This document shows, in pieces, positions 1 to 64,000 of a DNA stretch of 64,000 nt. This stretch comes from Prosthecobacter sp. (GTDB taxonomy: Bacteria > Verrucomicrobiota > Verrucomicrobiia > Verrucomicrobiales > Verrucomicrobiaceae). The position numbers and the translations under genes are program-made. The notes below the pieces were generated by a model that was given only the letters and a program-made list of their open reading frames with translations, did not search any database and had not been told where the DNA came from. The stretch is taken from positions 1 through 64,000 of the forward strand of contig JAIPJY010000014.1 in assembly GCA_021733925.1 (NCBI GenBank). Reading direction: 5' to 3'. Positions within the stretch are counted from its first letter, which is position 1. The number at the start of each line of letters is the position of its first letter.

Positions 1-1
1 C

Positions 2-109
2 GTGATCCAGCAGATCAAGGCGGCCGCACGAGGCTTTCGCAGCTTCGCGAGCTACCGCCGTCGCATCCTGTTCTTCTGCGGCAAACTTGACCTCAAACCC
101 GTCCTCTAA
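2..109 (+). CDS. ISL3-like transposase, C-terminal end (partial)
   Basis: This is the last 35 codons of a gene that begins before the window. The reading frame ends in TAA at 107-109 and encodes a basic segment with the pattern IKAAARGFRSFASYRRRIL. This resembles the extreme C-terminus of ISL3-family (IS204/IS1001/IS1165) DDE transposases, where a GFRNFxNFxxRIL-type segment closes the protein. Only this tail is visible, so an intact element cannot be told from a remnant. The next 123 codons continue open in the same frame, which suggests that the element end lies within a few tens of bases of the stop. No terminal inverted repeat can be assigned because the left end is missing. Confidence 0.6.
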   Translation: MIQQIKAAARGFRSFASYRRRILFFCGKLDLKPVL

Positions 110-478
110 TCACACGACAATCCCCGAAGAACCAAAAAAGACGCCAAACCCATCGAGTTTCACATTCGCCGCGCTTCCGCCGACTCCAAGATCAAGCTCG
201 TCTTTGCCGTCGCCCAAGAGCGGGATGCCAAAAAGCCCGGTGCCGCATCCCTCTTCCTCATGCGTTCTGCCAAAGACGGCATCCTCTACACCTGGAATCT
301 CAATCACGACACCGTCGCCGCCGCCATTCAGTCCGGTCAGCTCCAAGGCACCGTCAAGCCCGGTAAGGATGGCGCTCACAGCCACCTCGCCTCTACTCCT
401 GCGAATTATACCAAGCTGCTGGAGCCGCAGTTTTGGAACTGGTCGGAGCCGACGTGTTTGAAGCGTGAGAAGGAGTGA
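110..478 (+). pseudogene. Start-less gene remnant next to the transposase
   Basis: The frame stays open for 122 codons from the transposase stop to TGA at 476-478, with coding-like G/C third positions throughout. There is no ATG, GTG or TTG before the ATG at 260, which lies well inside the coding-like stretch. The product would be a soluble, mixed-charge segment ending in a Trp-rich motif (QFWNWSEP near its C-terminus). I do not recognise the family. The simplest reading is the 3' part of a gene that lost its start when the insertion sequence arrived. A 72-residue product starting at 260 remains possible. Confidence 0.5.
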
Positions 479-505
479 CACTTGGTTGCTGAGGCAGCTA
501 GGGCA

Positions 506-534
506 TTGGTTGAAATGCGCTCTGCATTTTAGGT
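506..534 (+). promoter_or_regulatory. Possible sigma70-type promoter for the CPxxW/CxxC gene
   Basis: TTGGTT at 506-511 and TTAGGT at 529-534 are separated by 17 bp and lie 55 bp before the ATG at 589. The -10 match is weak. Confidence 0.25.
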
Positions 535-588
535 CTCGACAACGCGCATCCTTTGCTGGCATGCTGCACGGCATTCATTCAGTCCATC

Positions 589-1041
589 ATGAGCCGACCT
601 ATCGTTCCTGCCATTGAGAGTCCTTGCCCGAAAGAATGGAATCAAATGCAAGGGGATGGCAATTGCCGCTACTGCGAGCATTGCCAGCTGCAAGTGCACA
701 ATCTGTCTGCCATGACGGCGCATGAGCAGCGCAGCCTGTTTGCCAAGGCGCAGGGGCGAGTTTGTGTGGCGTATGATGAGAGTGAGTCGCGTCCAGTGCA
801 ACTGGGTCTATGGCGTTGGTGGCAGCGGCTTACCCTGCCGATGCGTGCCGTACTGGCGCTGGTGACTGCGTTCATTCCTATGCTGTCATCATGTCGTTCC
901 GTGCCGACTCCACCCGCCAGCGATCCCATCGTGCGCAATCTGCATCAATCAGCAGATGGCAGTGTGAGACTTGGCAAAGTCAAAGTAGAGCCGGAGAGTT
1001 CATCCCAAGCGGACACGGAATGGAACAAGGGGGCAAAATGA
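589..1041 (+). CDS. CPxxW/CxxC small protein with one membrane segment
   Basis: A 150-residue protein. Its N-terminal part has a CP-x2-W, a GDGNCRYC and a CEHC motif, then LSAMT and a later GRVC. This arrangement matches a short cysteine module common in Bacteroidota and Verrucomicrobiota (CxxxW ... RFCxxCxxxVxDFTxMT). The paired cysteines probably bind a metal, which is inference. A hydrophobic segment at about 84-100 suggests a membrane anchor, with the last 50 residues on the far side. The start at 589 was preferred over 553 because the conserved module follows it closely. The stop lies 78 bases before the next ATG on the same strand. Function is unknown. Confidence 0.75.
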   Translation: MSRPIVPAIESPCPKEWNQMQGDGNCRYCEHCQLQVHNLSAMTAHEQRSLFAKAQGRVCVAYDESESRPVQLGLWRWWQRLTLPMRAVLALVTAFIPMLSSCRSVPTPPASDPIVRNLHQSADGSVRLGKVKVEPESSSQADTEWNKGAK

Positions 1042-1119
1042 TTGCCGGTGGCATCATGCCACCGCCTTTGCCCTGGTGGAAACGCCTGCTTCATCTCAAC
1101 TGAATGGTGTCATTCCTGC

Positions 1120-1974
1120 ATGAACCGCCGCCACTTTCTTCAACATTCCACTGCATTTGGGGCCGCCATGCTGGCACCTGGTGCGGAGCTTTACGCCGGG
1201 CAGTTCACGGGAAAGATTCGCAAATCGCTCAAATGGGGCATGGCGCAGAAGGCGGCCAAGGACATGACGCTGGTGGAGGCTTTCAAAAAGCTGCGGGCTT
1301 GCGGGTTTGAAGGCGTTGAGCCGAGTCTGCTGGGGCACGTCACCGTGGAGAATGCGGACGAATGGATCGCGGCTAGCAAGGAGAGTGGGCTGATCATCGA
1401 CGGCACGGTCGGCGGGCGCAGCGATGGTTTGGAGGTGGGCATTGATCTCACGAAAAAGCTTGGTGGCGACTCGATGCTTGTGGTGCTGGCTTACCCGCAG
1501 GATCAGCCTTTGCAGCAGACCTGGGACAGCTCAGTGAAGCGAATGAAAGAGGCTGCCGTGCATGCGGAAAAGCAGGGGATCAAGGTGCTGATCGAAAACG
1601 TCTGGAACACCTTTCTCATCAGCGCCTATGACATGGCGCGCTTCATTGATGAAGTCGGCAGCCCTTGGGTGCAGGTTCATTTCGACATCGGTAACATGAT
1701 GCGCTGGGGCGTGGCCGAGCATTGGGCTCAGGTGCTCGGGAAGCGCAGTGTGAAGCTGGATGTGAAGGAGTATGATCTCGACCGTGCGATGAACGAAGGC
1801 ATGCGCAAAGGCTTCGACAAACCTCTCGGCGAAGGCAGCATCAACTGGCCTGCCGTGCGTACCGAGCTGGCCAAAATCAACTACACCGGCTGGGCCGCTG
1901 CCGAAGTCAAAGCTGGCGACTGGGACTACCTCGCCGATGTGGCGAAGCGCATGGATCGCGTTCTGGATCTATGA
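1120..1974 (+). CDS. Exported sugar phosphate isomerase/epimerase-like protein
   Basis: A 284-residue TIM-barrel protein of the xylose isomerase-like/AP endonuclease 2 superfamily. The N-terminus MNRRHFLQ followed by a hydrophobic stretch is a twin-arginine-type signal, so the enzyme probably acts in the periplasm. Expected metal-site features of the fold are visible: a buried Glu in VLIENVWN, a His/Asp pair in QVHFDIGNM, and a late Glu in AAAEVKAG. The substrate cannot be deduced; in this phylum such proteins often occur with Gfo/Idh/MocA oxidoreductases, and one is encoded convergently next door. The TGA stop abuts the stop of that neighbour, so the genes meet with no spacer. Confidence 0.85.
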   Translation: MNRRHFLQHSTAFGAAMLAPGAELYAGQFTGKIRKSLKWGMAQKAAKDMTLVEAFKKLRACGFEGVEPSLLGHVTVENADEWIAASKESGLIIDGTVGGRSDGLEVGIDLTKKLGGDSMLVVLAYPQDQPLQQTWDSSVKRMKEAAVHAEKQGIKVLIENVWNTFLISAYDMARFIDEVGSPWVQVHFDIGNMMRWGVAEHWAQVLGKRSVKLDVKEYDLDRAMNEGMRKGFDKPLGEGSINWPAVRTELAKINYTGWAAAEVKAGDWDYLADVAKRMDRVLDL

Positions 1975-3078
1975 TCACTCGTGCAGGGCAATCACGCGGC
2001 ATTCGTCTCTGGCCGAAGCCAAACACGCATCCAGTACACGCTGCGTCAGCAGGCTGATTTTCGGCCAGTGCGCATCCAGCTTTCCTTCAATCACCAATTG
2101 TGAAAAGGTGTGAAACAGCCCCGACTCCTGTGAGCCGGGTGCATTGCTGCTGGGTTCATCAATTGCTTCGATCTGGCGCCCTTCGTGCATGTGGGCCTGG
2201 CAGCGATCGAGTGCGAACTCGGAGCGCGTAAGGCTGTACTTTGTCTGCGGGCCGGAGAAGGGCAGCACAAAGTCGGAGACTTGCAGCAGCCCCTTGTCAC
2301 CGCTCACGATGGCCCACTGCGCATTCGTTGTGGTGAAGGAGCAGTAGAAGGAAGCGTTGGCGCCATCGGCAAAGCTCAGCGTGCCGGAGAATTCCAGGGG
2401 CACGGGTGGTGAATCGGACGTCTGCTGTGTCTCCGAGTGGATGCGGCCAGTCACCTGAGTGGGCGTGGCGTAGTTCATGGCCCAGAGTGTGAAGCGCAGG
2501 CAGTACCAGCCCAGATCCCCAAGGCAGCCCAGCGGTTCGAGTTTGCCATGCGCACGGATGTTGCTGCGCTGGAATTCGTCATCGCTCATGAAGCTGAACT
2601 GCGTGGCGATGTTCCGTACCTTGCCCACGTCATTGTCAACCACCTCGCGCATTCGCTGCAGTCGCCGTCCATGCATGAACATCACCCCGTCCATGAACTG
2701 CACGTCGTGCTGTTCGCACGCGGCGATGATCTCCGCCACATCCACCGCCGTCACGCCCACGGGCTTCTCCACCAGCACATGCTTGCCCGCCTGCGCCGCG
2801 CGGATCACCCATTCTTTGCGCAGCCCTGTGGGCAGCGGGATGTAGACCGCGTCGATGTCCGTGCGGGCCAGCAGCGCCGCGTAGTCATCCATCGCCTCCG
2901 GCACGTTCGCATGCGGCGCGCTGCTCTGGCATTCGTCAATAAAAGCCTGGGCACGTGAGAGATCCCGGCTGGCGACGGCTACGAGCGTGGCATTGCCCGC
3001 ATCACGAATGGCCTGCCAGTTTTTACGGGCGATAAAGGCGGCACCCAGAATGCCCCAGCGACAGTGGTTGGTGTTCAT
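1975..3078 (-). CDS. Gfo/Idh/MocA family oxidoreductase
   Basis: A 367-residue NAD(P)-dependent sugar dehydrogenase-like protein. The N-terminal Rossmann motif is GILGAAFIA, and the family EKP motif appears in VLVEKPVGV, where Lys acts in hydride transfer. The C-terminal half has the alpha/beta substrate domain. There is no signal peptide, so it is cytoplasmic. The ATG at 3078 is preferred; a GTG five codons upstream (3093) is an alternative. It follows the DUF3147 gene on the same strand with a 46-bp gap and may be cotranscribed with it. The substrate is unknown. Confidence 0.87.
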   Translation of the reverse strand: MNTNHCRWGILGAAFIARKNWQAIRDAGNATLVAVASRDLSRAQAFIDECQSSAPHANVPEAMDDYAALLARTDIDAVYIPLPTGLRKEWVIRAAQAGKHVLVEKPVGVTAVDVAEIIAACEQHDVQFMDGVMFMHGRRLQRMREVVDNDVGKVRNIATQFSFMSDDEFQRSNIRAHGKLEPLGCLGDLGWYCLRFTLWAMNYATPTQVTGRIHSETQQTSDSPPVPLEFSGTLSFADGANASFYCSFTTTNAQWAIVSGDKGLLQVSDFVLPFSGPQTKYSLTRSEFALDRCQAHMHEGRQIEAIDEPSSNAPGSQESGLFHTFSQLVIEGKLDAHWPKISLLTQRVLDACLASARDECRVIALHE

Positions 3079-3124
3079 GCCCGGATGAAGCACGCGCTCT
3101 CACCGCCAGTCAAGCAGGAGAGGG

Positions 3125-3484
3125 TCACAGCATCAAACCAAAGCGCGCGGTGATGGCTCGGAGCAGTGCAAACAGCAGCAGCGTCAGCACGGCGCTGCCG
3201 CCCAGCGCACCGTAAAAGCCCCACCAGCGCTGAAATGCCGGGAACAGCAGAAACATCGGCAGCGTGGGCAGCACATACCAGAAGATGTAGTACATGTGGT
3301 CTGACGTCTTCTGTGCCCGAACCTCTGGCGCGCTTTCGAAATGCACCCAGAAGAGTGTGATGACACTGACAAACGGCAGCGCCGCCAGCAGTGCGCCGAG
3401 TTTGTCGCTGCGTTTCACCATCTCGCTCACGAGCGTGATGATGCCCGCGCTGAGCAGGTACTTGAGGAGGAGCTTCAGAGTCAT
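3125..3484 (-). CDS. DUF3147 family membrane protein
   Basis: A 119-residue integral membrane protein with about four hydrophobic segments. The N-terminal pattern LKYLLSAGIITLVSEMVKRS and the later FWYVLPTLPMFLL are typical of DUF3147. The in-frame extension up to 3610 was rejected because it lacks family similarity and overlaps the divergent cytochrome gene. The divergent neighbour starts 106 bp away. No function has been established for the family. Confidence 0.82.
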   Translation of the reverse strand: MTLKLLLKYLLSAGIITLVSEMVKRSDKLGALLAALPFVSVITLFWVHFESAPEVRAQKTSDHMYYIFWYVLPTLPMFLLFPAFQRWWGFYGALGGSAVLTLLLFALLRAITARFGLML

Positions 3485-3590
3485 GAGGTAAGAGTGGATG
3501 AATAATTGTGAGTAACGATTTTTCGCGGACGGGATTTCTCCGGTCAACGAGATCACGCACAGGCGTGACAGCAGCCAACCCAATCTTGTC

Positions 3591-4853
3591 ATGAAAGCGA
3601 TCCGCATCACCTCTTATCTCGCACTTGCCCTGGCATGCTCCACCGCGCTGCATGCTGTGGCACAGATGCCGCCCAAGCATCCTTCCAACCGTCCGCAGCA
3701 TCCGCCGCATTCGTCCCATGATTCGCATCCGCATTCGCATCCTCCGCATGGCATGATGCCGGAGTTTGGTGAAGCGCTGCCGGGCCTCACGAAGGCGCAG
3801 ATGGCGACCTTTCTGGATGGTAAAGATGATTTCGAAGACACGGAAACTGAGGCCGGTGGTTTGGGCCCCATCTTCAACCGCGCCTCCTGCGTCACGTGCC
3901 ACAGCGCACCGGTCACCGGTGGAGCGAGCGCCATCAATGTCACGCGCTTTGGCCGCATGGAGAACGGCGTGTTCAATCCGCTCGCCTCGCTCGGCGGCTC
4001 TTTGAAGCAGGAACTGGAGATCAATGCCGTGCTGCATGAGGTTATTCCGCCGGAGGCCAATGTGGTGGCGCAGCGCAATTCCACCCCGCTCTTTGGCCTG
4101 GGCCTCATCGAGGCGATCCCGGACCGTGAAATCCTGCGCAATGTGCGGCGCTCGCCCGTGGACGGCGTGCAGGGGAAGGTGTCCAAAGTGGCGGACGTGG
4201 CCACCGGCAAGACGCTGATCGGCCGCTTTGGCTGGAAGGCCCAGCAGGCTACACTGCTCGCGTTTGCCGGAGACGCCTACCTGAATGAAATGGGCATCAC
4301 CAGCCGCCTGTTTCCGGTGGAAAACGCGCCCAACGGCAACACCCAGTTGCTGGAGCAGTACGACACCGTGGCCGATCCCGAAGATGTCGTCGATCCCACA
4401 ACGGGCAGGGGAGACATCGACCGTGTGGCAGACTACATGCGCTTCCTCGGCGCACCGCCGCGCCAGCCGCCCACCAATGCCGCCGTAGCAGGACGCAGCG
4501 TGTTTCAAAACACCGGCTGCGCCGTCTGCCACGTGCCCTTGATGATTACCGGACCGAACAAGATTGCCGCGCTGAACCAGCAGCAGGTGTGGCTCTTTTC
4601 CGACCTGCTTCTGCATGACATGGGCTCGCTCGGCGACGGCATCGCCCAGGGCACCGCCGATGTGCGTGACATGCGGACCGCCCCGCTGTGGGGCCTGCGT
4701 GCCAGCGCCCCGTACCTGCATGATGGCCGCGCACAGACCATTGATGAAGCCATCAAAGCCCACGATGGCGAAGCCAAAACATCCAAGGACCGCTACCTGA
4801 GGCTCAACAAACAGCAGGTGCAGCAGCTCATCGATTTCCTCATGTCCATTTGA
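3591..4853 (+). CDS. Secreted di-haem oxidoreductase-like cytochrome c
   Basis: A 420-residue protein with a signal peptide (about 1-25) and two c-type haem motifs, CVTCH at residues 100-104 and CAVCH at 310-314. This layout and the LPGLTxxQ, GLGPIFN and GLIEAIPD segments match the di-haem/thiol oxidoreductase family (DUF1111). A second-haem-side PYLHDGRA motif is near the C-terminus. Residues about 29-54 form an unusual His/Pro/Ser-rich linker with roughly ten histidines, which may bind metal (inference). The protein should be periplasmic. Redox partner and substrate are not indicated by the neighbours. A hairpin terminator follows the stop. Confidence 0.85.
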   Translation: MKAIRITSYLALALACSTALHAVAQMPPKHPSNRPQHPPHSSHDSHPHSHPPHGMMPEFGEALPGLTKAQMATFLDGKDDFEDTETEAGGLGPIFNRASCVTCHSAPVTGGASAINVTRFGRMENGVFNPLASLGGSLKQELEINAVLHEVIPPEANVVAQRNSTPLFGLGLIEAIPDREILRNVRRSPVDGVQGKVSKVADVATGKTLIGRFGWKAQQATLLAFAGDAYLNEMGITSRLFPVENAPNGNTQLLEQYDTVADPEDVVDPTTGRGDIDRVADYMRFLGAPPRQPPTNAAVAGRSVFQNTGCAVCHVPLMITGPNKIAALNQQQVWLFSDLLLHDMGSLGDGIAQGTADVRDMRTAPLWGLRASAPYLHDGRAQTIDEAIKAHDGEAKTSKDRYLRLNKQQVQQLIDFLMSI

Positions 4854-4886
4854 TCGATTTTGTCAGTGTGATGGGTGGTTCAGGGT

Positions 4887-4920
4887 GAAGCAGGCAGCAA
4901 TGCCTGCTTCATTCATTGTT
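4887..4920 (+). terminator. Hairpin terminator after the di-haem cytochrome gene
   Basis: A perfect 10-bp stem, GAAGCAGGCA at 4887-4896 and TGCCTGCTTC at 4901-4910, encloses a GCAA loop. It starts 33 bp after the stop codon. The tail ATTCATTGTT is only moderately T-rich. Confidence 0.6.
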
Positions 4921-5020
4921 ACTGGCGCGTTTGGCAGGAGAGGTGGCATCTTCCGAAATTGGGATTGGCCACAAAAAGACGCAAAAACCGATCCAAAAAA
5001 AGAAGGGGTCGCGAACACAC

Positions 5021-6226
5021 TTAATGCTGCTTCTGCGCCGTGCCGTTTTTCGCTGGAGCAGACTTCTGGCCGCAGTGCGGCAGGGTGAACATGATCAGCA
5101 TGAGAATGATCGCGGCTGCGGCGATCGCTATCGGTTTGATGTTTTTGGCCAGTGAAGCCGAAAGTTTGGGGGGCGTGGATTTGCGCGGCAGAATTGCGGA
5201 GATTTTGCGCTGTGCGGGCATCAGGGCTGTCGCGGGGCGTTTGGGCCTGCTGGCGGCGAGATGAGGTCCGGGAGAAATGGGAATGGTGCTTGAAGTCGCA
5301 TTGCGTGCGCCCTGCTGCGGATTGGGCAGGATCACGGGCGCAGACTGCGGCTGCTGGAGAAAAGTGATCGGCGGCTTGGTATGGGCCGTTTCAGTCGCGG
5401 GCTCCTGGCGTGGGGGCGGTTCCGTCAGGTTGGGGGCTTCACGACGCTGGTACAATTCCATGGCCGCCCCCGCCTTGCGCGGACGTTGTTCGGGATCCAC
5501 CGCCATCAAGTGCATCACCCAGTCGCACATCCAGCCCGGGACATGCGAGGCGATTTTTTCTAGAGGCTTCAGGTCATGGCCGAGGTGCTTCAGCTTCAGC
5601 TCCTTCAATGCGCGACCGTCAAAGGGAGCTCTTGCGGTGAGCGCCTCATACAGGATGCAGCCCAGCGCATAAACATCGGTTCGGCGGCGGGTGGTGCCGT
5701 CCTCCCACTGTTCCGGTGCGGTGCAGCGGTAGGCGCGGATCTGCTCCTCCTTGCTGTCAGTCCGACCTGCGAAGCCCTGGCCAAAGCCATGCAGGGTTAC
5801 CTGCCAGTCTGCGGCAGATTTGCCGGAGATGCGTACAAAATCAGGCCGCAGACTGCCATGGACGATGGCTTCCTCATGCAGGGCTGAAACCGCATCCATG
5901 AGCTGCGTTGCCACGGATTCAAACTCCTTCTCGGTGAGCGGTCCGCGTTCCAGCACTTCGCTCAACGTTTCGCCAGGCAGCGGTCCTGCCACAATGGTGT
6001 AGAAGCCGTCCTTGTCGGAACCGAAATCGATCAGCCGGTCCAGATGAGGATTTTCCAGGTTGGCAAGCTGGCGGAACAATTCCTGCAGCCCCTCGATTTC
6101 CTCCTGTTTGGTGGTTTTGAAGCGCCTCAGCCGCAGTTCATCTCCGCGTTTGTTGTCGCGTACGAGCAACAGCTTGCTGGCGGTGTCCTCTTCAAGGGGA
6201 CGCAGAATTTCAAAACGGGAGGACAT
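5021..6226 (-). CDS. Membrane-anchored protein kinase-like protein, probable pseudokinase
   Basis: A 401-residue protein with a Hanks-type kinase fold at about 1-255. Fold-level landmarks survive: TAPEQW (APE motif, 169-174) and TDVYALGCILYEAL (helix F). Catalytic residues do not. The HRD motif reads HGS (123-125), the DFG motif reads GFG (147-149), there is no glycine-rich loop, and the expected VAIK lysine region reads LRLRRFK. Residues 260-360 form a Pro/Ser/Thr-rich linker, then a membrane segment spans about 365-383. Phosphotransfer is therefore unlikely, and a sensing or scaffolding role is inferred. It is encoded divergently from potA. Confidence 0.85.
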   Translation of the reverse strand: MSSRFEILRPLEEDTASKLLLVRDNKRGDELRLRRFKTTKQEEIEGLQELFRQLANLENPHLDRLIDFGSDKDGFYTIVAGPLPGETLSEVLERGPLTEKEFESVATQLMDAVSALHEEAIVHGSLRPDFVRISGKSAADWQVTLHGFGQGFAGRTDSKEEQIRAYRCTAPEQWEDGTTRRRTDVYALGCILYEALTARAPFDGRALKELKLKHLGHDLKPLEKIASHVPGWMCDWVMHLMAVDPEQRPRKAGAAMELYQRREAPNLTEPPPRQEPATETAHTKPPITFLQQPQSAPVILPNPQQGARNATSSTIPISPGPHLAASRPKRPATALMPAQRKISAILPRKSTPPKLSASLAKNIKPIAIAAAAIILMLIMFTLPHCGQKSAPAKNGTAQKQH

Positions 6227-6266
6227 CGCGTAAAGCTGGCCCGTTCCATCGATTACCGCAAGCTTC

Positions 6267-6296
6267 TTGCCACATCCATTGTTTGAGGTCTAAAGT
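6267..6296 (+). promoter_or_regulatory. Possible promoter for the potABC operon
   Basis: TTGCCA at 6267-6272 and TAAAGT at 6291-6296 are 18 bp apart. The -10 element ends 16 bp before the potA ATG, so the leader would be only about 10 bases. Confidence 0.3.
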
Positions 6297-6312
6297 ACGC
6301 CCCAATTTCTTC

Positions 6313-7419
6313 ATGGACGGTTTTCTTGTCATCGACGGCGTTTCCAAAACTTTCGGCGCCCAGCGTGCCGTGGATGATGTGTCGTTGACCGTGGCACAGG
6401 GAGAGGCGTTTTCGCTCCTCGGTCCCAGCGGTTGTGGGAAGACCACGCTGCTGCGCATGATTGCCGGCTTTGAGAGGCCGGACCGTGGGCGAATTCTTGT
6501 GGGTGGGCAGGACATCACCGCACTGCCGCCGGAACAGCGGCCAGTGAATACAGTGTTTCAAAACTATGCGCTCTTTCCGCACTTAAGCGTCTGGGAGAAT
6601 ATCGCTTTCGGGCTGCGCATGAGCCGCCGTCCGCGTGAGGAAATCCGCAGCGGTGTGGACCGCATGCTGGAGCTTGTGCGACTCAGCGAGCATGCACGCA
6701 AGCGCCCCACGCAGCTCAGTGGCGGGCAGCGGCAGCGTGTGGCGATTGCGCGAGCCTTGGTGAACCGCCCCCAGGTGCTGCTGCTCGACGAGCCGCTGGC
6801 TGCGCTGGATCTCAAGCTGCGCCAGCACATGCTTATGGAGCTGAACACCCTCCATGAGCAGGTCGGCACCACCTTCATCTACGTCACCCATGATCAGGGC
6901 GAGGCCATGAGCCTGAGTGATCGCATCGCCGTGATGAATACGGGCAAGGTGGAGCAGGTGGACTCTCCCGAGAATCTGTATGAATCACCGCGCACCAGCT
7001 TTGTGGCCTCCTTCATTGGTGATGCGAATTTTTTCACGGGGGTTGCCGTTGAAATGCAGCATGAAGGCTATGTGCGTGTGAAGGTGGAGGGGCTGGGGAG
7101 TCCCCTCGTTCTGAGCAATGGCGAGGTCTCGGCGAACCAGACGCTGCGGCTCATGGTGCGGCCTGAGAAGATCAGCCTGACACTCAAACGTCCGCCCAGT
7201 GGGGAAAGGGTGAACGCCTTTTCCGGGGTCGTTGAGGACATGGCCTACTTCGGCTCACACACGCGCTACCGCATTCGCGCGGGTGAGCACAGCATTCTGG
7301 CCCAGCTGCAGCGCAGCCGCTTCAGCGGTGGGGAGATTGATCCCGCGCGCGGAGCGGAAGTGTGGATGAGTTTTCACCCGGATGAAGGCCGTGTCGTGCG
7401 GCTGGAGGCGACGGCATGA
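6313..7419 (+). CDS. potA: Polyamine-type ABC transporter ATP-binding protein PotA
   Basis: A 368-residue ATPase energising import of spermidine/putrescine-type substrates. Walker A is GPSGCGKTT, the signature is LSGGQRQRVAIARAL, Walker B is LLLDEPLAALD, and the switch His lies in VTHDQ. The C-terminal third is the TOBE regulatory domain of the PotA/CysA group, containing MVRPEKI. The start at 6313 (MDGFLVI) fits the family better than an upstream TTG at 6283. Its TGA overlaps the ATG of potB by four bases. The polyamine call is from subfamily resemblance; a related substrate is possible. Confidence 0.9.
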   Translation: MDGFLVIDGVSKTFGAQRAVDDVSLTVAQGEAFSLLGPSGCGKTTLLRMIAGFERPDRGRILVGGQDITALPPEQRPVNTVFQNYALFPHLSVWENIAFGLRMSRRPREEIRSGVDRMLELVRLSEHARKRPTQLSGGQRQRVAIARALVNRPQVLLLDEPLAALDLKLRQHMLMELNTLHEQVGTTFIYVTHDQGEAMSLSDRIAVMNTGKVEQVDSPENLYESPRTSFVASFIGDANFFTGVAVEMQHEGYVRVKVEGLGSPLVLSNGEVSANQTLRLMVRPEKISLTLKRPPSGERVNAFSGVVEDMAYFGSHTRYRIRAGEHSILAQLQRSRFSGGEIDPARGAEVWMSFHPDEGRVVRLEATA

Positions 7420-8273
7420 GCACCGAATCCCGGCCTGTCAGGCAGTGGCTGCTCACACTGCCCTCACTCTTATGGCTGGTCGTGTTTTTTGTGATCCCGG
7501 CCATCCTGGTCATCATCACCGCTTTTCGTCCGGCAAATTTGCAGGGCGGCGTTGGGACGGGCTGGACGCTGGCCACATTACGTGAAGTGCAGGATCCGGC
7601 CTACCTGCCCCTCCTCTGGCGCACTCTCTGGCTCAGCGGAGCGACCACGCTGGTCTGTCTGGCTCTGGCGCTGCCGGTGGCTTTTCAGATGGCGCGTACC
7701 GGGGAGCGCATGCGGCAGGTTCTGCTGCTGCTCATCGTCATTCCGTTTCTGTCGAATTTCCTGATCCGCATCTTTGCGTGGAAATCCCTGCTGCATCCCG
7801 AAGGTCCTCTGACCAAGCTGCTCATCGGGCTGCATCTTATTCCAGAGAATGCCGTGCTGCTGAACCATGTGGGCACGGTGTTGCTGGTGCTCGTTTACAC
7901 GCAGCTGCCGTTTGCCATCCTGCCGCTCTACGCTGCGGCTGAGAAATTTGATTTTGGCCTGCTGGATGCCGCGCGCGACCTCGGGGCAGGGCCTTGGCGT
8001 TCTTTTTCCAAAGTGTTTGTTCCCGGCGTTCGTCGTGGCCTCATCTCTGCCTCTGTCATGGTGTTTGTCTGCTGCCTCGGTCAGTACGTGATCCCGCAGA
8101 TGGTGGGTGGAACTTCGGATGAAATGCTCGGCAGCAAGATCGCCCAACGTGTGTTTTCAGACCGTAATCTGCCCCATGCCAGCGCCTTGGCCGGCGGCCT
8201 GATGCTGGCCGTGCTGGTGCCCATGCTGGTCGTCGTGCTCTGGCAGCAGTTTGGCCGAAAGGAGGCTGAATGA
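7416..8273 (+). CDS. potB: Polyamine-type ABC transporter permease PotB
   Basis: A 285-residue inner-membrane permease with about six transmembrane segments. The cytoplasmic EAA loop, which docks on the ATPase, reads DAARDLGAGPWRSF. It belongs to the PotB/HisM-type permeases and forms the channel with PotC. Four-base ATGA overlaps with both potA and potC indicate translational coupling in a single operon. Confidence 0.9.
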   Translation: MSTESRPVRQWLLTLPSLLWLVVFFVIPAILVIITAFRPANLQGGVGTGWTLATLREVQDPAYLPLLWRTLWLSGATTLVCLALALPVAFQMARTGERMRQVLLLLIVIPFLSNFLIRIFAWKSLLHPEGPLTKLLIGLHLIPENAVLLNHVGTVLLVLVYTQLPFAILPLYAAAEKFDFGLLDAARDLGAGPWRSFSKVFVPGVRRGLISASVMVFVCCLGQYVIPQMVGGTSDEMLGSKIAQRVFSDRNLPHASALAGGLMLAVLVPMLVVVLWQQFGRKEAE

Positions 8274-9040
8274 AGCGCTCCCGGCTGCCTGCGTTCATCA
8301 CGTTTGGCGTGATCTTGTTTTTGTTCGCGCCGCTGGTGGTGCTCGTGGTGAACTCCTTCAACGCCTCGCGTTTCGGCGGCGAGTGGGAGGGCTTCACATG
8401 GAACTGGTATGAAAAGCTCTGGGCCGCGGGAGAGATCTGGGAGTCGCTCTGGATCACACTCAAGATCGCCCTCTCTGCCTCTCTGGCGGCCATGGTTCTC
8501 GGCACACTGGCGGCCTATACGCTGCATCGGTTTCGTTCCTGGCTGCAAAACGTGCATCACATGCTCATCACCCTGCCGCTGGTGATGCCGGACATTCTCA
8601 TGGGCATGTCGCTGCTGGCCTTGTTTGTTCTCACGGGTGTCGAAACCGGGCTGCTCACCATCTGGATCGCGCACGTCACCTTTTGCCTGAGTTTCGTGAC
8701 GATGGTCGTGCTGGGGCGCCTGCAGGATTTTGATTTCACTCTTCTGGATGCCGCGCGTGATCTGGGTGCCACCCAGGTCACGGCCGTGAAAAAGGTGCTG
8801 CTGCCGCTCCTGCTGCCGGGTGTGCTGGCCGGCGGGCTGCTGGCCTTCACGCTTTCGATTGACGATTATGTCATCACCTTCTTTGTCTCCGGGCCCGGTA
8901 CCACCACGCTTCCATTACGCGTCGCCAGCATGATGAAAACCAGCCGCAGCCTGCCCATGATCAACGCCCTCAGCACGCTGCTCATTGCCAGCACCTTCCT
9001 CTTTGCCGCCCTCAGCTCCCGCCTCCAACGCCGCGCATGA
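8270..9040 (+). CDS. potC: Polyamine-type ABC transporter permease PotC
   Basis: A 256-residue permease with about six membrane segments and an EAA loop, DAARDLGATQVTAV. The motif SIDDYVITFFVSGPG near the C-terminus is strongly typical of PotC. The usual next gene, the periplasmic binding protein potD, is absent; a DUF218 gene starts inside the potC stop instead, with a four-base overlap at 9037-9040. The binding protein must be encoded elsewhere. Confidence 0.9.
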   Translation: MKRSRLPAFITFGVILFLFAPLVVLVVNSFNASRFGGEWEGFTWNWYEKLWAAGEIWESLWITLKIALSASLAAMVLGTLAAYTLHRFRSWLQNVHHMLITLPLVMPDILMGMSLLALFVLTGVETGLLTIWIAHVTFCLSFVTMVVLGRLQDFDFTLLDAARDLGATQVTAVKKVLLPLLLPGVLAGGLLAFTLSIDDYVITFFVSGPGTTTLPLRVASMMKTSRSLPMINALSTLLIASTFLFAALSSRLQRRA

Positions 9041-9813
9041 CTTCCATTCTCCGATCACTGGCTGATTTCTTGGAGCCCACAGGAATCGTCTGGGTCATAC
9101 TTTCGGTATTGTGCGCAATCAAGATTCGTCGCAGCCAATGGCGGGCTTTGATCCTGCCTGGCACCGCGTGGCTGCTGCTGACACTCGCATCCGCCACCGC
9201 TTTACCACACACATTGCTGGCTGCCCTGGAATCCAAGTGGCCCCCGGTGGATTTGGAGGAATTGCCCGAATGCGACGCAGTCGTCGTCCTTGGTGGTGGC
9301 ATGGAGCCCTCCCGCAGCGAGCCGGCAGGCATTCATTTCATGGGCGGCGCAGACCGGTTGTTTACAGGTTTGATGCTTGCGAAGAAGGGTAAAGGCAAGG
9401 TGCTGGTCATGGGCGGTGGCAGTTTCAAGACGACCTCCGGCATCGAGTCCGAGGCAGATGCCGTCAAAACCTGGGTGGAGGAATGGCATCTCTCACCTGT
9501 GCCGGTGCAAAGCCTGGGTAGCTGCACGGACACCCACGACGAGGCCGTTAAAGTCTCCGCTCTGGTGGTCAAGCACGGCTGGAAAAGAGTGGCACTGGTG
9601 ACGTCCGCCTACCACATGACGCGCTCCAGAGCTGTTTTTGAAACAGCAGGTACCGCTGTCGTTCCCGTTCCGTGCAATTATCTCAGCGCAGCGCTACGTG
9701 ATCATAGGGTAAATTGGGTGGAAGTACCGAATGCAGCCAACCTAGGCCATTTTGAGGCATGGATGCATGAAATTATCGGTTGGTGGGCATATCGCCTATG
9801 TGGTTGGGTTTAA
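9037..9813 (+). CDS. DUF218 (YdcF/ElyC/SanA-like) membrane protein
   Basis: A 258-residue protein with two N-terminal hydrophobic segments and a DUF218 domain from about residue 70. Core motifs are DAVVVLGGGME, a KVLVMGGG strand, a THDEA turn and TSAYHMTRSRAVFE, all typical of the YdcF/SanA/ElyC family. ElyC and SanA influence cell-envelope integrity in enterobacteria, but the biochemical activity of the family is not settled. The four-base overlap with potC places it in the transporter operon, an unusual association. The N-terminal segments probably anchor it in the inner membrane. Confidence 0.85.
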   Translation: MTSILRSLADFLEPTGIVWVILSVLCAIKIRRSQWRALILPGTAWLLLTLASATALPHTLLAALESKWPPVDLEELPECDAVVVLGGGMEPSRSEPAGIHFMGGADRLFTGLMLAKKGKGKVLVMGGGSFKTTSGIESEADAVKTWVEEWHLSPVPVQSLGSCTDTHDEAVKVSALVVKHGWKRVALVTSAYHMTRSRAVFETAGTAVVPVPCNYLSAALRDHRVNWVEVPNAANLGHFEAWMHEIIGWWAYRLCGWV

Positions 9814-9898
9814 GGCGCTTTATTTTGGCTCGCAATCTGCTCATTACATAGGAAAGAAGGCTTGCTTTTGGGCCATAGCGCGGTCATGTGGAACTCAC

Positions 9899-10927
9899 AT
9901 GACTAGTGGCCTGGCGTTAGCCGATACCATCACTCTTGGCGGCAGAAACAGGACAGGCACTGAGCTTATCCTGGCCACCAAGCCTTATGCTGTGGACAGC
10001 ACCTTAAAAAGCTGGTGGTGCATCCTTTCCACCACCTCACTTTGGCTGGCGGTCATCGCTGGGACTTTGTGGATCCCGTATCTGCTGGTGAAGCTGGCTC
10101 TCAGTGTTCTTTCCGGGCTGCTGCTGCTGCGACTTTTCGTCATCTATCATGACCAGCAGCACAATGCCATCCTGCCCACCTCCAAGGTCGCGGAGTGGCT
10201 CATGCGTGGTTTTGGCATTCTCGCTCTGAGTCCCAGCAGCATCTGGCGCAGCTCGCACAATCATCATCACAACCACAACTCCAAGATCAAGGGGTCGCAC
10301 ATTGGTTCCTACCCGATCATGACGAAGGACCATTACCTGAAGGCGTCCAAGTCCGCACGGTTGATCTACCTCTTCATGCGTCATCCGCTGACAATTCTCT
10401 TTGGCTACTTGTTCGTCTTCCTGCACGGCATGTGCCTGCGCCCTTTTGTCATGAAGCCCAAGCAGCATCTGGATTGCCTGCTGGCCCTGCTGGTGCATGC
10501 GGGCATCGCCGCTGCGCTGATTCATTTCTTTGGCTGGCAGATGTGGCTGCTGGTGCAGGTCATCCCGCATTTCATCACGTATGCCATCGGGTCCTACCTG
10601 TTCTATGCGCAGCACAATTTTCCGGACGTGGCCTTCTACGACAAGGCAGGCTGGACCTATGAGCGTGCTGCTCTGGATTCCTCCAGCTACATGAAGACGA
10701 GCAAGCTGATGGCCTGGTTCTCCGCTAACATCGGCTACCATCACATTCATCACCTGAACGCGCGCATCCCTTTCTATCGTCTGCCAGAGGTGCTGAAGGC
10801 CATGCCAGAACTGCAGAAGCCGAAGGTCACCACCTTGAGCCCCCGTGACATCCTGCGCTGTTTGCGGCTGAAGGTCTGGGACACGGAACTGCAGCGGATG
10901 GTGCCGCTGCCTGTATCAACTCGGTAA
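9899..10927 (+). CDS. Membrane fatty acid desaturase
   Basis: A 342-residue membrane protein with the three histidine clusters of acyl-lipid desaturases that hold the di-iron centre: HDQQH at 84-88, a HNHHHNH cluster at 120-126, and HHIHH at 281-285. Four or more hydrophobic segments surround them. It would introduce a double bond into membrane lipid acyl chains, with regiospecificity not deducible. The ATG at 9899 was chosen because upstream in-frame sequence overlaps the DUF218 gene and lacks family character. It precedes lpxD by 26 bp, so the two envelope-lipid genes may be cotranscribed. Confidence 0.88.
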   Translation: MTSGLALADTITLGGRNRTGTELILATKPYAVDSTLKSWWCILSTTSLWLAVIAGTLWIPYLLVKLALSVLSGLLLLRLFVIYHDQQHNAILPTSKVAEWLMRGFGILALSPSSIWRSSHNHHHNHNSKIKGSHIGSYPIMTKDHYLKASKSARLIYLFMRHPLTILFGYLFVFLHGMCLRPFVMKPKQHLDCLLALLVHAGIAAALIHFFGWQMWLLVQVIPHFITYAIGSYLFYAQHNFPDVAFYDKAGWTYERAALDSSSYMKTSKLMAWFSANIGYHHIHHLNARIPFYRLPEVLKAMPELQKPKVTTLSPRDILRCLRLKVWDTELQRMVPLPVSTR

Positions 10928-10953
10928 ACGCCATTCGGCTCACCGATTTTCCC

Positions 10954-11967
10954 ATGTTCACCGCATCAAATCTTGCAGAACTGATCGGCGGAGAAGTGGT
11001 GGGGGACGGCTCGGTGATCCTCACAGGCATCGCTCCTGCTGATGTTGCATCGGCTGGTGATCTCACCTTTGCAGAGAAACCCAGCTACCTCGCAGCTGCC
11101 GAGGCCGGTCTGGCCAGCGCCATTCTGGTGCCCAGAGGTTTCGAGGCTGTGAAGAAAGTCCTGATCCGGGTGAAGGATGCCCGCATCGCCATTGCCAAGG
11201 TGTTGCCGCTGTTTTTTCCGCCTGAAAAGCATGCATTGGGGGTCCACACCACTGCGGTGGTTGATTCCACTGCGCAGATCCACGCCACCGCCAGCGTCGG
11301 CCCGCATTGCGTTGTGGGTGCTGGTGTTTCGCTGGGAAAAAACTCAGTGCTCATGGGGGGGAACCACATTGGTCGGGACAGTCATGTGGGAGACGATGTC
11401 TGCCTGCATCCCAACGTGGTTCTGTATGCGAGAACTCAGATCGGCAACCGTGTCAGCATCCATGCGGGCACCACCATCGGCTCAGATGGCTACGGCTATG
11501 TTTTTGACCAAGGTAGTCACCGTAAAATGCTCCAGGTGGGGAATGTCGTGATTCATGACGATGTCGAGATCGGCTCCAACACTTCCATTGATCGTGGCGC
11601 GCTGGGCTCCACGGTGATCGGGCAGGGGACCAAGATCGACAATCTCGTGCATGTGGCGCACAACGTGGTCATGGGCCGCCATTGCCTCATCATGGGGCAG
11701 GTGGGCTTTGCCGGGAGCACGCAGCTCTCCGACTACGTCGTCATCGCCTCGCAGTCGGGCATTGGGGGACATCTCAAGCTCGGCGCCCAGTCCACCATCG
11801 GTGCGAAATCCGGTGTGATGCGCGACATTGCTGCGGGTGAAACCGTGCTGGGTTACCCTTCGGCACCGGACAAGCAGGCGAAGCGCCAGTGGATCGCCGT
11901 GTCGAAGATGCCGGATGCTTTGCGGCGGCTGAAGACTTTGGAAAAACGGATGAACGGCGGCAAATAG
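10954..11967 (+). CDS. lpxD: UDP-3-O-acylglucosamine N-acyltransferase LpxD
   Basis: A 337-residue enzyme that adds the N-linked hydroxyacyl chain to UDP-3-O-acylglucosamine, the third step of lipid A synthesis. The N-terminal uridine-binding domain (about 1-100) is followed by a left-handed beta-helix of hexapeptide repeats (about 105-300). The catalytic histidine region is VHVAHNVVMG, and the family motif QVGFAGS follows. It is normal in length for the family. It implies an LPS-bearing outer membrane. Confidence 0.95.
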   Translation: MFTASNLAELIGGEVVGDGSVILTGIAPADVASAGDLTFAEKPSYLAAAEAGLASAILVPRGFEAVKKVLIRVKDARIAIAKVLPLFFPPEKHALGVHTTAVVDSTAQIHATASVGPHCVVGAGVSLGKNSVLMGGNHIGRDSHVGDDVCLHPNVVLYARTQIGNRVSIHAGTTIGSDGYGYVFDQGSHRKMLQVGNVVIHDDVEIGSNTSIDRGALGSTVIGQGTKIDNLVHVAHNVVMGRHCLIMGQVGFAGSTQLSDYVVIASQSGIGGHLKLGAQSTIGAKSGVMRDIAAGETVLGYPSAPDKQAKRQWIAVSKMPDALRRLKTLEKRMNGGK

Positions 11968-12021
11968 CCAGACGCCTGATTTCGCGCTTCACCTCACCGC
12001 AACTCACGCCATGATGCGTGC

Positions 12022-13764
12022 ATGACCCGTGAAGACGCCGCCACCATCTTTGAACGCATCGCCCTGCTGCTGGAGCTGAAGGGGGAGAACTCCTTTAAAG
12101 TACGTGCCTACCGCACCGGCGCGGAGATCGTGGAAAGCTACAGCGGCGACATCATGAAGCTGGCGGCGGAGAACCAGCTGGAGGGCATCAAGGGCCTGGG
12201 GGAAGCACTGCGCGACAAGCTGCATGAAATGGCGACGACCGGGAAGCTGGAATTTTATGAGAAGCTCAAGGAGGAATTTCCTGACACGCTGTTTGAGCTG
12301 TTCGACGTGCAGGGGCTGGGGCCGAAGAAGGTGGCGGCGCTGCATGCGAAGCTGGGCGTGTCCTCCATCGCCGACCTGAAGCGCGCCTGCGAGAGCGGAG
12401 AGGCGGCGAAGCTCTCGGGCTTTGGCGGGAAAACGGTGGAGAAGATTCTCGAAAGCATTGCCTTCCGTGAGCAGCATGCGGCGGAGTTTCGCCTGGATCT
12501 GGTGCAACCGCTGGTTCTGGAGATTTTGGAGGCGTTGCGGCAGCACCCGAACGTCTCGCATGCCGAGGTCTGCGGCAGTTTCCGTCGTGGCAAGGAAACG
12601 GTGCATGATCTCGATTTCCTCGTGGCGACGCGAAAACCGGAAGTGGTAATCGAGGATTTTGTGAAACTGCCGCTGGTGGTCGATGTCATTGCCAAAGGGC
12701 CGACGAAGGCGAGTGTGCATGTGACCCATGGGGTGCAGTGCGATCTGCGCGCGGTTTCGAGCAAGGAGTTCCCCTTTGCGCTGGCCTATTTCACCGGGAG
12801 CAAGGAGCACAATGTGGCGATCCGCCAGCGTGCGCTCGCGCGTGGGTGGTCGCTCAATGAGTATGCCTTCACGCAGGTGCCGGAGCATGCGGATGCGCCG
12901 GTCATTCCGCCGATCCATGATGAAGCAGAGCTGTACCGCGCGCTGGATCTCGATTTCATCGACCCTGAGTTGCGTGAGAACACGGGCGAGATCGACGCTG
13001 CTGAGCACGGCGGTCTGCCGCGCCTGGTGCTGCTGGAGAATCTGCGGGGTGTCTTTCACAACCACACGACCGCGAGCGACGGCGGTGCGACCTTGCGTGA
13101 GATGGCAGATGCGGCGCATGATCTCGGGCTGCAGTACCTCGGCATCGCGGATCACAGCAAGTCATCCTTCCAGGCGAACGGGCTGGATGAAAAGCGACTG
13201 CTGGCTCAGATCCAGGAGATCAAAGCGCTTAATGAGGAGATGGCCGAAGAGGGCTTCCGCATCTTTGCCGGCAGCGAGGTGGACATTCTCAAGGATGGCA
13301 GTCTCGACTTCAGTGATGATATCATGAGCCAGCTCGACTACGTGGTGGCCTCCGTGCACAACGTGTTTAATTTGCCCGAGGCCGAGATGACGAAGCGCAT
13401 CATTCGAGCCATTGAAAATCCGAACGTCACCATGCTGGGGCATCTGACCGGCCGGCTGCTGCTGCAGCGGCCTGCTTACAATGTCAACGTGGCTGCGGTG
13501 ATAGATGCCGCTGCCGAAACCGGCACGATCATTGAGCTCAACGCAAGCGCCTGGCGTCTCGACATGGACTGGCGCTGGTGGAAGCTCGCGAAGGCCAAAG
13601 GCGTGAAATGCAGCATCAACCCGGACGCGCACAGCACGCACGGATTGCAGGCGGTGATCTACGGCATCAAAGCGGCGCGGAAGGGATGGCTGACGCGCCA
13701 GGATGTCATCAACTGCCTGCCGCTGGGTGAGGTGGAGGAAGTGCTGCGGGCTAAACGCGGGTGA
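12022..13764 (+). CDS. polX: DNA polymerase/3'-5' exonuclease PolX
   Basis: A 580-residue family X DNA polymerase used in base-excision repair and gap filling. The N-terminal 8-kDa-like and helix-hairpin-helix regions (LEGIKGLGEAL and VQGLGPKKVAALH) are followed by the nucleotidyltransferase core with catalytic aspartates at D196, D198 and D241. A PHP exonuclease domain fills residues 340-575, starting with the metal-binding HNHTTASDG motif at 346-354 and including NPDAHS near the end. All expected catalytic residues are present. Confidence 0.95.
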   Translation: MTREDAATIFERIALLLELKGENSFKVRAYRTGAEIVESYSGDIMKLAAENQLEGIKGLGEALRDKLHEMATTGKLEFYEKLKEEFPDTLFELFDVQGLGPKKVAALHAKLGVSSIADLKRACESGEAAKLSGFGGKTVEKILESIAFREQHAAEFRLDLVQPLVLEILEALRQHPNVSHAEVCGSFRRGKETVHDLDFLVATRKPEVVIEDFVKLPLVVDVIAKGPTKASVHVTHGVQCDLRAVSSKEFPFALAYFTGSKEHNVAIRQRALARGWSLNEYAFTQVPEHADAPVIPPIHDEAELYRALDLDFIDPELRENTGEIDAAEHGGLPRLVLLENLRGVFHNHTTASDGGATLREMADAAHDLGLQYLGIADHSKSSFQANGLDEKRLLAQIQEIKALNEEMAEEGFRIFAGSEVDILKDGSLDFSDDIMSQLDYVVASVHNVFNLPEAEMTKRIIRAIENPNVTMLGHLTGRLLLQRPAYNVNVAAVIDAAAETGTIIELNASAWRLDMDWRWWKLAKAKGVKCSINPDAHSTHGLQAVIYGIKAARKGWLTRQDVINCLPLGEVEEVLRAKRG

Positions 13765-13775
13765 ATCTTATCATG

Positions 13776-13810
13776 CAAAAAAGGAGGCATTGCCTTTCAG
13801 CAATGCCTCC
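13776..13810 (-). terminator. Rho-independent terminator of the autotransporter gene
   Basis: A perfect 11-bp stem, GGAGGCATTGC at 13783-13793 and GCAATGCCTCC at 13800-13810, has a six-base loop. On the minus strand it is followed by a run of six T (complement of 13777-13782). It lies 27 bp beyond the stop of the gene ending at 13838. Confidence 0.9.
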
Positions 13811-13837
13811 CGGGATTTAACGGCGAACGTTAATGAC

Positions 13838-16051
13838 TTAGAACTTATAGCTGAGGCGCAGGCCGACGTAATGAGCCTCCACAGACTGACGGAAGAACTG
13901 ACCCTGGTAGTTGAGCAGCAGGCCGAAGGCTGGGGTGAACTGGAAGTTCAGGCCAGCTCCTGCGACCATGTAATCCTGGCCGTAATTCTGCCCCCCAGCG
14001 CTCACCACGAAGGGTTGGTTGATGAGGCCAACGGTGGTGCCGTTGTTGTTGTTCAAGTTCTGGCGCTCGTAGCTCAAACGGGCCTGTGCAGTGATGACTG
14101 CAAAGTCTGTTTTGACATACTTGCTCACCGACCAGCCAATGCGGGAGATGAGGGACTCCGTGGTATTTTTGTTGTAGGCCAGGGCAGCAAGGCCACCGCT
14201 GGACTCTGCAAAGCCGTCGATTGAGACATGGGTGTAGTCGAGGCCAATGAACGGGCCTGTCACCAGGCTGTTGTTCTGGAAGCGAAAGTTCCAGCCGGAG
14301 TTAAACTGCACGGAGTGGGTGTAGGCGTCTGTGTCACCGCGAGCATTGCCGAACCCGATCGTGTTGCGGTTTGTTTCGAGGTCATAGCTGCCGAAGCTGT
14401 AAAGCAGATCAGCCCAGAATGCCTTCTTCACATAGGAAGTGTAGGCGCTCAGCGCATAACCATTCATGTCCATGTTGCCGACGCCGTTGGCGAAGGTCTG
14501 TTTGGAATCCAGCCAGTTGAGGGCGAAACCGATGGCCACATTCGGGGTGACATGAATTTCAGCGCCGACTCCTGGGCTCCAACTGTCAGACTGGACTCCC
14601 GCCTGATTGCCGAAAGCACCAAGCTTGGCATTGTTGTAGTTCACCGAAGCAAAAACTTCCCATTGGTTGGTGGGAGTACGGCGCTGAGCGACCGGGCCCG
14701 GAGGTGGGTTCTTACCATAACCGTCGCCCTGACCACTGACCACGCCTTCGTTGTACTCGTTTTCATCGGAGAGGTCGCCCTGACCCGCGCGGAGGAAGAA
14801 CAGGCGGCCATTCACATCGGTGAGGACACTCTGAGTACTTGCGAGCACGGCCTGCCCCATGGCGTTGCCCATTTGGAGACCGGTGATGGTGTCGATGACC
14901 GTAAAGACACCGGAAGTCTGGCTGAAGTTGCCCACTTGTGTCGCTGTGAGATTCAGAGCGGTGGTATTGAGATTGCCGGTGAGACCCAGATTGCCTGTAA
15001 TGGTGGCACCTGGAAGGAGAGTCACCACCTGCCAGCTGTCTCCGCCAGTGAAGCCCGTGAGAGCCGTAGGGTTGCCAATGACCAAGGTGCCGCCAGCGAC
15101 AGAATTCAGATTGCCGCCGAGGATGAACGTGTCAGAAGAACCCAGAACGAGGGTGTTGTTGCCAAGACCTGCGCCAGTGAAGAGATCGACCGCCAAAGTG
15201 CTGCCGAGGCCCATGTTGATCGCACCTGCACCTGAGGTGTTCACCGTGAATGTGGATGCAACAGGAATCAACGCATTGGCATCGCCAACAACAATCGCCC
15301 CGTTGTTGTTGATGGAGACACCCGGAGCCTCCGTGATGACGCCGGTGCCGGCAAGCGTGGCGCCTGCGGCAATCGTGTAAGTGTCACCGCCGATGTGATT
15401 GCCCAGCACGTTGAGAGTTCCCGTATTGACTGTCGTGGTGCCTGCATAGGTGTTGAGGAGACTCGATGTCGTGAGCGTTCCTGTGCCATTTTTGGCAAGT
15501 GAACCGCCAAGCACAGTGTCCGTGATCGCGCCCGATATGTTCGTATTGTTAGTGCCATCGACCACCAGTGCCTGACCTGCCAGATCGACCGCAGAGGTCA
15601 CATTCAAGCCCCCGGTCGCAGCATTCCACGTCTGTCCGGCACCCAGGGTGATGCCCGTTGTACCAAAGCTAATTGTCTGCACGTTGGTGGAATTGTTGGT
15701 GATACCCCCCGAGAGAGTAATCGCATTCCCATCGAGAGTGAAAGCGCCCGCCCCCCCATTGAAGGTGATGCCTGTGCCACCAATGACAATAGCGAGAAGG
15801 TCGTTCGTTGCGGTTAGCTGCGTGCTTCCACCAAACTGAATGCCCAGGCCAAAAACTGGAAGACCGTCAGGGGCCCAGTTGGTGACATCTGACCAATTGC
15901 CGTTCGGCGGCAAGAGACTACCTCCATCCCAGAGTTCGCCTGCTTTTACCTCTTGGCCAAGACTGCCGAGTGCCAGCAAGGCTACGGCAAAAAGGCCTCC
16001 ACCGGAGGCCTTATTTAGCGATTTATTTTTTCCCGATGTGAGTTTGATCAT
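13838..16051 (-). CDS. Autotransporter barrel-domain surface protein
   Basis: A 737-residue outer-membrane protein. The N-terminus holds a basic stretch and a hydrophobic signal segment ending near VKAGE. Residues about 45-430 form a Gly/Thr/Asn-rich beta-helical passenger with autotransporter-associated strands (TYAGTTTVNTGTLNV). Residues about 460-737 form a type V autotransporter barrel of alternating aromatic strands ending with phenylalanine, as required for BAM recognition. The start at 16051 was preferred, but a second in-frame ATG at 16132 sits in a nearly identical sequence context. No adhesin or enzyme domain is recognisable in the passenger. Confidence 0.88.
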   Translation of the reverse strand: MIKLTSGKNKSLNKASGGGLFAVALLALGSLGQEVKAGELWDGGSLLPPNGNWSDVTNWAPDGLPVFGLGIQFGGSTQLTATNDLLAIVIGGTGITFNGGAGAFTLDGNAITLSGGITNNSTNVQTISFGTTGITLGAGQTWNAATGGLNVTSAVDLAGQALVVDGTNNTNISGAITDTVLGGSLAKNGTGTLTTSSLLNTYAGTTTVNTGTLNVLGNHIGGDTYTIAAGATLAGTGVITEAPGVSINNNGAIVVGDANALIPVASTFTVNTSGAGAINMGLGSTLAVDLFTGAGLGNNTLVLGSSDTFILGGNLNSVAGGTLVIGNPTALTGFTGGDSWQVVTLLPGATITGNLGLTGNLNTTALNLTATQVGNFSQTSGVFTVIDTITGLQMGNAMGQAVLASTQSVLTDVNGRLFFLRAGQGDLSDENEYNEGVVSGQGDGYGKNPPPGPVAQRRTPTNQWEVFASVNYNNAKLGAFGNQAGVQSDSWSPGVGAEIHVTPNVAIGFALNWLDSKQTFANGVGNMDMNGYALSAYTSYVKKAFWADLLYSFGSYDLETNRNTIGFGNARGDTDAYTHSVQFNSGWNFRFQNNSLVTGPFIGLDYTHVSIDGFAESSGGLAALAYNKNTTESLISRIGWSVSKYVKTDFAVITAQARLSYERQNLNNNNGTTVGLINQPFVVSAGGQNYGQDYMVAGAGLNFQFTPAFGLLLNYQGQFFRQSVEAHYVGLRLSYKF

Positions 16052-16144
16052 GGTTACGTATTTGGTTGGTTCTTTGTGCATAGAGCATACGGGTTTCTTC
16101 CCACACGTTCCCGCCCTCCATCGGTGTGTCATGATTACGTATCT
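16048..16144 (-). repeat. Duplicated start-codon context, 81 bp apart
   Basis: The 16-base segments at 16048-16063 and 16129-16144 match at 14 positions. Each contains the complement of an ATG and the palindrome TACGTA. Both ATGs are in frame with the autotransporter gene. Confidence 0.5.
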
Positions 16145-16183
16145 ATGGGGTAAAACCCTACCATGAATTCATTTCAATGCTGA

Positions 16184-16229
16184 TAAGCAATAGTCATAAG
16201 AAATATCCATTAAATGGACCTATTGCTTA
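16184..16229. promoter_or_regulatory. Inverted repeat upstream of the autotransporter gene
   Basis: TAAGCAATAG at 16184-16193 and CTATTGCTTA at 16220-16229 form a perfect 10-bp inverted repeat. A smaller palindrome, TCCATT-A-AATGGA, lies at 16206-16218 inside it. The element is 133-178 bp before the ATG at 16051 and is AT-rich against its surroundings. Operator or cruciform functions are possible; no regulator can be named. Confidence 0.4.
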
Positions 16230-16305
16230 CGGGGTGGGTGTGACGGGTGAAGCCTGAGGAAATATGGGCATTTGCAGCCAAGGCGAGTTCACACACGCTC
16301 CAGCT

Positions 16306-17154
16306 TCACTTCTCCTCGGGAATGATGCGCAGCGCATGGCTGGCCTTGCTGGCATACCAGTAGCCGCGTTTGAAGGGGCGCAGGTAGATGCCGTCGGGGA
16401 TAGGCACGCCGTTGCTGTCCTTCGTGCCTGTGCCGGTGCTGTCGAGGATCAGCGGCACGCCGTCGGGGCTGAGGCCGATCTTGCCGACCCACAGCATGAC
16501 GTGCGAGACTTCGCCGCTGTTGTTTTTCACGAACAGCAGGTCGCCAGTGAGGAGCGTACTCGCAAAATCCTCGTAGCGTGCGGGAAGCTCGATGCGCTTC
16601 ACTGCTATGCTGCGTCTAGCACCGGGGCCTGGCGCTTCGGTTAGCGCGGATTGATCCTGCACATCGCCAGTAGGCTTGATGCCGAGGGCGAGGTTGTACA
16701 CGAAGGCGGTGAAGTTGCTGCAATCCAAGCCCTTGGTCACCGGCGTCGTTTGCTTCTCATCCTTTGGCCAGTCAGCCGGGGGTTCCCAGTCCGGAATGTG
16801 GTGATGCTGGTAGGTGTAGCCGACGAAGCGCAGCCCTGTGGCGATGACACGCTGGCGCGACCATTCCGGGCTTTTGGATGCGATGCCGGCCGGTGGATCG
16901 AAGTGCTTTGCGGCCGGTCCCCAATGACGCCAGCGCTTTTGATAGGCTGCGTCATACCAGTCGCGGTAGGGTACGCTCGCCTGCTCCTTCCAGCTGCCGC
17001 GTGGTCCTTGGGCGAGATCACCGATGAGATCGTCCTGCTTGAAGGTGAACTCGATCTTGTAGGGCGACGTGTAACCAGCGGCAGTGAGCGTGCTGCCGCA
17101 CAGTGCGATGACACAGGCAACGAGGCGGTGGAGGTGGCTGGCCTTCATGGTCAT
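16306..17154 (-). CDS. Secreted NlpC/P60-like cysteine peptidase family protein
   Basis: A 282-residue protein with an N-terminal signal peptide (to about residue 27). The second half has an NlpC/P60-type arrangement: GLDCSNFTAFVYN places a nucleophile Cys at residue 145, and VSHVMLWVG places the His at 218. Such enzymes cleave cell-wall peptides, usually gamma-D-Glu-diamino acid bonds. The first half (30-130) is aromatic-rich and has no domain I recognise. ATG at 17154 and ATG at 17148 are both possible starts; the upstream one has a GGGG tract nearby. The gap to the upstream M20 gene on the same strand is 18 bp, so they are probably cotranscribed. Confidence 0.75.
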   Translation of the reverse strand: MTMKASHLHRLVACVIALCGSTLTAAGYTSPYKIEFTFKQDDLIGDLAQGPRGSWKEQASVPYRDWYDAAYQKRWRHWGPAAKHFDPPAGIASKSPEWSRQRVIATGLRFVGYTYQHHHIPDWEPPADWPKDEKQTTPVTKGLDCSNFTAFVYNLALGIKPTGDVQDQSALTEAPGPGARRSIAVKRIELPARYEDFASTLLTGDLLFVKNNSGEVSHVMLWVGKIGLSPDGVPLILDSTGTGTKDSNGVPIPDGIYLRPFKRGYWYASKASHALRIIPEEK

Positions 17155-17172
17155 GCTGAAACGCCGCCCCGG

Positions 17173-18477
17173 TCATTTGTTTGCATCCAGAAAATCACAC
17201 ACTGCCGCCGCCATCACGGCTACGCCAGTTTTGAGGCTTTCTTCGTCGCAGTCGTACATGGGGGTGTGGCCGCCGTAGGTCATGCCTTTCTCCTCATTCG
17301 CCACGCCGAGGCGGAAGTAAAAGCCGGGCACAACCTGCGCGAAGTAGCTGAAGTCTTCACCGCCCATGCCGGGGATGAGTTCAATAACGTTCTGCTCACC
17401 GACGATTCGTTTGAAGGCTGGCAGCGTGGCCTGGATGAGCTTGCGGTCATTGATGATGCTGGGATAGGTTTTGCGGTACTCCATCTCATAGGTCGCGCCG
17501 TGGGCTGAGGTGATGCCTTTGAGGATGCGCTCCATCTGAGTGATGATGCCGTCACGAAATGCGGCATCGTAGGTGCGCACGGTGCCGCCGAGCTCGACTT
17601 TCTCGGCGATGATGTTTTCGCGGTCGCCGCCGCTGATGGTGCCGATGCTGATGACGAGGGGTTGGCGGGTGTTGGTCTGGCGGCTTTTGATCATCTGCAG
17701 CGCCATGATGGCCTCTGCGGCCACGGCGATGGCATCCACCCCTTTGTGTGGCGCGGAACCGTGCGCCATCTTGCCGTGGATGGTGATGTGAAAGCGGTCG
17801 CTGTTCGCATTGTCGATGCCCGGCGTGTAGCCGACCTGCCCTGCCTTCAGATAATGCACCGCATCATCCGTGACACCCGCAGGCTGCACCACTGCTGTGG
17901 TGTGCAGGCCGAACACGGCTGCTGGCTTCGGGTTTTCCATCGCGCCTTCAGCCACCATGAGCTTCGCGCCCCAGTCACCTTTGAAGGTGGCGGGCATGGC
18001 TTCTTCAGCAGGCTGAAACAGAAACTTCACGCTGCCTTTGACGAGATCTCGATGCTTTGCCAGCAACTCCGCCACGCCCAGCGCGCAAGTGACATGTACA
18101 TCATGACCGCAGGCATGCATGACTCCTGGATTCTGCGAGCGGTAGGGCACGCTGCGCAGTTCCTTGATGGGCAGCGCATCCATGTCCGCACGTACCGCCA
18201 CGCAAGGGCCGTCCTGCCCGCCTTTGAGAAGCGCCACCACTCCATGCTTCGCCACACCCGTTTTGATGTCGGTGAAGCCGAGTTCCTGCAGACGATCCGC
18301 CACCAGCTTTGAGGTGCGTGCCTCTTCGTTCGACAATTCCGGATGCATGTGAATGTCCCGCCTGATTTCCACGAGTTTCGGAAACATCTCCTCGATGCTC
18401 TTTTGGAAAATGGCATCACGTGTTTCAGCGGCGAAGGCTGACGCGCCGAAGATGAGAGGAAGGATGAAGTGCTTCAT
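17173..18477 (-). CDS. Secreted M20 family amidohydrolase
   Basis: A 434-residue metallopeptidase of the M20D group, which includes hippurate and N-acyl-amino-acid amidohydrolases. A short signal peptide ends near FAAET. Family motifs are IRRDIHMHPELSNEE, VRADMDALP, MHACGHDVH (metal ligands), FQPAEE (catalytic Glu) and GGEDFSYF (last metal ligand). The dimerisation domain is complete. Periplasmic cleavage of N-acyl or peptide bonds is expected, and an association with the downstream wall-peptidase-like gene is suggestive but unproven. Confidence 0.9.
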   Translation of the reverse strand: MKHFILPLIFGASAFAAETRDAIFQKSIEEMFPKLVEIRRDIHMHPELSNEEARTSKLVADRLQELGFTDIKTGVAKHGVVALLKGGQDGPCVAVRADMDALPIKELRSVPYRSQNPGVMHACGHDVHVTCALGVAELLAKHRDLVKGSVKFLFQPAEEAMPATFKGDWGAKLMVAEGAMENPKPAAVFGLHTTAVVQPAGVTDDAVHYLKAGQVGYTPGIDNANSDRFHITIHGKMAHGSAPHKGVDAIAVAAEAIMALQMIKSRQTNTRQPLVISIGTISGGDRENIIAEKVELGGTVRTYDAAFRDGIITQMERILKGITSAHGATYEMEYRKTYPSIINDRKLIQATLPAFKRIVGEQNVIELIPGMGGEDFSYFAQVVPGFYFRLGVANEEKGMTYGGHTPMYDCDEESLKTGVAVMAAAVCDFLDANK

Positions 18478-18489
18478 GGGGACAAAAAA

Positions 18490-18786
18490 TCAAAGTCGTT
18501 CGCGCCAGTAATCGGGCCTTCGGCGGTGATGCATCACGGCGACGATGCGAACGTGCTGCCCTGCTTCATTGTAGCGGTAGAACAGGTAATAGGGAAAGCG
18601 CTTCATTCTGAAGATGCGCGTGCTGCCTCCGACTGGCGGATAGCGGTCCGGATGCTGCAACAGCTGAACCACGGAAGCCTCCACTGCTTGAGTGAACTCC
18701 ACGCCGAGCAGGTAACGCTGCTCCTCGTACCAAGAGGCGGCATCCTGATATTCGTCCAACGCGTCAGGATGAAATTCAAAGGTCAT
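18490..18786 (-). CDS. RelE/ParE superfamily toxin
   Basis: A 98-residue basic protein with the RelE/ParE fold pattern: an N-terminal strand and ALDEYQDAASWYEEQ helix pair, then HPDRYPPVGG, IFRMKRFPYYLFYR, and a final VRIVAVMHHRRRP strand. Toxins of this fold either cut mRNA at the ribosome or poison gyrase; this sequence alone does not say which. It overlaps the upstream antitoxin gene by four bases (18783-18786), the normal order for such modules. Confidence 0.85.
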   Translation of the reverse strand: MTFEFHPDALDEYQDAASWYEEQRYLLGVEFTQAVEASVVQLLQHPDRYPPVGGSTRIFRMKRFPYYLFYRYNEAGQHVRIVAVMHHRRRPDYWRERL

Positions 18787-19022
18787 GCCTGAGATTTGAG
18801 CAGTATGGCTTCACGCACGCGGCGGAGTCCTTCTTCACCGGGAATACCCTTCACAAGGCCTGCTTCCAAATCATCTGCGCGCCGCTGTGCCTCGGCGAGT
18901 TGGGCTTCAAACACTGCTCCTGCGGGTTCAATACTGCCGATCAACTGCTCGGCCAGAGCCACACGGCTTTCTGGCGACAGGCAGAGAGCATTTTCAAAAA
19001 GCTGGTTCACTGTAATGGCCAT
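18783..19022 (-). CDS. Addiction module antitoxin
   Basis: A 79-residue acidic helical protein of the addiction module component family (TIGR02574 type). It has the typical N-terminal LSPESRVALAEQLIGSI helix and a charged helical C-terminus. It should bind and neutralise the RelE/ParE-like toxin encoded immediately downstream. The promoter, and a likely autoregulatory operator, should lie in 19023-19062. Confidence 0.82.
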   Translation of the reverse strand: MAITVNQLFENALCLSPESRVALAEQLIGSIEPAGAVFEAQLAEAQRRADDLEAGLVKGIPGEEGLRRVREAILLKSQA

Positions 19023-19062
19023 GACGAGACAATAGTAAGATCAGAAGTATTGAATGCAACTC

Positions 19063-22000
19063 TCACCTCTGAGCCACTCCCGCAGTGATCTCCTTGGAGT
19101 TGGTGCGCAGGATTTCGATGCCATTGAGGATGGGGGCGCTGGCGGGGGATGCGGGAATGAGTTCCACCACGAGAGTGTCGGTCACCGGAATGTTATCAAA
19201 CTGCTCCACGATGGCCCCCTTGCGCGTTGCGGGGTCAAAGGCCTTTAGCACGGTTTTGCCGCCAAGCTTGACGTCGAAGACACGCTGGCCGGGCTGATCG
19301 TCTGCCTGCGCTGCAAACATGAGCTTCACGGTGTAGGTCGCGGGTGGCTGGCCTTTGGCGAGAAGAGGGATGTCGAACTTCGTCAGTTCGCGCAGACCAC
19401 TCGTGAAGATCCAAGGAGTGTCGTGGCCTGAGATGGAAGGGTTTTCGGAGTTGAAGGCGTAAGCACCGCCGGTTTTGCTGGTGTATTGCGGTTTGAAATC
19501 CAGCGGCAGATCGATACCCGCACGGCTGCTGGGGCGTGGATAGCCGAGCCAGAGCTTGCCGTGCGCATCGCGGCGGTCTCCCGGTGCTCCGAGATTCAAA
19601 GCCATGTGCTGCACCGGCAGGGAAGGGCCGTCGGCGCTGTACACGCCCCAGTTCATGCGGTCTTCACGCGGCTCAAACACCACCGTGCTCGCGATGGAGA
19701 AAAGGCACACGCAGCCCGCGCTCGCCTCCGGGATCATGACCAGACCGTTGGCGGGGATGGTGTTGATCCAGCAGCCGAGCCGATGTCCGGCAAAATGCTC
19801 CGTGCCGCTGTCGCTGTCGCGATCATAGAAGGCGGTGAACTTGGAGCGGAAGAACATCATGTTCGGCGTCGCCGAAATCGCGCCGCAGTGGTGGCCGGGG
19901 CGGGCAAACATCCACGCGGACTCCTCGCCGGTGATTGGATGTTTGCGCGTCTTCTGCGCTCCGGTGTACAAGTCATAGCTCCACGGTTCGGCAATGATTT
20001 CGTTGTCGATCACCACCGGCCGGTGCCGGTAGTTCGCATCCTTGGCCCAGAGTTTGTCGCCCTTGTTCGCATCCAGCACGACGAGGCGGCGGCGTTTGAA
20101 TTCACCGCTCAAGAACTGCTCCCAGTAGTGGCCGTTGGCGTTGGCTCCACCCAGCACCAGGTGCCCGTTGTGGTACATGAGCGTCAGGGCTCCGCCGCCG
20201 ATGCCGATCTCGCTGCAGTCCGTCACATCGACCGGATTGGCCCACTGCTGCTTGCCGGTGGTGGCGTCGAGTGCCACCGCCATTCGCATGTCGTTGTTTT
20301 TCACGCGGTCCTCCGCCAGTTCACGCTCCTTGCCGGTGAGCTTGGCGAGGTCGGTCTTGTCCTGCGCGAGCATGAGCGCACGCTGCTCGGGCGTGAGCGA
20401 GGCGTCGATGAAGAACAGACGGCCGTCACCGATGGCGATGCTCACGTGGGAGATGTGCTTGCCCTGATGCGTCCATTTCAGCGTGCCGGTTTTCACATCG
20501 AAGGCAAAGATGCGGTCCGTCGAGATCGAGCCGCTCTTGCCACGGCGTGCCACTTCGGCAGCCTTTTCGACGCGCTCGGTTTCGGTCCCATAGAGCAGGC
20601 CGTCCTGATAGGCGATGTAGCCCCACTGCAGGTCTTTCTTGGTGCCTGCACCGGGGATTTTCAGGGTGCGCACGATCTTGCCCGTCGCCGCGTCAAACTG
20701 AATGCACTCATCCTCCATGAGCATGAAGAGGTAGTCATCGCTCGCGGCCATGTTGCCGGGTTCGCGGGCGTTGTACACGCCGATGCGCATCGCGCCGGGG
20801 TTCAGCGTCTCCCACAGCAGCTGGCCGTTGTAGGCGTCGTAGGCCATCACGCTGTCCTCGCCCTGCACAAACAGGCGTCCGTTCACCGACAGCGGCCCCA
20901 CCGCTCCGTCGTGACGGTTGACCACCTTGCCCGGGCCGGGATCGCCATACCACAGCACGCTCAGGCCGCCCTTGATGCGGCGGTCATCGGTGCTCGAAGT
21001 GTTTGCCGCATTGCCATACTGGTGCGACCACGAACTCGCACCCGGCAGGGAGGAACGCGTGAGCACGCTCCAGCCGTCGCTGTTCGCCAGCGTGGCTTTC
21101 TCATCGGTCAGTTTCGTCGCGGCGAGCCATGCGGTCGTCTGCGGTGTCGCCTTAAAGCAGAACTTGCCGCCAATCGGTTTCAAATGCCGCGCCACATCGG
21201 TCGCGACGCCTACAGGCTCCTCGCTGTCGCTCACAATCAAATTCGCGCAGTAGCTTGAATACGGCATCACCGCGAGATCGAGGTGATCCACCGTGATGCG
21301 CGTGCCGTACAGGCCTGTGGCCAGCAGTGCCTGGCGTGCGGCGGCGACCTTTTTTTCATCGGCATCGACGCCGAAGACGATCAGGTCGCTGCGTTTGGCC
21401 AGCTCATAGGCGAGCTTTCCCTGATTGTTGCCCAGCACAATGCAGAAGCCCTTGGTGACGCCGGTTTGTTTCAGGATGGCCTGCGCCGCATCCGCATGCG
21501 CTTTGTCCGAGACGAATTCATCCGGCTTCTTCGCGGCGATCACCTCCGCTGCTTTCGCGCCAAAGACGTACACGCGGCCCGTGGTCGTGCTGACCACGAG
21601 ATGACCATCCGCCACGGCCAGACCACGCGCCTCGCCATCCACGGCCGCTTTCCATGCCAGCAGGCCGGTTTCGGCGTCAATCGCGATCACTTCGCCCTTG
21701 CCGCCTGCGATGACGGTTTTGCCCGCGATGATCAGCGCGGACTCATGCTGTGTGTCGAGCGACCATTTCATACCAGCATCGGTGGAGGCTGCCAGATCGG
21801 CTTTGTGCTGTGCGATTTCGTCCTGCTTCGCCTTGTAGGCAATGCGCAGCGGTTCGTACTTCGCCGCGACAGCGGCCAGATCCGCCTGCGCTTTCGCAAA
21901 GGCCGCCGGATCGTCCTTCACCTTCCGCGCAGCGGCTTCGGCTGCCTGAAACTTCTTGGCTTCGGCCAGCGCAGGATGTTTTTTCAAATCAGCGCTGAGC

Positions 22001-23052
22001 TTGGTGATGGCCATTTCATGACCGTGGCGGATGCGTGTGCCTTCGGCATGCTTCAGGTGGTCCACGGCGATGATTTTGGTGCCGTTGGCCATGTAGCCCA
22101 TGTCGCCCGCCAGGGTCATCTGCGTGCCCGCAAACCAGCCATAGCCGGATTTCTGCTTCTCCTGATCCAGCGCCAGGATGTGATGCTCCCCCACGGCATA
22201 GATTTGATCATCGGCCAGAAAGGCCTGCGTGCCGCCGATGGGCCCGCCCGCATCGCCACGCCAGCCGGGTTCGGGTTTGGCGATGAGTTCGCCCGTTTTG
22301 CGATCAATCGACACCGCGAGCGCTCTGCCGGACGGCACGAAAAGAATGTCCTTCGTCGCCAGCAGGTAGCCTTGAGGAGAGAGGTCATTGCGGCCCGCGT
22401 CCTTCTCGCTAATCGCGTCATTCTTCCAGATGATCTTCCCTGTGGCGGCTTCGACCGCGTAGAGAAAGACCTTCTCATGCGGAAACACGCCTGCTCCGAA
22501 ATACGCGGTGTCGCCATCCACCAGCAAACCCGTGCGCACCGGCCAGCGCGAGATCATGCGGCCACGCGCCAGGATGCGCTCGTCATGCGGTCCGGCGCGC
22601 AGCTTCCACACCAGCTTCCCCGTCTGCGCATCGAGGCAGTAGGCGTAGCCGTCATCCGAGCCCACATAGACTTTTCCAGCAGCGATGGCTGGAGCCAGCC
22701 GCACCGGGCCATTGGTGAAGAACGACCACAGCTCCTTGCCTGTGGCCAGATCACGGCAGATGACGCGTCCATCGACGGACGAACCGAAAAACACCCGCCC
22801 CGCGCTGATGGCGACTTGAAACACCTCGTCAAAGCGGATGCGGTTCAGCGTCACGTGTTTTTCAAACACCCTGCCATCCTCTCCCGCCCAGGCCATCTGC
22901 GGCGCGGAGGCGGATTCAAAGCTCCACGCCGGTTGCAGTGGCAGCTGGATTTCCTCCGTGGTCGCGCCGACGCGTGAGGCATCGTGCAGGTAGGTCGGCC
23001 AGTCGGCACTGGCGGTGGAAAGAGCAAGCAGGAGGAGCAGAAGCGGACGCAT
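19063..23052 (-). CDS. Giant secreted PQQ-type propeller/methyltransferase-like/malectin-like protein
   Basis: A 1329-residue protein with a signal peptide (1-16). Residues about 60-500 and 665-1110 carry PQQ/WD-type blades with repeated DAxTGKxxWK-like motifs. A charged helical, coiled-coil-like insert lies at about 350-420. Residues about 515-650 resemble a class I SAM-dependent methyltransferase: a VLGNNQGKLAYELA motif I-like loop at 539-552, an acidic GVDADEKKV strand end at 561-569, and a following DHLDL. Residues about 1225-1320 resemble a malectin-type carbohydrate-binding domain. ATG at 23052 is chosen because the signal peptide begins there. Function is unknown. The nearest upstream gene is divergent. 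Confidence 0.85.
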   Translation of the reverse strand: MRPLLLLLLALSTASADWPTYLHDASRVGATTEEIQLPLQPAWSFESASAPQMAWAGEDGRVFEKHVTLNRIRFDEVFQVAISAGRVFFGSSVDGRVICRDLATGKELWSFFTNGPVRLAPAIAAGKVYVGSDDGYAYCLDAQTGKLVWKLRAGPHDERILARGRMISRWPVRTGLLVDGDTAYFGAGVFPHEKVFLYAVEAATGKIIWKNDAISEKDAGRNDLSPQGYLLATKDILFVPSGRALAVSIDRKTGELIAKPEPGWRGDAGGPIGGTQAFLADDQIYAVGEHHILALDQEKQKSGYGWFAGTQMTLAGDMGYMANGTKIIAVDHLKHAEGTRIRHGHEMAITKLSADLKKHPALAEAKKFQAAEAAARKVKDDPAAFAKAQADLAAVAAKYEPLRIAYKAKQDEIAQHKADLAASTDAGMKWSLDTQHESALIIAGKTVIAGGKGEVIAIDAETGLLAWKAAVDGEARGLAVADGHLVVSTTTGRVYVFGAKAAEVIAAKKPDEFVSDKAHADAAQAILKQTGVTKGFCIVLGNNQGKLAYELAKRSDLIVFGVDADEKKVAAARQALLATGLYGTRITVDHLDLAVMPYSSYCANLIVSDSEEPVGVATDVARHLKPIGGKFCFKATPQTTAWLAATKLTDEKATLANSDGWSVLTRSSLPGASSWSHQYGNAANTSSTDDRRIKGGLSVLWYGDPGPGKVVNRHDGAVGPLSVNGRLFVQGEDSVMAYDAYNGQLLWETLNPGAMRIGVYNAREPGNMAASDDYLFMLMEDECIQFDAATGKIVRTLKIPGAGTKKDLQWGYIAYQDGLLYGTETERVEKAAEVARRGKSGSISTDRIFAFDVKTGTLKWTHQGKHISHVSIAIGDGRLFFIDASLTPEQRALMLAQDKTDLAKLTGKERELAEDRVKNNDMRMAVALDATTGKQQWANPVDVTDCSEIGIGGGALTLMYHNGHLVLGGANANGHYWEQFLSGEFKRRRLVVLDANKGDKLWAKDANYRHRPVVIDNEIIAEPWSYDLYTGAQKTRKHPITGEESAWMFARPGHHCGAISATPNMMFFRSKFTAFYDRDSDSGTEHFAGHRLGCWINTIPANGLVMIPEASAGCVCLFSIASTVVFEPREDRMNWGVYSADGPSLPVQHMALNLGAPGDRRDAHGKLWLGYPRPSSRAGIDLPLDFKPQYTSKTGGAYAFNSENPSISGHDTPWIFTSGLRELTKFDIPLLAKGQPPATYTVKLMFAAQADDQPGQRVFDVKLGGKTVLKAFDPATRKGAIVEQFDNIPVTDTLVVELIPASPASAPILNGIEILRTNSKEITAGVAQR

Positions 23053-23116
23053 GGTCGGACTAAAACGCACACCGGATGGCGAATTCATCCAAAGTGCGGC
23101 GTATTGTGCAGTTCCC

Positions 23117-24067
23117 ATGCTGCGCCGTCTTGTCTCCATCCTCGTTTTATCCGCGACCACCGCGTTTGCGTGCTCCGTGCCGGTGTTCCGTTATGCCCTG
23201 GAACATTGGGCCGCAGATCCGTATCGGGTCACGCTGCCGCATGGCGTCAAGCTGGAGGGTAACCTCAAGGCCACCGTCGGCGCGGCCCAGCGCATCGAGC
23301 TGCGCCAGCCGCTCATGATGCGCAATGACGAGGTCATCTGGTCGGCGGAGTATTCGGAGGCCAATGCCCGGCTGCTGGTCGACTCACCGGCGCGTCAGCA
23401 GATCGCCGAGCGGCTCGCCAATGGCGAAAGCGCCGTGTGGGTGCTGCTCGAAATCGGCGACAAGGCGAAGGACGACGCGGCGGCCAAATTTCTTGACGAA
23501 CGTCTCGAATACCTCAGCAGCGTGATGGAGCTGCCAAAGCTCGACCAGCAGGACGTCAAAAACGGCCTCGTCTCAATTCCCGGTGACGGCCTGCGTCTTG
23601 CCTTTTCGACGCTGCGGCTGAAGCGCAGTGATGCCGCCGAGAGCGCCTTTGTGGCGATGCTGCTCGCGAGCGAGCCCGATTTGCGCAGCCTCAATGAGCC
23701 GATCGCGTTTCCGATTTTTGGGCAGGGCCGTGTGCTCTATGCGCTCGTCGGCAAAGGCATCAAAGTGGAAACCGTCGATCATGCCGCGCAGTTTCTCATT
23801 GGCTCCTGCTCCTGCCAGGTGAAGGAGCAGAATCCTGGCGTGGATCTCGTCATGGCGGTCGATTGGAAACAGATGGTGAAGGCTCAGACTATGCCCGGGC
23901 AGCAGCTGCCGGAGTTAAGCCAGATCGCCGATCTGCTGCCGCAGACAGTGAAGATTGAGGGCACGCCCCCACCGCAGTCTGTGCCTGACAACTCCCGCTT
24001 TTATTGGGGCATGGGACTAGGGTTGCTCGTCCTGCTCCTTGTGCTCGGGTGGCTCAAGGGTTCGTAG
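23117..24067 (+). CDS. Membrane-anchored CxC protein conserved in PVC bacteria
   Basis: A 316-residue protein with an N-terminal signal segment, Cys19 at its end (FACSVPVFRY; a weak lipobox), a large exported domain, and a C-terminal membrane segment at about 293-312. A CSC motif sits at 231-233. From memory, proteins starting this way recur in Planctomycetota and Verrucomicrobiota, often near ABC-type export genes; that association cannot be checked here. The ATG at 23117 was chosen for the signal segment. It is divergent from the giant propeller gene with a 64-bp spacer. Its last 14 bases overlap the end of the convergent gene. Confidence 0.72.
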   Translation: MLRRLVSILVLSATTAFACSVPVFRYALEHWAADPYRVTLPHGVKLEGNLKATVGAAQRIELRQPLMMRNDEVIWSAEYSEANARLLVDSPARQQIAERLANGESAVWVLLEIGDKAKDDAAAKFLDERLEYLSSVMELPKLDQQDVKNGLVSIPGDGLRLAFSTLRLKRSDAAESAFVAMLLASEPDLRSLNEPIAFPIFGQGRVLYALVGKGIKVETVDHAAQFLIGSCSCQVKEQNPGVDLVMAVDWKQMVKAQTMPGQQLPELSQIADLLPQTVKIEGTPPPQSVPDNSRFYWGMGLGLLVLLLVLGWLKGS

Positions 24068-24929
24068 CATTCAGATCAAGCCCCAGCTTCTTGAGCTCCC
24101 ATTCCTGCGTCGGCCAGTCGATCTCCGCCGTCCTGCCCACGGGCTTCTCGTTGGCGTAGATCCCGGCGGACAGAGGTCGTATGCGGCGGTGCGTCGCGTG
24201 CTTGTCCACCAGCGGCATGCCCTGCGTTTTTGGAGAAGGGTTTTGTGCAGCCTTCTCCTCCTCCTGCCAGACGGTAGCGAGCTGATGCAGTGCGACGATG
24301 CGGTACCAGTGCCAAGGCTGCTCGCACACCACGTTGTCGCGGCACCAGCGCCAGTTCGCAAAGCGTTCCAGTTCGGCGGGGCGCACGAGGAAGCAGCGCA
24401 CGCATTTGCGCCGCACCACCTGGCGGTCTTCGCAGGTCATGGCAAACATCCACGTCTCGCGCGCAAACGGCGTGATGGCCAGATGCCCCGCGATGTGGTT
24501 GAACGCATCATTCAGGATTTCGAACCCCAGCGTGCCCTCGGTCCGCAGCACCGGCTTCCGCAGCGTCGTGATATCTGCCAGTTCGCGCACGATCTTCCGC
24601 GCCGCAGGATTGTCATACAGATCATTCACAGTCGTGCTCGGCATCAGATTGCGGAAGATGAGCGCATACTTGTCCGTGCCCGGCACTGGAACCAGAAAGT
24701 GCGCCTGAAACAGCACGTCGTCCGAATCCCCACGGCGCAGGCGGTCGAGAGATTTCAAATGCCGACGGAACAGCAGGAACCAGCTGGCACCAAATCCGAG
24801 CAGGAAACCGATGAATTTGCCCGTGATCTCCGGCACCACGCGGCTCCATTCCAGATGGCGCAGCCAGTCCGCCACTTGCTGGGTGTTCAAACTGCCGGCA
24901 CATTGAATGAATTGATCGTAAAGATTCAT
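24054..24929 (-). CDS. Hypothetical single-pass membrane protein
   Basis: A 291-residue protein of unknown family. One hydrophobic segment lies at about 36-55 (FIGFLLGFGASWFLLF), followed by a basic stretch, suggesting a small N-terminal part outside and a large cytoplasmic domain. The middle is rich in Cys and Trp (CEDRQ, KCVRC, FANWRWCRDNVVC), which could bind a metal. The gene converges on the CxC protein gene and overlaps its end by 14 bases. Codon use matches the neighbours. Confidence 0.6.
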   Translation of the reverse strand: MNLYDQFIQCAGSLNTQQVADWLRHLEWSRVVPEITGKFIGFLLGFGASWFLLFRRHLKSLDRLRRGDSDDVLFQAHFLVPVPGTDKYALIFRNLMPSTTVNDLYDNPAARKIVRELADITTLRKPVLRTEGTLGFEILNDAFNHIAGHLAITPFARETWMFAMTCEDRQVVRRKCVRCFLVRPAELERFANWRWCRDNVVCEQPWHWYRIVALHQLATVWQEEEKAAQNPSPKTQGMPLVDKHATHRRIRPLSAGIYANEKPVGRTAEIDWPTQEWELKKLGLDLNATNP

Positions 24930-25093
24930 GAATATGAAGTGGGGGCTCTGAGAGGGCGGAGGCTAGAGGTAAAACATCTGTTGGCAAGGCGTGAACATGC
25001 ATTCAAAACCCGCCGAAGCTTGATGGTCAGGAGATCGAAATAACAGGCCGCAAACCGTGGACATGCCGGTGCCCGGAGCTAATCTGATGCCAC

Positions 25094-25837
25094 ATGCGCA
25101 ACGTCCTCTCGTTCCTCACACTCTTGCTGCTGGCCATCGGCTCCGGTGCAGGCCACGCCCAGGACAAACCGCTGGACGCGAAAGCCGCCAAGGCCGCATT
25201 CGACAAAGCCGACCACGCCCTCAACGAAGCCTGGGCCGCTGCGAAGAAGGCGCTGCCGGAAACCGAATTCAACAAGCTCAAGGAAGACCAGCGCGCCTGG
25301 GTGGATTACCGCGACTACCTCGCACGCTCACCGATGTACACCGGCGCGGAAGGGCAGGGCGAACTGCCGCTTGATGCGCCGGAGTATCTGGAAGCCGCCG
25401 CTGGTCTTGAAGACATGCGCACTGAGTGGCTCAAAGCGTTGATTCATGAATGGAAAGACGAAACACTGACCGGCTACTGGACGGACAGTTACGGCGGCAA
25501 CATCGAAGTCGTCGAACGTGAAGGGCATCTGCACTTTGTCATCCAGTGCGTGCGTGGCCCTACCTCGCATGTCGGCGGCCTGGCAGGTATCGCCGTTTGG
25601 AATGCGAGCATCGGTTGGTACAGCGACAAGGGCTTGGACAAAGACAAGACCGACGAAACCAATCTCAGCTTCATCCTCCGCGACAAGAAGCTTGAAATCA
25701 TCGGTGCCAATACCGGCTACTATCACGGAGCGCGTGCTTATTTTGATGGCAACTATGTCAAAGTGAAACCTCTGGACGTGAAATCACAGACGAAGATTGT
25801 CAAAGCCGCGAAATCAGGCGAAGTGCCCGAAGAATAA
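25094..25837 (+). CDS. Secreted protein with LprI-like (DUF1311) N-terminal domain
   Basis: A 247-residue protein with a signal peptide (about 1-22). Residues 30-110 match the LprI/DUF1311 helical domain: a [15 protein letters not shown] segment and [14 protein letters not shown] are typical. In some bacteria the domain inhibits lysozyme, but most members are uncharacterised. The C-terminal half (from about 120) is a beta-rich domain unknown to me. It precedes the VF530-type gene by 20 bp on the same strand. Confidence 0.75.
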
Positions 25838-25857
25838 ACTCCAACCACGAACTTATC

Positions 25858-26139
25858 ATGCACGCCGCCGGCCCCAAAAACCCGCTCCATGGCATCACGC
25901 TTCAAATGATTGTCACGCAACTCGTCGAACACTACGGCTGGGAGATGCTTGGCCGCATGATCCCGATCAACTGCTTCAACTGGCAGCCCAGCATCAAGTC
26001 CAGCCTCGTATTCCTTCGCCGCACACCTTGGGCACGTGAGAAGGTCGAGGCTCTGTACATCGACTCCTTGCCAGACATGCAGCCGCAGCCCCCGCCCGAG
26101 GACGCTCCTCCTCAAGAAGCGGAGCCTCCGTCGCCTTGA
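25858..26139 (+). CDS. VF530 family (DUF2132) DNA-binding-like protein
   Basis: A 93-residue protein. Its core, with [26 protein letters not shown] and [16 protein letters not shown], is characteristic of the small VF530/DUF2132 family, whose structure is annotated as DNA-binding-like. The last 20 residues form a Pro/Glu-rich tail. Function is not established. Confidence 0.85.
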
Positions 26140-26151
26140 ACGGACAGTGCT

Positions 26152-26904
<753 letters not shown>

Positions 26905-27036
26905 TCGTGGGGATTCTACGTGGTCCCGATGCCTGCGGTTGCCTGTCAGTTCAAGTCAGGACTGCACCCAAGGCCCAGTCACCTTGATTGAAACACTTGA
27001 GTCATTCCGGGTGTTTACTGCGCTCCCATTCCCTTC

Positions 27037-28689
27037 ATGAAGCATCCCACACTGTTCTCTCTCTTCGCACTCGTCGCATGCACCGCAGTGGCCCAGGCCG
27101 CGCCGCCCAAGGCCCCGAAGCTCGTCGTGGCCATCCTCGTCGATCAGTTGCGCTACGACTACCTGGACCGCTTTCACTCGCAGTTTGTCGAAGGCGGGTT
27201 CCGTGAGCTCACGGACAAGGGTGCTTTCATGACCTTCGCCCAGTACAATTATTATCCCACCGTCACCGCGCCGGGGCATGCCAGCTTCCTCAGCGGCAGC
27301 TCGCCGCTGATGCATGGCGTCATCGGCAATGACTGGTTCGACAAGCGCAGCGGCGGCATGATGTACTGCGTGGAGGATTCCAGCGTGACCGGCGTGGGCA
27401 CTGCGCCGGAAGCGAAGGCGGGCAAGATGTCGCCGCGCAATTTCATAGGTGGAACCGTCGCGGATCAAATGCGGCTGCACTGGGGTTCCAAGGTGGTCAG
27501 CATGTCCGTCAAGGATCGCGGCGCCATCCTGCCCGCCGGGAAAAAGCCCACCGGAGCCTACTGGTTTGAGTCGGCCTCCGGAAACTTCATCACCAGCAGC
27601 TACTATCAGAAGGAGTTGCCGGCATGGGTGAAGGCCTTCAACGACAGCAAACGGCCCGACGCCTTTGTGGGTCAGACTTGGGACCGACTGCTTGATGAAA
27701 AGCAGTATCCCATGCCGGATGAGGCTGCGGGAGAGAGCCACCTGGCCGGTGAAAAGACCAGTACCTTTCCACACAAGGTCATCAAGGAAGAGGCGGAGGG
27801 CTATGAGCCCATCCTTTCCACGCCGTTTGGGAATCAACTTCTGGCGGAATTTGCCAAGGCGGCGATCGAAGGCGAGGGGCTGGGGCAGGGGGACAAGCCG
27901 GATCTGCTCTGTGTGTCGTTTTCATCCATCGACTACTGCGGCCACAAGTTCGGCCCTTATTCGCAGGAGGTGCAGGACATCACCCTGCGGCTTGACCGGC
28001 AGTTGAAGGAGCTCTTTGCCTATCTCGACAAGAAGGTGGGATTGGCAAACGTGGTGATGGTGCTCACCGCAGACCATGGCGTGGCACCCAATCCTGAAAA
28101 TGCGAAGGAGCAGGGGCTGGATGGTGGACGCCCGCCCGTCGCCGACATGCTCGGAGAGCTGCAGGCCCAGGTCGCGGAACACTTCGGCGCGGGACGTTAC
28201 TTTCTGTCGGCCAAAGGCAGCCTCAAACCGCGCTTGATGGACGGAAATCTCTATTACGATCACGCCGTCCTGGAGGAGAAGAAGCTCGCGCCCGAGACGC
28301 TCACCGCCTTCATTCGCGAATGGGCGCTCTCCACCGGCGTCTTTCACGCCGTCTATGGTCGCGACCAGCTTCTGGAAGGCCGCGTCCCGGACGTGATCGG
28401 TCAGCGCATCACCAACGGCTTCAATGGCGAGCGCAGTGGCGACATCGTACTCATCCTCAAGCCCTGGCTCATCGCTGGTACCGGCAAGGCCGCCACGGGT
28501 ACCACTCACGGCTCCCCCTTCTCCTACGACACCCATGTTCCTGTCATCTTCTACGGTGCGCCTTTCAAAGCAGGTCGCTACGCCGATGAGTTTAGCATTA
28601 CGGATCTCGCGCCGACGCTTTCTGCGGGACTAGGGATTCAGGAGCCGCCGGCGTGCATGGGCAAGCCGTTGGTAAGGGCGCTGAAGTGA
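27037..28689 (+). CDS. Secreted alkaline phosphatase family (type I phosphodiesterase-like) protein
   Basis: A 550-residue protein with a signal peptide (about 1-21). The two-metal phosphatase/phosphodiesterase fold is shown by VDQLRYDYLD (Asp36 metal ligand), PTVTAPGHAS (nucleophile probably Thr77), LTADHG (metal ligands) and GSPFSYDTHVPVIFYG near the end. The layout resembles PafA-like alkaline phosphatases. It should release phosphate from organic esters in the periplasm. A hairpin and the convergent uvrA end follow. Confidence 0.88.
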   Translation: MKHPTLFSLFALVACTAVAQAAPPKAPKLVVAILVDQLRYDYLDRFHSQFVEGGFRELTDKGAFMTFAQYNYYPTVTAPGHASFLSGSSPLMHGVIGNDWFDKRSGGMMYCVEDSSVTGVGTAPEAKAGKMSPRNFIGGTVADQMRLHWGSKVVSMSVKDRGAILPAGKKPTGAYWFESASGNFITSSYYQKELPAWVKAFNDSKRPDAFVGQTWDRLLDEKQYPMPDEAAGESHLAGEKTSTFPHKVIKEEAEGYEPILSTPFGNQLLAEFAKAAIEGEGLGQGDKPDLLCVSFSSIDYCGHKFGPYSQEVQDITLRLDRQLKELFAYLDKKVGLANVVMVLTADHGVAPNPENAKEQGLDGGRPPVADMLGELQAQVAEHFGAGRYFLSAKGSLKPRLMDGNLYYDHAVLEEKKLAPETLTAFIREWALSTGVFHAVYGRDQLLEGRVPDVIGQRITNGFNGERSGDIVLILKPWLIAGTGKAATGTTHGSPFSYDTHVPVIFYGAPFKAGRYADEFSITDLAPTLSAGLGIQEPPACMGKPLVRALK

Positions 28690-28734
28690 TGCGGGCACTC
28701 CTGCCAGCAGGGGGAGAGCTCATGGATATTCGTT

Positions 28735-28752
28735 GCAGGCAAGAGTGCCTGC
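28735..28752. terminator. Hairpin between the convergent phosphatase and uvrA genes
   Basis: GCAGGCA at 28735-28741 and TGCCTGC at 28746-28752 form a perfect 7-bp stem with an AGAG loop. It sits between the two stop codons. No T-run follows on either strand, so termination is inferred from position. Confidence 0.45.
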
Positions 28753-28753
28753 A

Positions 28754-31621
<2,868 letters not shown>

Positions 31622-31707
31622 GGGGACACACAAGCCGCGTGGGGCAGGGGAGATCAAGCCCAAGAAAACGCCGGCTGGTTCGTTTCCAGAATGGTGCATG
31701 AGGGCGG

Positions 31708-31736
31708 TTGATTATCTCCGGCCTCTCTCCTAGACT
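31708..31736 (+). promoter_or_regulatory. Probable promoter of the Pro/Glu/Lys-rich protein gene
   Basis: TTGATT at 31708-31713 and TAGACT at 31731-31736 are separated by 17 bp. The -10 element ends 12 bp before the ATG at 31749, so the leader would be about 6 bases with no room for a Shine-Dalgarno sequence. Confidence 0.45.
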
Positions 31737-31748
31737 CTCCTTACCGCC

Positions 31749-32711
31749 ATGAAACCTCTCCTTGTCATCGCCCTGGCCATCGCCGTCGGTTACGTCTCCT
31801 ATGAGTATGTGTATCCGCCTTTTGCTGATGCCATGAAGTTCACCAAGCACGTTCCCAAAAAGGAGGAGCCGAAGGAGATCGTCGTCACCCCAGCGCCAAA
31901 GCCGGTCAAAAAGGAGCCGAAGATCGTCATGGCGGAGCCCAAGCCTGAGCCTAAGCCGGAGATGAAGCCTGAGGAGCCGAAGCCCGAGATGCCCAAGGTC
32001 CCCGAACCGCCGCCGGTCGATCCCAATGCCTTCGTCGCTCCTGTGTTCCCGCCTGCGGACGAACTCACCCAGAACTGGGCGGTGGTGCCGAAAGGCTTCT
32101 TCACCACGCCCAAGCAGGTCACCATGAAGAAAGACCTCGAACTCAAGATGCAGATGGGCAAGTCCACCGCCTCCACCACCTTCAAGGCAGGTGACAAAAT
32201 TTTTGTCATGGGCCAGGATGGGACCAACCTCATAGTGGGAGCCTCGGCAGGTTCTCCCTTGCGCGGCCTCGTCGCCATGGACGACACCGATTTCAAGGAC
32301 GTTTTCATCGCCGCCTATGAGCAGGTTAAAGTCGTCCAGACCGAGAACGCACGCAAAGCCCACGAATACCGTCTGGCTTCCGCTGAGCGCGCTAAAAACG
32401 CCCCTGCAGCCTCCTCAGGTGGTAGTGGCGGCAGCAGCAATGACAAGCCCACCAAGGATGCCGACGGCACCTACCCGCTGCTCCTTGCCAGCATGAAGGC
32501 CGGAGAAGTCACCGAGATCAAGCCCGACAACATCAAGTCCTGGGGCGATCCCGCACAGGAAAAAATCGACGGCACCGAATACTGGACCGTGAACGTGAAG
32601 TACGAAACCCAGACCATGTTTGGCAAGTTCGAAACCGAAGCCCAGGCCCGCATCAAAAACGGCCGTGTCGAGAAGTGGGTGTACACCGGCTCCGGCGAAG
32701 TCGTGCCGTAA
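31749..32711 (+). CDS. Hypothetical exported or anchored Pro/Glu/Lys-rich protein
   Basis: A 320-residue protein. An N-terminal hydrophobic segment (about 1-20) could be an uncleaved anchor. Residues about 37-95 form a Pro/Glu/Lys-rich linker with many KPE and PKP units, resembling the periplasm-spanning linker of TonB-like proteins. A small beta-rich domain (about 100-180) and a helical stretch follow. After a Gly/Ser linker near 222-230 comes a second domain ending VYTGSGEVV. There is no CSG-type TonB C-terminal signature that I can see. Function is unknown. Confidence 0.65.
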   Translation: MKPLLVIALAIAVGYVSYEYVYPPFADAMKFTKHVPKKEEPKEIVVTPAPKPVKKEPKIVMAEPKPEPKPEMKPEEPKPEMPKVPEPPPVDPNAFVAPVFPPADELTQNWAVVPKGFFTTPKQVTMKKDLELKMQMGKSTASTTFKAGDKIFVMGQDGTNLIVGASAGSPLRGLVAMDDTDFKDVFIAAYEQVKVVQTENARKAHEYRLASAERAKNAPAASSGGSGGSSNDKPTKDADGTYPLLLASMKAGEVTEIKPDNIKSWGDPAQEKIDGTEYWTVNVKYETQTMFGKFETEAQARIKNGRVEKWVYTGSGEVVP

Positions 32712-32918
32712 TAGCTGACGCAGCACGGCCAAAGTGACGGGCTTTCGCTTCGCGGCTGCGCAGCCTGACCCCGGATGGTTCGGATTTTGGAGGCAGAGCC
32801 CCCGATCCTTGTTTTTGCGTTGTCGCGAACTGCGGCCAACTTGAAACAACCTGGCAGAATCGAGGACGAACATCGCCTTCTTGACTCTTTCCCCTCTCTT
32901 GCCACGTAAACCCACCCG
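32712..32918. other. 207-bp intergenic region before hisD
   Basis: No convincing gene, hairpin with a T-run or operator-like repeat was seen. TTGACT near 32881 could serve as a -35 element for hisD, but no -10 at proper spacing was found. Confidence 0.3.
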
Positions 32919-34205
32919 ATGAAGATCATCCGCCACACCGACCCCGACTACGCCACCGCCGCCGCCGCCCTCAACCGCCGTGCCGAGGCCAGCGATGCCG
33001 TACGTGAAGTCGTCTCTGGCGTCATCAAGGCTGTGCGCGAACGCGGTGACGCTGCCGTGCTGGAACTCACCGAGAAATTCGACGGTGCCACGCTCACTGC
33101 CGAGCAGATGCGCATTCCTCAGGCCGAGCTTGATGCAGCCTGGGAGTCCGCCGATTCCACCTTCAAGAAGGCTCTCGAGTCCTCCCACCGCAACGTCACG
33201 GCCTTCGCCCAGCGCAGCATGCGCCAGGGCTGGGAATTCACCAATGAGCAGGGAGCGACGGTCGGTGAGGTGTATCACCCCTTCGAGCGTGTCGGCTGCT
33301 ACGTTCCTGGCGGCACCGCGCCGCTTGTGTCCACGTCCCTCATGACCGTCGCCATCGCCGCCGCCGCCGGCGTGCCAGAAATCGTCGTTTGCACGCCTTG
33401 CGGTCGCGACGGCACGGTCAATCCGGGGCTGCTTGCCGCGCTGAAGCTCGCGGGAGCTACTGAGGTGTACAAAATCGGTGGATCGCAGGCCATCGCCGCG
33501 CTCGCCTTCGGCACTGCTACGATCCGCCCGGTGGTGAAGATTTTTGGGCCTGGAAACAGCTACGTGGTCGAGGCCAAGCGCCAGTCCTTCGGCGTCGTCT
33601 CCATCGATCTCCTGCCTGGACCCAGTGAAGTGCTCATCCTTGCTGACAAGTCCGGCAATCCCGCCTTCATCGCCGCCGATATTCTCGCGCAGGCAGAGCA
33701 TGGCAAGGACAGCATGGCGGGTTTCCTCACGGACGATGCTGCACTGCTTGATGCCGTCGTCGCGCAGGTCGGGGAGCAGTCCAAAACACTCAGCCGTCAG
33801 GCCCAACTCGCTCCAGTGCTGGAGAAAGGCGTATTTCTCATGCTCGTCCCCAGCTTGGAGGATGGCGCACGCCTTGCGAACGATTTCGCCCCGGAGCATC
33901 TCACGCTCATCACCACGCGTGAAGATGCCATCCTGCCGCTCATTCGCACCGCCGGCGCGATCTTCCTTGGCAATCATTCCCCTGTGGCTGTGGGTGATTT
34001 CCTCGCGGGCCCCAGTCACACGCTGCCCACCGGCGGCTCTGGCAAATCCTTTCCCGGCATCACGGCAGACATGTTTCAGCGCCGCACCAGCATCATTCGT
34101 CTTGATCGCGACAGCTGCGCCAAGTCCGACCCAATCGTCAGCGCGATCAGCGCAGTTGAGGGGCTTGATGCGCACGCCCGTTCGGTGTCCATTCGTGCCT
34201 CATGA
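32919..34205 (+). CDS. hisD: Histidinol dehydrogenase
   Basis: A 428-residue zinc enzyme catalysing the last two steps of histidine synthesis, histidinol to histidine with two NAD+. Typical motifs include YVPGGTAPL, GPGNSYVVEAKR, DLLPGPSEVLI, QAEHGKDSMA (Gln/His zinc ligands), FAPEHL, AGAIFLG and GPSHTLPTGG. It stands alone, with no other his gene in the window. Its TGA overlaps the ATG of a small lipoprotein by four bases. Confidence 0.96.
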   Translation: MKIIRHTDPDYATAAAALNRRAEASDAVREVVSGVIKAVRERGDAAVLELTEKFDGATLTAEQMRIPQAELDAAWESADSTFKKALESSHRNVTAFAQRSMRQGWEFTNEQGATVGEVYHPFERVGCYVPGGTAPLVSTSLMTVAIAAAAGVPEIVVCTPCGRDGTVNPGLLAALKLAGATEVYKIGGSQAIAALAFGTATIRPVVKIFGPGNSYVVEAKRQSFGVVSIDLLPGPSEVLILADKSGNPAFIAADILAQAEHGKDSMAGFLTDDAALLDAVVAQVGEQSKTLSRQAQLAPVLEKGVFLMLVPSLEDGARLANDFAPEHLTLITTREDAILPLIRTAGAIFLGNHSPVAVGDFLAGPSHTLPTGGSGKSFPGITADMFQRRTSIIRLDRDSCAKSDPIVSAISAVEGLDAHARSVSIRAS

Positions 34206-34540
34206 AAAACTGCCTCTGCCTTCTCGCCCTTCTGCTTGTCGCCTGTGGCAAAGAAGCGCCACAGCCTGAGCCCAAGGCCAAAGCGGCTGCAGCCACGCCC
34301 AAAACCGAGCCTGAGAAAAAGCTGCCGCCTGTTCCCCAAGGTGAGCTGCCCAAGATGGACCCCGAGAAAGCCAAGTTCATCGCTGTGCCCAGCACTCCGA
34401 AAGATCCCGAGGTTAAGCCGGCGGACAAGCCTGCAACGGAGATCAAAAAGGTCGAGCAGCCAGCCACGGAGACAAAGAAAGCCGAGCAGGCCGCTCCTGA
34501 GATTAAGAAAGCCGAAGCGCCTGCTGCCGCGAAGCCGTAG
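34202..34540 (+). CDS. Small Pro/Lys/Glu/Ala-rich lipoprotein
   Basis: A 112-residue protein with a lipoprotein signal (LLVAC, lipidated Cys15). The rest is low-complexity, with many EIKK, PAxE and KPA units and no globular domain. Such sequences may be extended periplasmic linkers. The four-base overlap with hisD implies coupled translation, although no functional link is evident. Confidence 0.65.
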   Translation: MKNCLCLLALLLVACGKEAPQPEPKAKAAAATPKTEPEKKLPPVPQGELPKMDPEKAKFIAVPSTPKDPEVKPADKPATEIKKVEQPATETKKAEQAAPEIKKAEAPAAAKP

Positions 34541-34551
34541 CCTGAGCTGCC

Positions 34552-35496
34552 TCACACAGGCACCCGAATTTCCAGCCACTGACTCTTCGCATCAGCAGGC
34601 TTCACTTCCCGCGCAGACGCTTCCATCGCTGCCGGCACCAGCGCAAAGTCACCCGCTTTCAGCACCGTGCCGCCCACGCGGATCTCTCCGCTCACCACCG
34701 CCAGCGTCACCCCTTCGCCCTCCTCACCGGCCTGCTTCGCCTCGTGGCACACTTTGACGTCAAAGTACTCGCACGTCACCAGCGTCCCATCCGCCGCGAT
34801 CTCCTGCACGCCCGGCTCGAAATCCGTAAAGTCGATGCTCTTCATCGACTCCTCCACATGCAGCGCACGCGGCTTGCCATCCAGCCCCACGCGGTTCCAG
34901 TCAAACACGCGATACGTCGTGTCGCTGTTCTGCTGGATCTCATAGATCAGCAGCCCCGCGCCGATCGCATGCACGCGGCCGCTCGGAATGAACAGGCAGT
35001 CGCCCGTGCGTGCTTCAATGACATGCACCACATCAGCCACCGTGCCCTTTGCCAGCGCCGTTTCAAAATCCGTGCGCGTCACTCCCGGCTTCAGCCCCGC
35101 ATAGATCTTTGCCCCCGGATCTGCATGCGCGATGTACCACATCTCCGTCTTCGGCTCGCCTTTCAACTCTGCGGCCATGCTCGCCGGCGGATGCACCTGG
35201 ATCGACAGATCATCACACGCATCCAGAATCTTCATCAGCAGCGGGAAGGTGGGGCTGGTGGAAGCCAGCAGCCCTTGGCCAAACACCGCCTCACGGTGCT
35301 GCGTCCACAGCTCATGCAGAGACACGCCCTCCGCCGTCACACTCGGAGCCTCGGGCCGGTCACACACCGCCCACGCTTCGCCAAACGGCGTCGTGGCATC
35401 AGGCAGTGTGGCCCCCAGCAGCGTCTCCATGCGCCGGCCACCCCAGACACGGCTTTGATAAACAGGTGTGAAACGAATGAGGTGATTGAATTTCAT
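34552..35496 (-). CDS. manA: Class I mannose-6-phosphate isomerase
   Basis: A 314-residue zinc enzyme interconverting mannose-6-phosphate and fructose-6-phosphate. It opens with the RFTPVYQSRVWGG segment typical of the short bacterial ManA group. Zinc-site motifs are QVHPP, KTEMWYI and PSGRVHAIG, followed by EIQQNSDTTYRVFDW. Start at 35496 is favoured over an upstream GTG at 35514. It lies opposite to both neighbours. Confidence 0.9.
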   Translation of the reverse strand: MKFNHLIRFTPVYQSRVWGGRRMETLLGATLPDATTPFGEAWAVCDRPEAPSVTAEGVSLHELWTQHREAVFGQGLLASTSPTFPLLMKILDACDDLSIQVHPPASMAAELKGEPKTEMWYIAHADPGAKIYAGLKPGVTRTDFETALAKGTVADVVHVIEARTGDCLFIPSGRVHAIGAGLLIYEIQQNSDTTYRVFDWNRVGLDGKPRALHVEESMKSIDFTDFEPGVQEIAADGTLVTCEYFDVKVCHEAKQAGEEGEGVTLAVVSGEIRVGGTVLKAGDFALVPAAMEASAREVKPADAKSQWLEIRVPV

Positions 35497-35549
35497 GTGA
35501 TGAGAATCAACCACAGCCTGCGTTGACGCTCTACCACGAACTCGCCAGA

Positions 35550-36953
35550 ATGCCCTCTGTGAACCAAATTGAAGCCCCCTTTATTGACTCTCTGAAGGAA
35601 ATCTTATCACCCGACCGGGTGCTGACCTCTGCCGAAGACATTGTGCCCTACAGTTTTGATGGCACCGCCGCCCTCAAGCAGCGTCCCGGTGCCGTCGTTT
35701 TCCCGCTCACCGCCGAGGAAGTCTCCGAATGCGTCAAACTCGCCCGCAGAAACAACGTCCCCGTCGTCACCCGTGGCTCCGGCACCGGCCTCAGCGGCGG
35801 CAGCGTGCCTCTCTCTGGCTGCCTCGTGATCTGCCTCGTCAAGATGGACAAGCTCATCGAAGTCGATGAAAACAACCTCACGCTGCGTGCCCAGAGTGGC
35901 GTCATCACCAAGGAGATTGACGACGCAGCAGCCAAGGTCGGCCTGTTTTATCCGCCCGACCCCGGCTCGATGAAGATCTCCACCATCGGCGGCAACGTCG
36001 CCGAAAACTCCGGCGGCCTGCGTGGCCTCAAATACGGCGTCACGCGTGATTACGTCATGGGCATCGAGGTCGTGCTGCCAGACGGCACGCTGACCTTCCT
36101 TGGCAACAAGTGCGTCAAAGACGTGGCCGGTTACTCCATGAAGGACCTCTTCATCGGCAGCGAAGGCACCCTCGGCATCATCACCGAAGTCATCCTCAAA
36201 GTGCTGCCGCGCCCCAAGGCGCGCAAAACCATGCTCGCGCTCTACGATTCGATGGACGCCGCCGCCAAAACGATCTCCGCCATCATCGCCGCCAAGATCA
36301 TTCCCTGCACGCTTGAGTTCCTCGACCGCGTCACCGTGCAGTGCGTCGAAGACTACGCCAAGATCGGCCTGCCCACCGATGTGGAAGCCCTCGTACTCAT
36401 GGAGACCGACGGCCATCCCGTCGTCGTCGAAGAAGAAGCCGCGCAGATGATGGCGCTCGCCAAGGCCAACGGCGCGCACGACGTCCGCGCCGCCGCAGAT
36501 GAAGCCGAAGGCGCCAAGCTCGCCGCCGCCCGTCGCAATGCCTTCTCCGCGCTCGCCCGCGTGCGCCCCACCACCATCCTCGAAGACGTCACCGTGCCCC
36601 GCAGTGAGCTTGCCACCATGGTCGCCTTCATCGACAGCGTTGCGAAGAAGCACAAGCTTCAAATTGGCACCTTCGGCCACCTTGGCGACGGCAACCTCCA
36701 CCCCACCTTCCTCACCAACGAACGCGATCACGAAGAGATGCACCGCATCGAAATCGCCCTCGAAGAAATCGTGGATGAAACCATCCGCCTCGGCGGCACC
36801 GTCACCGGCGAGCACGGCGTCGGCCTCGCCAAAAAAGCCTTCCTCAAACGCCAGCTCGGCGAAGGCAGCTACGAACTCATGCGCAGCATCAAACAAGCCC
36901 TCGATCCCCAGGGCCTGCTGAACCCCGGGAAGATTTTTGATCCGAGGAACTGA
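35550..36953 (+). CDS. glcD: Glycolate/lactate oxidase FAD subunit GlcD
   Basis: A 467-residue flavoprotein of the VAO/PCMH family. The FAD-binding domain shows VVTRGSGTGLSGG, PDPGSMKISTIGGNVAENSGG and a KCVKDVAGYSMKDLFIGSEGTLGI segment in pieces. The C-terminal FAD-linked oxidase domain contains FGHLGDGNLHPTF and ends with a GEHGVGLAKK motif. The product oxidises a 2-hydroxyacid such as glycolate or D-lactate. It is followed two bases later by glcF; glcE is missing. Confidence 0.92.
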   Translation: MPSVNQIEAPFIDSLKEILSPDRVLTSAEDIVPYSFDGTAALKQRPGAVVFPLTAEEVSECVKLARRNNVPVVTRGSGTGLSGGSVPLSGCLVICLVKMDKLIEVDENNLTLRAQSGVITKEIDDAAAKVGLFYPPDPGSMKISTIGGNVAENSGGLRGLKYGVTRDYVMGIEVVLPDGTLTFLGNKCVKDVAGYSMKDLFIGSEGTLGIITEVILKVLPRPKARKTMLALYDSMDAAAKTISAIIAAKIIPCTLEFLDRVTVQCVEDYAKIGLPTDVEALVLMETDGHPVVVEEEAAQMMALAKANGAHDVRAAADEAEGAKLAAARRNAFSALARVRPTTILEDVTVPRSELATMVAFIDSVAKKHKLQIGTFGHLGDGNLHPTFLTNERDHEEMHRIEIALEEIVDETIRLGGTVTGEHGVGLAKKAFLKRQLGEGSYELMRSIKQALDPQGLLNPGKIFDPRN

Positions 36954-36955
36954 TC

Positions 36956-38278
36956 ATGCCATCTGCCAATCTCCTCCAATCCCTCGATTACTCCGTGCTC
37001 CAGCAGTGCATGCACTGCGGCATGTGCCTGCCCACTTGTCCCACCTACGTGGAGACGAAAATGGAGCGCAACAGCCCGCGTGGCCGCATCTCCCTCATGC
37101 GTGCCGTGGCGGATGGCGAGCTCGAAGTCTCCAAGGCGCTCTCTGACGAGATGTACTACTGCCTCGGCTGCCTCGCCTGCCAGACCGCGTGCCCTGCGGG
37201 CGTGAACTACGCTGAGCTGTTTGAAACCGCGCGCGCTGAAGTCGAACAGGCTCAGGTGAATGACGGCATGCAGCGCGGCTTCTGGCGCTGGCTCTCCTTG
37301 AACGTCATCTTCATGCGCCCCTGGCTGCTGCGTTTGATCGGGCGCGTGCTCCGCATCTACCAAAGCACCGGGCTTGAGCGCCTCATGCGCAAGGTGCACT
37401 TCTTCGGCCTCATGCCACCCTCCTTGAAAAAGCTGGAGCCGCAGACCCCGCAGATCGCCGCGCAGTTTTCCGATGACCTCATCTGGCCGGAGGAGTCGCC
37501 CAAAACGGGCAAAGGCTACCGCGTCGGCCTGCTCACCGGTTGCATCCAGGATCTCGCCTTCTCCAACATCAATCGCGACACCGTCGATGTCCTGCTCGCC
37601 AACGGCTGCGAAGTCATCACGCCGCGCTCCCAAAGCTGCTGCGGCTCGCTGCACGCCCACAATGGCGAGCTCGAACTCGCCCGCGAACTCGCCCGCAGGC
37701 AGATCGACAGCTTCGATCTCGACGAGCTCGATGCCATCATCACCAACGCCGGCGGCTGCGGCTCGCATTTAAAAACCTACGGCCATCTGCTGCATGATGA
37801 TCCCTTTTACGCCGCCAAGGCGAAGATGTGGGACAAGAAGGTGAAGGACATCCACGAATGGCTCGTGCAGATCCGCTTCCGCAAACCCACCGCCGGTGCC
37901 GCTGTGGGAGAGGTCACCTACCACGAAAGCTGCCATCTTTGCCATGGTCAGAAAGTCGTCTCACAGCCGCGTCAAATTCTCAACAGCATTCCCGGCCTCG
38001 TCTTCAAGGAACTCCCCGAGTCAAACTGGTGCTGCGGCAGCGCCGGCATCTACAACATCACTCAGCCCGAGCAGAGCCAGAAGCTCCTTGATCGCAAAGT
38101 CGCGAACCTGAGACAGGCCGGGGCCCCAGTCGTCGCCACCAGCAATCCTGGCTGCCATCTCCAAATCGCCAACGGCCTCCGCTCCTGCGGAGATCATCCC
38201 TGCCATGAAGTCACGCAGCCTGTGACTTTGCTGGCGCAGGCCTACCGCGCCGAGTCACCCGCTTTGACCAACTCTTGA
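36956..38278 (+). CDS. glcF: Glycolate oxidase iron-sulfur subunit GlcF
   Basis: A 440-residue electron-transfer subunit. Two ferredoxin-like 4Fe-4S motifs are complete, with cysteines at 18, 21, 24, 28 and at 69, 72, 75, 79. Two CCG-type domains follow (QSCCGSLHAHNG and SNWCCGSAGIYN), as in GlcF and LldE proteins. Electrons from GlcD would pass on to the respiratory chain. The junction with glcD is TGATCATG, leaving two bases between stop and start. Confidence 0.93.
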   Translation: MPSANLLQSLDYSVLQQCMHCGMCLPTCPTYVETKMERNSPRGRISLMRAVADGELEVSKALSDEMYYCLGCLACQTACPAGVNYAELFETARAEVEQAQVNDGMQRGFWRWLSLNVIFMRPWLLRLIGRVLRIYQSTGLERLMRKVHFFGLMPPSLKKLEPQTPQIAAQFSDDLIWPEESPKTGKGYRVGLLTGCIQDLAFSNINRDTVDVLLANGCEVITPRSQSCCGSLHAHNGELELARELARRQIDSFDLDELDAIITNAGGCGSHLKTYGHLLHDDPFYAAKAKMWDKKVKDIHEWLVQIRFRKPTAGAAVGEVTYHESCHLCHGQKVVSQPRQILNSIPGLVFKELPESNWCCGSAGIYNITQPEQSQKLLDRKVANLRQAGAPVVATSNPGCHLQIANGLRSCGDHPCHEVTQPVTLLAQAYRAESPALTNS

Positions 38279-38284
38279 TCCCCC

Positions 38285-38887
38285 ATGGAACTCGATCTCA
38301 CCGGACCGCTTCGCGAAGACGCCTACATGATCCTCGCCGGACTCGTCACCCCGCGTCCGATTGCTCTCACCACCACTGTTGATCCCGAAGGCCGCGTGAA
38401 TGCAGCGCCATTCAGTTTTTTCAATGTGCTTGGCGATTCCCCACCCATCGTCGGCCTTTGTCCCGGAGATCGTTCTGCTGGTGTGCCCAAGGACACAGCG
38501 CGCAACATCCGCCTCACGCACGAGTTCGTCGTCAACCTTGTCGATGAAGCGCTCGCAGAGAAAATGAATCTCTGTGCCGCAACGCTGCCACCCGGTGAAA
38601 ACGAGCTCCTGCATGCCGGCCTCACCGCTGTGCCGAGCAGCGTCGTCAAGCCACCACGCATCGCCGAAGCCCCCGCCAGCTTCGAATGCCGTAGTCACAG
38701 CATCATAGAGATCGGCGACAACCGTCTCATTATCGGCGAAGTATTACGTGTCCACGTGCGCGACGGCATCCTCGATCCCGAAACCTGGCTGGTGAAGCCA
38801 GGGGCGTATCAGCCCATTGGCCGCATGCAAAGCCCCAGCTGGTACTGCCGCACACGGGACATGTTTGAGATGAAGCGGCCGAAGTGA
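38285..38887 (+). CDS. Flavin reductase-like FMN-binding protein
   Basis: A 200-residue protein of the flavin reductase-like split-barrel family. Typical motifs are LVTPRPIALTTTVDPEGRVN, NAAPFSFFNVLGDSPP and NIRLTHEFVVNLV. It should bind FMN; whether it acts as a reductase or in another redox role is open. It starts 6 bp after glcF, so it belongs to the same operon. Confidence 0.85.
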   Translation: MELDLTGPLREDAYMILAGLVTPRPIALTTTVDPEGRVNAAPFSFFNVLGDSPPIVGLCPGDRSAGVPKDTARNIRLTHEFVVNLVDEALAEKMNLCAATLPPGENELLHAGLTAVPSSVVKPPRIAEAPASFECRSHSIIEIGDNRLIIGEVLRVHVRDGILDPETWLVKPGAYQPIGRMQSPSWYCRTRDMFEMKRPK

Positions 38888-38943
38888 AGTCTCCAAGACG
38901 TGTGGGAGGCGAGCCCAGCCGAATCAGGACATGTTTGAAATGA
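38857..38943 (+). repeat. Direct repeat of the 3' end of the flavin reductase gene
   Basis: The 17 bases at 38857-38873 inside the gene recur with one change at 38927-38943 beyond its stop codon. Weaker similarity continues for about 15 bases. It looks like a decayed duplication of the gene tail. Confidence 0.45.
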
Positions 38944-39236
38944 GGTGATCGAGTCACTTTTTTCGCACACACGCGTAGGTGGAAAGGTGATTTTGGGGTC
39001 TGTTTTTCGCAGGGGTAAGCCGCTTCTTTAGCGAACGGAAAGTTCCTTCAACTGCGATCACAACAGCAGGCGCATAAAGTGGTACTATTGTGCCGAGGTG
39101 ACGGCGGTTGATCGTGCCGGGCATGGCAGATGCTTAGAGATAAGGTCCCCCCCCGAAACTTGAATCAAAGAACAGCCTCATGCTGGTCATGGAAGTCCAC
39201 GGTCAAGTTTCGCGGAGGGCAGTCACCCTCTCTCAC
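38888..39236. other. 349-bp gene-free region before the PEP-CTERM gene
   Basis: The region holds the tail repeat of the preceding gene, a C8 run (39147-39154), a 10-bp inverted repeat and a short hairpin around the likely ribosome-binding site. TTGATC near 39108 is a candidate -35 but has no good -10. No additional gene is supported. Confidence 0.6.
39154..39230 (+). promoter_or_regulatory. Structured 5' leader of the PEP-CTERM gene
   Basis: CGAAACTTGA at 39154-39163 pairs perfectly with TCAAGTTTCG at 39203-39212 across a 39-base loop. Immediately after, GAGGG at 39215-39219 pairs with CCCTC at 39226-39230. The second stem buries the only Shine-Dalgarno-like sequence before the ATG at 39237. 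Control of translation by folding is inferred. Confidence 0.4.
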
Positions 39237-42200
39237 ATGAAACGACATCTAGTATTCCTGAGCCTGTTGTTGATGACGTCTTTGACCGGCGCGCAAACCT
39301 ATCAATGGGACGGAGATCTCACCACGACGGGCCTTCAAAATGGCAACGGCACCTGGAGTGTCGATGGCGGCGTCAGCACCAATTTGCGCTGGTACAAAGA
39401 CAGTGCTTACAGCGCCTGGGACAACAGCGGGCTCGCCATCGCCGAGTTTGGCTACAATACCAGCACCTCGGGCGGCACGATCACCGTGGACGGCGAGATC
39501 AAGCTGGCGGGAATGATCTTCGATCCGCTGGGGACACCGCTCGGTACCACCGCTCACGCGTTTACGGGGGGAACTCTCAATTTCGGAGGCGGGGGACTCG
39601 TGAGCATCGCCAATGGGGCTTCCGGCGGCAGCACTGGCGGGCAGTGGGTCACCTTTACGTCCGCGCTCAAAGGCAGCGATCTCACCTTTCAAAAATCGGG
39701 CGGTTCCACCATTGGCTTTGTGCGCATCAGTTCGGTGAATCCGGAGCTCACTGGTACACTCACATTGAGCAGCGCTGTCGGGGCCACCAGTGGCATCTAT
39801 CTCAGTGTTGGCAGCCCCACCTACATCAGCAGCCTCGGCAGCATTGATGTAAAGACCAATTCCGTTTTTAACCCAACCGGCACCGGCACTTACATCACCG
39901 CGCTCACCATCGCCGGCGTGGGAGCCTCGAATTACGGTGCGGTCCGTGTGGATGCCTCAAACACCACATTCAGCGGGCCCATCACCCTCAGCAGTGACGC
40001 CCGGTTCCACACGCATATCAACACCGTCAACACCACGATCAGCGGAGGCATCGGCGAGACCGGAGGCAGCTGGAGTTTCAGCCGCACCGCCTACGCACCC
40101 GTCAACACACTGCTTCCGTTGACTCTGACCTACGCTGCTCCCAGCACCTACACCGGCGCCACCATCCTTGGGCGTGTGCTCAACTACCTCAGCACCTCCG
40201 AAAACGCAGGCACTGAAGGCGGGGTGAACATTCTCAACTTCACCGCCGCGACGGCTGCAGACCAAGACATGCTGTATCATGGCACGACAGCGGGCACGTT
40301 GCAATTGCTGGGCGGACTTGCCACCCGCACGGAGCTGCAGCTCATCGGTGCCGCAGGCAAGGCCAACAGCCAGACGTTTGGCAGCCTGAGCGTGCAGCAG
40401 AGCGCCACAGCGATCACGCTTGTGTCGGGCTTTGGCGGCAGCATGAGCGTGGATCTGGGAGGCATCTCCCGCACGGGCAGTGGGGTGCTGGCCATCACCG
40501 CGCCCGTGACAGGCCAGATCACCGGCAACGTCGGCGGTGCCGTGCAGGGCCTGGTGGGCGCCTGGGCCACCTACCGCAGCGCAGATGGTCTTGTTGGCGG
40601 CTGGGCAGGCCTGACCGATGGGGTCGTTGGCGTTTACACCGGGGATCTCGCTTATCAGTCGGGCACAGAGGTCAGCTCACTTTCAGGTTATACGGCTGCC
40701 GCCAATCTAACGATTGCAGAAGACTCCAGCGGGGATGTGTTGTTTGCCGACGGGCTCACGGATCTGGCCACCGTCTCCATGACCGACACCGGCAGCGCGC
40801 GTCTGCTTGATCTAGCGGGTAAAACCCTGCGGCTCGCCGACAGCGGAGGCGTGCAGATCATTCAGGGGGCACAGGCGTTGACAGTCGGCTCAATCGGAGA
40901 CGGCAGTTATCTGACGGCTGGCGGCGTGGACAATGCTGCCGGGCAGTTGCAGCTGACCAACATGTCCTCCGTAAACTCGCTGACCATCAACTCTACCATC
41001 TCCGACAATGGCAGCGGCAGTGTCAGTCTCAACATCAACGGCACTGGCCGCACCGTGTTGACGGCGGCAAACTTCTTCAGTGGCATCGTGACGGTGGACA
41101 GCGGCGTGCTGGAAGTGAGCAACAGCGGTGCCCTCGGTACCACGGGCTCGACCGGCATCACCAAAATCATGGCCGGCGCGTCGTTGAATCTTTCCGGTGG
41201 CATCACCCTGGGCGAAACTATCCAGGCCAATGGCCACGGCATCGCCTTCGATGGAGCCATTCGCAATCTCAGTGGCATCAATACCATCACACCCACGGTG
41301 CGCTTCCAGTCCACCACGCGGTTTGGCTCCGACAGCGGCACGCTGATCTTGGCGGGCGGCATCGCCGCCCAGATCAGCGCCATCGCCTACACCTTCTCCG
41401 GCATCGGCGACTTTGAAGTGCATGGTGCCATCACCGCCACTTCTGGCATTCTCACCAAGGAAGGCAGCGGCACACTGACATTGATGAGCACCAGCACGGC
41501 CACCGGCATCACCACGGTGAACAATGGCGTGCTGCATTTGGACTTCACCTCAGCGGATGCACCTGCGGCCAACATGCTCTACACCACTGCCACGCTCAGC
41601 AGCACCGTTGGCACGCTCACCCTCGGCGGCGGCACGTTCAAGACCACGGGCAAGGTGGATGGTGCCAGCAGCCAGGCTCTGGGCACGCTGACCATCGCCA
41701 GCGGTTCTTCGCGCATCTCGGCGATTTCCTCCGGATCTGGCAGCATGAACATCACCTTTGGGGCCATTTCGCGCACGGTGGTGGGTGGGACGCTGCGTCT
41801 GGATCTGCCTTCCAACGGATCCATCAAAACGACGAGCGGCACTGACAATGCTCTAGTCACCGGCACCGGTGGTGTTGCTTTTGCCACGGTGGGGCTTGAC
41901 GACTGGGCGGCCACCTCGGCGGCGGTCGCCGGCCTGCGTTCGTTTGTGGGACTCTCCAGCATCAGTGGTGGTTACACGCTGAGTACCGCGACCACGCTGG
42001 CAGGCAATGCAGACATTGCCGCTGGTATCACCGCCACGACGCTGAGCGCGAGCACCACCATCGGCAGCCTGCGCTTTGATCAGTCCCAGGCCACGACCCT
42101 CGCGCAGGACGCCAGCAGCGTCGTCCTCTCCCTCGGGGGGATTTTGGTCACGCCCAATGTCGGCGCGAATCTCACGACCATCACCGGTGGCGGCATACGT

Positions 42201-43853
42201 GCGCTCGTGGGCTCCACGGAATTGACCATCTTTCAAAACAACACGGATGCACCCCTGACGATCAGCAGCCGCATTTTGAACACCACCAACACGGGGGGCA
42301 CCGTCGTCACGACCGCCCTGACTAAAGCCGGCGCAGGCACGGTCATTTATGAATACGGCACAGCCTACACCGCCGGCGACTACACCGGGGCAACGCGGAT
42401 TCAGGACGGTTCACTGCAACTCGTCAAAACCGTCAGCACGTCCATTAGCTACGCAATTTATTACGGCACCACCTTCACGCTGGGCAGTGGCAGCACCAGC
42501 GGGAAGCTGATCCTGGGCAGCACATCCACTGGCTACGCTGTCACCCAGTATGGCGGCCTGCGCACGGAAGGCACAGGCTCAAACAATGCGGTGGTCGGCG
42601 GCACCACCAGCCTCAGCACCTTCCTGGAGTATGTTTCCGGCACCTTTGATTTTCGCAGTGGCTTCATCGGCGGCTCGGGCACGAACGAAAACAACCTCAA
42701 TCTGACGATCTCGCTTGGCACCCTGCAGCTTGGCGCCGCGAACACCTACAAAGGCAAGACCACCCTGCTGCAAAACACCATCGAAGTCACCACTCTCGCG
42801 GACCGTGGTCAGGCCAGTTCACTAGGCACTGGGGACTACAACAGCACCACGAGCATCATCGACATGGCCACGGCCACCACCTCCGCGCAAAACTACAATG
42901 TGCTGGCCACGCTGCGCTACATCGGTGACACCGACTCGGTGACCAACCGCCCGATCAACATCAGCAACTCTGACGTGGCCACCGATGTGATTTCAGTGAC
43001 GGCCGTGCTGGAAAACACCGGCACTGGCACGGTCAAATTCACCTCTCCCTTCACCGCCGCAGGCAGCAATCCCGTGCAGCGCGTGCTCCGCCTCGGCGGT
43101 ACAAACACCGGAACCAACGAGATTGTCAGTCTGCCCGACGTCAGCGTCAGCATCACCAGCCGGATCGAAAAAGTCAGCACCGGCACCTGGGTCATCACCG
43201 GGAACAGCGCTTACAGCGGCGGCACGGCGGTGAATGAAGGCACTCTGCTCGTGACCACTGCTACGGGCTCAGGCACCGGGCTGGGTGCGGTCTCAGTCCA
43301 GTCCGGCGCGGTGTTTGGCGGCAGCGGGCGCATTGCCCCGGGCGCAGATCAAAGTGTGATGCTGACAGGCGGCACCTTGCAGGTCGGCACTGAGCTGCCA
43401 GGAGAGATCCCGGCTGCAGCCAGCACGCTCACCATCCAGACATCAGGCTCGGGTGTCTTGAGTTTATCGTCAGGTTCAATTCTGACCTTCGATCTGTTCT
43501 CCGGAGCCGGGAAGGGGGACAACACGGGCAACTTGGCCGCTGCTGACCGCGCCATCATTTCAGGTGCTGTGAGCCTGGGTACGGACACGACGCTGCGGGT
43601 GTCGAATCCCAATGAAATGACAGGCTGGGCGGACGGAGATCAGTGGCAGCTCTTTGACTGGTCCGGCCTGACCGGTCCTGCGGCTGTCACCACCATCCAG
43701 TTTGATCTGCCCGAGCTGACAGCTGGGCTGATCTGGGACACGACCGAACTCTTCACCACCGGTGTCCTCATCGTGGCTGTGCCTGAGCCTTCGCGGGTGC
43801 TGCTGCTGTTCTTCGCTGTCTTTGCTTTGGCGCTCCGTCGCCGCCGCATTTGA
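39237..43853 (+). CDS. Giant PEP-CTERM protein with autotransporter-associated strands
   Basis: A 1538-residue exported protein with a signal peptide (about 1-19). The body is Gly/Thr/Ser-rich and beta-helical, with repeated autotransporter-associated strands such as GGTAVNEGTLLVTTATG and many LTLGGG-type turns. The last 24 residues are a PEP-CTERM sorting signal: VPEPS, a hydrophobic segment and RRRR. The tail should be processed by an exosortase, which is not encoded in the window. Unlike the protein at 13838-16051 it has no barrel. Start at 39237 is preferred over 39180 because the signal peptide begins there. Confidence 0.9.
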   Translation: MKRHLVFLSLLLMTSLTGAQTYQWDGDLTTTGLQNGNGTWSVDGGVSTNLRWYKDSAYSAWDNSGLAIAEFGYNTSTSGGTITVDGEIKLAGMIFDPLGTPLGTTAHAFTGGTLNFGGGGLVSIANGASGGSTGGQWVTFTSALKGSDLTFQKSGGSTIGFVRISSVNPELTGTLTLSSAVGATSGIYLSVGSPTYISSLGSIDVKTNSVFNPTGTGTYITALTIAGVGASNYGAVRVDASNTTFSGPITLSSDARFHTHINTVNTTISGGIGETGGSWSFSRTAYAPVNTLLPLTLTYAAPSTYTGATILGRVLNYLSTSENAGTEGGVNILNFTAATAADQDMLYHGTTAGTLQLLGGLATRTELQLIGAAGKANSQTFGSLSVQQSATAITLVSGFGGSMSVDLGGISRTGSGVLAITAPVTGQITGNVGGAVQGLVGAWATYRSADGLVGGWAGLTDGVVGVYTGDLAYQSGTEVSSLSGYTAAANLTIAEDSSGDVLFADGLTDLATVSMTDTGSARLLDLAGKTLRLADSGGVQIIQGAQALTVGSIGDGSYLTAGGVDNAAGQLQLTNMSSVNSLTINSTISDNGSGSVSLNINGTGRTVLTAANFFSGIVTVDSGVLEVSNSGALGTTGSTGITKIMAGASLNLSGGITLGETIQANGHGIAFDGAIRNLSGINTITPTVRFQSTTRFGSDSGTLILAGGIAAQISAIAYTFSGIGDFEVHGAITATSGILTKEGSGTLTLMSTSTATGITTVNNGVLHLDFTSADAPAANMLYTTATLSSTVGTLTLGGGTFKTTGKVDGASSQALGTLTIASGSSRISAISSGSGSMNITFGAISRTVVGGTLRLDLPSNGSIKTTSGTDNALVTGTGGVAFATVGLDDWAATSAAVAGLRSFVGLSSISGGYTLSTATTLAGNADIAAGITATTLSASTTIGSLRFDQSQATTLAQDASSVVLSLGGILVTPNVGANLTTITGGGIRALVGSTELTIFQNNTDAPLTISSRILNTTNTGGTVVTTALTKAGAGTVIYEYGTAYTAGDYTGATRIQDGSLQLVKTVSTSISYAIYYGTTFTLGSGSTSGKLILGSTSTGYAVTQYGGLRTEGTGSNNAVVGGTTSLSTFLEYVSGTFDFRSGFIGGSGTNENNLNLTISLGTLQLGAANTYKGKTTLLQNTIEVTTLADRGQASSLGTGDYNSTTSIIDMATATTSAQNYNVLATLRYIGDTDSVTNRPINISNSDVATDVISVTAVLENTGTGTVKFTSPFTAAGSNPVQRVLRLGGTNTGTNEIVSLPDVSVSITSRIEKVSTGTWVITGNSAYSGGTAVNEGTLLVTTATGSGTGLGAVSVQSGAVFGGSGRIAPGADQSVMLTGGTLQVGTELPGEIPAAASTLTIQTSGSGVLSLSSGSILTFDLFSGAGKGDNTGNLAAADRAIISGAVSLGTDTTLRVSNPNEMTGWADGDQWQLFDWSGLTGPAAVTTIQFDLPELTAGLIWDTTELFTTGVLIVAVPEPSRVLLLFFAVFALALRRRRI

Positions 43854-43861
43854 GAGATGAA

Positions 43862-43891
43862 ATGCAGGAAACCAATCCGTTTCCTGCATTC
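43862..43891. terminator. Hairpin between the convergent PEP-CTERM and FAD-protein genes
   Basis: AATGCAGGAAAC at 43862-43873 and GTTTCCTGCATT at 43880-43891 form a perfect 12-bp stem with a six-base loop. It begins 8 bp after the PEP-CTERM stop. No T-run directly follows on either strand. Confidence 0.55.
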
Positions 43892-43913
43892 CTCATTCAA
43901 AAAAAATACCCCC

Positions 43914-45995
43914 TCATTTCACAGACATCCACTGCGCTGCATCAATGATCACATGGCCCTTCGTGCCTTCGTTACGAATCTCCAACCACCCGGTCTTGCC
44001 TTTTTCAAAGCGGTAGGTCCCCAGCGGCAGCAGCACATCCTTCTCCGGGGCTTTCTTCTTCTCGTTTACGATTACTGTGTCTTCTCCATCAGCATGATGG
44101 ATGATCACGGGCACGTTATCCGCACGATTCGCCAGAGCAGTATAAGTGATAGCTACTCGATACTGCCCCGCTGCAGGTAGATCGGGAATGAAGCGTGCTT
44201 TCTGCTCGCCTTTGGCGGTGTCACCATCATGGCGGTAGCCCTGACCGACAAAACCCGTAGTGGTATGCCCTTCGCTGGTGAAGCCAGTGAGTTCAGCCTC
44301 ACTATCATCCACGACGATGCCGCCGAGCTTCTCTTTGCTGATCGAGACATTCTCAGGCATCGGGGGTGATTCGAAGTCGAGCATCTGGCCGTCTGCCAGC
44401 AGCTTTTCCTTGAGCTTGGCCAGGTCGATCTGCTGCAGCTCTTTGCCGGAGTCGATGGCGATCACAGCCGCCGTGGCCGCACTCTGCCCCATGACCATGA
44501 AGACGGGCTCCATGCGAATGCTGCCATACGCGATGTGGCTGGCGCTCAGGCACACCGGCACCAGCAGGTTCGTGCACTCCTCCGCCTTCGGCGTGATGCT
44601 GCGGTAGCTGATCGGGTAGGGGCGTGTGCCGATTTGGATGTCGCCTTCATTGCGCACGAATCCTTCCTTTGTGATGTAACGCTGCACGTTGTGCGAGTCC
44701 ATGTTGTAGGCACCCATGCCCACGCTGTCTTCCACGATCTCGCGGCGTTTGCAGTTCTTCTCGCTCATCACGTAGCCGCCGACCATGCGGCGAGCCTCGC
44801 GCACATAGAGCTGGCGCGGCCAGTTGCCGTTGTCGTTGAATTCATCTTTGGCGAGGCCGAACTTCTGGAATGCAGCGCGCATCTTCTCCGGCACACGCGG
44901 ATGGTGCGCATACGTCCACATCAGGCCCTTCTGCCAGTCTTCATGGGCTTTCCAGATCTTCGCGCGGGTTTCGTAGTCGGCGTCTGGGTAATCAAAATTC
45001 TGGCCGATGAAGTCGGTACTGATGGCGAAGTTGTTGTTCGTGTCCGTCTTGCGGTTGGGCATCCAGGTGGGGGCCCATGAGATGCGCTCGTCACCGGCCT
45101 CGACATTGCGCAGCGCCAGTTCGAACCACTTCTCATCGTAGTTGGCCGGCTTCTCCCAGTCGCGGCGGTTTTCGGGCACGTCGGTGGTGCACATGCGGAA
45201 GTTGTAGGCCTGCAGCTTGCGGTCACCACTTCCATCTTCGCCGATGTCGCCTGGATCAATGCCGGGCAGCACGCCGCTCTTCGGATCGCCGGGCGTCACG
45301 TAGGGATCGACGTTCTTGGTGAACTGATGGTGAATCGTTTTTACTTTCTGCACGCCGTTGATCGTCTCCCCATACATCGCATTCGCCTCACGGCCCACGG
45401 CATAGCTCACGCCGGCCTTCGCCATCAAGTCGCCCTCATAGGTGGCGTCGATGTACATCTTGCCCACGAACTCGCGCCCGCTCTCCATGATGATCTTGGA
45501 AATATGAGCGCCGTCTTTGATCACGCCCTTGTTCCAATCCAGGCGCTCGCTGAAAACCACGGTCACCTTGTCCTTCACGGTTGCCAGCATGGCGTCGTAG
45601 ATCTCCGTCGCCACATGCGGCTCAAAGGTCCACATCGTGTCTTCGCTGCCCGTGTTGCCGTGCTGCCTTTTGGCAAAGTATTCCTCACGCGTCTGGTGCT
45701 GCCATTTCGCCGGGTCGTTGTAGTACTTGAAGACGTTCGCGTAAAACTCACGCGAGATGCCGCCGATGGCCTTCTTGTTGCCGATATCCGTCGCTCCCAG
45801 CCCACCCGTGGTCAGACCACCGAGAAACTTCGTGGGTTCGATGATCACCGCCGTCTTGCCCATGCGTGCCGCCTGGATCGCCGCCGTGATGCCGCCCGAG
45901 CTACCGCCATAAACGACGATGTCATACGAATCTGCCGCCCCGAGCGGGGCGATGGCGGCAAGCGTGGAAAGAAGGAAGGTTGGAAGGAACTTCAT
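43914..45995 (-). CDS. Secreted FAD-dependent oxidoreductase with golvesin-like C-terminal domain
   Basis: A 693-residue protein with a signal peptide (about 1-20). The FAD-binding motif VVYGGSSGGITAAIQAARMG follows, then FLGGLTTGGLGATDIG and a later YIDATYEGDLMAKAG, typical of a family of exported FAD oxidoreductases common in PVC bacteria and Bacteroidota. The last 130 residues form a beta-rich domain similar to the golvesin C-terminal domain (GYRHDGD, YRVAITYTA, YRFEKGKTGWLEI). The substrate is unknown; carbohydrate or polysaccharide oxidation is a guess from the secretion and domain mix. Confidence 0.85.
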   Translation of the reverse strand: MKFLPTFLLSTLAAIAPLGAADSYDIVVYGGSSGGITAAIQAARMGKTAVIIEPTKFLGGLTTGGLGATDIGNKKAIGGISREFYANVFKYYNDPAKWQHQTREEYFAKRQHGNTGSEDTMWTFEPHVATEIYDAMLATVKDKVTVVFSERLDWNKGVIKDGAHISKIIMESGREFVGKMYIDATYEGDLMAKAGVSYAVGREANAMYGETINGVQKVKTIHHQFTKNVDPYVTPGDPKSGVLPGIDPGDIGEDGSGDRKLQAYNFRMCTTDVPENRRDWEKPANYDEKWFELALRNVEAGDERISWAPTWMPNRKTDTNNNFAISTDFIGQNFDYPDADYETRAKIWKAHEDWQKGLMWTYAHHPRVPEKMRAAFQKFGLAKDEFNDNGNWPRQLYVREARRMVGGYVMSEKNCKRREIVEDSVGMGAYNMDSHNVQRYITKEGFVRNEGDIQIGTRPYPISYRSITPKAEECTNLLVPVCLSASHIAYGSIRMEPVFMVMGQSAATAAVIAIDSGKELQQIDLAKLKEKLLADGQMLDFESPPMPENVSISKEKLGGIVVDDSEAELTGFTSEGHTTTGFVGQGYRHDGDTAKGEQKARFIPDLPAAGQYRVAITYTALANRADNVPVIIHHADGEDTVIVNEKKKAPEKDVLLPLGTYRFEKGKTGWLEIRNEGTKGHVIIDAAQWMSVK

Positions 45996-46130
45996 GGTGG
46001 CTTCTATCCCAGCGCAGGCAGGTGGCTTTTGCAACAGTGGGGATGCATTCCGGGATGCGCTGAAAAATTTAATCGAATACTCCGTTAAAGAGCGCGTCAG
46101 AGTGAAGGACAAGATTTACACCATCACACC

Positions 46131-46622
46131 ATGAAGACTTCTCTCGTTCGCACGCTTACCTTTGGAACCCTGCTGCTGACACTCTCACTCACCTCCTGCG
46201 CGGATCCGTATGGCTACGGCTATGGCGGGGGTGGCGGCTACAACAGCGGCTACGGCGGAGGTGGATACGGGCGTTCGCCAGCCGGCGGCACTGTGGTCGG
46301 TGCCTTGATCGGAGCCGGCGCGGGCGGTATTATCGGCAATCAGCGCCACCGGGGTCTTGAAGGGGCTGCCATTGGGGGCGTTCTGGGTGCTTTGGCAGGG
46401 AGTATGCTGAACAACGGCCAGCGTGGTTACCCGCAGCAGGGCTACGGCCAGCCGAATTACAATCAGAGCTATAATCAGCCCTATGGACAGAGCTGCCCGC
46501 CGAATAATGGCTACGGCCAGCAGCCGAACTACGGCTACGGACAGCAGTCCAACTACTACCCCAGCAATGCCTACAGCCAGCAACCCGGCAATAATCCCTA
46601 CGCCTTCGGCAACTGGCAGTAG
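46131..46622 (+). CDS. Glycine-zipper lipoprotein with Gly/Tyr/Gln-rich tail
   Basis: A 163-residue lipoprotein (lipobox ending LTSC, Cys23). A Gly/Tyr-rich stretch is followed by a glycine zipper, GTVVGALIGAGAGGIIGNQ and GAAIGGVLGALAGSML, that inserts in membranes as paired helices. The last 65 residues are a Tyr/Gln/Asn/Pro-rich low-complexity tail with GYGQQPNY-type repeats, prion-like in composition. Glycine-zipper 2TM proteins are often envelope-stress or outer-membrane lipoproteins. Confidence 0.8.
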   Translation: MKTSLVRTLTFGTLLLTLSLTSCADPYGYGYGGGGGYNSGYGGGGYGRSPAGGTVVGALIGAGAGGIIGNQRHRGLEGAAIGGVLGALAGSMLNNGQRGYPQQGYGQPNYNQSYNQPYGQSCPPNNGYGQQPNYGYGQQSNYYPSNAYSQQPGNNPYAFGNWQ

Positions 46623-46657
46623 TGCCAGTCGGTAGGAAAGGGGGATCCGTTATCTTG

Positions 46658-46690
46658 AGGGCGTGAGTCAATCCACTCGCACCCTTTTTG
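46658..46690 (+). terminator. Rho-independent terminator after the glycine-zipper gene
   Basis: An 11-bp stem with one mismatch (46658-46668 against 46675-46685) has a six-base loop and ends in a run of five T at 46685-46689. It starts 36 bp after the stop codon. Confidence 0.8.
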
Positions 46691-46778
46691 TTAAGCGGCA
46701 GGATTCGCTCTCAGATTTGCGTGCTCAAGGTTTGATGTTCGAATAGAACTTGGCACGTTGCGGCGTACTCTTTTTCCC

Positions 46779-48113
46779 ATGATTGCCAAGACTGAGCGCC
46801 CCGATCCGCAGGCCACCACGCACGACATCCAGTCCCAAGCGTTGTCCCCAGTGGATGACAGTGGTACTGCCCGCCCGGCGCCGTCCGTCAGCCGCCGCGG
46901 ATTTTTCGAACGCCTGGGCATCGCTTCTGTGAGTGCCGCTGTGGGCGCAGAGATTGTTTTTGCCGACAAGATGCCCGCTGGGCTCATTCCCGTGGCGATG
47001 GCGCAGAGTGCGGAGCCCATGCAGATCCCCGGCAAGGAGGGGATGACCTTTCTCAATGACCGCCCGGTGCTTGCTGAAGCTCCCGCTGATCTGCTTGATG
47101 ACGCAATCACGCCCGCGAAGCATCTTTTCATCCGCAACAACGGCATCGCCCCCGCTCCCGAGGCGCTCGCACCCGAACATTGGACGCTGGAGATTGCCGG
47201 CGAAAGCTGCGTGAAGCCCATGACCTTCACGCTCAAAGAGCTGAAGGAAAAGTTCACGCACCACACCGTGCAGATGGTGCTGGAATGCGCCGGCAACGGC
47301 CGCAGTGAGTTCAATCCGCCGGCCCATGGCACCCAGTGGACTACCGGTGCGGTGGGCTGCCCACAATGGACCGGGGTGCGCCTGCGCGATGTGCTGCAAC
47401 ACTGCGGGATCAAGCCGGACGCCGTATACATCGGCTACTACGGCGCGGACATCCATCTCTCCGGCGATGTGAAGAAGATAACAATCTCACGCGGTGCACC
47501 GCTTCGCAAGGCACTGGAGGCAGAAACCCTGCTCGCCTTTGCGATGAATGGTGAGGATATCCCTTGGATGAACGGCCACCCGCTGCGGCTCGTGTTTGGC
47601 GGCTGGCCCGCCTCCACCTGTGGGAAGTGGTTGAACAAGATTGTCATTCGCGATCGGGAGCATGACGGCGAAAAAATGACGGGGTCTGCCTACCGCATGC
47701 CGCGCTATCCCGTGGCTCCCGGTTCCAAGGTGCCGGATGAGGACATGGTCATCATCGAGTCCATGCCCGTGAAGTCACTCATCACCTTTCCGAAATCAGG
47801 CCTCAGCCAGCCGCTGGCCACTCCGCTGACCGTGCGCGGTCATGCCTGGGCTGGTGAATTGGAAGTTTCCGAGGTGCTGGTTTCCATCGACTTCGGGGCC
47901 TCCTGGCAGAAGACCACTCTGGAGAAACCGGTGAACCGTTACGCCTGGCAGCATTGGACGACGCAGCTGACCCTGCCGAAAAAAGGCTACTACGAAGTTT
48001 GGGCCCGTGCGGTAGACAGCCAGGGGCATGCACAGCCCATGATCCTGCCGGGTTGGAACCCGAAAGGCTACCTCAACAACTCCTGCCACCGCATCGCCAT
48101 TCAGGCTGTCTGA
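46779..48113 (+). CDS. Tat-exported sulfite oxidase-like molybdoenzyme
   Basis: A 444-residue protein of the sulfite oxidase family. A twin-arginine motif, SRRGFF at 38-43, sits after an unusually long 37-residue N-terminal leader. The molybdopterin domain has the Mo-ligating Cys170 in LECAGNGR, and the GGWPASTCGKWL segment typical of SorA/SoxC enzymes. The C-terminal dimerisation domain starts near PVKSLIT. Sulfite or a related sulfur compound is the expected substrate. The next gene, two bases after the stop, encodes a cytochrome c that could accept the electrons, as in SorAB. Confidence 0.88.
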   Translation: MIAKTERPDPQATTHDIQSQALSPVDDSGTARPAPSVSRRGFFERLGIASVSAAVGAEIVFADKMPAGLIPVAMAQSAEPMQIPGKEGMTFLNDRPVLAEAPADLLDDAITPAKHLFIRNNGIAPAPEALAPEHWTLEIAGESCVKPMTFTLKELKEKFTHHTVQMVLECAGNGRSEFNPPAHGTQWTTGAVGCPQWTGVRLRDVLQHCGIKPDAVYIGYYGADIHLSGDVKKITISRGAPLRKALEAETLLAFAMNGEDIPWMNGHPLRLVFGGWPASTCGKWLNKIVIRDREHDGEKMTGSAYRMPRYPVAPGSKVPDEDMVIIESMPVKSLITFPKSGLSQPLATPLTVRGHAWAGELEVSEVLVSIDFGASWQKTTLEKPVNRYAWQHWTTQLTLPKKGYYEVWARAVDSQGHAQPMILPGWNPKGYLNNSCHRIAIQAV

Positions 48114-48115
48114 TC

Positions 48116-48541
48116 ATGCGCTTCCTTTTTCTTTTCTCATTGGTATTGATACTTCACAGTGCGTGCGCTGCTGAGGAGCAGATCCCGCTCGACCCCGTCA
48201 CTGGCATGAAGATGACCGGCGACTGGGAGATCGTTCGCAACCACTGCATCATCTGCCATTCGCCCAAGACGTTTTTGCAGCAGCGCGGAACCGAATCCAC
48301 CTGGGGAGACACACTCGTCTGGATGCAGAAGCACGGTGGCCTGTGGAAGCTCGAACCGGCGGTGGAGAAGTCCATCATCACCTACCTTGCTGCGAATTAC
48401 GGACCGGGAGACAAGTTTCGCCGGGCTCCCATCCCGCTCAGCCTCATGCCTGCCAATCCCTATGCCACCGAGGCGCGTCTGGAAGCGGAGGCCAAGAAGA
48501 AAGCGGGGCTCATCCCCACGGCTCCGCCCGCTGGGAAATGA
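48116..48541 (+). CDS. Small secreted cytochrome c, probable molybdoenzyme partner
   Basis: A 141-residue protein with a signal peptide (about 1-19) and one haem motif, CIICH, near residue 43. A possible distal methionine lies in the segment LSLMPANPY. The junction with the molybdoenzyme is TGATCATG, so the two genes are translationally close. It probably passes electrons from the molybdenum site to the respiratory chain. A Lys/Ala-rich, helical C-terminus follows the haem domain. Confidence 0.82.
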   Translation: MRFLFLFSLVLILHSACAAEEQIPLDPVTGMKMTGDWEIVRNHCIICHSPKTFLQQRGTESTWGDTLVWMQKHGGLWKLEPAVEKSIITYLAANYGPGDKFRRAPIPLSLMPANPYATEARLEAEAKKKAGLIPTAPPAGK

Positions 48542-48561
48542 CACAGCCACGTCATGTGGCC

Positions 48562-48969
48562 TCAGATCTCAAACGACACCGTCTCAGGCGTGCGCTCCTT
48601 GGCGATGATCTGCGCCACGGTGTGCTCTGCCAACCATTGCGCCACCTGGTCCCGCAGCCCACAGAAAACCTGTCCCAGCGCATCCTGATCCGCGCCCGGG
48701 ATGGGATCAAACGGGCCGTCAAACAGTGTCACCACCTCTCCCAGCGTGATGCGCGCCGGAGGCGTGACGAGCTGGTAACCGCCGCCCACGCCGCGCTTGC
48801 TACGCAGCAGGCCGCCGTTTTTCAGCGCCAGGAGAATCTGCTCAAGAAACTTCAGTGGAATGTTCTCCTTGCTGGCCAGATCCTGAATAGAGAAATTCGT
48901 GCCCTCGCGCTCACGTCCCATCGCCACGAGGGCGCGGAGGGCGTATTCGGCTTTTTTGGAGAGCTTCAT
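48562..48969 (-). CDS. Rrf2 family transcriptional regulator
   Basis: A 135-residue winged-helix protein. LSKKAEYALRALVAM, FLEQILLALKNGGLLRSKRGVGGGYQL in parts, and ITLGEVV are typical of Rrf2. The family's Fe-S sensors carry three cysteines; this one has a single Cys (VFCGL), so a cluster like that of IscR is unlikely. Its target could be the adjacent convergent molybdoenzyme-cytochrome pair or the divergent rarA, but no operator was identified. Confidence 0.88.
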   Translation of the reverse strand: MKLSKKAEYALRALVAMGREREGTNFSIQDLASKENIPLKFLEQILLALKNGGLLRSKRGVGGGYQLVTPPARITLGEVVTLFDGPFDPIPGADQDALGQVFCGLRDQVAQWLAEHTVAQIIAKERTPETVSFEI

Positions 48970-49061
48970 TGGCGGGTGTTATCGAACATCAAACGACCTC
49001 GGGTGCAAACTGCGATTTGCTGCCGGAGTGTTTCCGCGTCATTCATCGTCCCTTCCACTGC

Positions 49062-50423
49062 ATGAGCGACGACTTTTTTGCCTCTCCGCCCTCTGAACCG
49101 CCACGCGCGGGCGCAGCGGTGCACCATGCAGGCGCGCCGCTGGCCTCGCGCATGCGGCCGCGTACGCTGGAAGAGTACGTCGGCCAGCAGCATATCCTGG
49201 CCGAGGGCAAACTGTTGCGCCGTGCTGTGCAGGCAGACCGCTTCTCCTCCCTCATCCTCTACGGCCCCCCCGGCGTGGGCAAGACCACGCTCGCCCACAT
49301 CATCTCTCAGGAGACGAAATCGCGCTTTGTCACCCTCAGCGGCGTGGAGAGCAGCGTGGCGGACATCCGCAAGGAGGCGGAGAACGCCGGGCACCACCTC
49401 CGCCTTTACAACAAGACCACCATCCTCTTTGTGGATGAGATTCACCGCTTCAACAAAGCGCAGCAGGACGTGCTGCTGCCGCATCTGGAGCGTGGCACGT
49501 TGCGCTTCATCGGTGCCACCACGCACAATCCCTTCTTTTATGTGAACAGCCCGTTGGTCAGCCGCTCCCAGGTCTTCACCCTGGAGCCGTTGGGCCTCCC
49601 CGACCTCGAAGCGCTCATGGACCGCGCCTTGGGCGATGTGGAGCGCGGCCTCGGCGGCATGCACGCCCGCATCGAGCCGGACGCCCGCCTGCACCTCGCC
49701 ACTATCGCGGATGGCGATGCCCGCCGCTGCCTCAATGCCCTCGAACTCGCCGTGCTCTCCACCCAGCCCGATGCCGCTGGCGAGATCGTCATCACGCTGA
49801 ATGCTGCGGAGGAATCCGTGCAGCAAAAGACCGTCGTCTATGACGGCGATGGCGACGCGCACTACGACACCATCAGCGCCTTCATCAAAAGCATGCGCGC
49901 CTCAGACCCGGACGCCGCGCTCTACTGGCTGGCCAAGATGCTCTACGCCGGGGAGGACATCCGCTTCATCGCCCGGCGCATCGTCATTGCCGCCAGCGAG
50001 GACATTGGCATGGCTGATAGTAACGCTTTGCGCGTTGCAGTGGCCGCGCAGCAGGCCGTCGAATTCATCGGCATGCCGGAGGCCCGCATCATTCTGGCGC
50101 ATGCCACCATCTACAATGCCACCGCGCCGAAGAGCAACCGCTCCTACACCGCCATCGACGCCGCATTGGACGATGTGAAAAACGGTCGCACCCTGCCGGT
50201 GCCCAAACACCTGCGGGACGCCCATCACAAAAAAGCCGCCAAAGAATTCGGCCACGGCGAAGGCTATATGTACCCGCACAACTACGAAGGGGGCTTCGTT
50301 TCCCAGCGCTGTCTGGAAGGCGGAAAGCAGTACTACGACCCCACCGCCAACGGCCTCGAAGCCCGTGTCAAAGAGCGACTCGATCACTGGCGGAAGCTCT
50401 GGGAAGAGCAGGCGGAGTCATAG
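49062..50423 (+). CDS. rarA: Replication-associated recombination protein RarA
   Basis: A 453-residue AAA+ ATPase (RarA/MgsA) acting at stalled replication forks. Motifs are MRPRTLEEYVGQQHIL, Walker A GPPGVGKTTLA, Walker B LFVDEIHRFNKAQQD, sensor GATTHNP, and the C-terminal tetramerisation part with AARRIVIAASED-like and YPHNYEGGF segments. The start at 49062 is chosen over 48969 because upstream codons overlap the promoter of the divergent Rrf2 gene. Confidence 0.94.
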   Translation: MSDDFFASPPSEPPRAGAAVHHAGAPLASRMRPRTLEEYVGQQHILAEGKLLRRAVQADRFSSLILYGPPGVGKTTLAHIISQETKSRFVTLSGVESSVADIRKEAENAGHHLRLYNKTTILFVDEIHRFNKAQQDVLLPHLERGTLRFIGATTHNPFFYVNSPLVSRSQVFTLEPLGLPDLEALMDRALGDVERGLGGMHARIEPDARLHLATIADGDARRCLNALELAVLSTQPDAAGEIVITLNAAEESVQQKTVVYDGDGDAHYDTISAFIKSMRASDPDAALYWLAKMLYAGEDIRFIARRIVIAASEDIGMADSNALRVAVAAQQAVEFIGMPEARIILAHATIYNATAPKSNRSYTAIDAALDDVKNGRTLPVPKHLRDAHHKKAAKEFGHGEGYMYPHNYEGGFVSQRCLEGGKQYYDPTANGLEARVKERLDHWRKLWEEQAES

Positions 50424-50551
50424 GAGCAGGGCAGGCACGTACAAAAAACAGACACCTCGGAAAGCTTGTCGGGGAGTAGCTCACCTCGTCCAGTGGCTAT
50501 GAAAATTAGGTTGTATTAATCTTCAATAATATGAAAACTATTCTTTTTATA

Positions 50552-50580
50552 TTGAAGATGTATGAAAATTACGGTACTAT
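50552..50580 (+). promoter_or_regulatory. Sigma70-type promoter of the 3D-domain lipoprotein gene
   Basis: TTGAAG at 50552-50557 and TACTAT at 50575-50580 are spaced by 17 bp within a locally AT-rich stretch (about 50500-50600). A 7-bp inverted repeat, AATTACG with CGTAATT, spans the -10 element. The leader would be about 20 bases. Confidence 0.5.
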
Positions 50581-50606
50581 TTTCGTAATTCCAAAAATAT
50601 CCAGCT

Positions 50607-51320
50607 ATGAACAACTCACGTTTGATCACCACTGGCCTTTGCGGGGTCTTGCTGGCCACGCTTTCTGCATGTGCTCTGCCCAAACAATCGTTGATCTCCG
50701 TCTGGAAGGAGATGCGGCACAAATCAGCCGCCCCTCTGCAAACCGGCGTCAAATACGAGGTGCGCAAGGCTTTGGCGAATAACATTCCGTTCCGTCCCAG
50801 CACGATCAAGCGCTACACCTTTGTGCTCGATGACCCAAAGCCGCCGCTGCTGTTGTCTTCAAATTTGAATCGCAATTCTCAGATGCGTGTGCGCACCACC
50901 GCCTACACGCACAATGAAAGTGATCACCTTATCTATGGGGTGAAGAACGCGATCGGCACAAATTTGAGATTTGGCAGCGTGCGAAGCGCTGCAGCAGACT
51001 GGTCGCGTTTTCCTGTCGGCACAAAGTTTCGCATCGCCGGCCAGCCTGATATCACTTACGTGGTCGATGACTATGGCAGCGCCCTCGTCGGCACAGGCAC
51101 CATCGATTTGTACAAACCCAGCCGCTCCATGATGGACAACTGGGGCGTGCGCCATGTGGACATCGAAGTCATTCAGTGGGGATCATATGAAAAGAGCATG
51201 GAAGTCATGCGTGACCGCACGAAATGGCATCATGTCCGTGCCATGATGGAAGGCATTGAGGCGCGTCTGCGCACGGCTGCTCTATCGCATGGCAAAACAC
51301 CGTTCACGGCATCGCTGTAA
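50607..51320 (+). CDS. Lipoprotein with C-terminal 3D domain
   Basis: A 237-residue lipoprotein (lipobox ending LSAC, Cys22). A double-psi-barrel 3D domain begins near residue 95 with MRVRTTAYTH and shows a VDDYGSALVGTGTIDLY motif and WGVRHVDIEVIQWG; the conserved aspartates define the family, also found in MltA and Rpf-type wall enzymes. A wall-related function is likely. The C-terminal 45 residues are helical. It stands alone under its own promoter. Confidence 0.8.
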   Translation: MNNSRLITTGLCGVLLATLSACALPKQSLISVWKEMRHKSAAPLQTGVKYEVRKALANNIPFRPSTIKRYTFVLDDPKPPLLLSSNLNRNSQMRVRTTAYTHNESDHLIYGVKNAIGTNLRFGSVRSAAADWSRFPVGTKFRIAGQPDITYVVDDYGSALVGTGTIDLYKPSRSMMDNWGVRHVDIEVIQWGSYEKSMEVMRDRTKWHHVRAMMEGIEARLRTAALSHGKTPFTASL

Positions 51321-51475
51321 CGCCGGGCTAATTCAGAGCTTTAGCTAGCGCAGGAAATTATCCGGGAGAGGGGTGAAGGAGCTTCTTGGCGGTGCGCCTT
51401 GCCCTCACGAGCATTAAAACTGCGTGAAGGGAAATCGGCGATATTCCGCCGCATCAAGTGTCGTTAGCAACACAC

Positions 51476-52696
51476 ATGCGTGTTGTCCTTCTTTCGTTGT
51501 TCTTCGTTGCCGTCAGTTTCAGTGCTGCTCAAAACAAGCCGGATGCACCGCCGCCTATCACGCCCCGGCAGATCGCCGCTGGCTTGAAAAAAATGTCGCA
51601 GCCCGAGGCGCAAAAGACGCTGCATGATCAGGTCGTGCGACTGTTTGGCCGACAAAATCTGACACAAGGCCGGGCGCCGGCGAAGATCGAAGCCACCACG
51701 GTCGCCTGGGCCATCATCGATCCCAAGCCTGCTCGTGTCGTGCAGCAGGACGGCACCTTGATTGGTGAGATGATTGCGCTTGGCGATGACGGCCTGCAGG
51801 TGCTCGTCACCCAAATGCCCAATTTCACCCAAACCGGCTATCGTGTGGAGTCGGAGGGCATGCCCCACCTCGTCGGCACCGTGCATGTCGAACATTATGA
51901 CTACACTGCCGACAGCCTGCCGCAGAAAAACGTGCCGCAGGGGAAATTGGAAAAGTTTGTGTGGAAAACGAGTGCGGTCTTCCCCGACACCGTGCGCGAT
52001 GTGACTGTCTATCTGCCCGCAGGCTTCAAGCCCGGCGAGGAAACCTGCCTCATGGTTTGGCAGGATGGCTCGCGCCATGTCGATCCCAACGGCTCCAGCC
52101 GTGCCTCGGTGGTCTTTGACAATCTCATCCACAAAAAAGAGATGCCACGCACTGTCGGCGTCTTCATTGATCCAGGCCGCATGAAGAAGCAGCCACCCGG
52201 TGCGAAGGCGGCCAATCGGGGCTTTGAGTACGACTCCATTGGCGATGCCTACTCGCGCTTCCTGATCGACGAAATCCTCCCCGAGGTCGAAAAGCGTTAT
52301 CAGACCAAGTTTCGTTCGCAGCCTGAAGCCTGGGCCATCGCAGGTGGTTCCTCCGGCGGCATCTGCTCCTTCACCGTCGCGTGGGAGCGGCCTGATAAAT
52401 TCCGCAAAGTCCTCTCCTGGGTCGGCTCTTTTGTCGATCTCAAGGGCGGCCACGTTTATCCCTCCCTCATTCGCCTCACCGAGCGCAAACCCATCCGCAT
52501 CTACCTCCTCGATGGAGAAAACGACATCGACAACAAATTCGGCAACTGGCCCATCGCCAACAAGCAGATGGCCGCCGCTCTCAAGTACATGAACTACGAC
52601 TTCCGCATCGACTGGACCCAGTGCTTCCACGGCAGCAAAGGCATGGCTCCCAATCTACCCGAAGCCCTTCGCTGGCTCTGGCGCGATGTGAAGTGA
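51476..52696 (+). CDS. Secreted esterase family alpha/beta hydrolase
   Basis: A 406-residue protein with a signal peptide (about 1-18). The C-terminal 240 residues match the enterochelin esterase/esterase D-type family: a DVTVYLPAGF strand, LMVWQDGSRH, and the nucleophile Ser293 in the GSSGG elbow. The late acidic residue is in LDGENDIDN and the His in CFHGSKG. Residues 25-160 form an additional N-terminal domain that may bind substrate. Ester bonds in siderophores, xylan or other polymers are possible targets. Confidence 0.85.
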   Translation: MRVVLLSLFFVAVSFSAAQNKPDAPPPITPRQIAAGLKKMSQPEAQKTLHDQVVRLFGRQNLTQGRAPAKIEATTVAWAIIDPKPARVVQQDGTLIGEMIALGDDGLQVLVTQMPNFTQTGYRVESEGMPHLVGTVHVEHYDYTADSLPQKNVPQGKLEKFVWKTSAVFPDTVRDVTVYLPAGFKPGEETCLMVWQDGSRHVDPNGSSRASVVFDNLIHKKEMPRTVGVFIDPGRMKKQPPGAKAANRGFEYDSIGDAYSRFLIDEILPEVEKRYQTKFRSQPEAWAIAGGSSGGICSFTVAWERPDKFRKVLSWVGSFVDLKGGHVYPSLIRLTERKPIRIYLLDGENDIDNKFGNWPIANKQMAAALKYMNYDFRIDWTQCFHGSKGMAPNLPEALRWLWRDVK

Positions 52697-52721
52697 TTCA
52701 AGCAGGTGCTGCGGTTTCGCG

Positions 52722-55169
52722 TCACGGCTTGCTCCCAATATACGTCAGCACATCCGCCACATCCTGCGTACTGAGCACGCTCTCCAGCCCCTCGGGCATG
52801 ATCGAGGTCGTCAGCGTTTTGAGTTCACGGATGTCGCTGCGCAGCACCACCATCTCCGCACCACCGGGCAGGCGAATCGTGATATTCCCCGGCGTTTCAG
52901 CGGCCAGCTGCCCCACGAGCACCGTTTGGTCTTTCTTTGTCACCTGCGTGGCTGCATTGCGTTGCTCCACCGCCCGATTCGGATCAAAGATCGCCTCAAT
53001 CAGTTGCTCGCGAGGTTTGGTCGCCACCGTCGTCAGATCGGGTCCCACCTCCACGCCCAGCTCACGCACCTTGTGGCATACCATGCACAGCTTTTGAAAT
53101 ACCGCGGCGCCACGCTTTGCATCGCCATTGAGTGGGGCCGCCTCGGTCACATATTTGGCCACGACCTTCTGCCGATTTGGATTCAGGTTCGTGATCACCG
53201 GCATCACCACTTTGCCAGGCGCTTTCTGCGGCACCTGCTTCAAGAGCATCTTCTCAAACTCATTGAGCACCGCATCTGACTCCGAGCCAGTGGCAGTCAG
53301 AGCTCCTGCCCGCACCTGAGGCGTCAGCGGCTTGATCAAGGCAAACACCTCATCTGCCGTCATGGCACCAAGCTGCATCAGCGTGAACGCAGCCTGCACC
53401 CGCACTGCGGGCGCAGCACCCAGCAGCAGCTTCAACTCAGCCACTGCAGACGTCTCATGCCGCTCAATCAACAGCCGCTGCGCCGTGTCACGCATCCAGC
53501 CGTTCGCCGATTCCATCGCCTCAGTCGGATCGTGTATTGTAGTCCCGCCTTTAGGCGGTCCGTTCTTGCTGATGCGGTAAATCCTCCCCCGATCCTCCCC
53601 GCCGCGCAGATCCAGCCCGCGCGCGATCTCCGCCGGAATCCACTCCGGGTGTTCCAGCACGAGCCGGTACATGTCCACCACATACAGCGCGCCATCCGGT
53701 CCTGTGCGTGCCATGCTGGGGCGGAACCAGTTGTCCTCACTCGCGATGAACTCGCTTTCCACATCACCCGGATGTCGTCTGCTGGTGATGCTGCCGCCAT
53801 CGTAGTTCAGCACCTCACGATGCACCAAATTGTTCGCAGGTTCGCAGATGAACATCACCTGTGCGCCATCAGTGCCGAACGTGCTGTCACGAAACGGCAT
53901 CGGCGAGCAGCCGGAGGTCAGCGTGTTGACCGCGCTTCCCTGATTGAATCGCCTCACAGGTGGGCTCGCTGGATACAGACGTTTCTCATCATTCATGTCG
54001 CTGCGGATGGATTTCACCACCACTTCAGGATGACGTTCGAGGTAACGAAACGGCAGCCAGTAGTGCCAGCCGATGGTGCTGTTGTTGTTGCCGAACCAGT
54101 TGCCGAAATCATCGCGCCACTTGCCATACTGGCTTCGCCCGCCTTCCAGCGCGAACTCGCCGTTGCGCGGATCAAAGCGGAAATCATTCGTGCCCAGAGC
54201 GATCTTCTTGCCCGTCTTCACGCAGGTGATGTCGCCGCCGCTGTCGCCATTCGCGCCGTAGAACCAGCCGTCCAGCCCCCAGCAGAAGCCGTTCACCAGA
54301 TGCTGAGGATTGCCGGCCGTGAAGCCGGTGAACCATGTCTCACGCTTGTCACACTTCCCATCGCCATCCGTGTCCTCCGCGTAGAAAATGTCCGGGATGT
54401 TGGCGATGAAGACGCCGTTCTTCCACGGCGCGAGACCGGTGGGATGCTTCAGGCCGTCGAGAAACAGGGTGGACTTGTCGTACACGCCGTCGCCATTCGT
54501 GTCTTCGAGGATTTTGACGCGTCCCGTTTGCAGCTCGGAAACCTTCTCCTGCCCCACGCTGCCGTCCTTCGTCTTTTCACCGGGGGCAAAGGGGTAGTCC
54601 CCCATTTCCACCACCCACATGCGGCCTTTCGCATCCCAGTCGATGAAGACAGGATCCTGCACCAGTGGTTCCGCCGCCACCAGCATCGCCTCAAAACCCG
54701 GCTTTACGTGCAGCGCTTTGAGTGAGTCCTGCGGTGACTTGGGTGCAGGCCCGGGGACTTTGAGCAGTTCGGCAAACGGCAGGCTAAGCTTTTCGCCGCT
54801 CCACATCGCGCCATCGTGAAAGGATACGCCGGTCTCGCTCCCATCCGCACGCACGATCAGCGGCAGGCTGTTCGCATCTCCAGCCTTGCCTTCGCGCATC
54901 ACCTGCGACCAGCCCTCATCCCATTGCAGCCCCTTCTTGGCTCGCTCCTTCGGCACAAAGAGAAACACCCCGTACTCGCGCGCATTGGACAGCACGATGT
55001 CCTCATGGCCGTCGCCGTTCAGATCGACAAACCGTACGCCGTTGTCGCGGCCTTGATCGTCCTGGAGCCTGGCGGCGTCAGGCAGTGCATATTCGCGCAG
55101 AGCCGTTGGCATTTCGACGGCATTTAAAAGGCTGCTGCAAATCAGGAGAGGCAGGATGAATCTAGACAT
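52722..55169 (-). CDS. PVC-type membrane-bound dehydrogenase with C-terminal haem domain
   Basis: An 815-residue exported protein. After the signal peptide comes a short VCBS/FG-GAP-like unit with a calcium-loop motif, DLNGDGHED. From about 120 the PVC dehydrogenase propeller domain begins (HVKPGFEAMLVAAEPL, DPVFIDWDAKGRMWVVE), with further DTNGDGVYD-type loops. A HEAT-like helical stretch precedes the c-type haem motif CMVCH at 695-699 and a C-terminal domain with VGPDLTTVA. Such proteins are a hallmark of Planctomycetota and Verrucomicrobiota. Its physiological substrate is unknown. It is divergent from the Cre operon. Confidence 0.88.
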   Translation of the reverse strand: MSRFILPLLICSSLLNAVEMPTALREYALPDAARLQDDQGRDNGVRFVDLNGDGHEDIVLSNAREYGVFLFVPKERAKKGLQWDEGWSQVMREGKAGDANSLPLIVRADGSETGVSFHDGAMWSGEKLSLPFAELLKVPGPAPKSPQDSLKALHVKPGFEAMLVAAEPLVQDPVFIDWDAKGRMWVVEMGDYPFAPGEKTKDGSVGQEKVSELQTGRVKILEDTNGDGVYDKSTLFLDGLKHPTGLAPWKNGVFIANIPDIFYAEDTDGDGKCDKRETWFTGFTAGNPQHLVNGFCWGLDGWFYGANGDSGGDITCVKTGKKIALGTNDFRFDPRNGEFALEGGRSQYGKWRDDFGNWFGNNNSTIGWHYWLPFRYLERHPEVVVKSIRSDMNDEKRLYPASPPVRRFNQGSAVNTLTSGCSPMPFRDSTFGTDGAQVMFICEPANNLVHREVLNYDGGSITSRRHPGDVESEFIASEDNWFRPSMARTGPDGALYVVDMYRLVLEHPEWIPAEIARGLDLRGGEDRGRIYRISKNGPPKGGTTIHDPTEAMESANGWMRDTAQRLLIERHETSAVAELKLLLGAAPAVRVQAAFTLMQLGAMTADEVFALIKPLTPQVRAGALTATGSESDAVLNEFEKMLLKQVPQKAPGKVVMPVITNLNPNRQKVVAKYVTEAAPLNGDAKRGAAVFQKLCMVCHKVRELGVEVGPDLTTVATKPREQLIEAIFDPNRAVEQRNAATQVTKKDQTVLVGQLAAETPGNITIRLPGGAEMVVLRSDIRELKTLTTSIMPEGLESVLSTQDVADVLTYIGSKP

Positions 55170-55245
55170 GACGGTGGAAGAAAGGAAACCAACGCCGATA
55201 CCGTGCCGCTTCCTTTGCGAGGAAGGTGAATTTGTGGAATGCGTT

Positions 55246-55283
55246 TTCACCCCCATTTCATTCCCACTTCATCAAGGTTTCAC
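55246..55283 (+). promoter_or_regulatory. Four-unit 11-bp direct repeat, candidate CreB binding array
   Basis: TTCAC (55246), TTCAT (55257), TTCAT (55268) and TTCAC (55279) are each followed by six variable bases, giving an exact 11-bp period. CreB of Escherichia coli binds TTCAC-N6-TTCAC, and OmpR/PhoB-class regulators generally use direct repeats at this spacing. The array ends 23 bp before the ATG at 55307 and lies 77-114 bp upstream of the divergent dehydrogenase gene. creB is encoded 2.5 kb downstream. Confidence 0.6.
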
Positions 55284-55306
55284 GCCTCTTTTGAGTTTGG
55301 GCGTCG

Positions 55307-56458
55307 ATGAAACCACTCCTCGTCCTATTCCTCTCTGCCGGTTCTCTCCTGGCTCAATCGCTCGAAGCCATCACCAGTGCCACGCTTGATGAGAGCGAAG
55401 TGCGCATCACCTACGGCGAGCTCAAACGCCTCGTCGCGGCCACGCTGCCAAAGGAGCTGCCTCCACCCGTGCCCAAACCAGCGCCACCCGTTCCGGCGGC
55501 GCTGCTCTCCGCGCAGTATCATCTCGATCCCGAGGCTTCAACCCTCACCGCCGAGATGCAGGTCGAGAACTTCGATGGCGACTGGCACACCGTCCCGCTC
55601 GCAGGCGCTGCCACAGGAGTGCTCGCTGTCGAGCCCAAAGACGCACGCCTCGTCGTCGTTGACGACCGCCTCTGCCTCATCACCGACAAAGCCGGCGCGC
55701 AGAATGTGAAGCTGACTTTTGCGCTGGCCACAGCAGGGCAGGGGACTACACTGGATCTCGCCGCATCCCCCATTGCTTCCCTCGCTGTCAAAGAACTCGC
55801 CGATGGTAAAGTCCTGCGACTGCAGCACGGAGCCACGTCTCAAACCCTCACGACTGCAGGACTCGCCGCGCTTCCGGCGCAGGGTGGCGAGGTTACATTC
55901 ACATTCGAAGATGCGCGCAAGGCCACGCAGTCGCCCATCGCCAGTCTTACGGACGACGCCATCGTCTCCATGGCGGCCTACACCACGCAGGTCGTGCGCG
56001 ATGGTTCCGCACTGACCGAAGGCACGATCACTGTGCGACACGATCACCCGGCCAGATTCATGCTACAGCTTCCTGAGTCCGCCAAGCTGCTCCAGTGCCA
56101 TGTGAATGGCGATCCCGTGCGGCCCACACTCGGTGAAGGCAATCGCTTGGAGATTCCCCTCGATGATCCTGCCACCGATGGCGCGGAGTCGGAAGTGAAG
56201 CTCTCCTTCACCGCTGTGCTTGCGCCATTACAGCTCGCCGAGGGCGAACTCGATCTTGCACTGCCTCAGACACCGCTCTTTGCCAAACAGATCGACTGGA
56301 ATGTGCAACTCCCCGCCACTTACGACCTCAGCTGCAGCGGCAACGCCGATCCGATCACCGACAAGACCACCGCGCCCGGTCTGCATCTTCGCAAATCTCT
56401 CTGTCGCGATCAACAACCCCAAGCTCGCATCACCTACCGCAAACGCGCCGCCAACTGA
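55307..56458 (+). CDS. Unknown secreted protein, first gene of the Cre-like operon
   Basis: A 383-residue protein with a signal peptide (about 1-16). Residues 20-50 are helical, followed by a Pro-rich linker (PPPVPKPAPPVP). The rest alternates short beta strands, with LDPEASTLTAEMQVENF and a similar later ITVRHDHPARFMLQL region, suggesting two or three immunoglobulin-like or beta-sandwich domains. I recognise no family. It stands 30 bp before the CreD-like gene and 24 bp after the candidate CreB array, so it is probably a regulated periplasmic or surface component. Confidence 0.7.
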   Translation: MKPLLVLFLSAGSLLAQSLEAITSATLDESEVRITYGELKRLVAATLPKELPPPVPKPAPPVPAALLSAQYHLDPEASTLTAEMQVENFDGDWHTVPLAGAATGVLAVEPKDARLVVVDDRLCLITDKAGAQNVKLTFALATAGQGTTLDLAASPIASLAVKELADGKVLRLQHGATSQTLTTAGLAALPAQGGEVTFTFEDARKATQSPIASLTDDAIVSMAAYTTQVVRDGSALTEGTITVRHDHPARFMLQLPESAKLLQCHVNGDPVRPTLGEGNRLEIPLDDPATDGAESEVKLSFTAVLAPLQLAEGELDLALPQTPLFAKQIDWNVQLPATYDLSCSGNADPITDKTTAPGLHLRKSLCRDQQPQARITYRKRAAN

Positions 56459-56488
56459 TCACCTCCATACCTCCCTCACACCATAGCC

Positions 56489-57673
56489 ATGAAACTCACT
56501 CATCTCACCACCATCGCCGTCATCTTCGTCTGCACCACCATCGCATGGTGGCTTCTCGGCGGCGTCATCACACAACGCACCGCCCATGTAGGCTATCAAA
56601 CAGGGGACGATGTCAGCGGACGCTGGGGACCGCCGCTGCTGCAAAAGCATCCGGTCGCACGCTTCACCTCATCCAATGGTTCCAGGGTGGTGCTCCAGCC
56701 GGCGAAGAGCGATGTCAAAGTTCAGCTCACCTATCAACCCGTCAAAATGGGGCTGCTCTGGCACCGCACCTACGGGGTGAAATTTGAGGGAGCCTACACC
56801 TTCACCAACACGACGGCCATCACGCAGACCCTCAGCATTGACTTTGACCTTCCCGCGGGAAACACCCTGCTCGACAAAATCCGTTTCAGCCTTGGCGAAG
56901 GTGCCTCCGCACGACGCTCCGTGGCCGCACCGCAGGAGGGTGTCATCACCGACACTGTGCAGCTGGCTCCAGGGGAAAGCATCCCGATCAACGTCAGCTA
57001 CGAATGCCGTGGCATGGACTTCTGGCGCTACGCCTTTGCCGATGCCAGCCGCATTCGTGACTTCACACTCTCCATGAACACGAACTTTACGGATGTGAAT
57101 TTCCCCATCAGTTCCCCCACCGATCGCATGCCAACTGAGAAAGGGATGGAGCTCATCTGGAAATACGAAGACGCTATTTCCGCGCCGGGCATCGGCATGG
57201 AAATGCCGCGTGAGCTCAATGCCGGACCCGTCGCCGCCCAGATCTCCTTCTATGCGCCACTTTCTCTGCTGCTGTTCTTTGTGGTGATCATCATCACCGC
57301 CACATCGCGCGGCGTGTCATTGCATCCGGTGAACTACTTCTTCCTCGCCGCCGGCTGCTTTGCCTTTCCCCTGCTGTTTTCCTACATGCTCGATGTGGTG
57401 CCCGTGCATCTCAGCTTTGTCATTGCCGCGGCCTCCTCGCTGCTGCTCGTGTGCGGTTACCTGCGCGCCGCTGCCGGAGAGTTTCTGTTCCGCGTCGCCG
57501 TCGTCGCGCAGACCGCCTACATGGTGCTCTTCAGCTACAGCTTTTTCTTCAAGGGCCTCACCGGCCTGACCCTCACCGTGGGCGGCATTGTCACACTCGG
57601 TGTCTTGATGGCGCTGACCGCTAAAGTGGACTGGAGCCAGAAACTCGGCGCTGTTTCACCCCGCCTTGCATGA
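56489..57673 (+). CDS. CreD-like inner membrane protein
   Basis: A 394-residue protein with an N-terminal membrane segment (about 5-27), a long exported beta-rich domain (about 30-255), and about six membrane segments in the last 140 residues. The C-terminal part aligns by eye with CreD of enterobacteria: LHPVNYFFLAAG corresponds to LHPMQYLLVGLS, and both end in a short xxDW segment after a final membrane helix. The N-terminal domain does not resemble CreD strongly. Its position directly before creB and creC supports the call. In Escherichia coli, CreD is the main CreB-regulated protein and is linked to envelope integrity and colicin E2 tolerance. Confidence 0.65.
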   Translation: MKLTHLTTIAVIFVCTTIAWWLLGGVITQRTAHVGYQTGDDVSGRWGPPLLQKHPVARFTSSNGSRVVLQPAKSDVKVQLTYQPVKMGLLWHRTYGVKFEGAYTFTNTTAITQTLSIDFDLPAGNTLLDKIRFSLGEGASARRSVAAPQEGVITDTVQLAPGESIPINVSYECRGMDFWRYAFADASRIRDFTLSMNTNFTDVNFPISSPTDRMPTEKGMELIWKYEDAISAPGIGMEMPRELNAGPVAAQISFYAPLSLLLFFVVIIITATSRGVSLHPVNYFFLAAGCFAFPLLFSYMLDVVPVHLSFVIAAASSLLLVCGYLRAAAGEFLFRVAVVAQTAYMVLFSYSFFFKGLTGLTLTVGGIVTLGVLMALTAKVDWSQKLGAVSPRLA

Positions 57674-57691
57674 TCGCATGATCGCATGATC
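57671..57691 (+). repeat. 8-bp tandem repeat at the CreD-like stop codon
   Basis: TGATCGCA is repeated twice and followed by TGATC. The stop codon of the CreD-like gene is its first TGA. Confidence 0.6.
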
Positions 57692-57692
57692 C

Positions 57693-57745
57693 GAACCGCT
57701 GATAGATTCTGAACAAGAGTCTTGTCAGCCTCTCATCAGCGGTTC
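57693..57745. promoter_or_regulatory. Inverted repeat between the CreD-like gene and creB
   Basis: GAACCGCTGAT at 57693-57703 and ATCAGCGGTTC at 57735-57745 are perfect inverted copies 31 bp apart. A smaller palindrome, ACAAG-AGT-CTTGT, lies at 57713-57725. It could be a partial terminator, an RNA processing stem or an operator controlling creBC separately. Confidence 0.5.
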
Positions 57746-57765
57746 AAACATTCACCCCAGCCGAA

Positions 57766-58464
57766 ATGCCTGCCAAAATACTCATCGTCGAAGACGAACC
57801 TTCCATCTGCGAAAACGTCGTCTATGCGCTCGAAGCTGACGGCTTTGCTGTGACGACCGCCGCCACAGGCCGTGCTGCCTTGGAGCAAATGAAGTCGCAG
57901 GATTTCAGCCTCGTCATTCTCGATGTCGGTCTGCCAGACATGACTGGCTTCGAGGTCTGCCAGACCATCCGCAAGACACAGTCCCTGCCGATCCTCTTCC
58001 TCACCGCACGCTCCAGCGAAGTGGACCGTGTGGTGGGACTGGAGATCGGCGGAGACGACTACGTGGTGAAGCCCTTCAGCCCGCGCGAGCTTGTGGCCCG
58101 CGTGCGCGCCATCCTGCGGCGCGTTTCACCCATTCCTCTGCCCGTAACTGGTTCTGACACCTCCATCCCGCTTGTCATTGATGAGACCCGCTGCCAGGTC
58201 ATCTACTTCGGCACCGCCCTGAATCTGTCGCGTTACGAATTCCGCATGCTCAAAGCCTTCGCCGCCCATCCGGGTCGCGTCTTCAGCCGCGAGCAGCTCA
58301 TGGATCATGCCTCCGAAGAGCCGGACGCCTCCATGGAGCGCACGGTGGACACTCATGTCAAAACCCTGCGCGCCCGCATGCGCGGGGTACGTGAGGGGCT
58401 CGATCCCATCGTCACGCATCGCGGCATGGGCTACTCACTGCTCGAAACCTGGCCCGACGCATGA
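57766..58464 (+). CDS. creB: CreB-like response regulator
   Basis: A 232-residue OmpR/PhoB-class regulator. The receiver domain has acidic residues VEDE, phosphoacceptor Asp53 in ILDVGLPD, and Lys102 in YVVKPFSPREL. The winged-helix DNA-binding domain has LSRYEFRMLKAF and RTVDTHVKTLRARMR, ending HRGMGYSL. Long stretches match enterobacterial CreB by eye, notably LFLTARSSEVDRVVGLEIG and the C-terminus. Its gene overlaps creC by four bases. Confidence 0.9.
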   Translation: MPAKILIVEDEPSICENVVYALEADGFAVTTAATGRAALEQMKSQDFSLVILDVGLPDMTGFEVCQTIRKTQSLPILFLTARSSEVDRVVGLEIGGDDYVVKPFSPRELVARVRAILRRVSPIPLPVTGSDTSIPLVIDETRCQVIYFGTALNLSRYEFRMLKAFAAHPGRVFSREQLMDHASEEPDASMERTVDTHVKTLRARMRGVREGLDPIVTHRGMGYSLLETWPDA

Positions 58465-59888
58465 GCCTCACCGCACGCTTTCTGCTGGGATTTGCGGTCG
58501 TGGCCACCGTGGGCCTGTTCGTGCTCTTCACCCAGCTTATCCACCGTGTCGAACGACAGTACTTTGAAGCTATTGAGGAGCCGATGGTCGATGTGGCCAA
58601 CATCCTTGCTGAAGTCATCGCCGCAGATGCGGACAACGGCGTGCTCAAACCGCAGGCCGTCGAGCAGGCGGTGCGTGCCGCCCAGCAGCGCCAGCTCAAT
58701 GCGCAGATCTACAACCTCAGCAAGACCCACGTGGACATGCAGGTCTATGTGACTGATGCGCAGGGTCGCGTGCTGTTTGACTCCGCCGGCATTGAGCAGC
58801 CTGGCACAATCTCCAATCATCGCGATGTGAACCTCACCCTCATGGGGGAATACGGTGCGCGATCCTCCCGCAGCAGCGAATACGATCCGCTTTCCATCGT
58901 GATGTATGTCGGTGCCCCCATCCAGCATGAGGGAAGGACCATCGGCATGCTCAGCGTCGCCAAGCCACAGCGCGGTGTGCTGGGTTTTGTCTGGGAGACG
59001 GAGCGCTGGCTGAAGTGGTCCATCATCACCACGGTCATGCTCATGCTGCTGGGCATCTATCTCGCGGCCCGCTGGGCCACACGTCCGCTGGAGGTGCTCA
59101 CCCAGCATGCCCTCGCTGTGAGCCGTGGCGAGCGCTCCACCTCGCCGCGCATGCCGGGGCATCAGATGAAAACCCTCGCCAAAGCCCTCGAAGACATGCG
59201 GGATGCACTCGAAGGCCGCGAATACGTCGAGCATTACGTGCAGAGCCTCACGCATGAATTGAAGAGCCCCGTCGCCGCGATCCTCGGTGCCGGTGAGATC
59301 CTGCAGGGCGATGTGCCGGAACCCAAGCGCACACGCTTTCTGCAAAACATCCGCAGCGAAGCTGGCCGGCTGCGCGATCTGCTCGAACGCCTGCTGCACC
59401 TCGCGGCCATTGAAAAGCAGAAGAAGCTTGAAACCAACGAGACTGTCGATCTCACGAGTGTACTGGACCGTTCTTGGGATCATCTGGCGCTCGTCGCTCT
59501 GGGCAAAGAGGTGAGGATTGAGCGTGACATAGTGCCAGGCCTCACCACGCAGGGGGACCCTTGGCTGCTCGAACTCGCCGTGGGCAACTTGCTGCAGAAT
59601 GCCATCGACTTCGCACCGAAGGGCAGTGTCATCACTGTTCGCGGCTATCAATTTGATGCGCAGGTTGTGCTTGAGATCGAAGATTCTGGTCCCGGCATTC
59701 CTGATTACGCCAGCACCCGCGTCTTTGAGCGCTTTTATTCTCTGCCGCGTCCTGACAGCGGCAAGAAGAGCACGGGGCTCGGACTCTGCTTCGTTAAAGA
59801 AGTCGCACAACTGCACGGCGGCAGCGTGGAACTGACAAATCGTGAAGGCGTGGCCGGAGCCAAGGCCATGTTGATTCTCCCTGCGTGA
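58461..59888 (+). CDS. creC: CreC-like sensor histidine kinase
   Basis: A 475-residue kinase with membrane segments at about 8-27 and 184-203, enclosing a periplasmic sensor domain. The sensor contains VYVTDAQGRVLFDSAG and EYGARSS, nearly as in enterobacterial CreC. A HAMP-like linker precedes the phosphorylated His265 in SLTHELKSP. ATP-binding motifs are NLLQNAIDFAP, EDSGPGIPD, and FERFYSLPRPDSG followed by TGLGL. CreC responds to carbon and energy status in Escherichia coli; the signal here is unknown. It is coupled to creB by an ATGA overlap. Confidence 0.9.
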   Translation: MSLTARFLLGFAVVATVGLFVLFTQLIHRVERQYFEAIEEPMVDVANILAEVIAADADNGVLKPQAVEQAVRAAQQRQLNAQIYNLSKTHVDMQVYVTDAQGRVLFDSAGIEQPGTISNHRDVNLTLMGEYGARSSRSSEYDPLSIVMYVGAPIQHEGRTIGMLSVAKPQRGVLGFVWETERWLKWSIITTVMLMLLGIYLAARWATRPLEVLTQHALAVSRGERSTSPRMPGHQMKTLAKALEDMRDALEGREYVEHYVQSLTHELKSPVAAILGAGEILQGDVPEPKRTRFLQNIRSEAGRLRDLLERLLHLAAIEKQKKLETNETVDLTSVLDRSWDHLALVALGKEVRIERDIVPGLTTQGDPWLLELAVGNLLQNAIDFAPKGSVITVRGYQFDAQVVLEIEDSGPGIPDYASTRVFERFYSLPRPDSGKKSTGLGLCFVKEVAQLHGGSVELTNREGVAGAKAMLILPA

Positions 59889-59900
59889 GGGCGGGCAAGT

Positions 59901-59928
59901 TTGACAACTTGAGGTGGCTTTCTAGTCT
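59901..59928 (+). promoter_or_regulatory. Promoter of the CysJ-like gene, probably leaderless
   Basis: TTGACA at 59901-59906 (a perfect -35) and TAGTCT at 59923-59928 are 16 bp apart. Transcription would start 6-7 bases later, at about the A of the ATG at 59935. Confidence 0.5.
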
Positions 59929-59934
59929 CCAACC

Positions 59935-61098
59935 ATGAGTACTCCTGAAGCCGGAAAGCCCGTTTACAATGTCAAGAACCCCTGCATCGCCAAGGTGAAG
60001 CGGATGTTTGACCTCTCCGGCCCCGATGCGCCCAAGCACACCGCGCATTATGAGATCGACCTCGCGGGTTCCGGTTTGGAGTACACCCCCGGCGACTCGC
60101 TGGCGGTGCAGCCCACGAATGATCCCACACTCGTGGACGACACCCTCGCCGCGCTCGGATTCTCCGGCACCGAAATCGTCAAGCATCCCAAAACCGCCGC
60201 AGAGGTGCCCATTCGCCAGGCCTTGATCGAAGGCACCCTCATCACCGAGATCGACAACAAGCTCATCAAGGCCATCATCGAAAAAACCGAAGGCGACACG
60301 TTGCTGGCCGACCTCAGCGTGCCTGAGAAAAAAGACGCGCTGAAAGAGTATCTGTGGGGCCGATTTGTGGTGGACCTTCTGCTTGAAAATCCCATCGCGA
60401 AATTCACGCCCGAGGAGTTCATGCTCACTCAGAAGAAGCTGAACATCCGCCTCTACTCCATCAGCAGCAGCCAGAAGGCACATCCAACGGAGGTGCACCT
60501 CACCGTCGCAACCGTGCGCTACACCAGCCATAACCGCGCACGTGGTGGTGTCGCCTCCACCTTCCTCGCTGAACGTGTCACACCCAATGAGACGCTCATT
60601 CCCTGCTTTGTGAATCACGGGAAAGGCTTTCGCCTCCCCGAGCCGCATGAGCAGACCCCCATCATCATGTGCGGCCCCGGCACCGGCATCGCTCCGTTTC
60701 GTGCCTTCCTCGAAGAACGCAAGGCCACCAGCGCCCAGGGCAAAGCCTGGCTCTTCTTCGGTGAAGTCAGCGCCAAGTCCTGCTTCTTCTACAAGGAGGA
60801 GTTTGAAGCTTACCTCGACGACGGCACGCTGACCAAGTTCAGCACCGCCTGGAGCCGCGATCAGGTCGAAAAAATCTACGTGCAGCACAAGATGCTCGAA
60901 AACAGCGCCGAGCTCTGGGCCTGGCTCGAACAAGGTGCCATCTTCTACGTCTGCGGCGATGCAGCCCGCATGGCGAGCGATGTGGACAAGGCACTGCATA
61001 CGATCATTGAGCAGGAAGGCCGCAAAACGGCAGAGGAAGCCGCCGCCTATGTGCATGCGATGAAGGAAGCCAAACGCTACCGTCGCGACGTGTATTAA
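59935..61098 (+). CDS. CysJ-like FAD/NADPH reductase lacking a flavodoxin domain
   Basis: A 387-residue protein matching the C-terminal two thirds of sulfite reductase alpha subunit CysJ. It has the connecting FAD domain (YTPGDSLAVQP, IRLYSISSS, RGGVASTFLAE), the NADP-binding domain (PIIMCGPGTGIAPFRAFLEER, FYVCGDAARMASDV) and the closing RYRRDVY residues typical of this group. The FMN-binding flavodoxin domain of CysJ is absent. Electrons must therefore pass from FAD to a separate flavodoxin or ferredoxin, or directly to a reductase. No hemoprotein subunit lies nearby. Confidence 0.85.
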   Translation: MSTPEAGKPVYNVKNPCIAKVKRMFDLSGPDAPKHTAHYEIDLAGSGLEYTPGDSLAVQPTNDPTLVDDTLAALGFSGTEIVKHPKTAAEVPIRQALIEGTLITEIDNKLIKAIIEKTEGDTLLADLSVPEKKDALKEYLWGRFVVDLLLENPIAKFTPEEFMLTQKKLNIRLYSISSSQKAHPTEVHLTVATVRYTSHNRARGGVASTFLAERVTPNETLIPCFVNHGKGFRLPEPHEQTPIIMCGPGTGIAPFRAFLEERKATSAQGKAWLFFGEVSAKSCFFYKEEFEAYLDDGTLTKFSTAWSRDQVEKIYVQHKMLENSAELWAWLEQGAIFYVCGDAARMASDVDKALHTIIEQEGRKTAEEAAAYVHAMKEAKRYRRDVY

Positions 61099-61100
61099 AA

Positions 61101-61131
61101 ACGTAAAACAGTCTGGCAGACTGTTTCACGT
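61101..61131. terminator. Hairpin filling the convergent gap after the CysJ-like gene
   Basis: AAACAGTCTG at 61106-61115 and CAGACTGTTT at 61117-61126 are perfect inverted copies around one base, and outer ACGT copies at 61101-61104 and 61128-61131 extend the stem. It occupies nearly the whole 34-bp space between two convergent stops. A bidirectional terminator is likely; the stem itself ends in TTT. Confidence 0.6.
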
Positions 61132-61132
61132 C

Positions 61133-63535
61133 CTACTTCGCCAGCCACAAAATCCCTGTCGCTGTTACCTGGATGTTCTTCTTCACCGGACTCAGCTTGA
61201 ACGTCTCAAACGCCAGCGTCGCCGGATCGTACTGATCGCGGATTTTCTGCGTGTCATCGGCGATCTGCTTTTCGAGTTCTGTCATGTCTGCTTTGAGGGA
61301 CTCCAACTCGCGTTCGGCCGCTTTCACATCCTGTCCTTCCTTCCATACGCGCGAGGCGCTGCTGATGGTGCTGGCTTTGACGAGGCTGGTCTTGCGGCCG
61401 AAGATCGCCCCGAGAATGCTGCTCCCAATTTGCACTGCGGTGCTCAACTTCGCGCTGCTGGCCTGCGTCTGCTGCACTTCGATCTTGCTGGCGACCTTCT
61501 CGGCTTTTTCCTGCAGCGACTTCATCGTCTTCGCGGTTTTTGTGCGCAGTTCTTCGATGGCGGCATCGCGCTGCTCGCGGGTTGTCTGCGTGATGCGCAC
61601 TTTGAACTCGTCCTGCTTCTCGCCGGGATTTGAATACACCTCCAGCAGCGGTGAAAAGAAAACTTCGAGGCTGTGATTGGAAAACACCCAGTCGGTGAAG
61701 TCTTTCTTGATGCTCGTGTAAGTCGTCGTCTTCAGCGCAGGTCCCGGCAGATCCGCATATGCCGCGTTCTCCTTTGGTTCAGATTCATACTTCGACAGAT
61801 CATCATCCTTCGGCACATCGACAAACTTGTCCCACAGCACCTTCTGCTTCTCGATGTCAATCTCATTGACGAGCGTGATGACGCTGCGCCCGCTGATCTT
61901 CCGCTTCGCATCTTCAAACATGACCGTCGCACTGCGCAGGATGGCGGGTGTGTAGGTGAGGCGCTCGCCGTCATCATCGCTCGGCTCGAAGAGTTCGGTG
62001 GCACCTTCAGGCAGCTTCGGGCGCAGGGTGTTGCGGTCAGCCGCAGCGCTGCTCGCACCGGGGGGCGCGAAGCCATCGTCCTCGGCGGCGGTGCTGGCGT
62101 CCGACCTCGGACGGATCGGGTCCATCAGCGCCTTGATCTGCGGACGCGAGAGCGGGCCGCTGAGGTAGCTCATCAGCCAGCGCACGTTGAAGACCACGGG
62201 GTGGTCTTCATGCACGTTGTTCATGAGGAAGACGCGGTTGCCGAGTCCGGCGAGCGTCTGCTCCATGAGCTGGCGGTCAAACTTGCCGCCTGCGGTGTTG
62301 GCTGCACCTTCCAGGCCTTCGAGTACTCGCATCTTGTCGCGCTCAGTTTGCAGACGCCCGAGCCACCACGTGCCGATGTTTGCCAGCGCCTTGTAGTCGA
62401 GATCCGCCGGGTTTTGCGTAGCCAGCAGAATGCCGAGGCCAAACGCACGCGCCTGTTTGAGCAGGAGCATGAGCGGCTTCTTCGATGGTGGCATCGCCGT
62501 CGGCGGCAGGTAGCCATAGATCTCGTCCATGTAAAAGATGGCGCGCAGCGAGGTCGTGCCCTGCTGGGCACGCATCCATCCCAGTAGCTGGTTCATCAGC
62601 AGCGAGACGAAGAACATGCGCTCCGAATCGCTCAGATGCGCGATGCAGAAGATCGTGATGCGCGGCTTGCCCTCAGGCGTGTAGTACATCCGCTGGATGT
62701 CCAGCGCCTCGCCCTCAAGCCAGGAACTGAACCCTGGCGATGCCAGCAGATTGTTCAGCTTCATCGCCAGCGCCGTACGCTTGGCCTCAGGCATGAAGCT
62801 CTCAAGATCCACCACGCCGATTTTGCGGATCGGCGGCTGCTGGATCTGCCGCACGAGGTTTTCCAGCGTGAGGTTCTGCCCCTTCTTCCAGCCGTACGCG
62901 ACGATGTTGCTCAGAAGGATGTGCTCCGGGCTCTGGATCGGATCCGCATTGACGTTCAGCAGACCCAGCATGGAGGACACCGTGCTCTCGATGCGGTCGC
63001 CGAGCGCTTCGGCATCGTCCATCACCTCCGCAGGCGGGCAGTTCAGCGAGCTGAGAATGGACACAGGCAGCCCGGCATTGCTGCCGGGCGTGTAGATTGC
63101 CATGTCCACGGTCTCCCGCAGTTTCTTGATGCGGTCGGCGCTCTGCCCCCACTCACCGAGACCCTTCTGCCACAGCGCCGACTGCGCCGCCGCGTAATCA
63201 TCCGGCGACTGCCCTTTGCGCCTCGCTTCGTCCTCATTGATCCACGGGCGAAACTCCTGCGGCGTGAGATTGGGGAAAGTCAGCAGCGCATTGCCGATGT
63301 CCCCCTTCGGATCAATCGCGATGACCGGCACCCCATCCATCGCAGCCTCTTCCAGCAGGGAAAGGCACAGCCCCGTCTTGCCACTGCCCGTCATCCCGAG
63401 CACCACGCCATGCGTCACCAGATCCTTCGAGTCGTAGAGGATGAGGTCATCCATGACCTGCTTTTTCGAGAGATCGTATTCACGACCGAGGTAGAAAGTG
63501 CCGAGCTTTTCGTATTGGTCAGGAGAGATGGGCAT
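61133..63535 (-). CDS. HerA/DUF853-type ATPase with coiled-coil C-terminus
   Basis: An 800-residue cytoplasmic protein. The ATPase core has Walker A GMTGSGKT at 47-54, IAIDPKGDI shortly after, Walker B IFYMDEIYGYLPP, and a GILLATQNPADLDYKAL segment typical of HerA-FtsK superfamily (DUF87/DUF853) enzymes. From about 540 the sequence is unlike HerA: a charged region, then a coiled-coil stretch (about 650-770) interrupted by a short Gly-rich hydrophobic segment, GSSILGAIFG. DNA translocation or protein remodelling is plausible, but no NurA-like nuclease gene is nearby. The ATG at 63535 is chosen because the conserved core follows and upstream codons are low-complexity. Confidence 0.82.
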   Translation of the reverse strand: MPISPDQYEKLGTFYLGREYDLSKKQVMDDLILYDSKDLVTHGVVLGMTGSGKTGLCLSLLEEAAMDGVPVIAIDPKGDIGNALLTFPNLTPQEFRPWINEDEARRKGQSPDDYAAAQSALWQKGLGEWGQSADRIKKLRETVDMAIYTPGSNAGLPVSILSSLNCPPAEVMDDAEALGDRIESTVSSMLGLLNVNADPIQSPEHILLSNIVAYGWKKGQNLTLENLVRQIQQPPIRKIGVVDLESFMPEAKRTALAMKLNNLLASPGFSSWLEGEALDIQRMYYTPEGKPRITIFCIAHLSDSERMFFVSLLMNQLLGWMRAQQGTTSLRAIFYMDEIYGYLPPTAMPPSKKPLMLLLKQARAFGLGILLATQNPADLDYKALANIGTWWLGRLQTERDKMRVLEGLEGAANTAGGKFDRQLMEQTLAGLGNRVFLMNNVHEDHPVVFNVRWLMSYLSGPLSRPQIKALMDPIRPRSDASTAAEDDGFAPPGASSAAADRNTLRPKLPEGATELFEPSDDDGERLTYTPAILRSATVMFEDAKRKISGRSVITLVNEIDIEKQKVLWDKFVDVPKDDDLSKYESEPKENAAYADLPGPALKTTTYTSIKKDFTDWVFSNHSLEVFFSPLLEVYSNPGEKQDEFKVRITQTTREQRDAAIEELRTKTAKTMKSLQEKAEKVASKIEVQQTQASSAKLSTAVQIGSSILGAIFGRKTSLVKASTISSASRVWKEGQDVKAAERELESLKADMTELEKQIADDTQKIRDQYDPATLAFETFKLSPVKKNIQVTATGILWLAK

Positions 63536-63583
63536 GGCGGTTGGGAAAGGTGTGGGATGAGCGTGGCGGGGGCGGGTGCGATT

Positions 63584-63618
63584 GCAAAATGAGAATTGGA
63601 AAATGCAAAATTGGAAAT
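63584..63618 (+). repeat. Five degenerate 7-bp repeats in a divergent promoter region
   Basis: The consecutive heptads GCAAAAT, GAGAATT, GGAAAAT, GCAAAAT and TGGAAAT begin at 63584. Heptameric tandem repeats of this AT-rich kind occur in intergenic regions of several bacterial groups. Confidence 0.5.
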
Positions 63619-63636
63619 GGCAGGCAGGGTGCGTCC

Positions 63637-64000
63637 ATGCGTGCCGCATTTCTGCTCATCATGACCACCACCACACTCTCCGCCGAAGTTTTAACCTATC
63701 CCCAGACACGCAAGGAAGACGTGGTGGATATGCATCATGGCGTGCAGATCGCCGACCCCTACCGCTGGCTGGAGGACGACAATTCGGAGGAAACCAAAGC
63801 CTGGGTCAAGGCGCAGAACCAGGTGACGTTTGCGTATCTGGAAAAACTGCCCCGTCGCGAGGAGATCAAGACACGCCTGCAGAAACTCTGGAACTACGAG
63901 CGCATGGGCCAGCCCTTTGAGCACGGCGGCCGCTGGTTCTTTACGCACAATTCCGGCCTGCAAAATCAGGCGGTCCTCATGACCACAACATCTCTTGAGG
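63637..64000 (+). CDS. Secreted prolyl oligopeptidase, N-terminal part
   Basis: The first 121 residues of an S9A-type serine peptidase; the gene continues beyond the window. A short signal-like N-terminus is followed by YPQTRKEDVVDMHHGV, IADPYRWLEDDNSEETKAWVKAQN and YLEKLPRREEIKTRLQKLWNYER in pieces, the signature opening of prolyl oligopeptidases. The catalytic domain lies outside the window. It is divergent from the HerA-type gene with a 101-bp spacer. Confidence 0.88.
   Translation, partial: MRAAFLLIMTTTTLSAEVLTYPQTRKEDVVDMHHGVQIADPYRWLEDDNSEETKAWVKAQNQVTFAYLEKLPRREEIKTRLQKLWNYERMGQPFEHGGRWFFTHNSGLQNQAVLMTTTSLE

What the first reader, a model, noticed from the sequence alone, without database searches (positions are those of the whole stretch)
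55246..55283. Four TTCA(C/T) elements at an exact 11-bp period near a creBC operon
The elements start at 55246, 55257, 55268 and 55279. CreB in Escherichia coli binds TTCAC-N6-TTCAC, and a CreB orthologue is encoded downstream. Four units could hold two dimers. The array is close to the start of an unknown secreted gene and upstream of a divergent haem dehydrogenase, so either or both could be targets. This would place a Cre regulon outside Gammaproteobacteria.
Basis: partly seen in the sequence, partly recalled or inferred. Interest (0 to 1): 0.75.

Follow-up and report, generated by a model that had tools for sequence, protein, structure and literature searches.

The report
CreB-type promoter array in Verrucomicrobiota
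Four evenly spaced copies of a short DNA word sit in front of a four-gene operon and recur there in many relatives in the phylum Verrucomicrobiota, where they are most likely the landing site of CreB, a regulator studied so far in Proteobacteria.

Summary
In detail: TTCAY starts at 55246, 55257, 55268 and 55279 with an exact 11-bp period, the only perfect four-unit array in this 7.3-Mb Prosthecobacter-like genome. Of 80 named Verrucomicrobiota loci picked only by the CreD-like protein, 75 were usable and 61 carry a four-unit array scoring >=18/20 upstream; reversed motif, other strand and 1500 shuffles gave 0. TTCA is kept while spacers vary; the array ends 20-25 bp before a start codon in 65 of 69, with a -10-like xAxxxT at +11..+16. 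This predicts leaderless or nearly leaderless mRNA, the array standing in for a -35. Arrays track CreC: 63 of 66 CreC+ genomes against 22 of 76 without. In another family of the class the array often lies between creC and creD, as in E. coli. The target is the operon X-creD-like-creB-creC; the divergent haem gene is not supported (9 of 80 loci). Best reading: a CreB activator site, an expanded cre/blr tag. Binding, direction of control and transcript start are untested, and a second regulator has a similar array.

The parts
55246..55283 (+). Array of four TTCAY half-sites, period 11 bp (TTCAC, TTCAT, TTCAT, TTCAC): predicted CreB binding site
   Evidence: conserved in relatives
55293..55298 (+). 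GAGTTT, weak -10-like element 9 bp after the last half-site (inferred from its place and from the xAxxxT columns of relatives)
   Evidence: no consensus sigma-70 promoter found in 55100-60000
55305..55307 (+). Predicted transcript start, at or within 2 nt of the ATG of X (inferred, not mapped)
   Evidence: spacing
55307..56458 (+). Gene X: predicted secreted protein, two all-beta domains (64-202, 218-379), no Pfam or NCBIfam family at E 0.01; conserved neighbour of the CreD-like gene
56489..57673 (+). CreD-like inner membrane protein (over Pfam's CreD cut-off through its C-terminal membrane part only; far under the NCBIfam CreD cut-off)
57766..58464 (+). creB: OmpR/PhoB-family response regulator, over the NCBIfam CreB cut-off; recognition-helix region like that of E. 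coli CreB
58461..59888 (+). creC: sensor histidine kinase, over the NCBIfam CreC cut-off; its start overlaps the end of creB

Best explanation
The array is the operator-promoter of the operon X-creD-like-creB-creC. Phosphorylated CreB, a winged-helix OmpR/PhoB-type regulator, binds the four head-to-tail TTCAY half-sites on one face of the helix (about one turn apart), probably as two dimers side by side, and holds RNA polymerase at a weak -10 element 9-10 bp downstream; the array stands where a -35 box would be (PhoB-type activation). Transcription starts at or next to the ATG of X, giving a leaderless or nearly leaderless mRNA. As creB and creC are the last genes of the operon, CreB controls its own synthesis. 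Shown: the array, its conservation, its spacing and its tie to CreC. Inferred: CreB as the binder, activation rather than repression, the number of dimers, one transcript for all four genes, the transcript start.
For: CreB/CreC identity. 80 named loci picked by the CreD-like protein: score >=18/20 in 61 of 75 usable (59 of 68 with full upstream), >=16 in 69 of 75 (67 of 68); reversed motif 0 at >=18 and 3 at >=16, other strand 0 and 1, 1500 shuffles 0 and 11. TTCA columns keep the commonest base in 93% on average against 48% in spacers, 43 deduplicated loci. Start codon of a frame of >=200 aa 20-25 bp after the array in 65 of 69; in the first set 33 of 35. A at +12 in 35 and T at +16 in 36 of 43. 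Three-unit arrays in 63 of 66 CreC+ and 22 of 76 CreC- genomes, reversed pattern 2 and 8 hits. With N20-25-ATG 55 of 66 and 8 of 76 (counted); shifted spacing 14 of 142 genomes. Phylum sample: 23 of 48 CreC+ and 4 of 240 others. Array at +22 in front of creB itself in L123 and L248. In 8 of 11 loci with an array downstream of creC the gene at the array is a Pfam CreD. E. coli K-12 has TTCACCGTCACTTCAC, later CATAGT, in its creC-creD gap. Published: the tag TTCAC-N6-TTCAC matters for control by CreB/BlrA (PMC4689548, PMC3660660; passages).
Against: No binding or transcript data. Co-occurrence counts are not corrected for shared descent, and the two genome samples overlap. 25 of 48 CreC+ genomes in the phylum sample lack the strict array+ATG pattern. 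Another two-component system (regulator nearest to TIGR01387, heavy-metal type) has a TTCAT array of the same period right after its kinase gene, in CreC- genomes too, so the site type alone does not name the regulator. In the wider, hand-picked set only 14 of 36 arrays have ATG at 20-25.
Confidence: 0.8

Rival explanations
1. Another OmpR/PhoB-family regulator (PhoB, or the heavy-metal-type regulator found here) binds the array, not CreB.
For: PhoB also binds 11-bp direct repeats (PMC3978041, passage). A second two-component system in these bacteria has its own 11-bp TTCAT array about 23-26 bp before a start codon.
Against: Arrays track CreC and sit in front of creB or between creC and creD in several genomes. 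The core is TTCA, as in the published cre tag, not the TGTCA of the Pho box (recalled); a TGTCAY-N5-TGTCAY search of the own genome gave one hit. The window CreB shares RTVDTHxKTLRA with E. coli CreB; the other regulator has NVIDVTLYHLREKV there.
Confidence: 0.12
2. CreB binds here as a repressor or autorepressor rather than as an activator.
For: In Stenotrophomonas maltophilia the creD transcript rises 3.83-fold when creBC is inactivated (PMC4689548, passage). The array is very close to the predicted start.
Against: No consensus sigma-70 promoter in the region, and the -10-like columns are weak, as at promoters that need an activator. In E. coli and P. aeruginosa activated CreBC raises creD (PMC4689548, passage).
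Confidence: 0.15
3. The array serves the divergent haem dehydrogenase (start 55169, minus strand), alone or together with the operon.
For: The array lies in the shared intergenic stretch. A few arrays elsewhere lie 41-53 bp before a gene on the other strand (C64 in the own genome, L105, L137, L139), so a divergent target is not impossible in principle.
Against: A homologue was found in 9 of 80 loci, close relatives by CreD identity (86% or more in L152-L161 set apart from L161 at 85%), while the array stays without it; half-sites are oriented to the operon and end 20-25 bp before its start in 65 of 69.
Confidence: 0.05
4. The array is a tandem repeat made by slippage, without function.
For: Some relatives do hold perfect 11-bp repeats (G082 C59, G121 C275).
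Against: Spacers differ within and between loci while the core is kept; slippage would copy spacers as well. Position and orientation are kept.
Confidence: 0.01

Closest known systems
cre/blr tag of CreB (E. coli) and BlrA (Aeromonas)
   Same: TTCAC core, 11-bp period, oriented towards creD, regulator CreB with CreC; E. coli K-12 has two units in phase and a -10-like CATAGT before creD
   Different: Three to six units (one mismatch a unit allowed) instead of two, TTCAT allowed, 20-25 bp to the start codon (leaderless prediction), gene order array-X-creD-creB-creC in the window, X without known family, another phylum
Pho box of PhoB
   Same: Direct repeats of 11 bp read by an OmpR/PhoB-type regulator (PMC3978041, passage); placed instead of a -35 (recalled)
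   Different: Core TTCA instead of TGTCA (recalled); linked to CreBC, not PhoBR
Four-repeat PhoP sites of Bacillus subtilis (recalled, not looked up)
   Same: Four half-sites about one turn apart for two dimers
   Different: Other core, other regulator, other phylum

Membership tests
CreBC two-component system | Response regulator over the NCBIfam CreB equivalog cut-off | tested here: met
   NF008296 315.1 vs 273 bits
CreBC two-component system | Sensor kinase over the NCBIfam CreC equivalog cut-off | tested here: met
   NF008312 530.5 vs 356 bits
CreBC two-component system | A creD gene next to creBC | tested here: met
   CreD-like gene directly upstream of creB; Pfam CreD 37.9 vs 23 bits, residues 254-383
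CreD family | NCBIfam CreD equivalog cut-off (275 bits) | tested here: not met
   30.9 bits: filed as CreD-like, not as CreD
cre/blr tag | Exact TTCAC-N6-TTCAC | tested here: not met
   In the window the fifth bases are C,T,T,C; only TTCAY-N6-TTCAY is met. Exact pairs occur in relatives, e.g. L038, L040, L043
cre/blr tag | Direct repeat of period 11 upstream of a creD-containing operon, on the coding strand | tested here: met
   (with a CreD-like gene in the window)
cre/blr tag | Bound by CreB and needed for its control | not testable with these tools
   Only co-occurrence and conservation are available
Pho box (PhoB) | TGTCA core repeats (consensus recalled) | tested here: not met
   Second base T, not G, in all four units and in 37-41 of 43 relatives at each unit

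The most novel reading that the evidence does not exclude
Verrucomicrobiota hold an old Cre regulon of leaderless genes: CreB arrays of three to six half-sites fuse operator, -35 substitute and translation start into one cassette of nearly fixed length (array, N10, xAxxxT, about 6 nt, ATG), used for creD or X-creD, for creB itself, for VIT/VWA secreted proteins and for small membrane proteins, and copied in front of creB where extra DNA separates it from creD.
Probability: 0.5. Interest if true: 0.65.

Novelty: new variant of a known kind. Interest (0 to 1): 0.52.

Why it matters
CreBC has been studied in E. coli, Aeromonas, Pseudomonas and Stenotrophomonas (abstract of PMC5402928 in a listing), and what it senses is not settled. 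A conserved, easily scanned array in a second phylum gives a comparative handle on what CreB controls (creD, creB, VIT/VWA and small membrane proteins, so probably the envelope), and a test case for activator-dependent leaderless transcription.

Full report
Observation. The pair pattern TTCAY-N6-TTCAY occurs 5 times in the window (3 in the array) against a shuffle mean of 0.45, largest 3. In the 7.3-Mb genome the exact three-unit pattern has 3 hits, two of them this array; the four-unit pattern with up to 3 mismatches has 8 rows, and no other has fewer than 3 mismatches. The window has no exact TTCAC-N6-TTCAC pair.

Surroundings. Downstream lie X (55307-56458, no Pfam or NCBIfam family at E 0.01), a CreD-like gene (Pfam CreD 37.9 bits, cut-off 23, residues 254-383 only; NCBIfam CreD 30.9, cut-off 275), creB (315.1, cut-off 273) and creC (530.5, cut-off 356). 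A PVC-type haem-binding protein gene runs the other way from 55169. The nearest named relatives are titled Verrucomicrobiaceae and Prosthecobacter.

Conservation. The CreD-like protein is in 52 of 142 genomes (the own one included). In 40 oriented loci from genus to order an array scoring at least 18 of 20 was found in 35, and in 33 of these a start codon lies 20-25 bp behind it; the exceptions are L025 (the fit took a register one unit further downstream) and L038 (first ATG at 43). An independent set of 80 named Verrucomicrobiota loci was chosen by the CreD-like protein alone (best 80 of 258). Five have under 1 kb upstream and were left out. Of the 75, a four-unit score of at least 18 is reached in 61 (59 of the 68 with full upstream) and of at least 16 in 69 (67 of 68). 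Controls: reversed motif 0 and 3, other strand 0 and 1, 1500 dinucleotide shuffles 0 and 11. Of the six under 16, five have short upstream sequence (L178, L200, L202, L206, L210) and one is full (L182). The 69 hold four exact units in 23, three in 37, two in 7, one in 2; 65 of 69 have a start of a frame of at least 200 aa at offset 20-25, none only at 30-35. In 43 deduplicated loci the TTCA columns average 93% for the commonest base, spacers 48%. By record title the loci with arrays include Verrucomicrobiaceae, Akkermansiaceae, Puniceicoccaceae, Opitutales, Spartobacteria and Chthoniobacterales.

Promoter. Downstream of the last half-site the strongest columns are A at +12 (35 of 43) and T at +16 (36 of 43); in an earlier, overlapping set of 31 arrays, kept out of 53 because they had ATG at 20-27, 24 and 24. 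Read as a -10 element, with the T as -7, +1 falls on the A of an ATG at offset 22. In the window's genus the element (GAGTTT, GAGCAT, GAACAT) mostly lies one base earlier and the ATG at 23, so a leader of 0-2 nt. No consensus sigma-70 promoter is found in 55100-60000. The array thus covers the place of a -35. E. coli K-12 shows TTCACCGTCACTTCAC, an out-of-phase TTCAA, ten bases and CATAGT in the creC-creD gap; calling CATAGT a -10 is inference.

Link to CreBC. CreC over the cut-off is in 66 of 142 genomes. Three-unit arrays: 63 of 66 CreC+, 22 of 76 CreC- (252 and 42 hits; reversed pattern 2 and 8 hits; Fisher 1.7e-17). With N20-25-ATG behind: 55 of 66 and 8 of 76 (counted by hand; Fisher); with the spacing moved to 37-42: 14 of 142 genomes. 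In a sample of 288 genomes of the phylum, partly the same genomes, 48 hold a CreC match at E <= 1e-90 (47 over the cut-off) and the strict pattern is in 23 of these and in 4 of the other 240. Shared descent is not corrected for. 25 of the 48 lack the strict pattern.

Where else arrays sit. In front of creB itself at +22: L123, L248. In three genomes of the window's genus (L005, L006, L011) extra DNA, in L006 and L011 with repeat-like stretches, separates creD from creB, and a second four-unit array lies 118-127 bp before creB, so not at the usual distance; in L005 and L006 an ATG of a short frame stands at +23. Eleven loci with an array downstream of creC were fetched (L236-L246; ten from one other family of the class, L239 from further off; in L243 the array is about 730 bp behind creC): eight have a Pfam CreD gene at the array, one a VIT/VWA protein (L237), one a protein without family (L239), and in one no frame was found (L244). 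L247, with creC several kb away, has one array at a VIT/VWA gene and one at a CreD gene. Four of these nine CreD genes are short (228-242 aa). VIT/VWA proteins follow arrays in eight loci: L106, L109, L120, L133, L141, L237, L247, L249; in L141 and by its ATG in L106 the start is further off (+49). Single cases are VanZ-like (L104), DUF817 (L110), DUF4153 (L114), DUF1361 (L115), NUDIX (L138). In the 36 arrays of this wider set, picked by hand from the hit lists, 14 have ATG at 20-25 and the next highest bins 6. The one other three-unit hit of the own genome lies 41 bp before a DUF1361 gene (Pfam 151 bits), turned the other way.

Which regulator. The window CreB is 51% identical to E. coli CreB and keeps RTVDTHxKTLRA in the recognition-helix region (the role of that helix is established knowledge of the OmpR/PhoB family). 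A second two-component system has a TTCAT array of the same period about 23-26 bp before a start; its regulator is nearest to TIGR01387, heavy-metal type (272-281 bits, cut-off 279), and has a different helix. The site type is thus shared by more than one regulator, which keeps CreB at 0.8 and not higher.

Literature. Cre/blr tag and CreBC control: PMC4689548 and PMC3660660 (passages). A search for CreBC with Verrucomicrobi found two papers, in which the CreBC passages do not concern Verrucomicrobiota. Other listings (20 of 47, 15 of 15, 6 of 454) showed no title on a Cre regulon in this phylum. The library is open-access only, so this means not found in these searches.

Noticed in passing
L148, L149, L150, L151, L232, L233, L234: A second TTCAT array of period 11 (cTTTTCATCTGCCTTTCATCTTCGTTTCAT and variants) after the kinase gene of a heavy-metal-type two-component system, again about 23-26 bp before a start codon, in CreC+ and CreC- genomes.
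   Followed up: partly
L106, L109, L120, L133, L141, L237, L247, L249: VIT/VWA proteins follow CreB-type arrays in eight genomes; the three tested match TIGR03788 at 390-421 bits (cut-off 552), and L109, L120 and L133 show PEP-CTERM-like tails.
   Followed up: partly
L001:1500-2240 (own genome, contig C64): The other three-unit array of the own genome lies 41 bp before a DUF1361 membrane protein gene but points away from it; in L115 a four-unit array lies 40 bp before a DUF1361 gene, pointing towards it.
   Followed up: partly
L005, L006, L011 (creD-creB gap): Extra DNA between creD and creB, each with a further copy of the four-unit array 118-127 bp before creB.
   Followed up: partly
L105, L137, L139: Arrays 50-53 bp before a gene on the other strand for one family of membrane proteins without Pfam family; in L107 a similar protein starts 69 bp behind an array in the usual direction.
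   Followed up: no
G082:C59:42417-42531 and G121:C275:77-158: Perfect 11-bp tandem repeats TTCACGGTGGC and TTCACCAGCGT, many copies, of unknown meaning.
   Followed up: no
G075, G081, G084, G087, G093, G107, G126, G137 (genus g12): Nearly identical TTCACTTCACTTTCATCCGTAATTCAT shared by genomes without CreC; probably unrelated.
   Followed up: no
window 57671-57765: The creD-creB gap holds an inverted repeat (CCGCTGAT ... ATCAGCGG, not folded) and a GCATGATC repeat.
   Followed up: no
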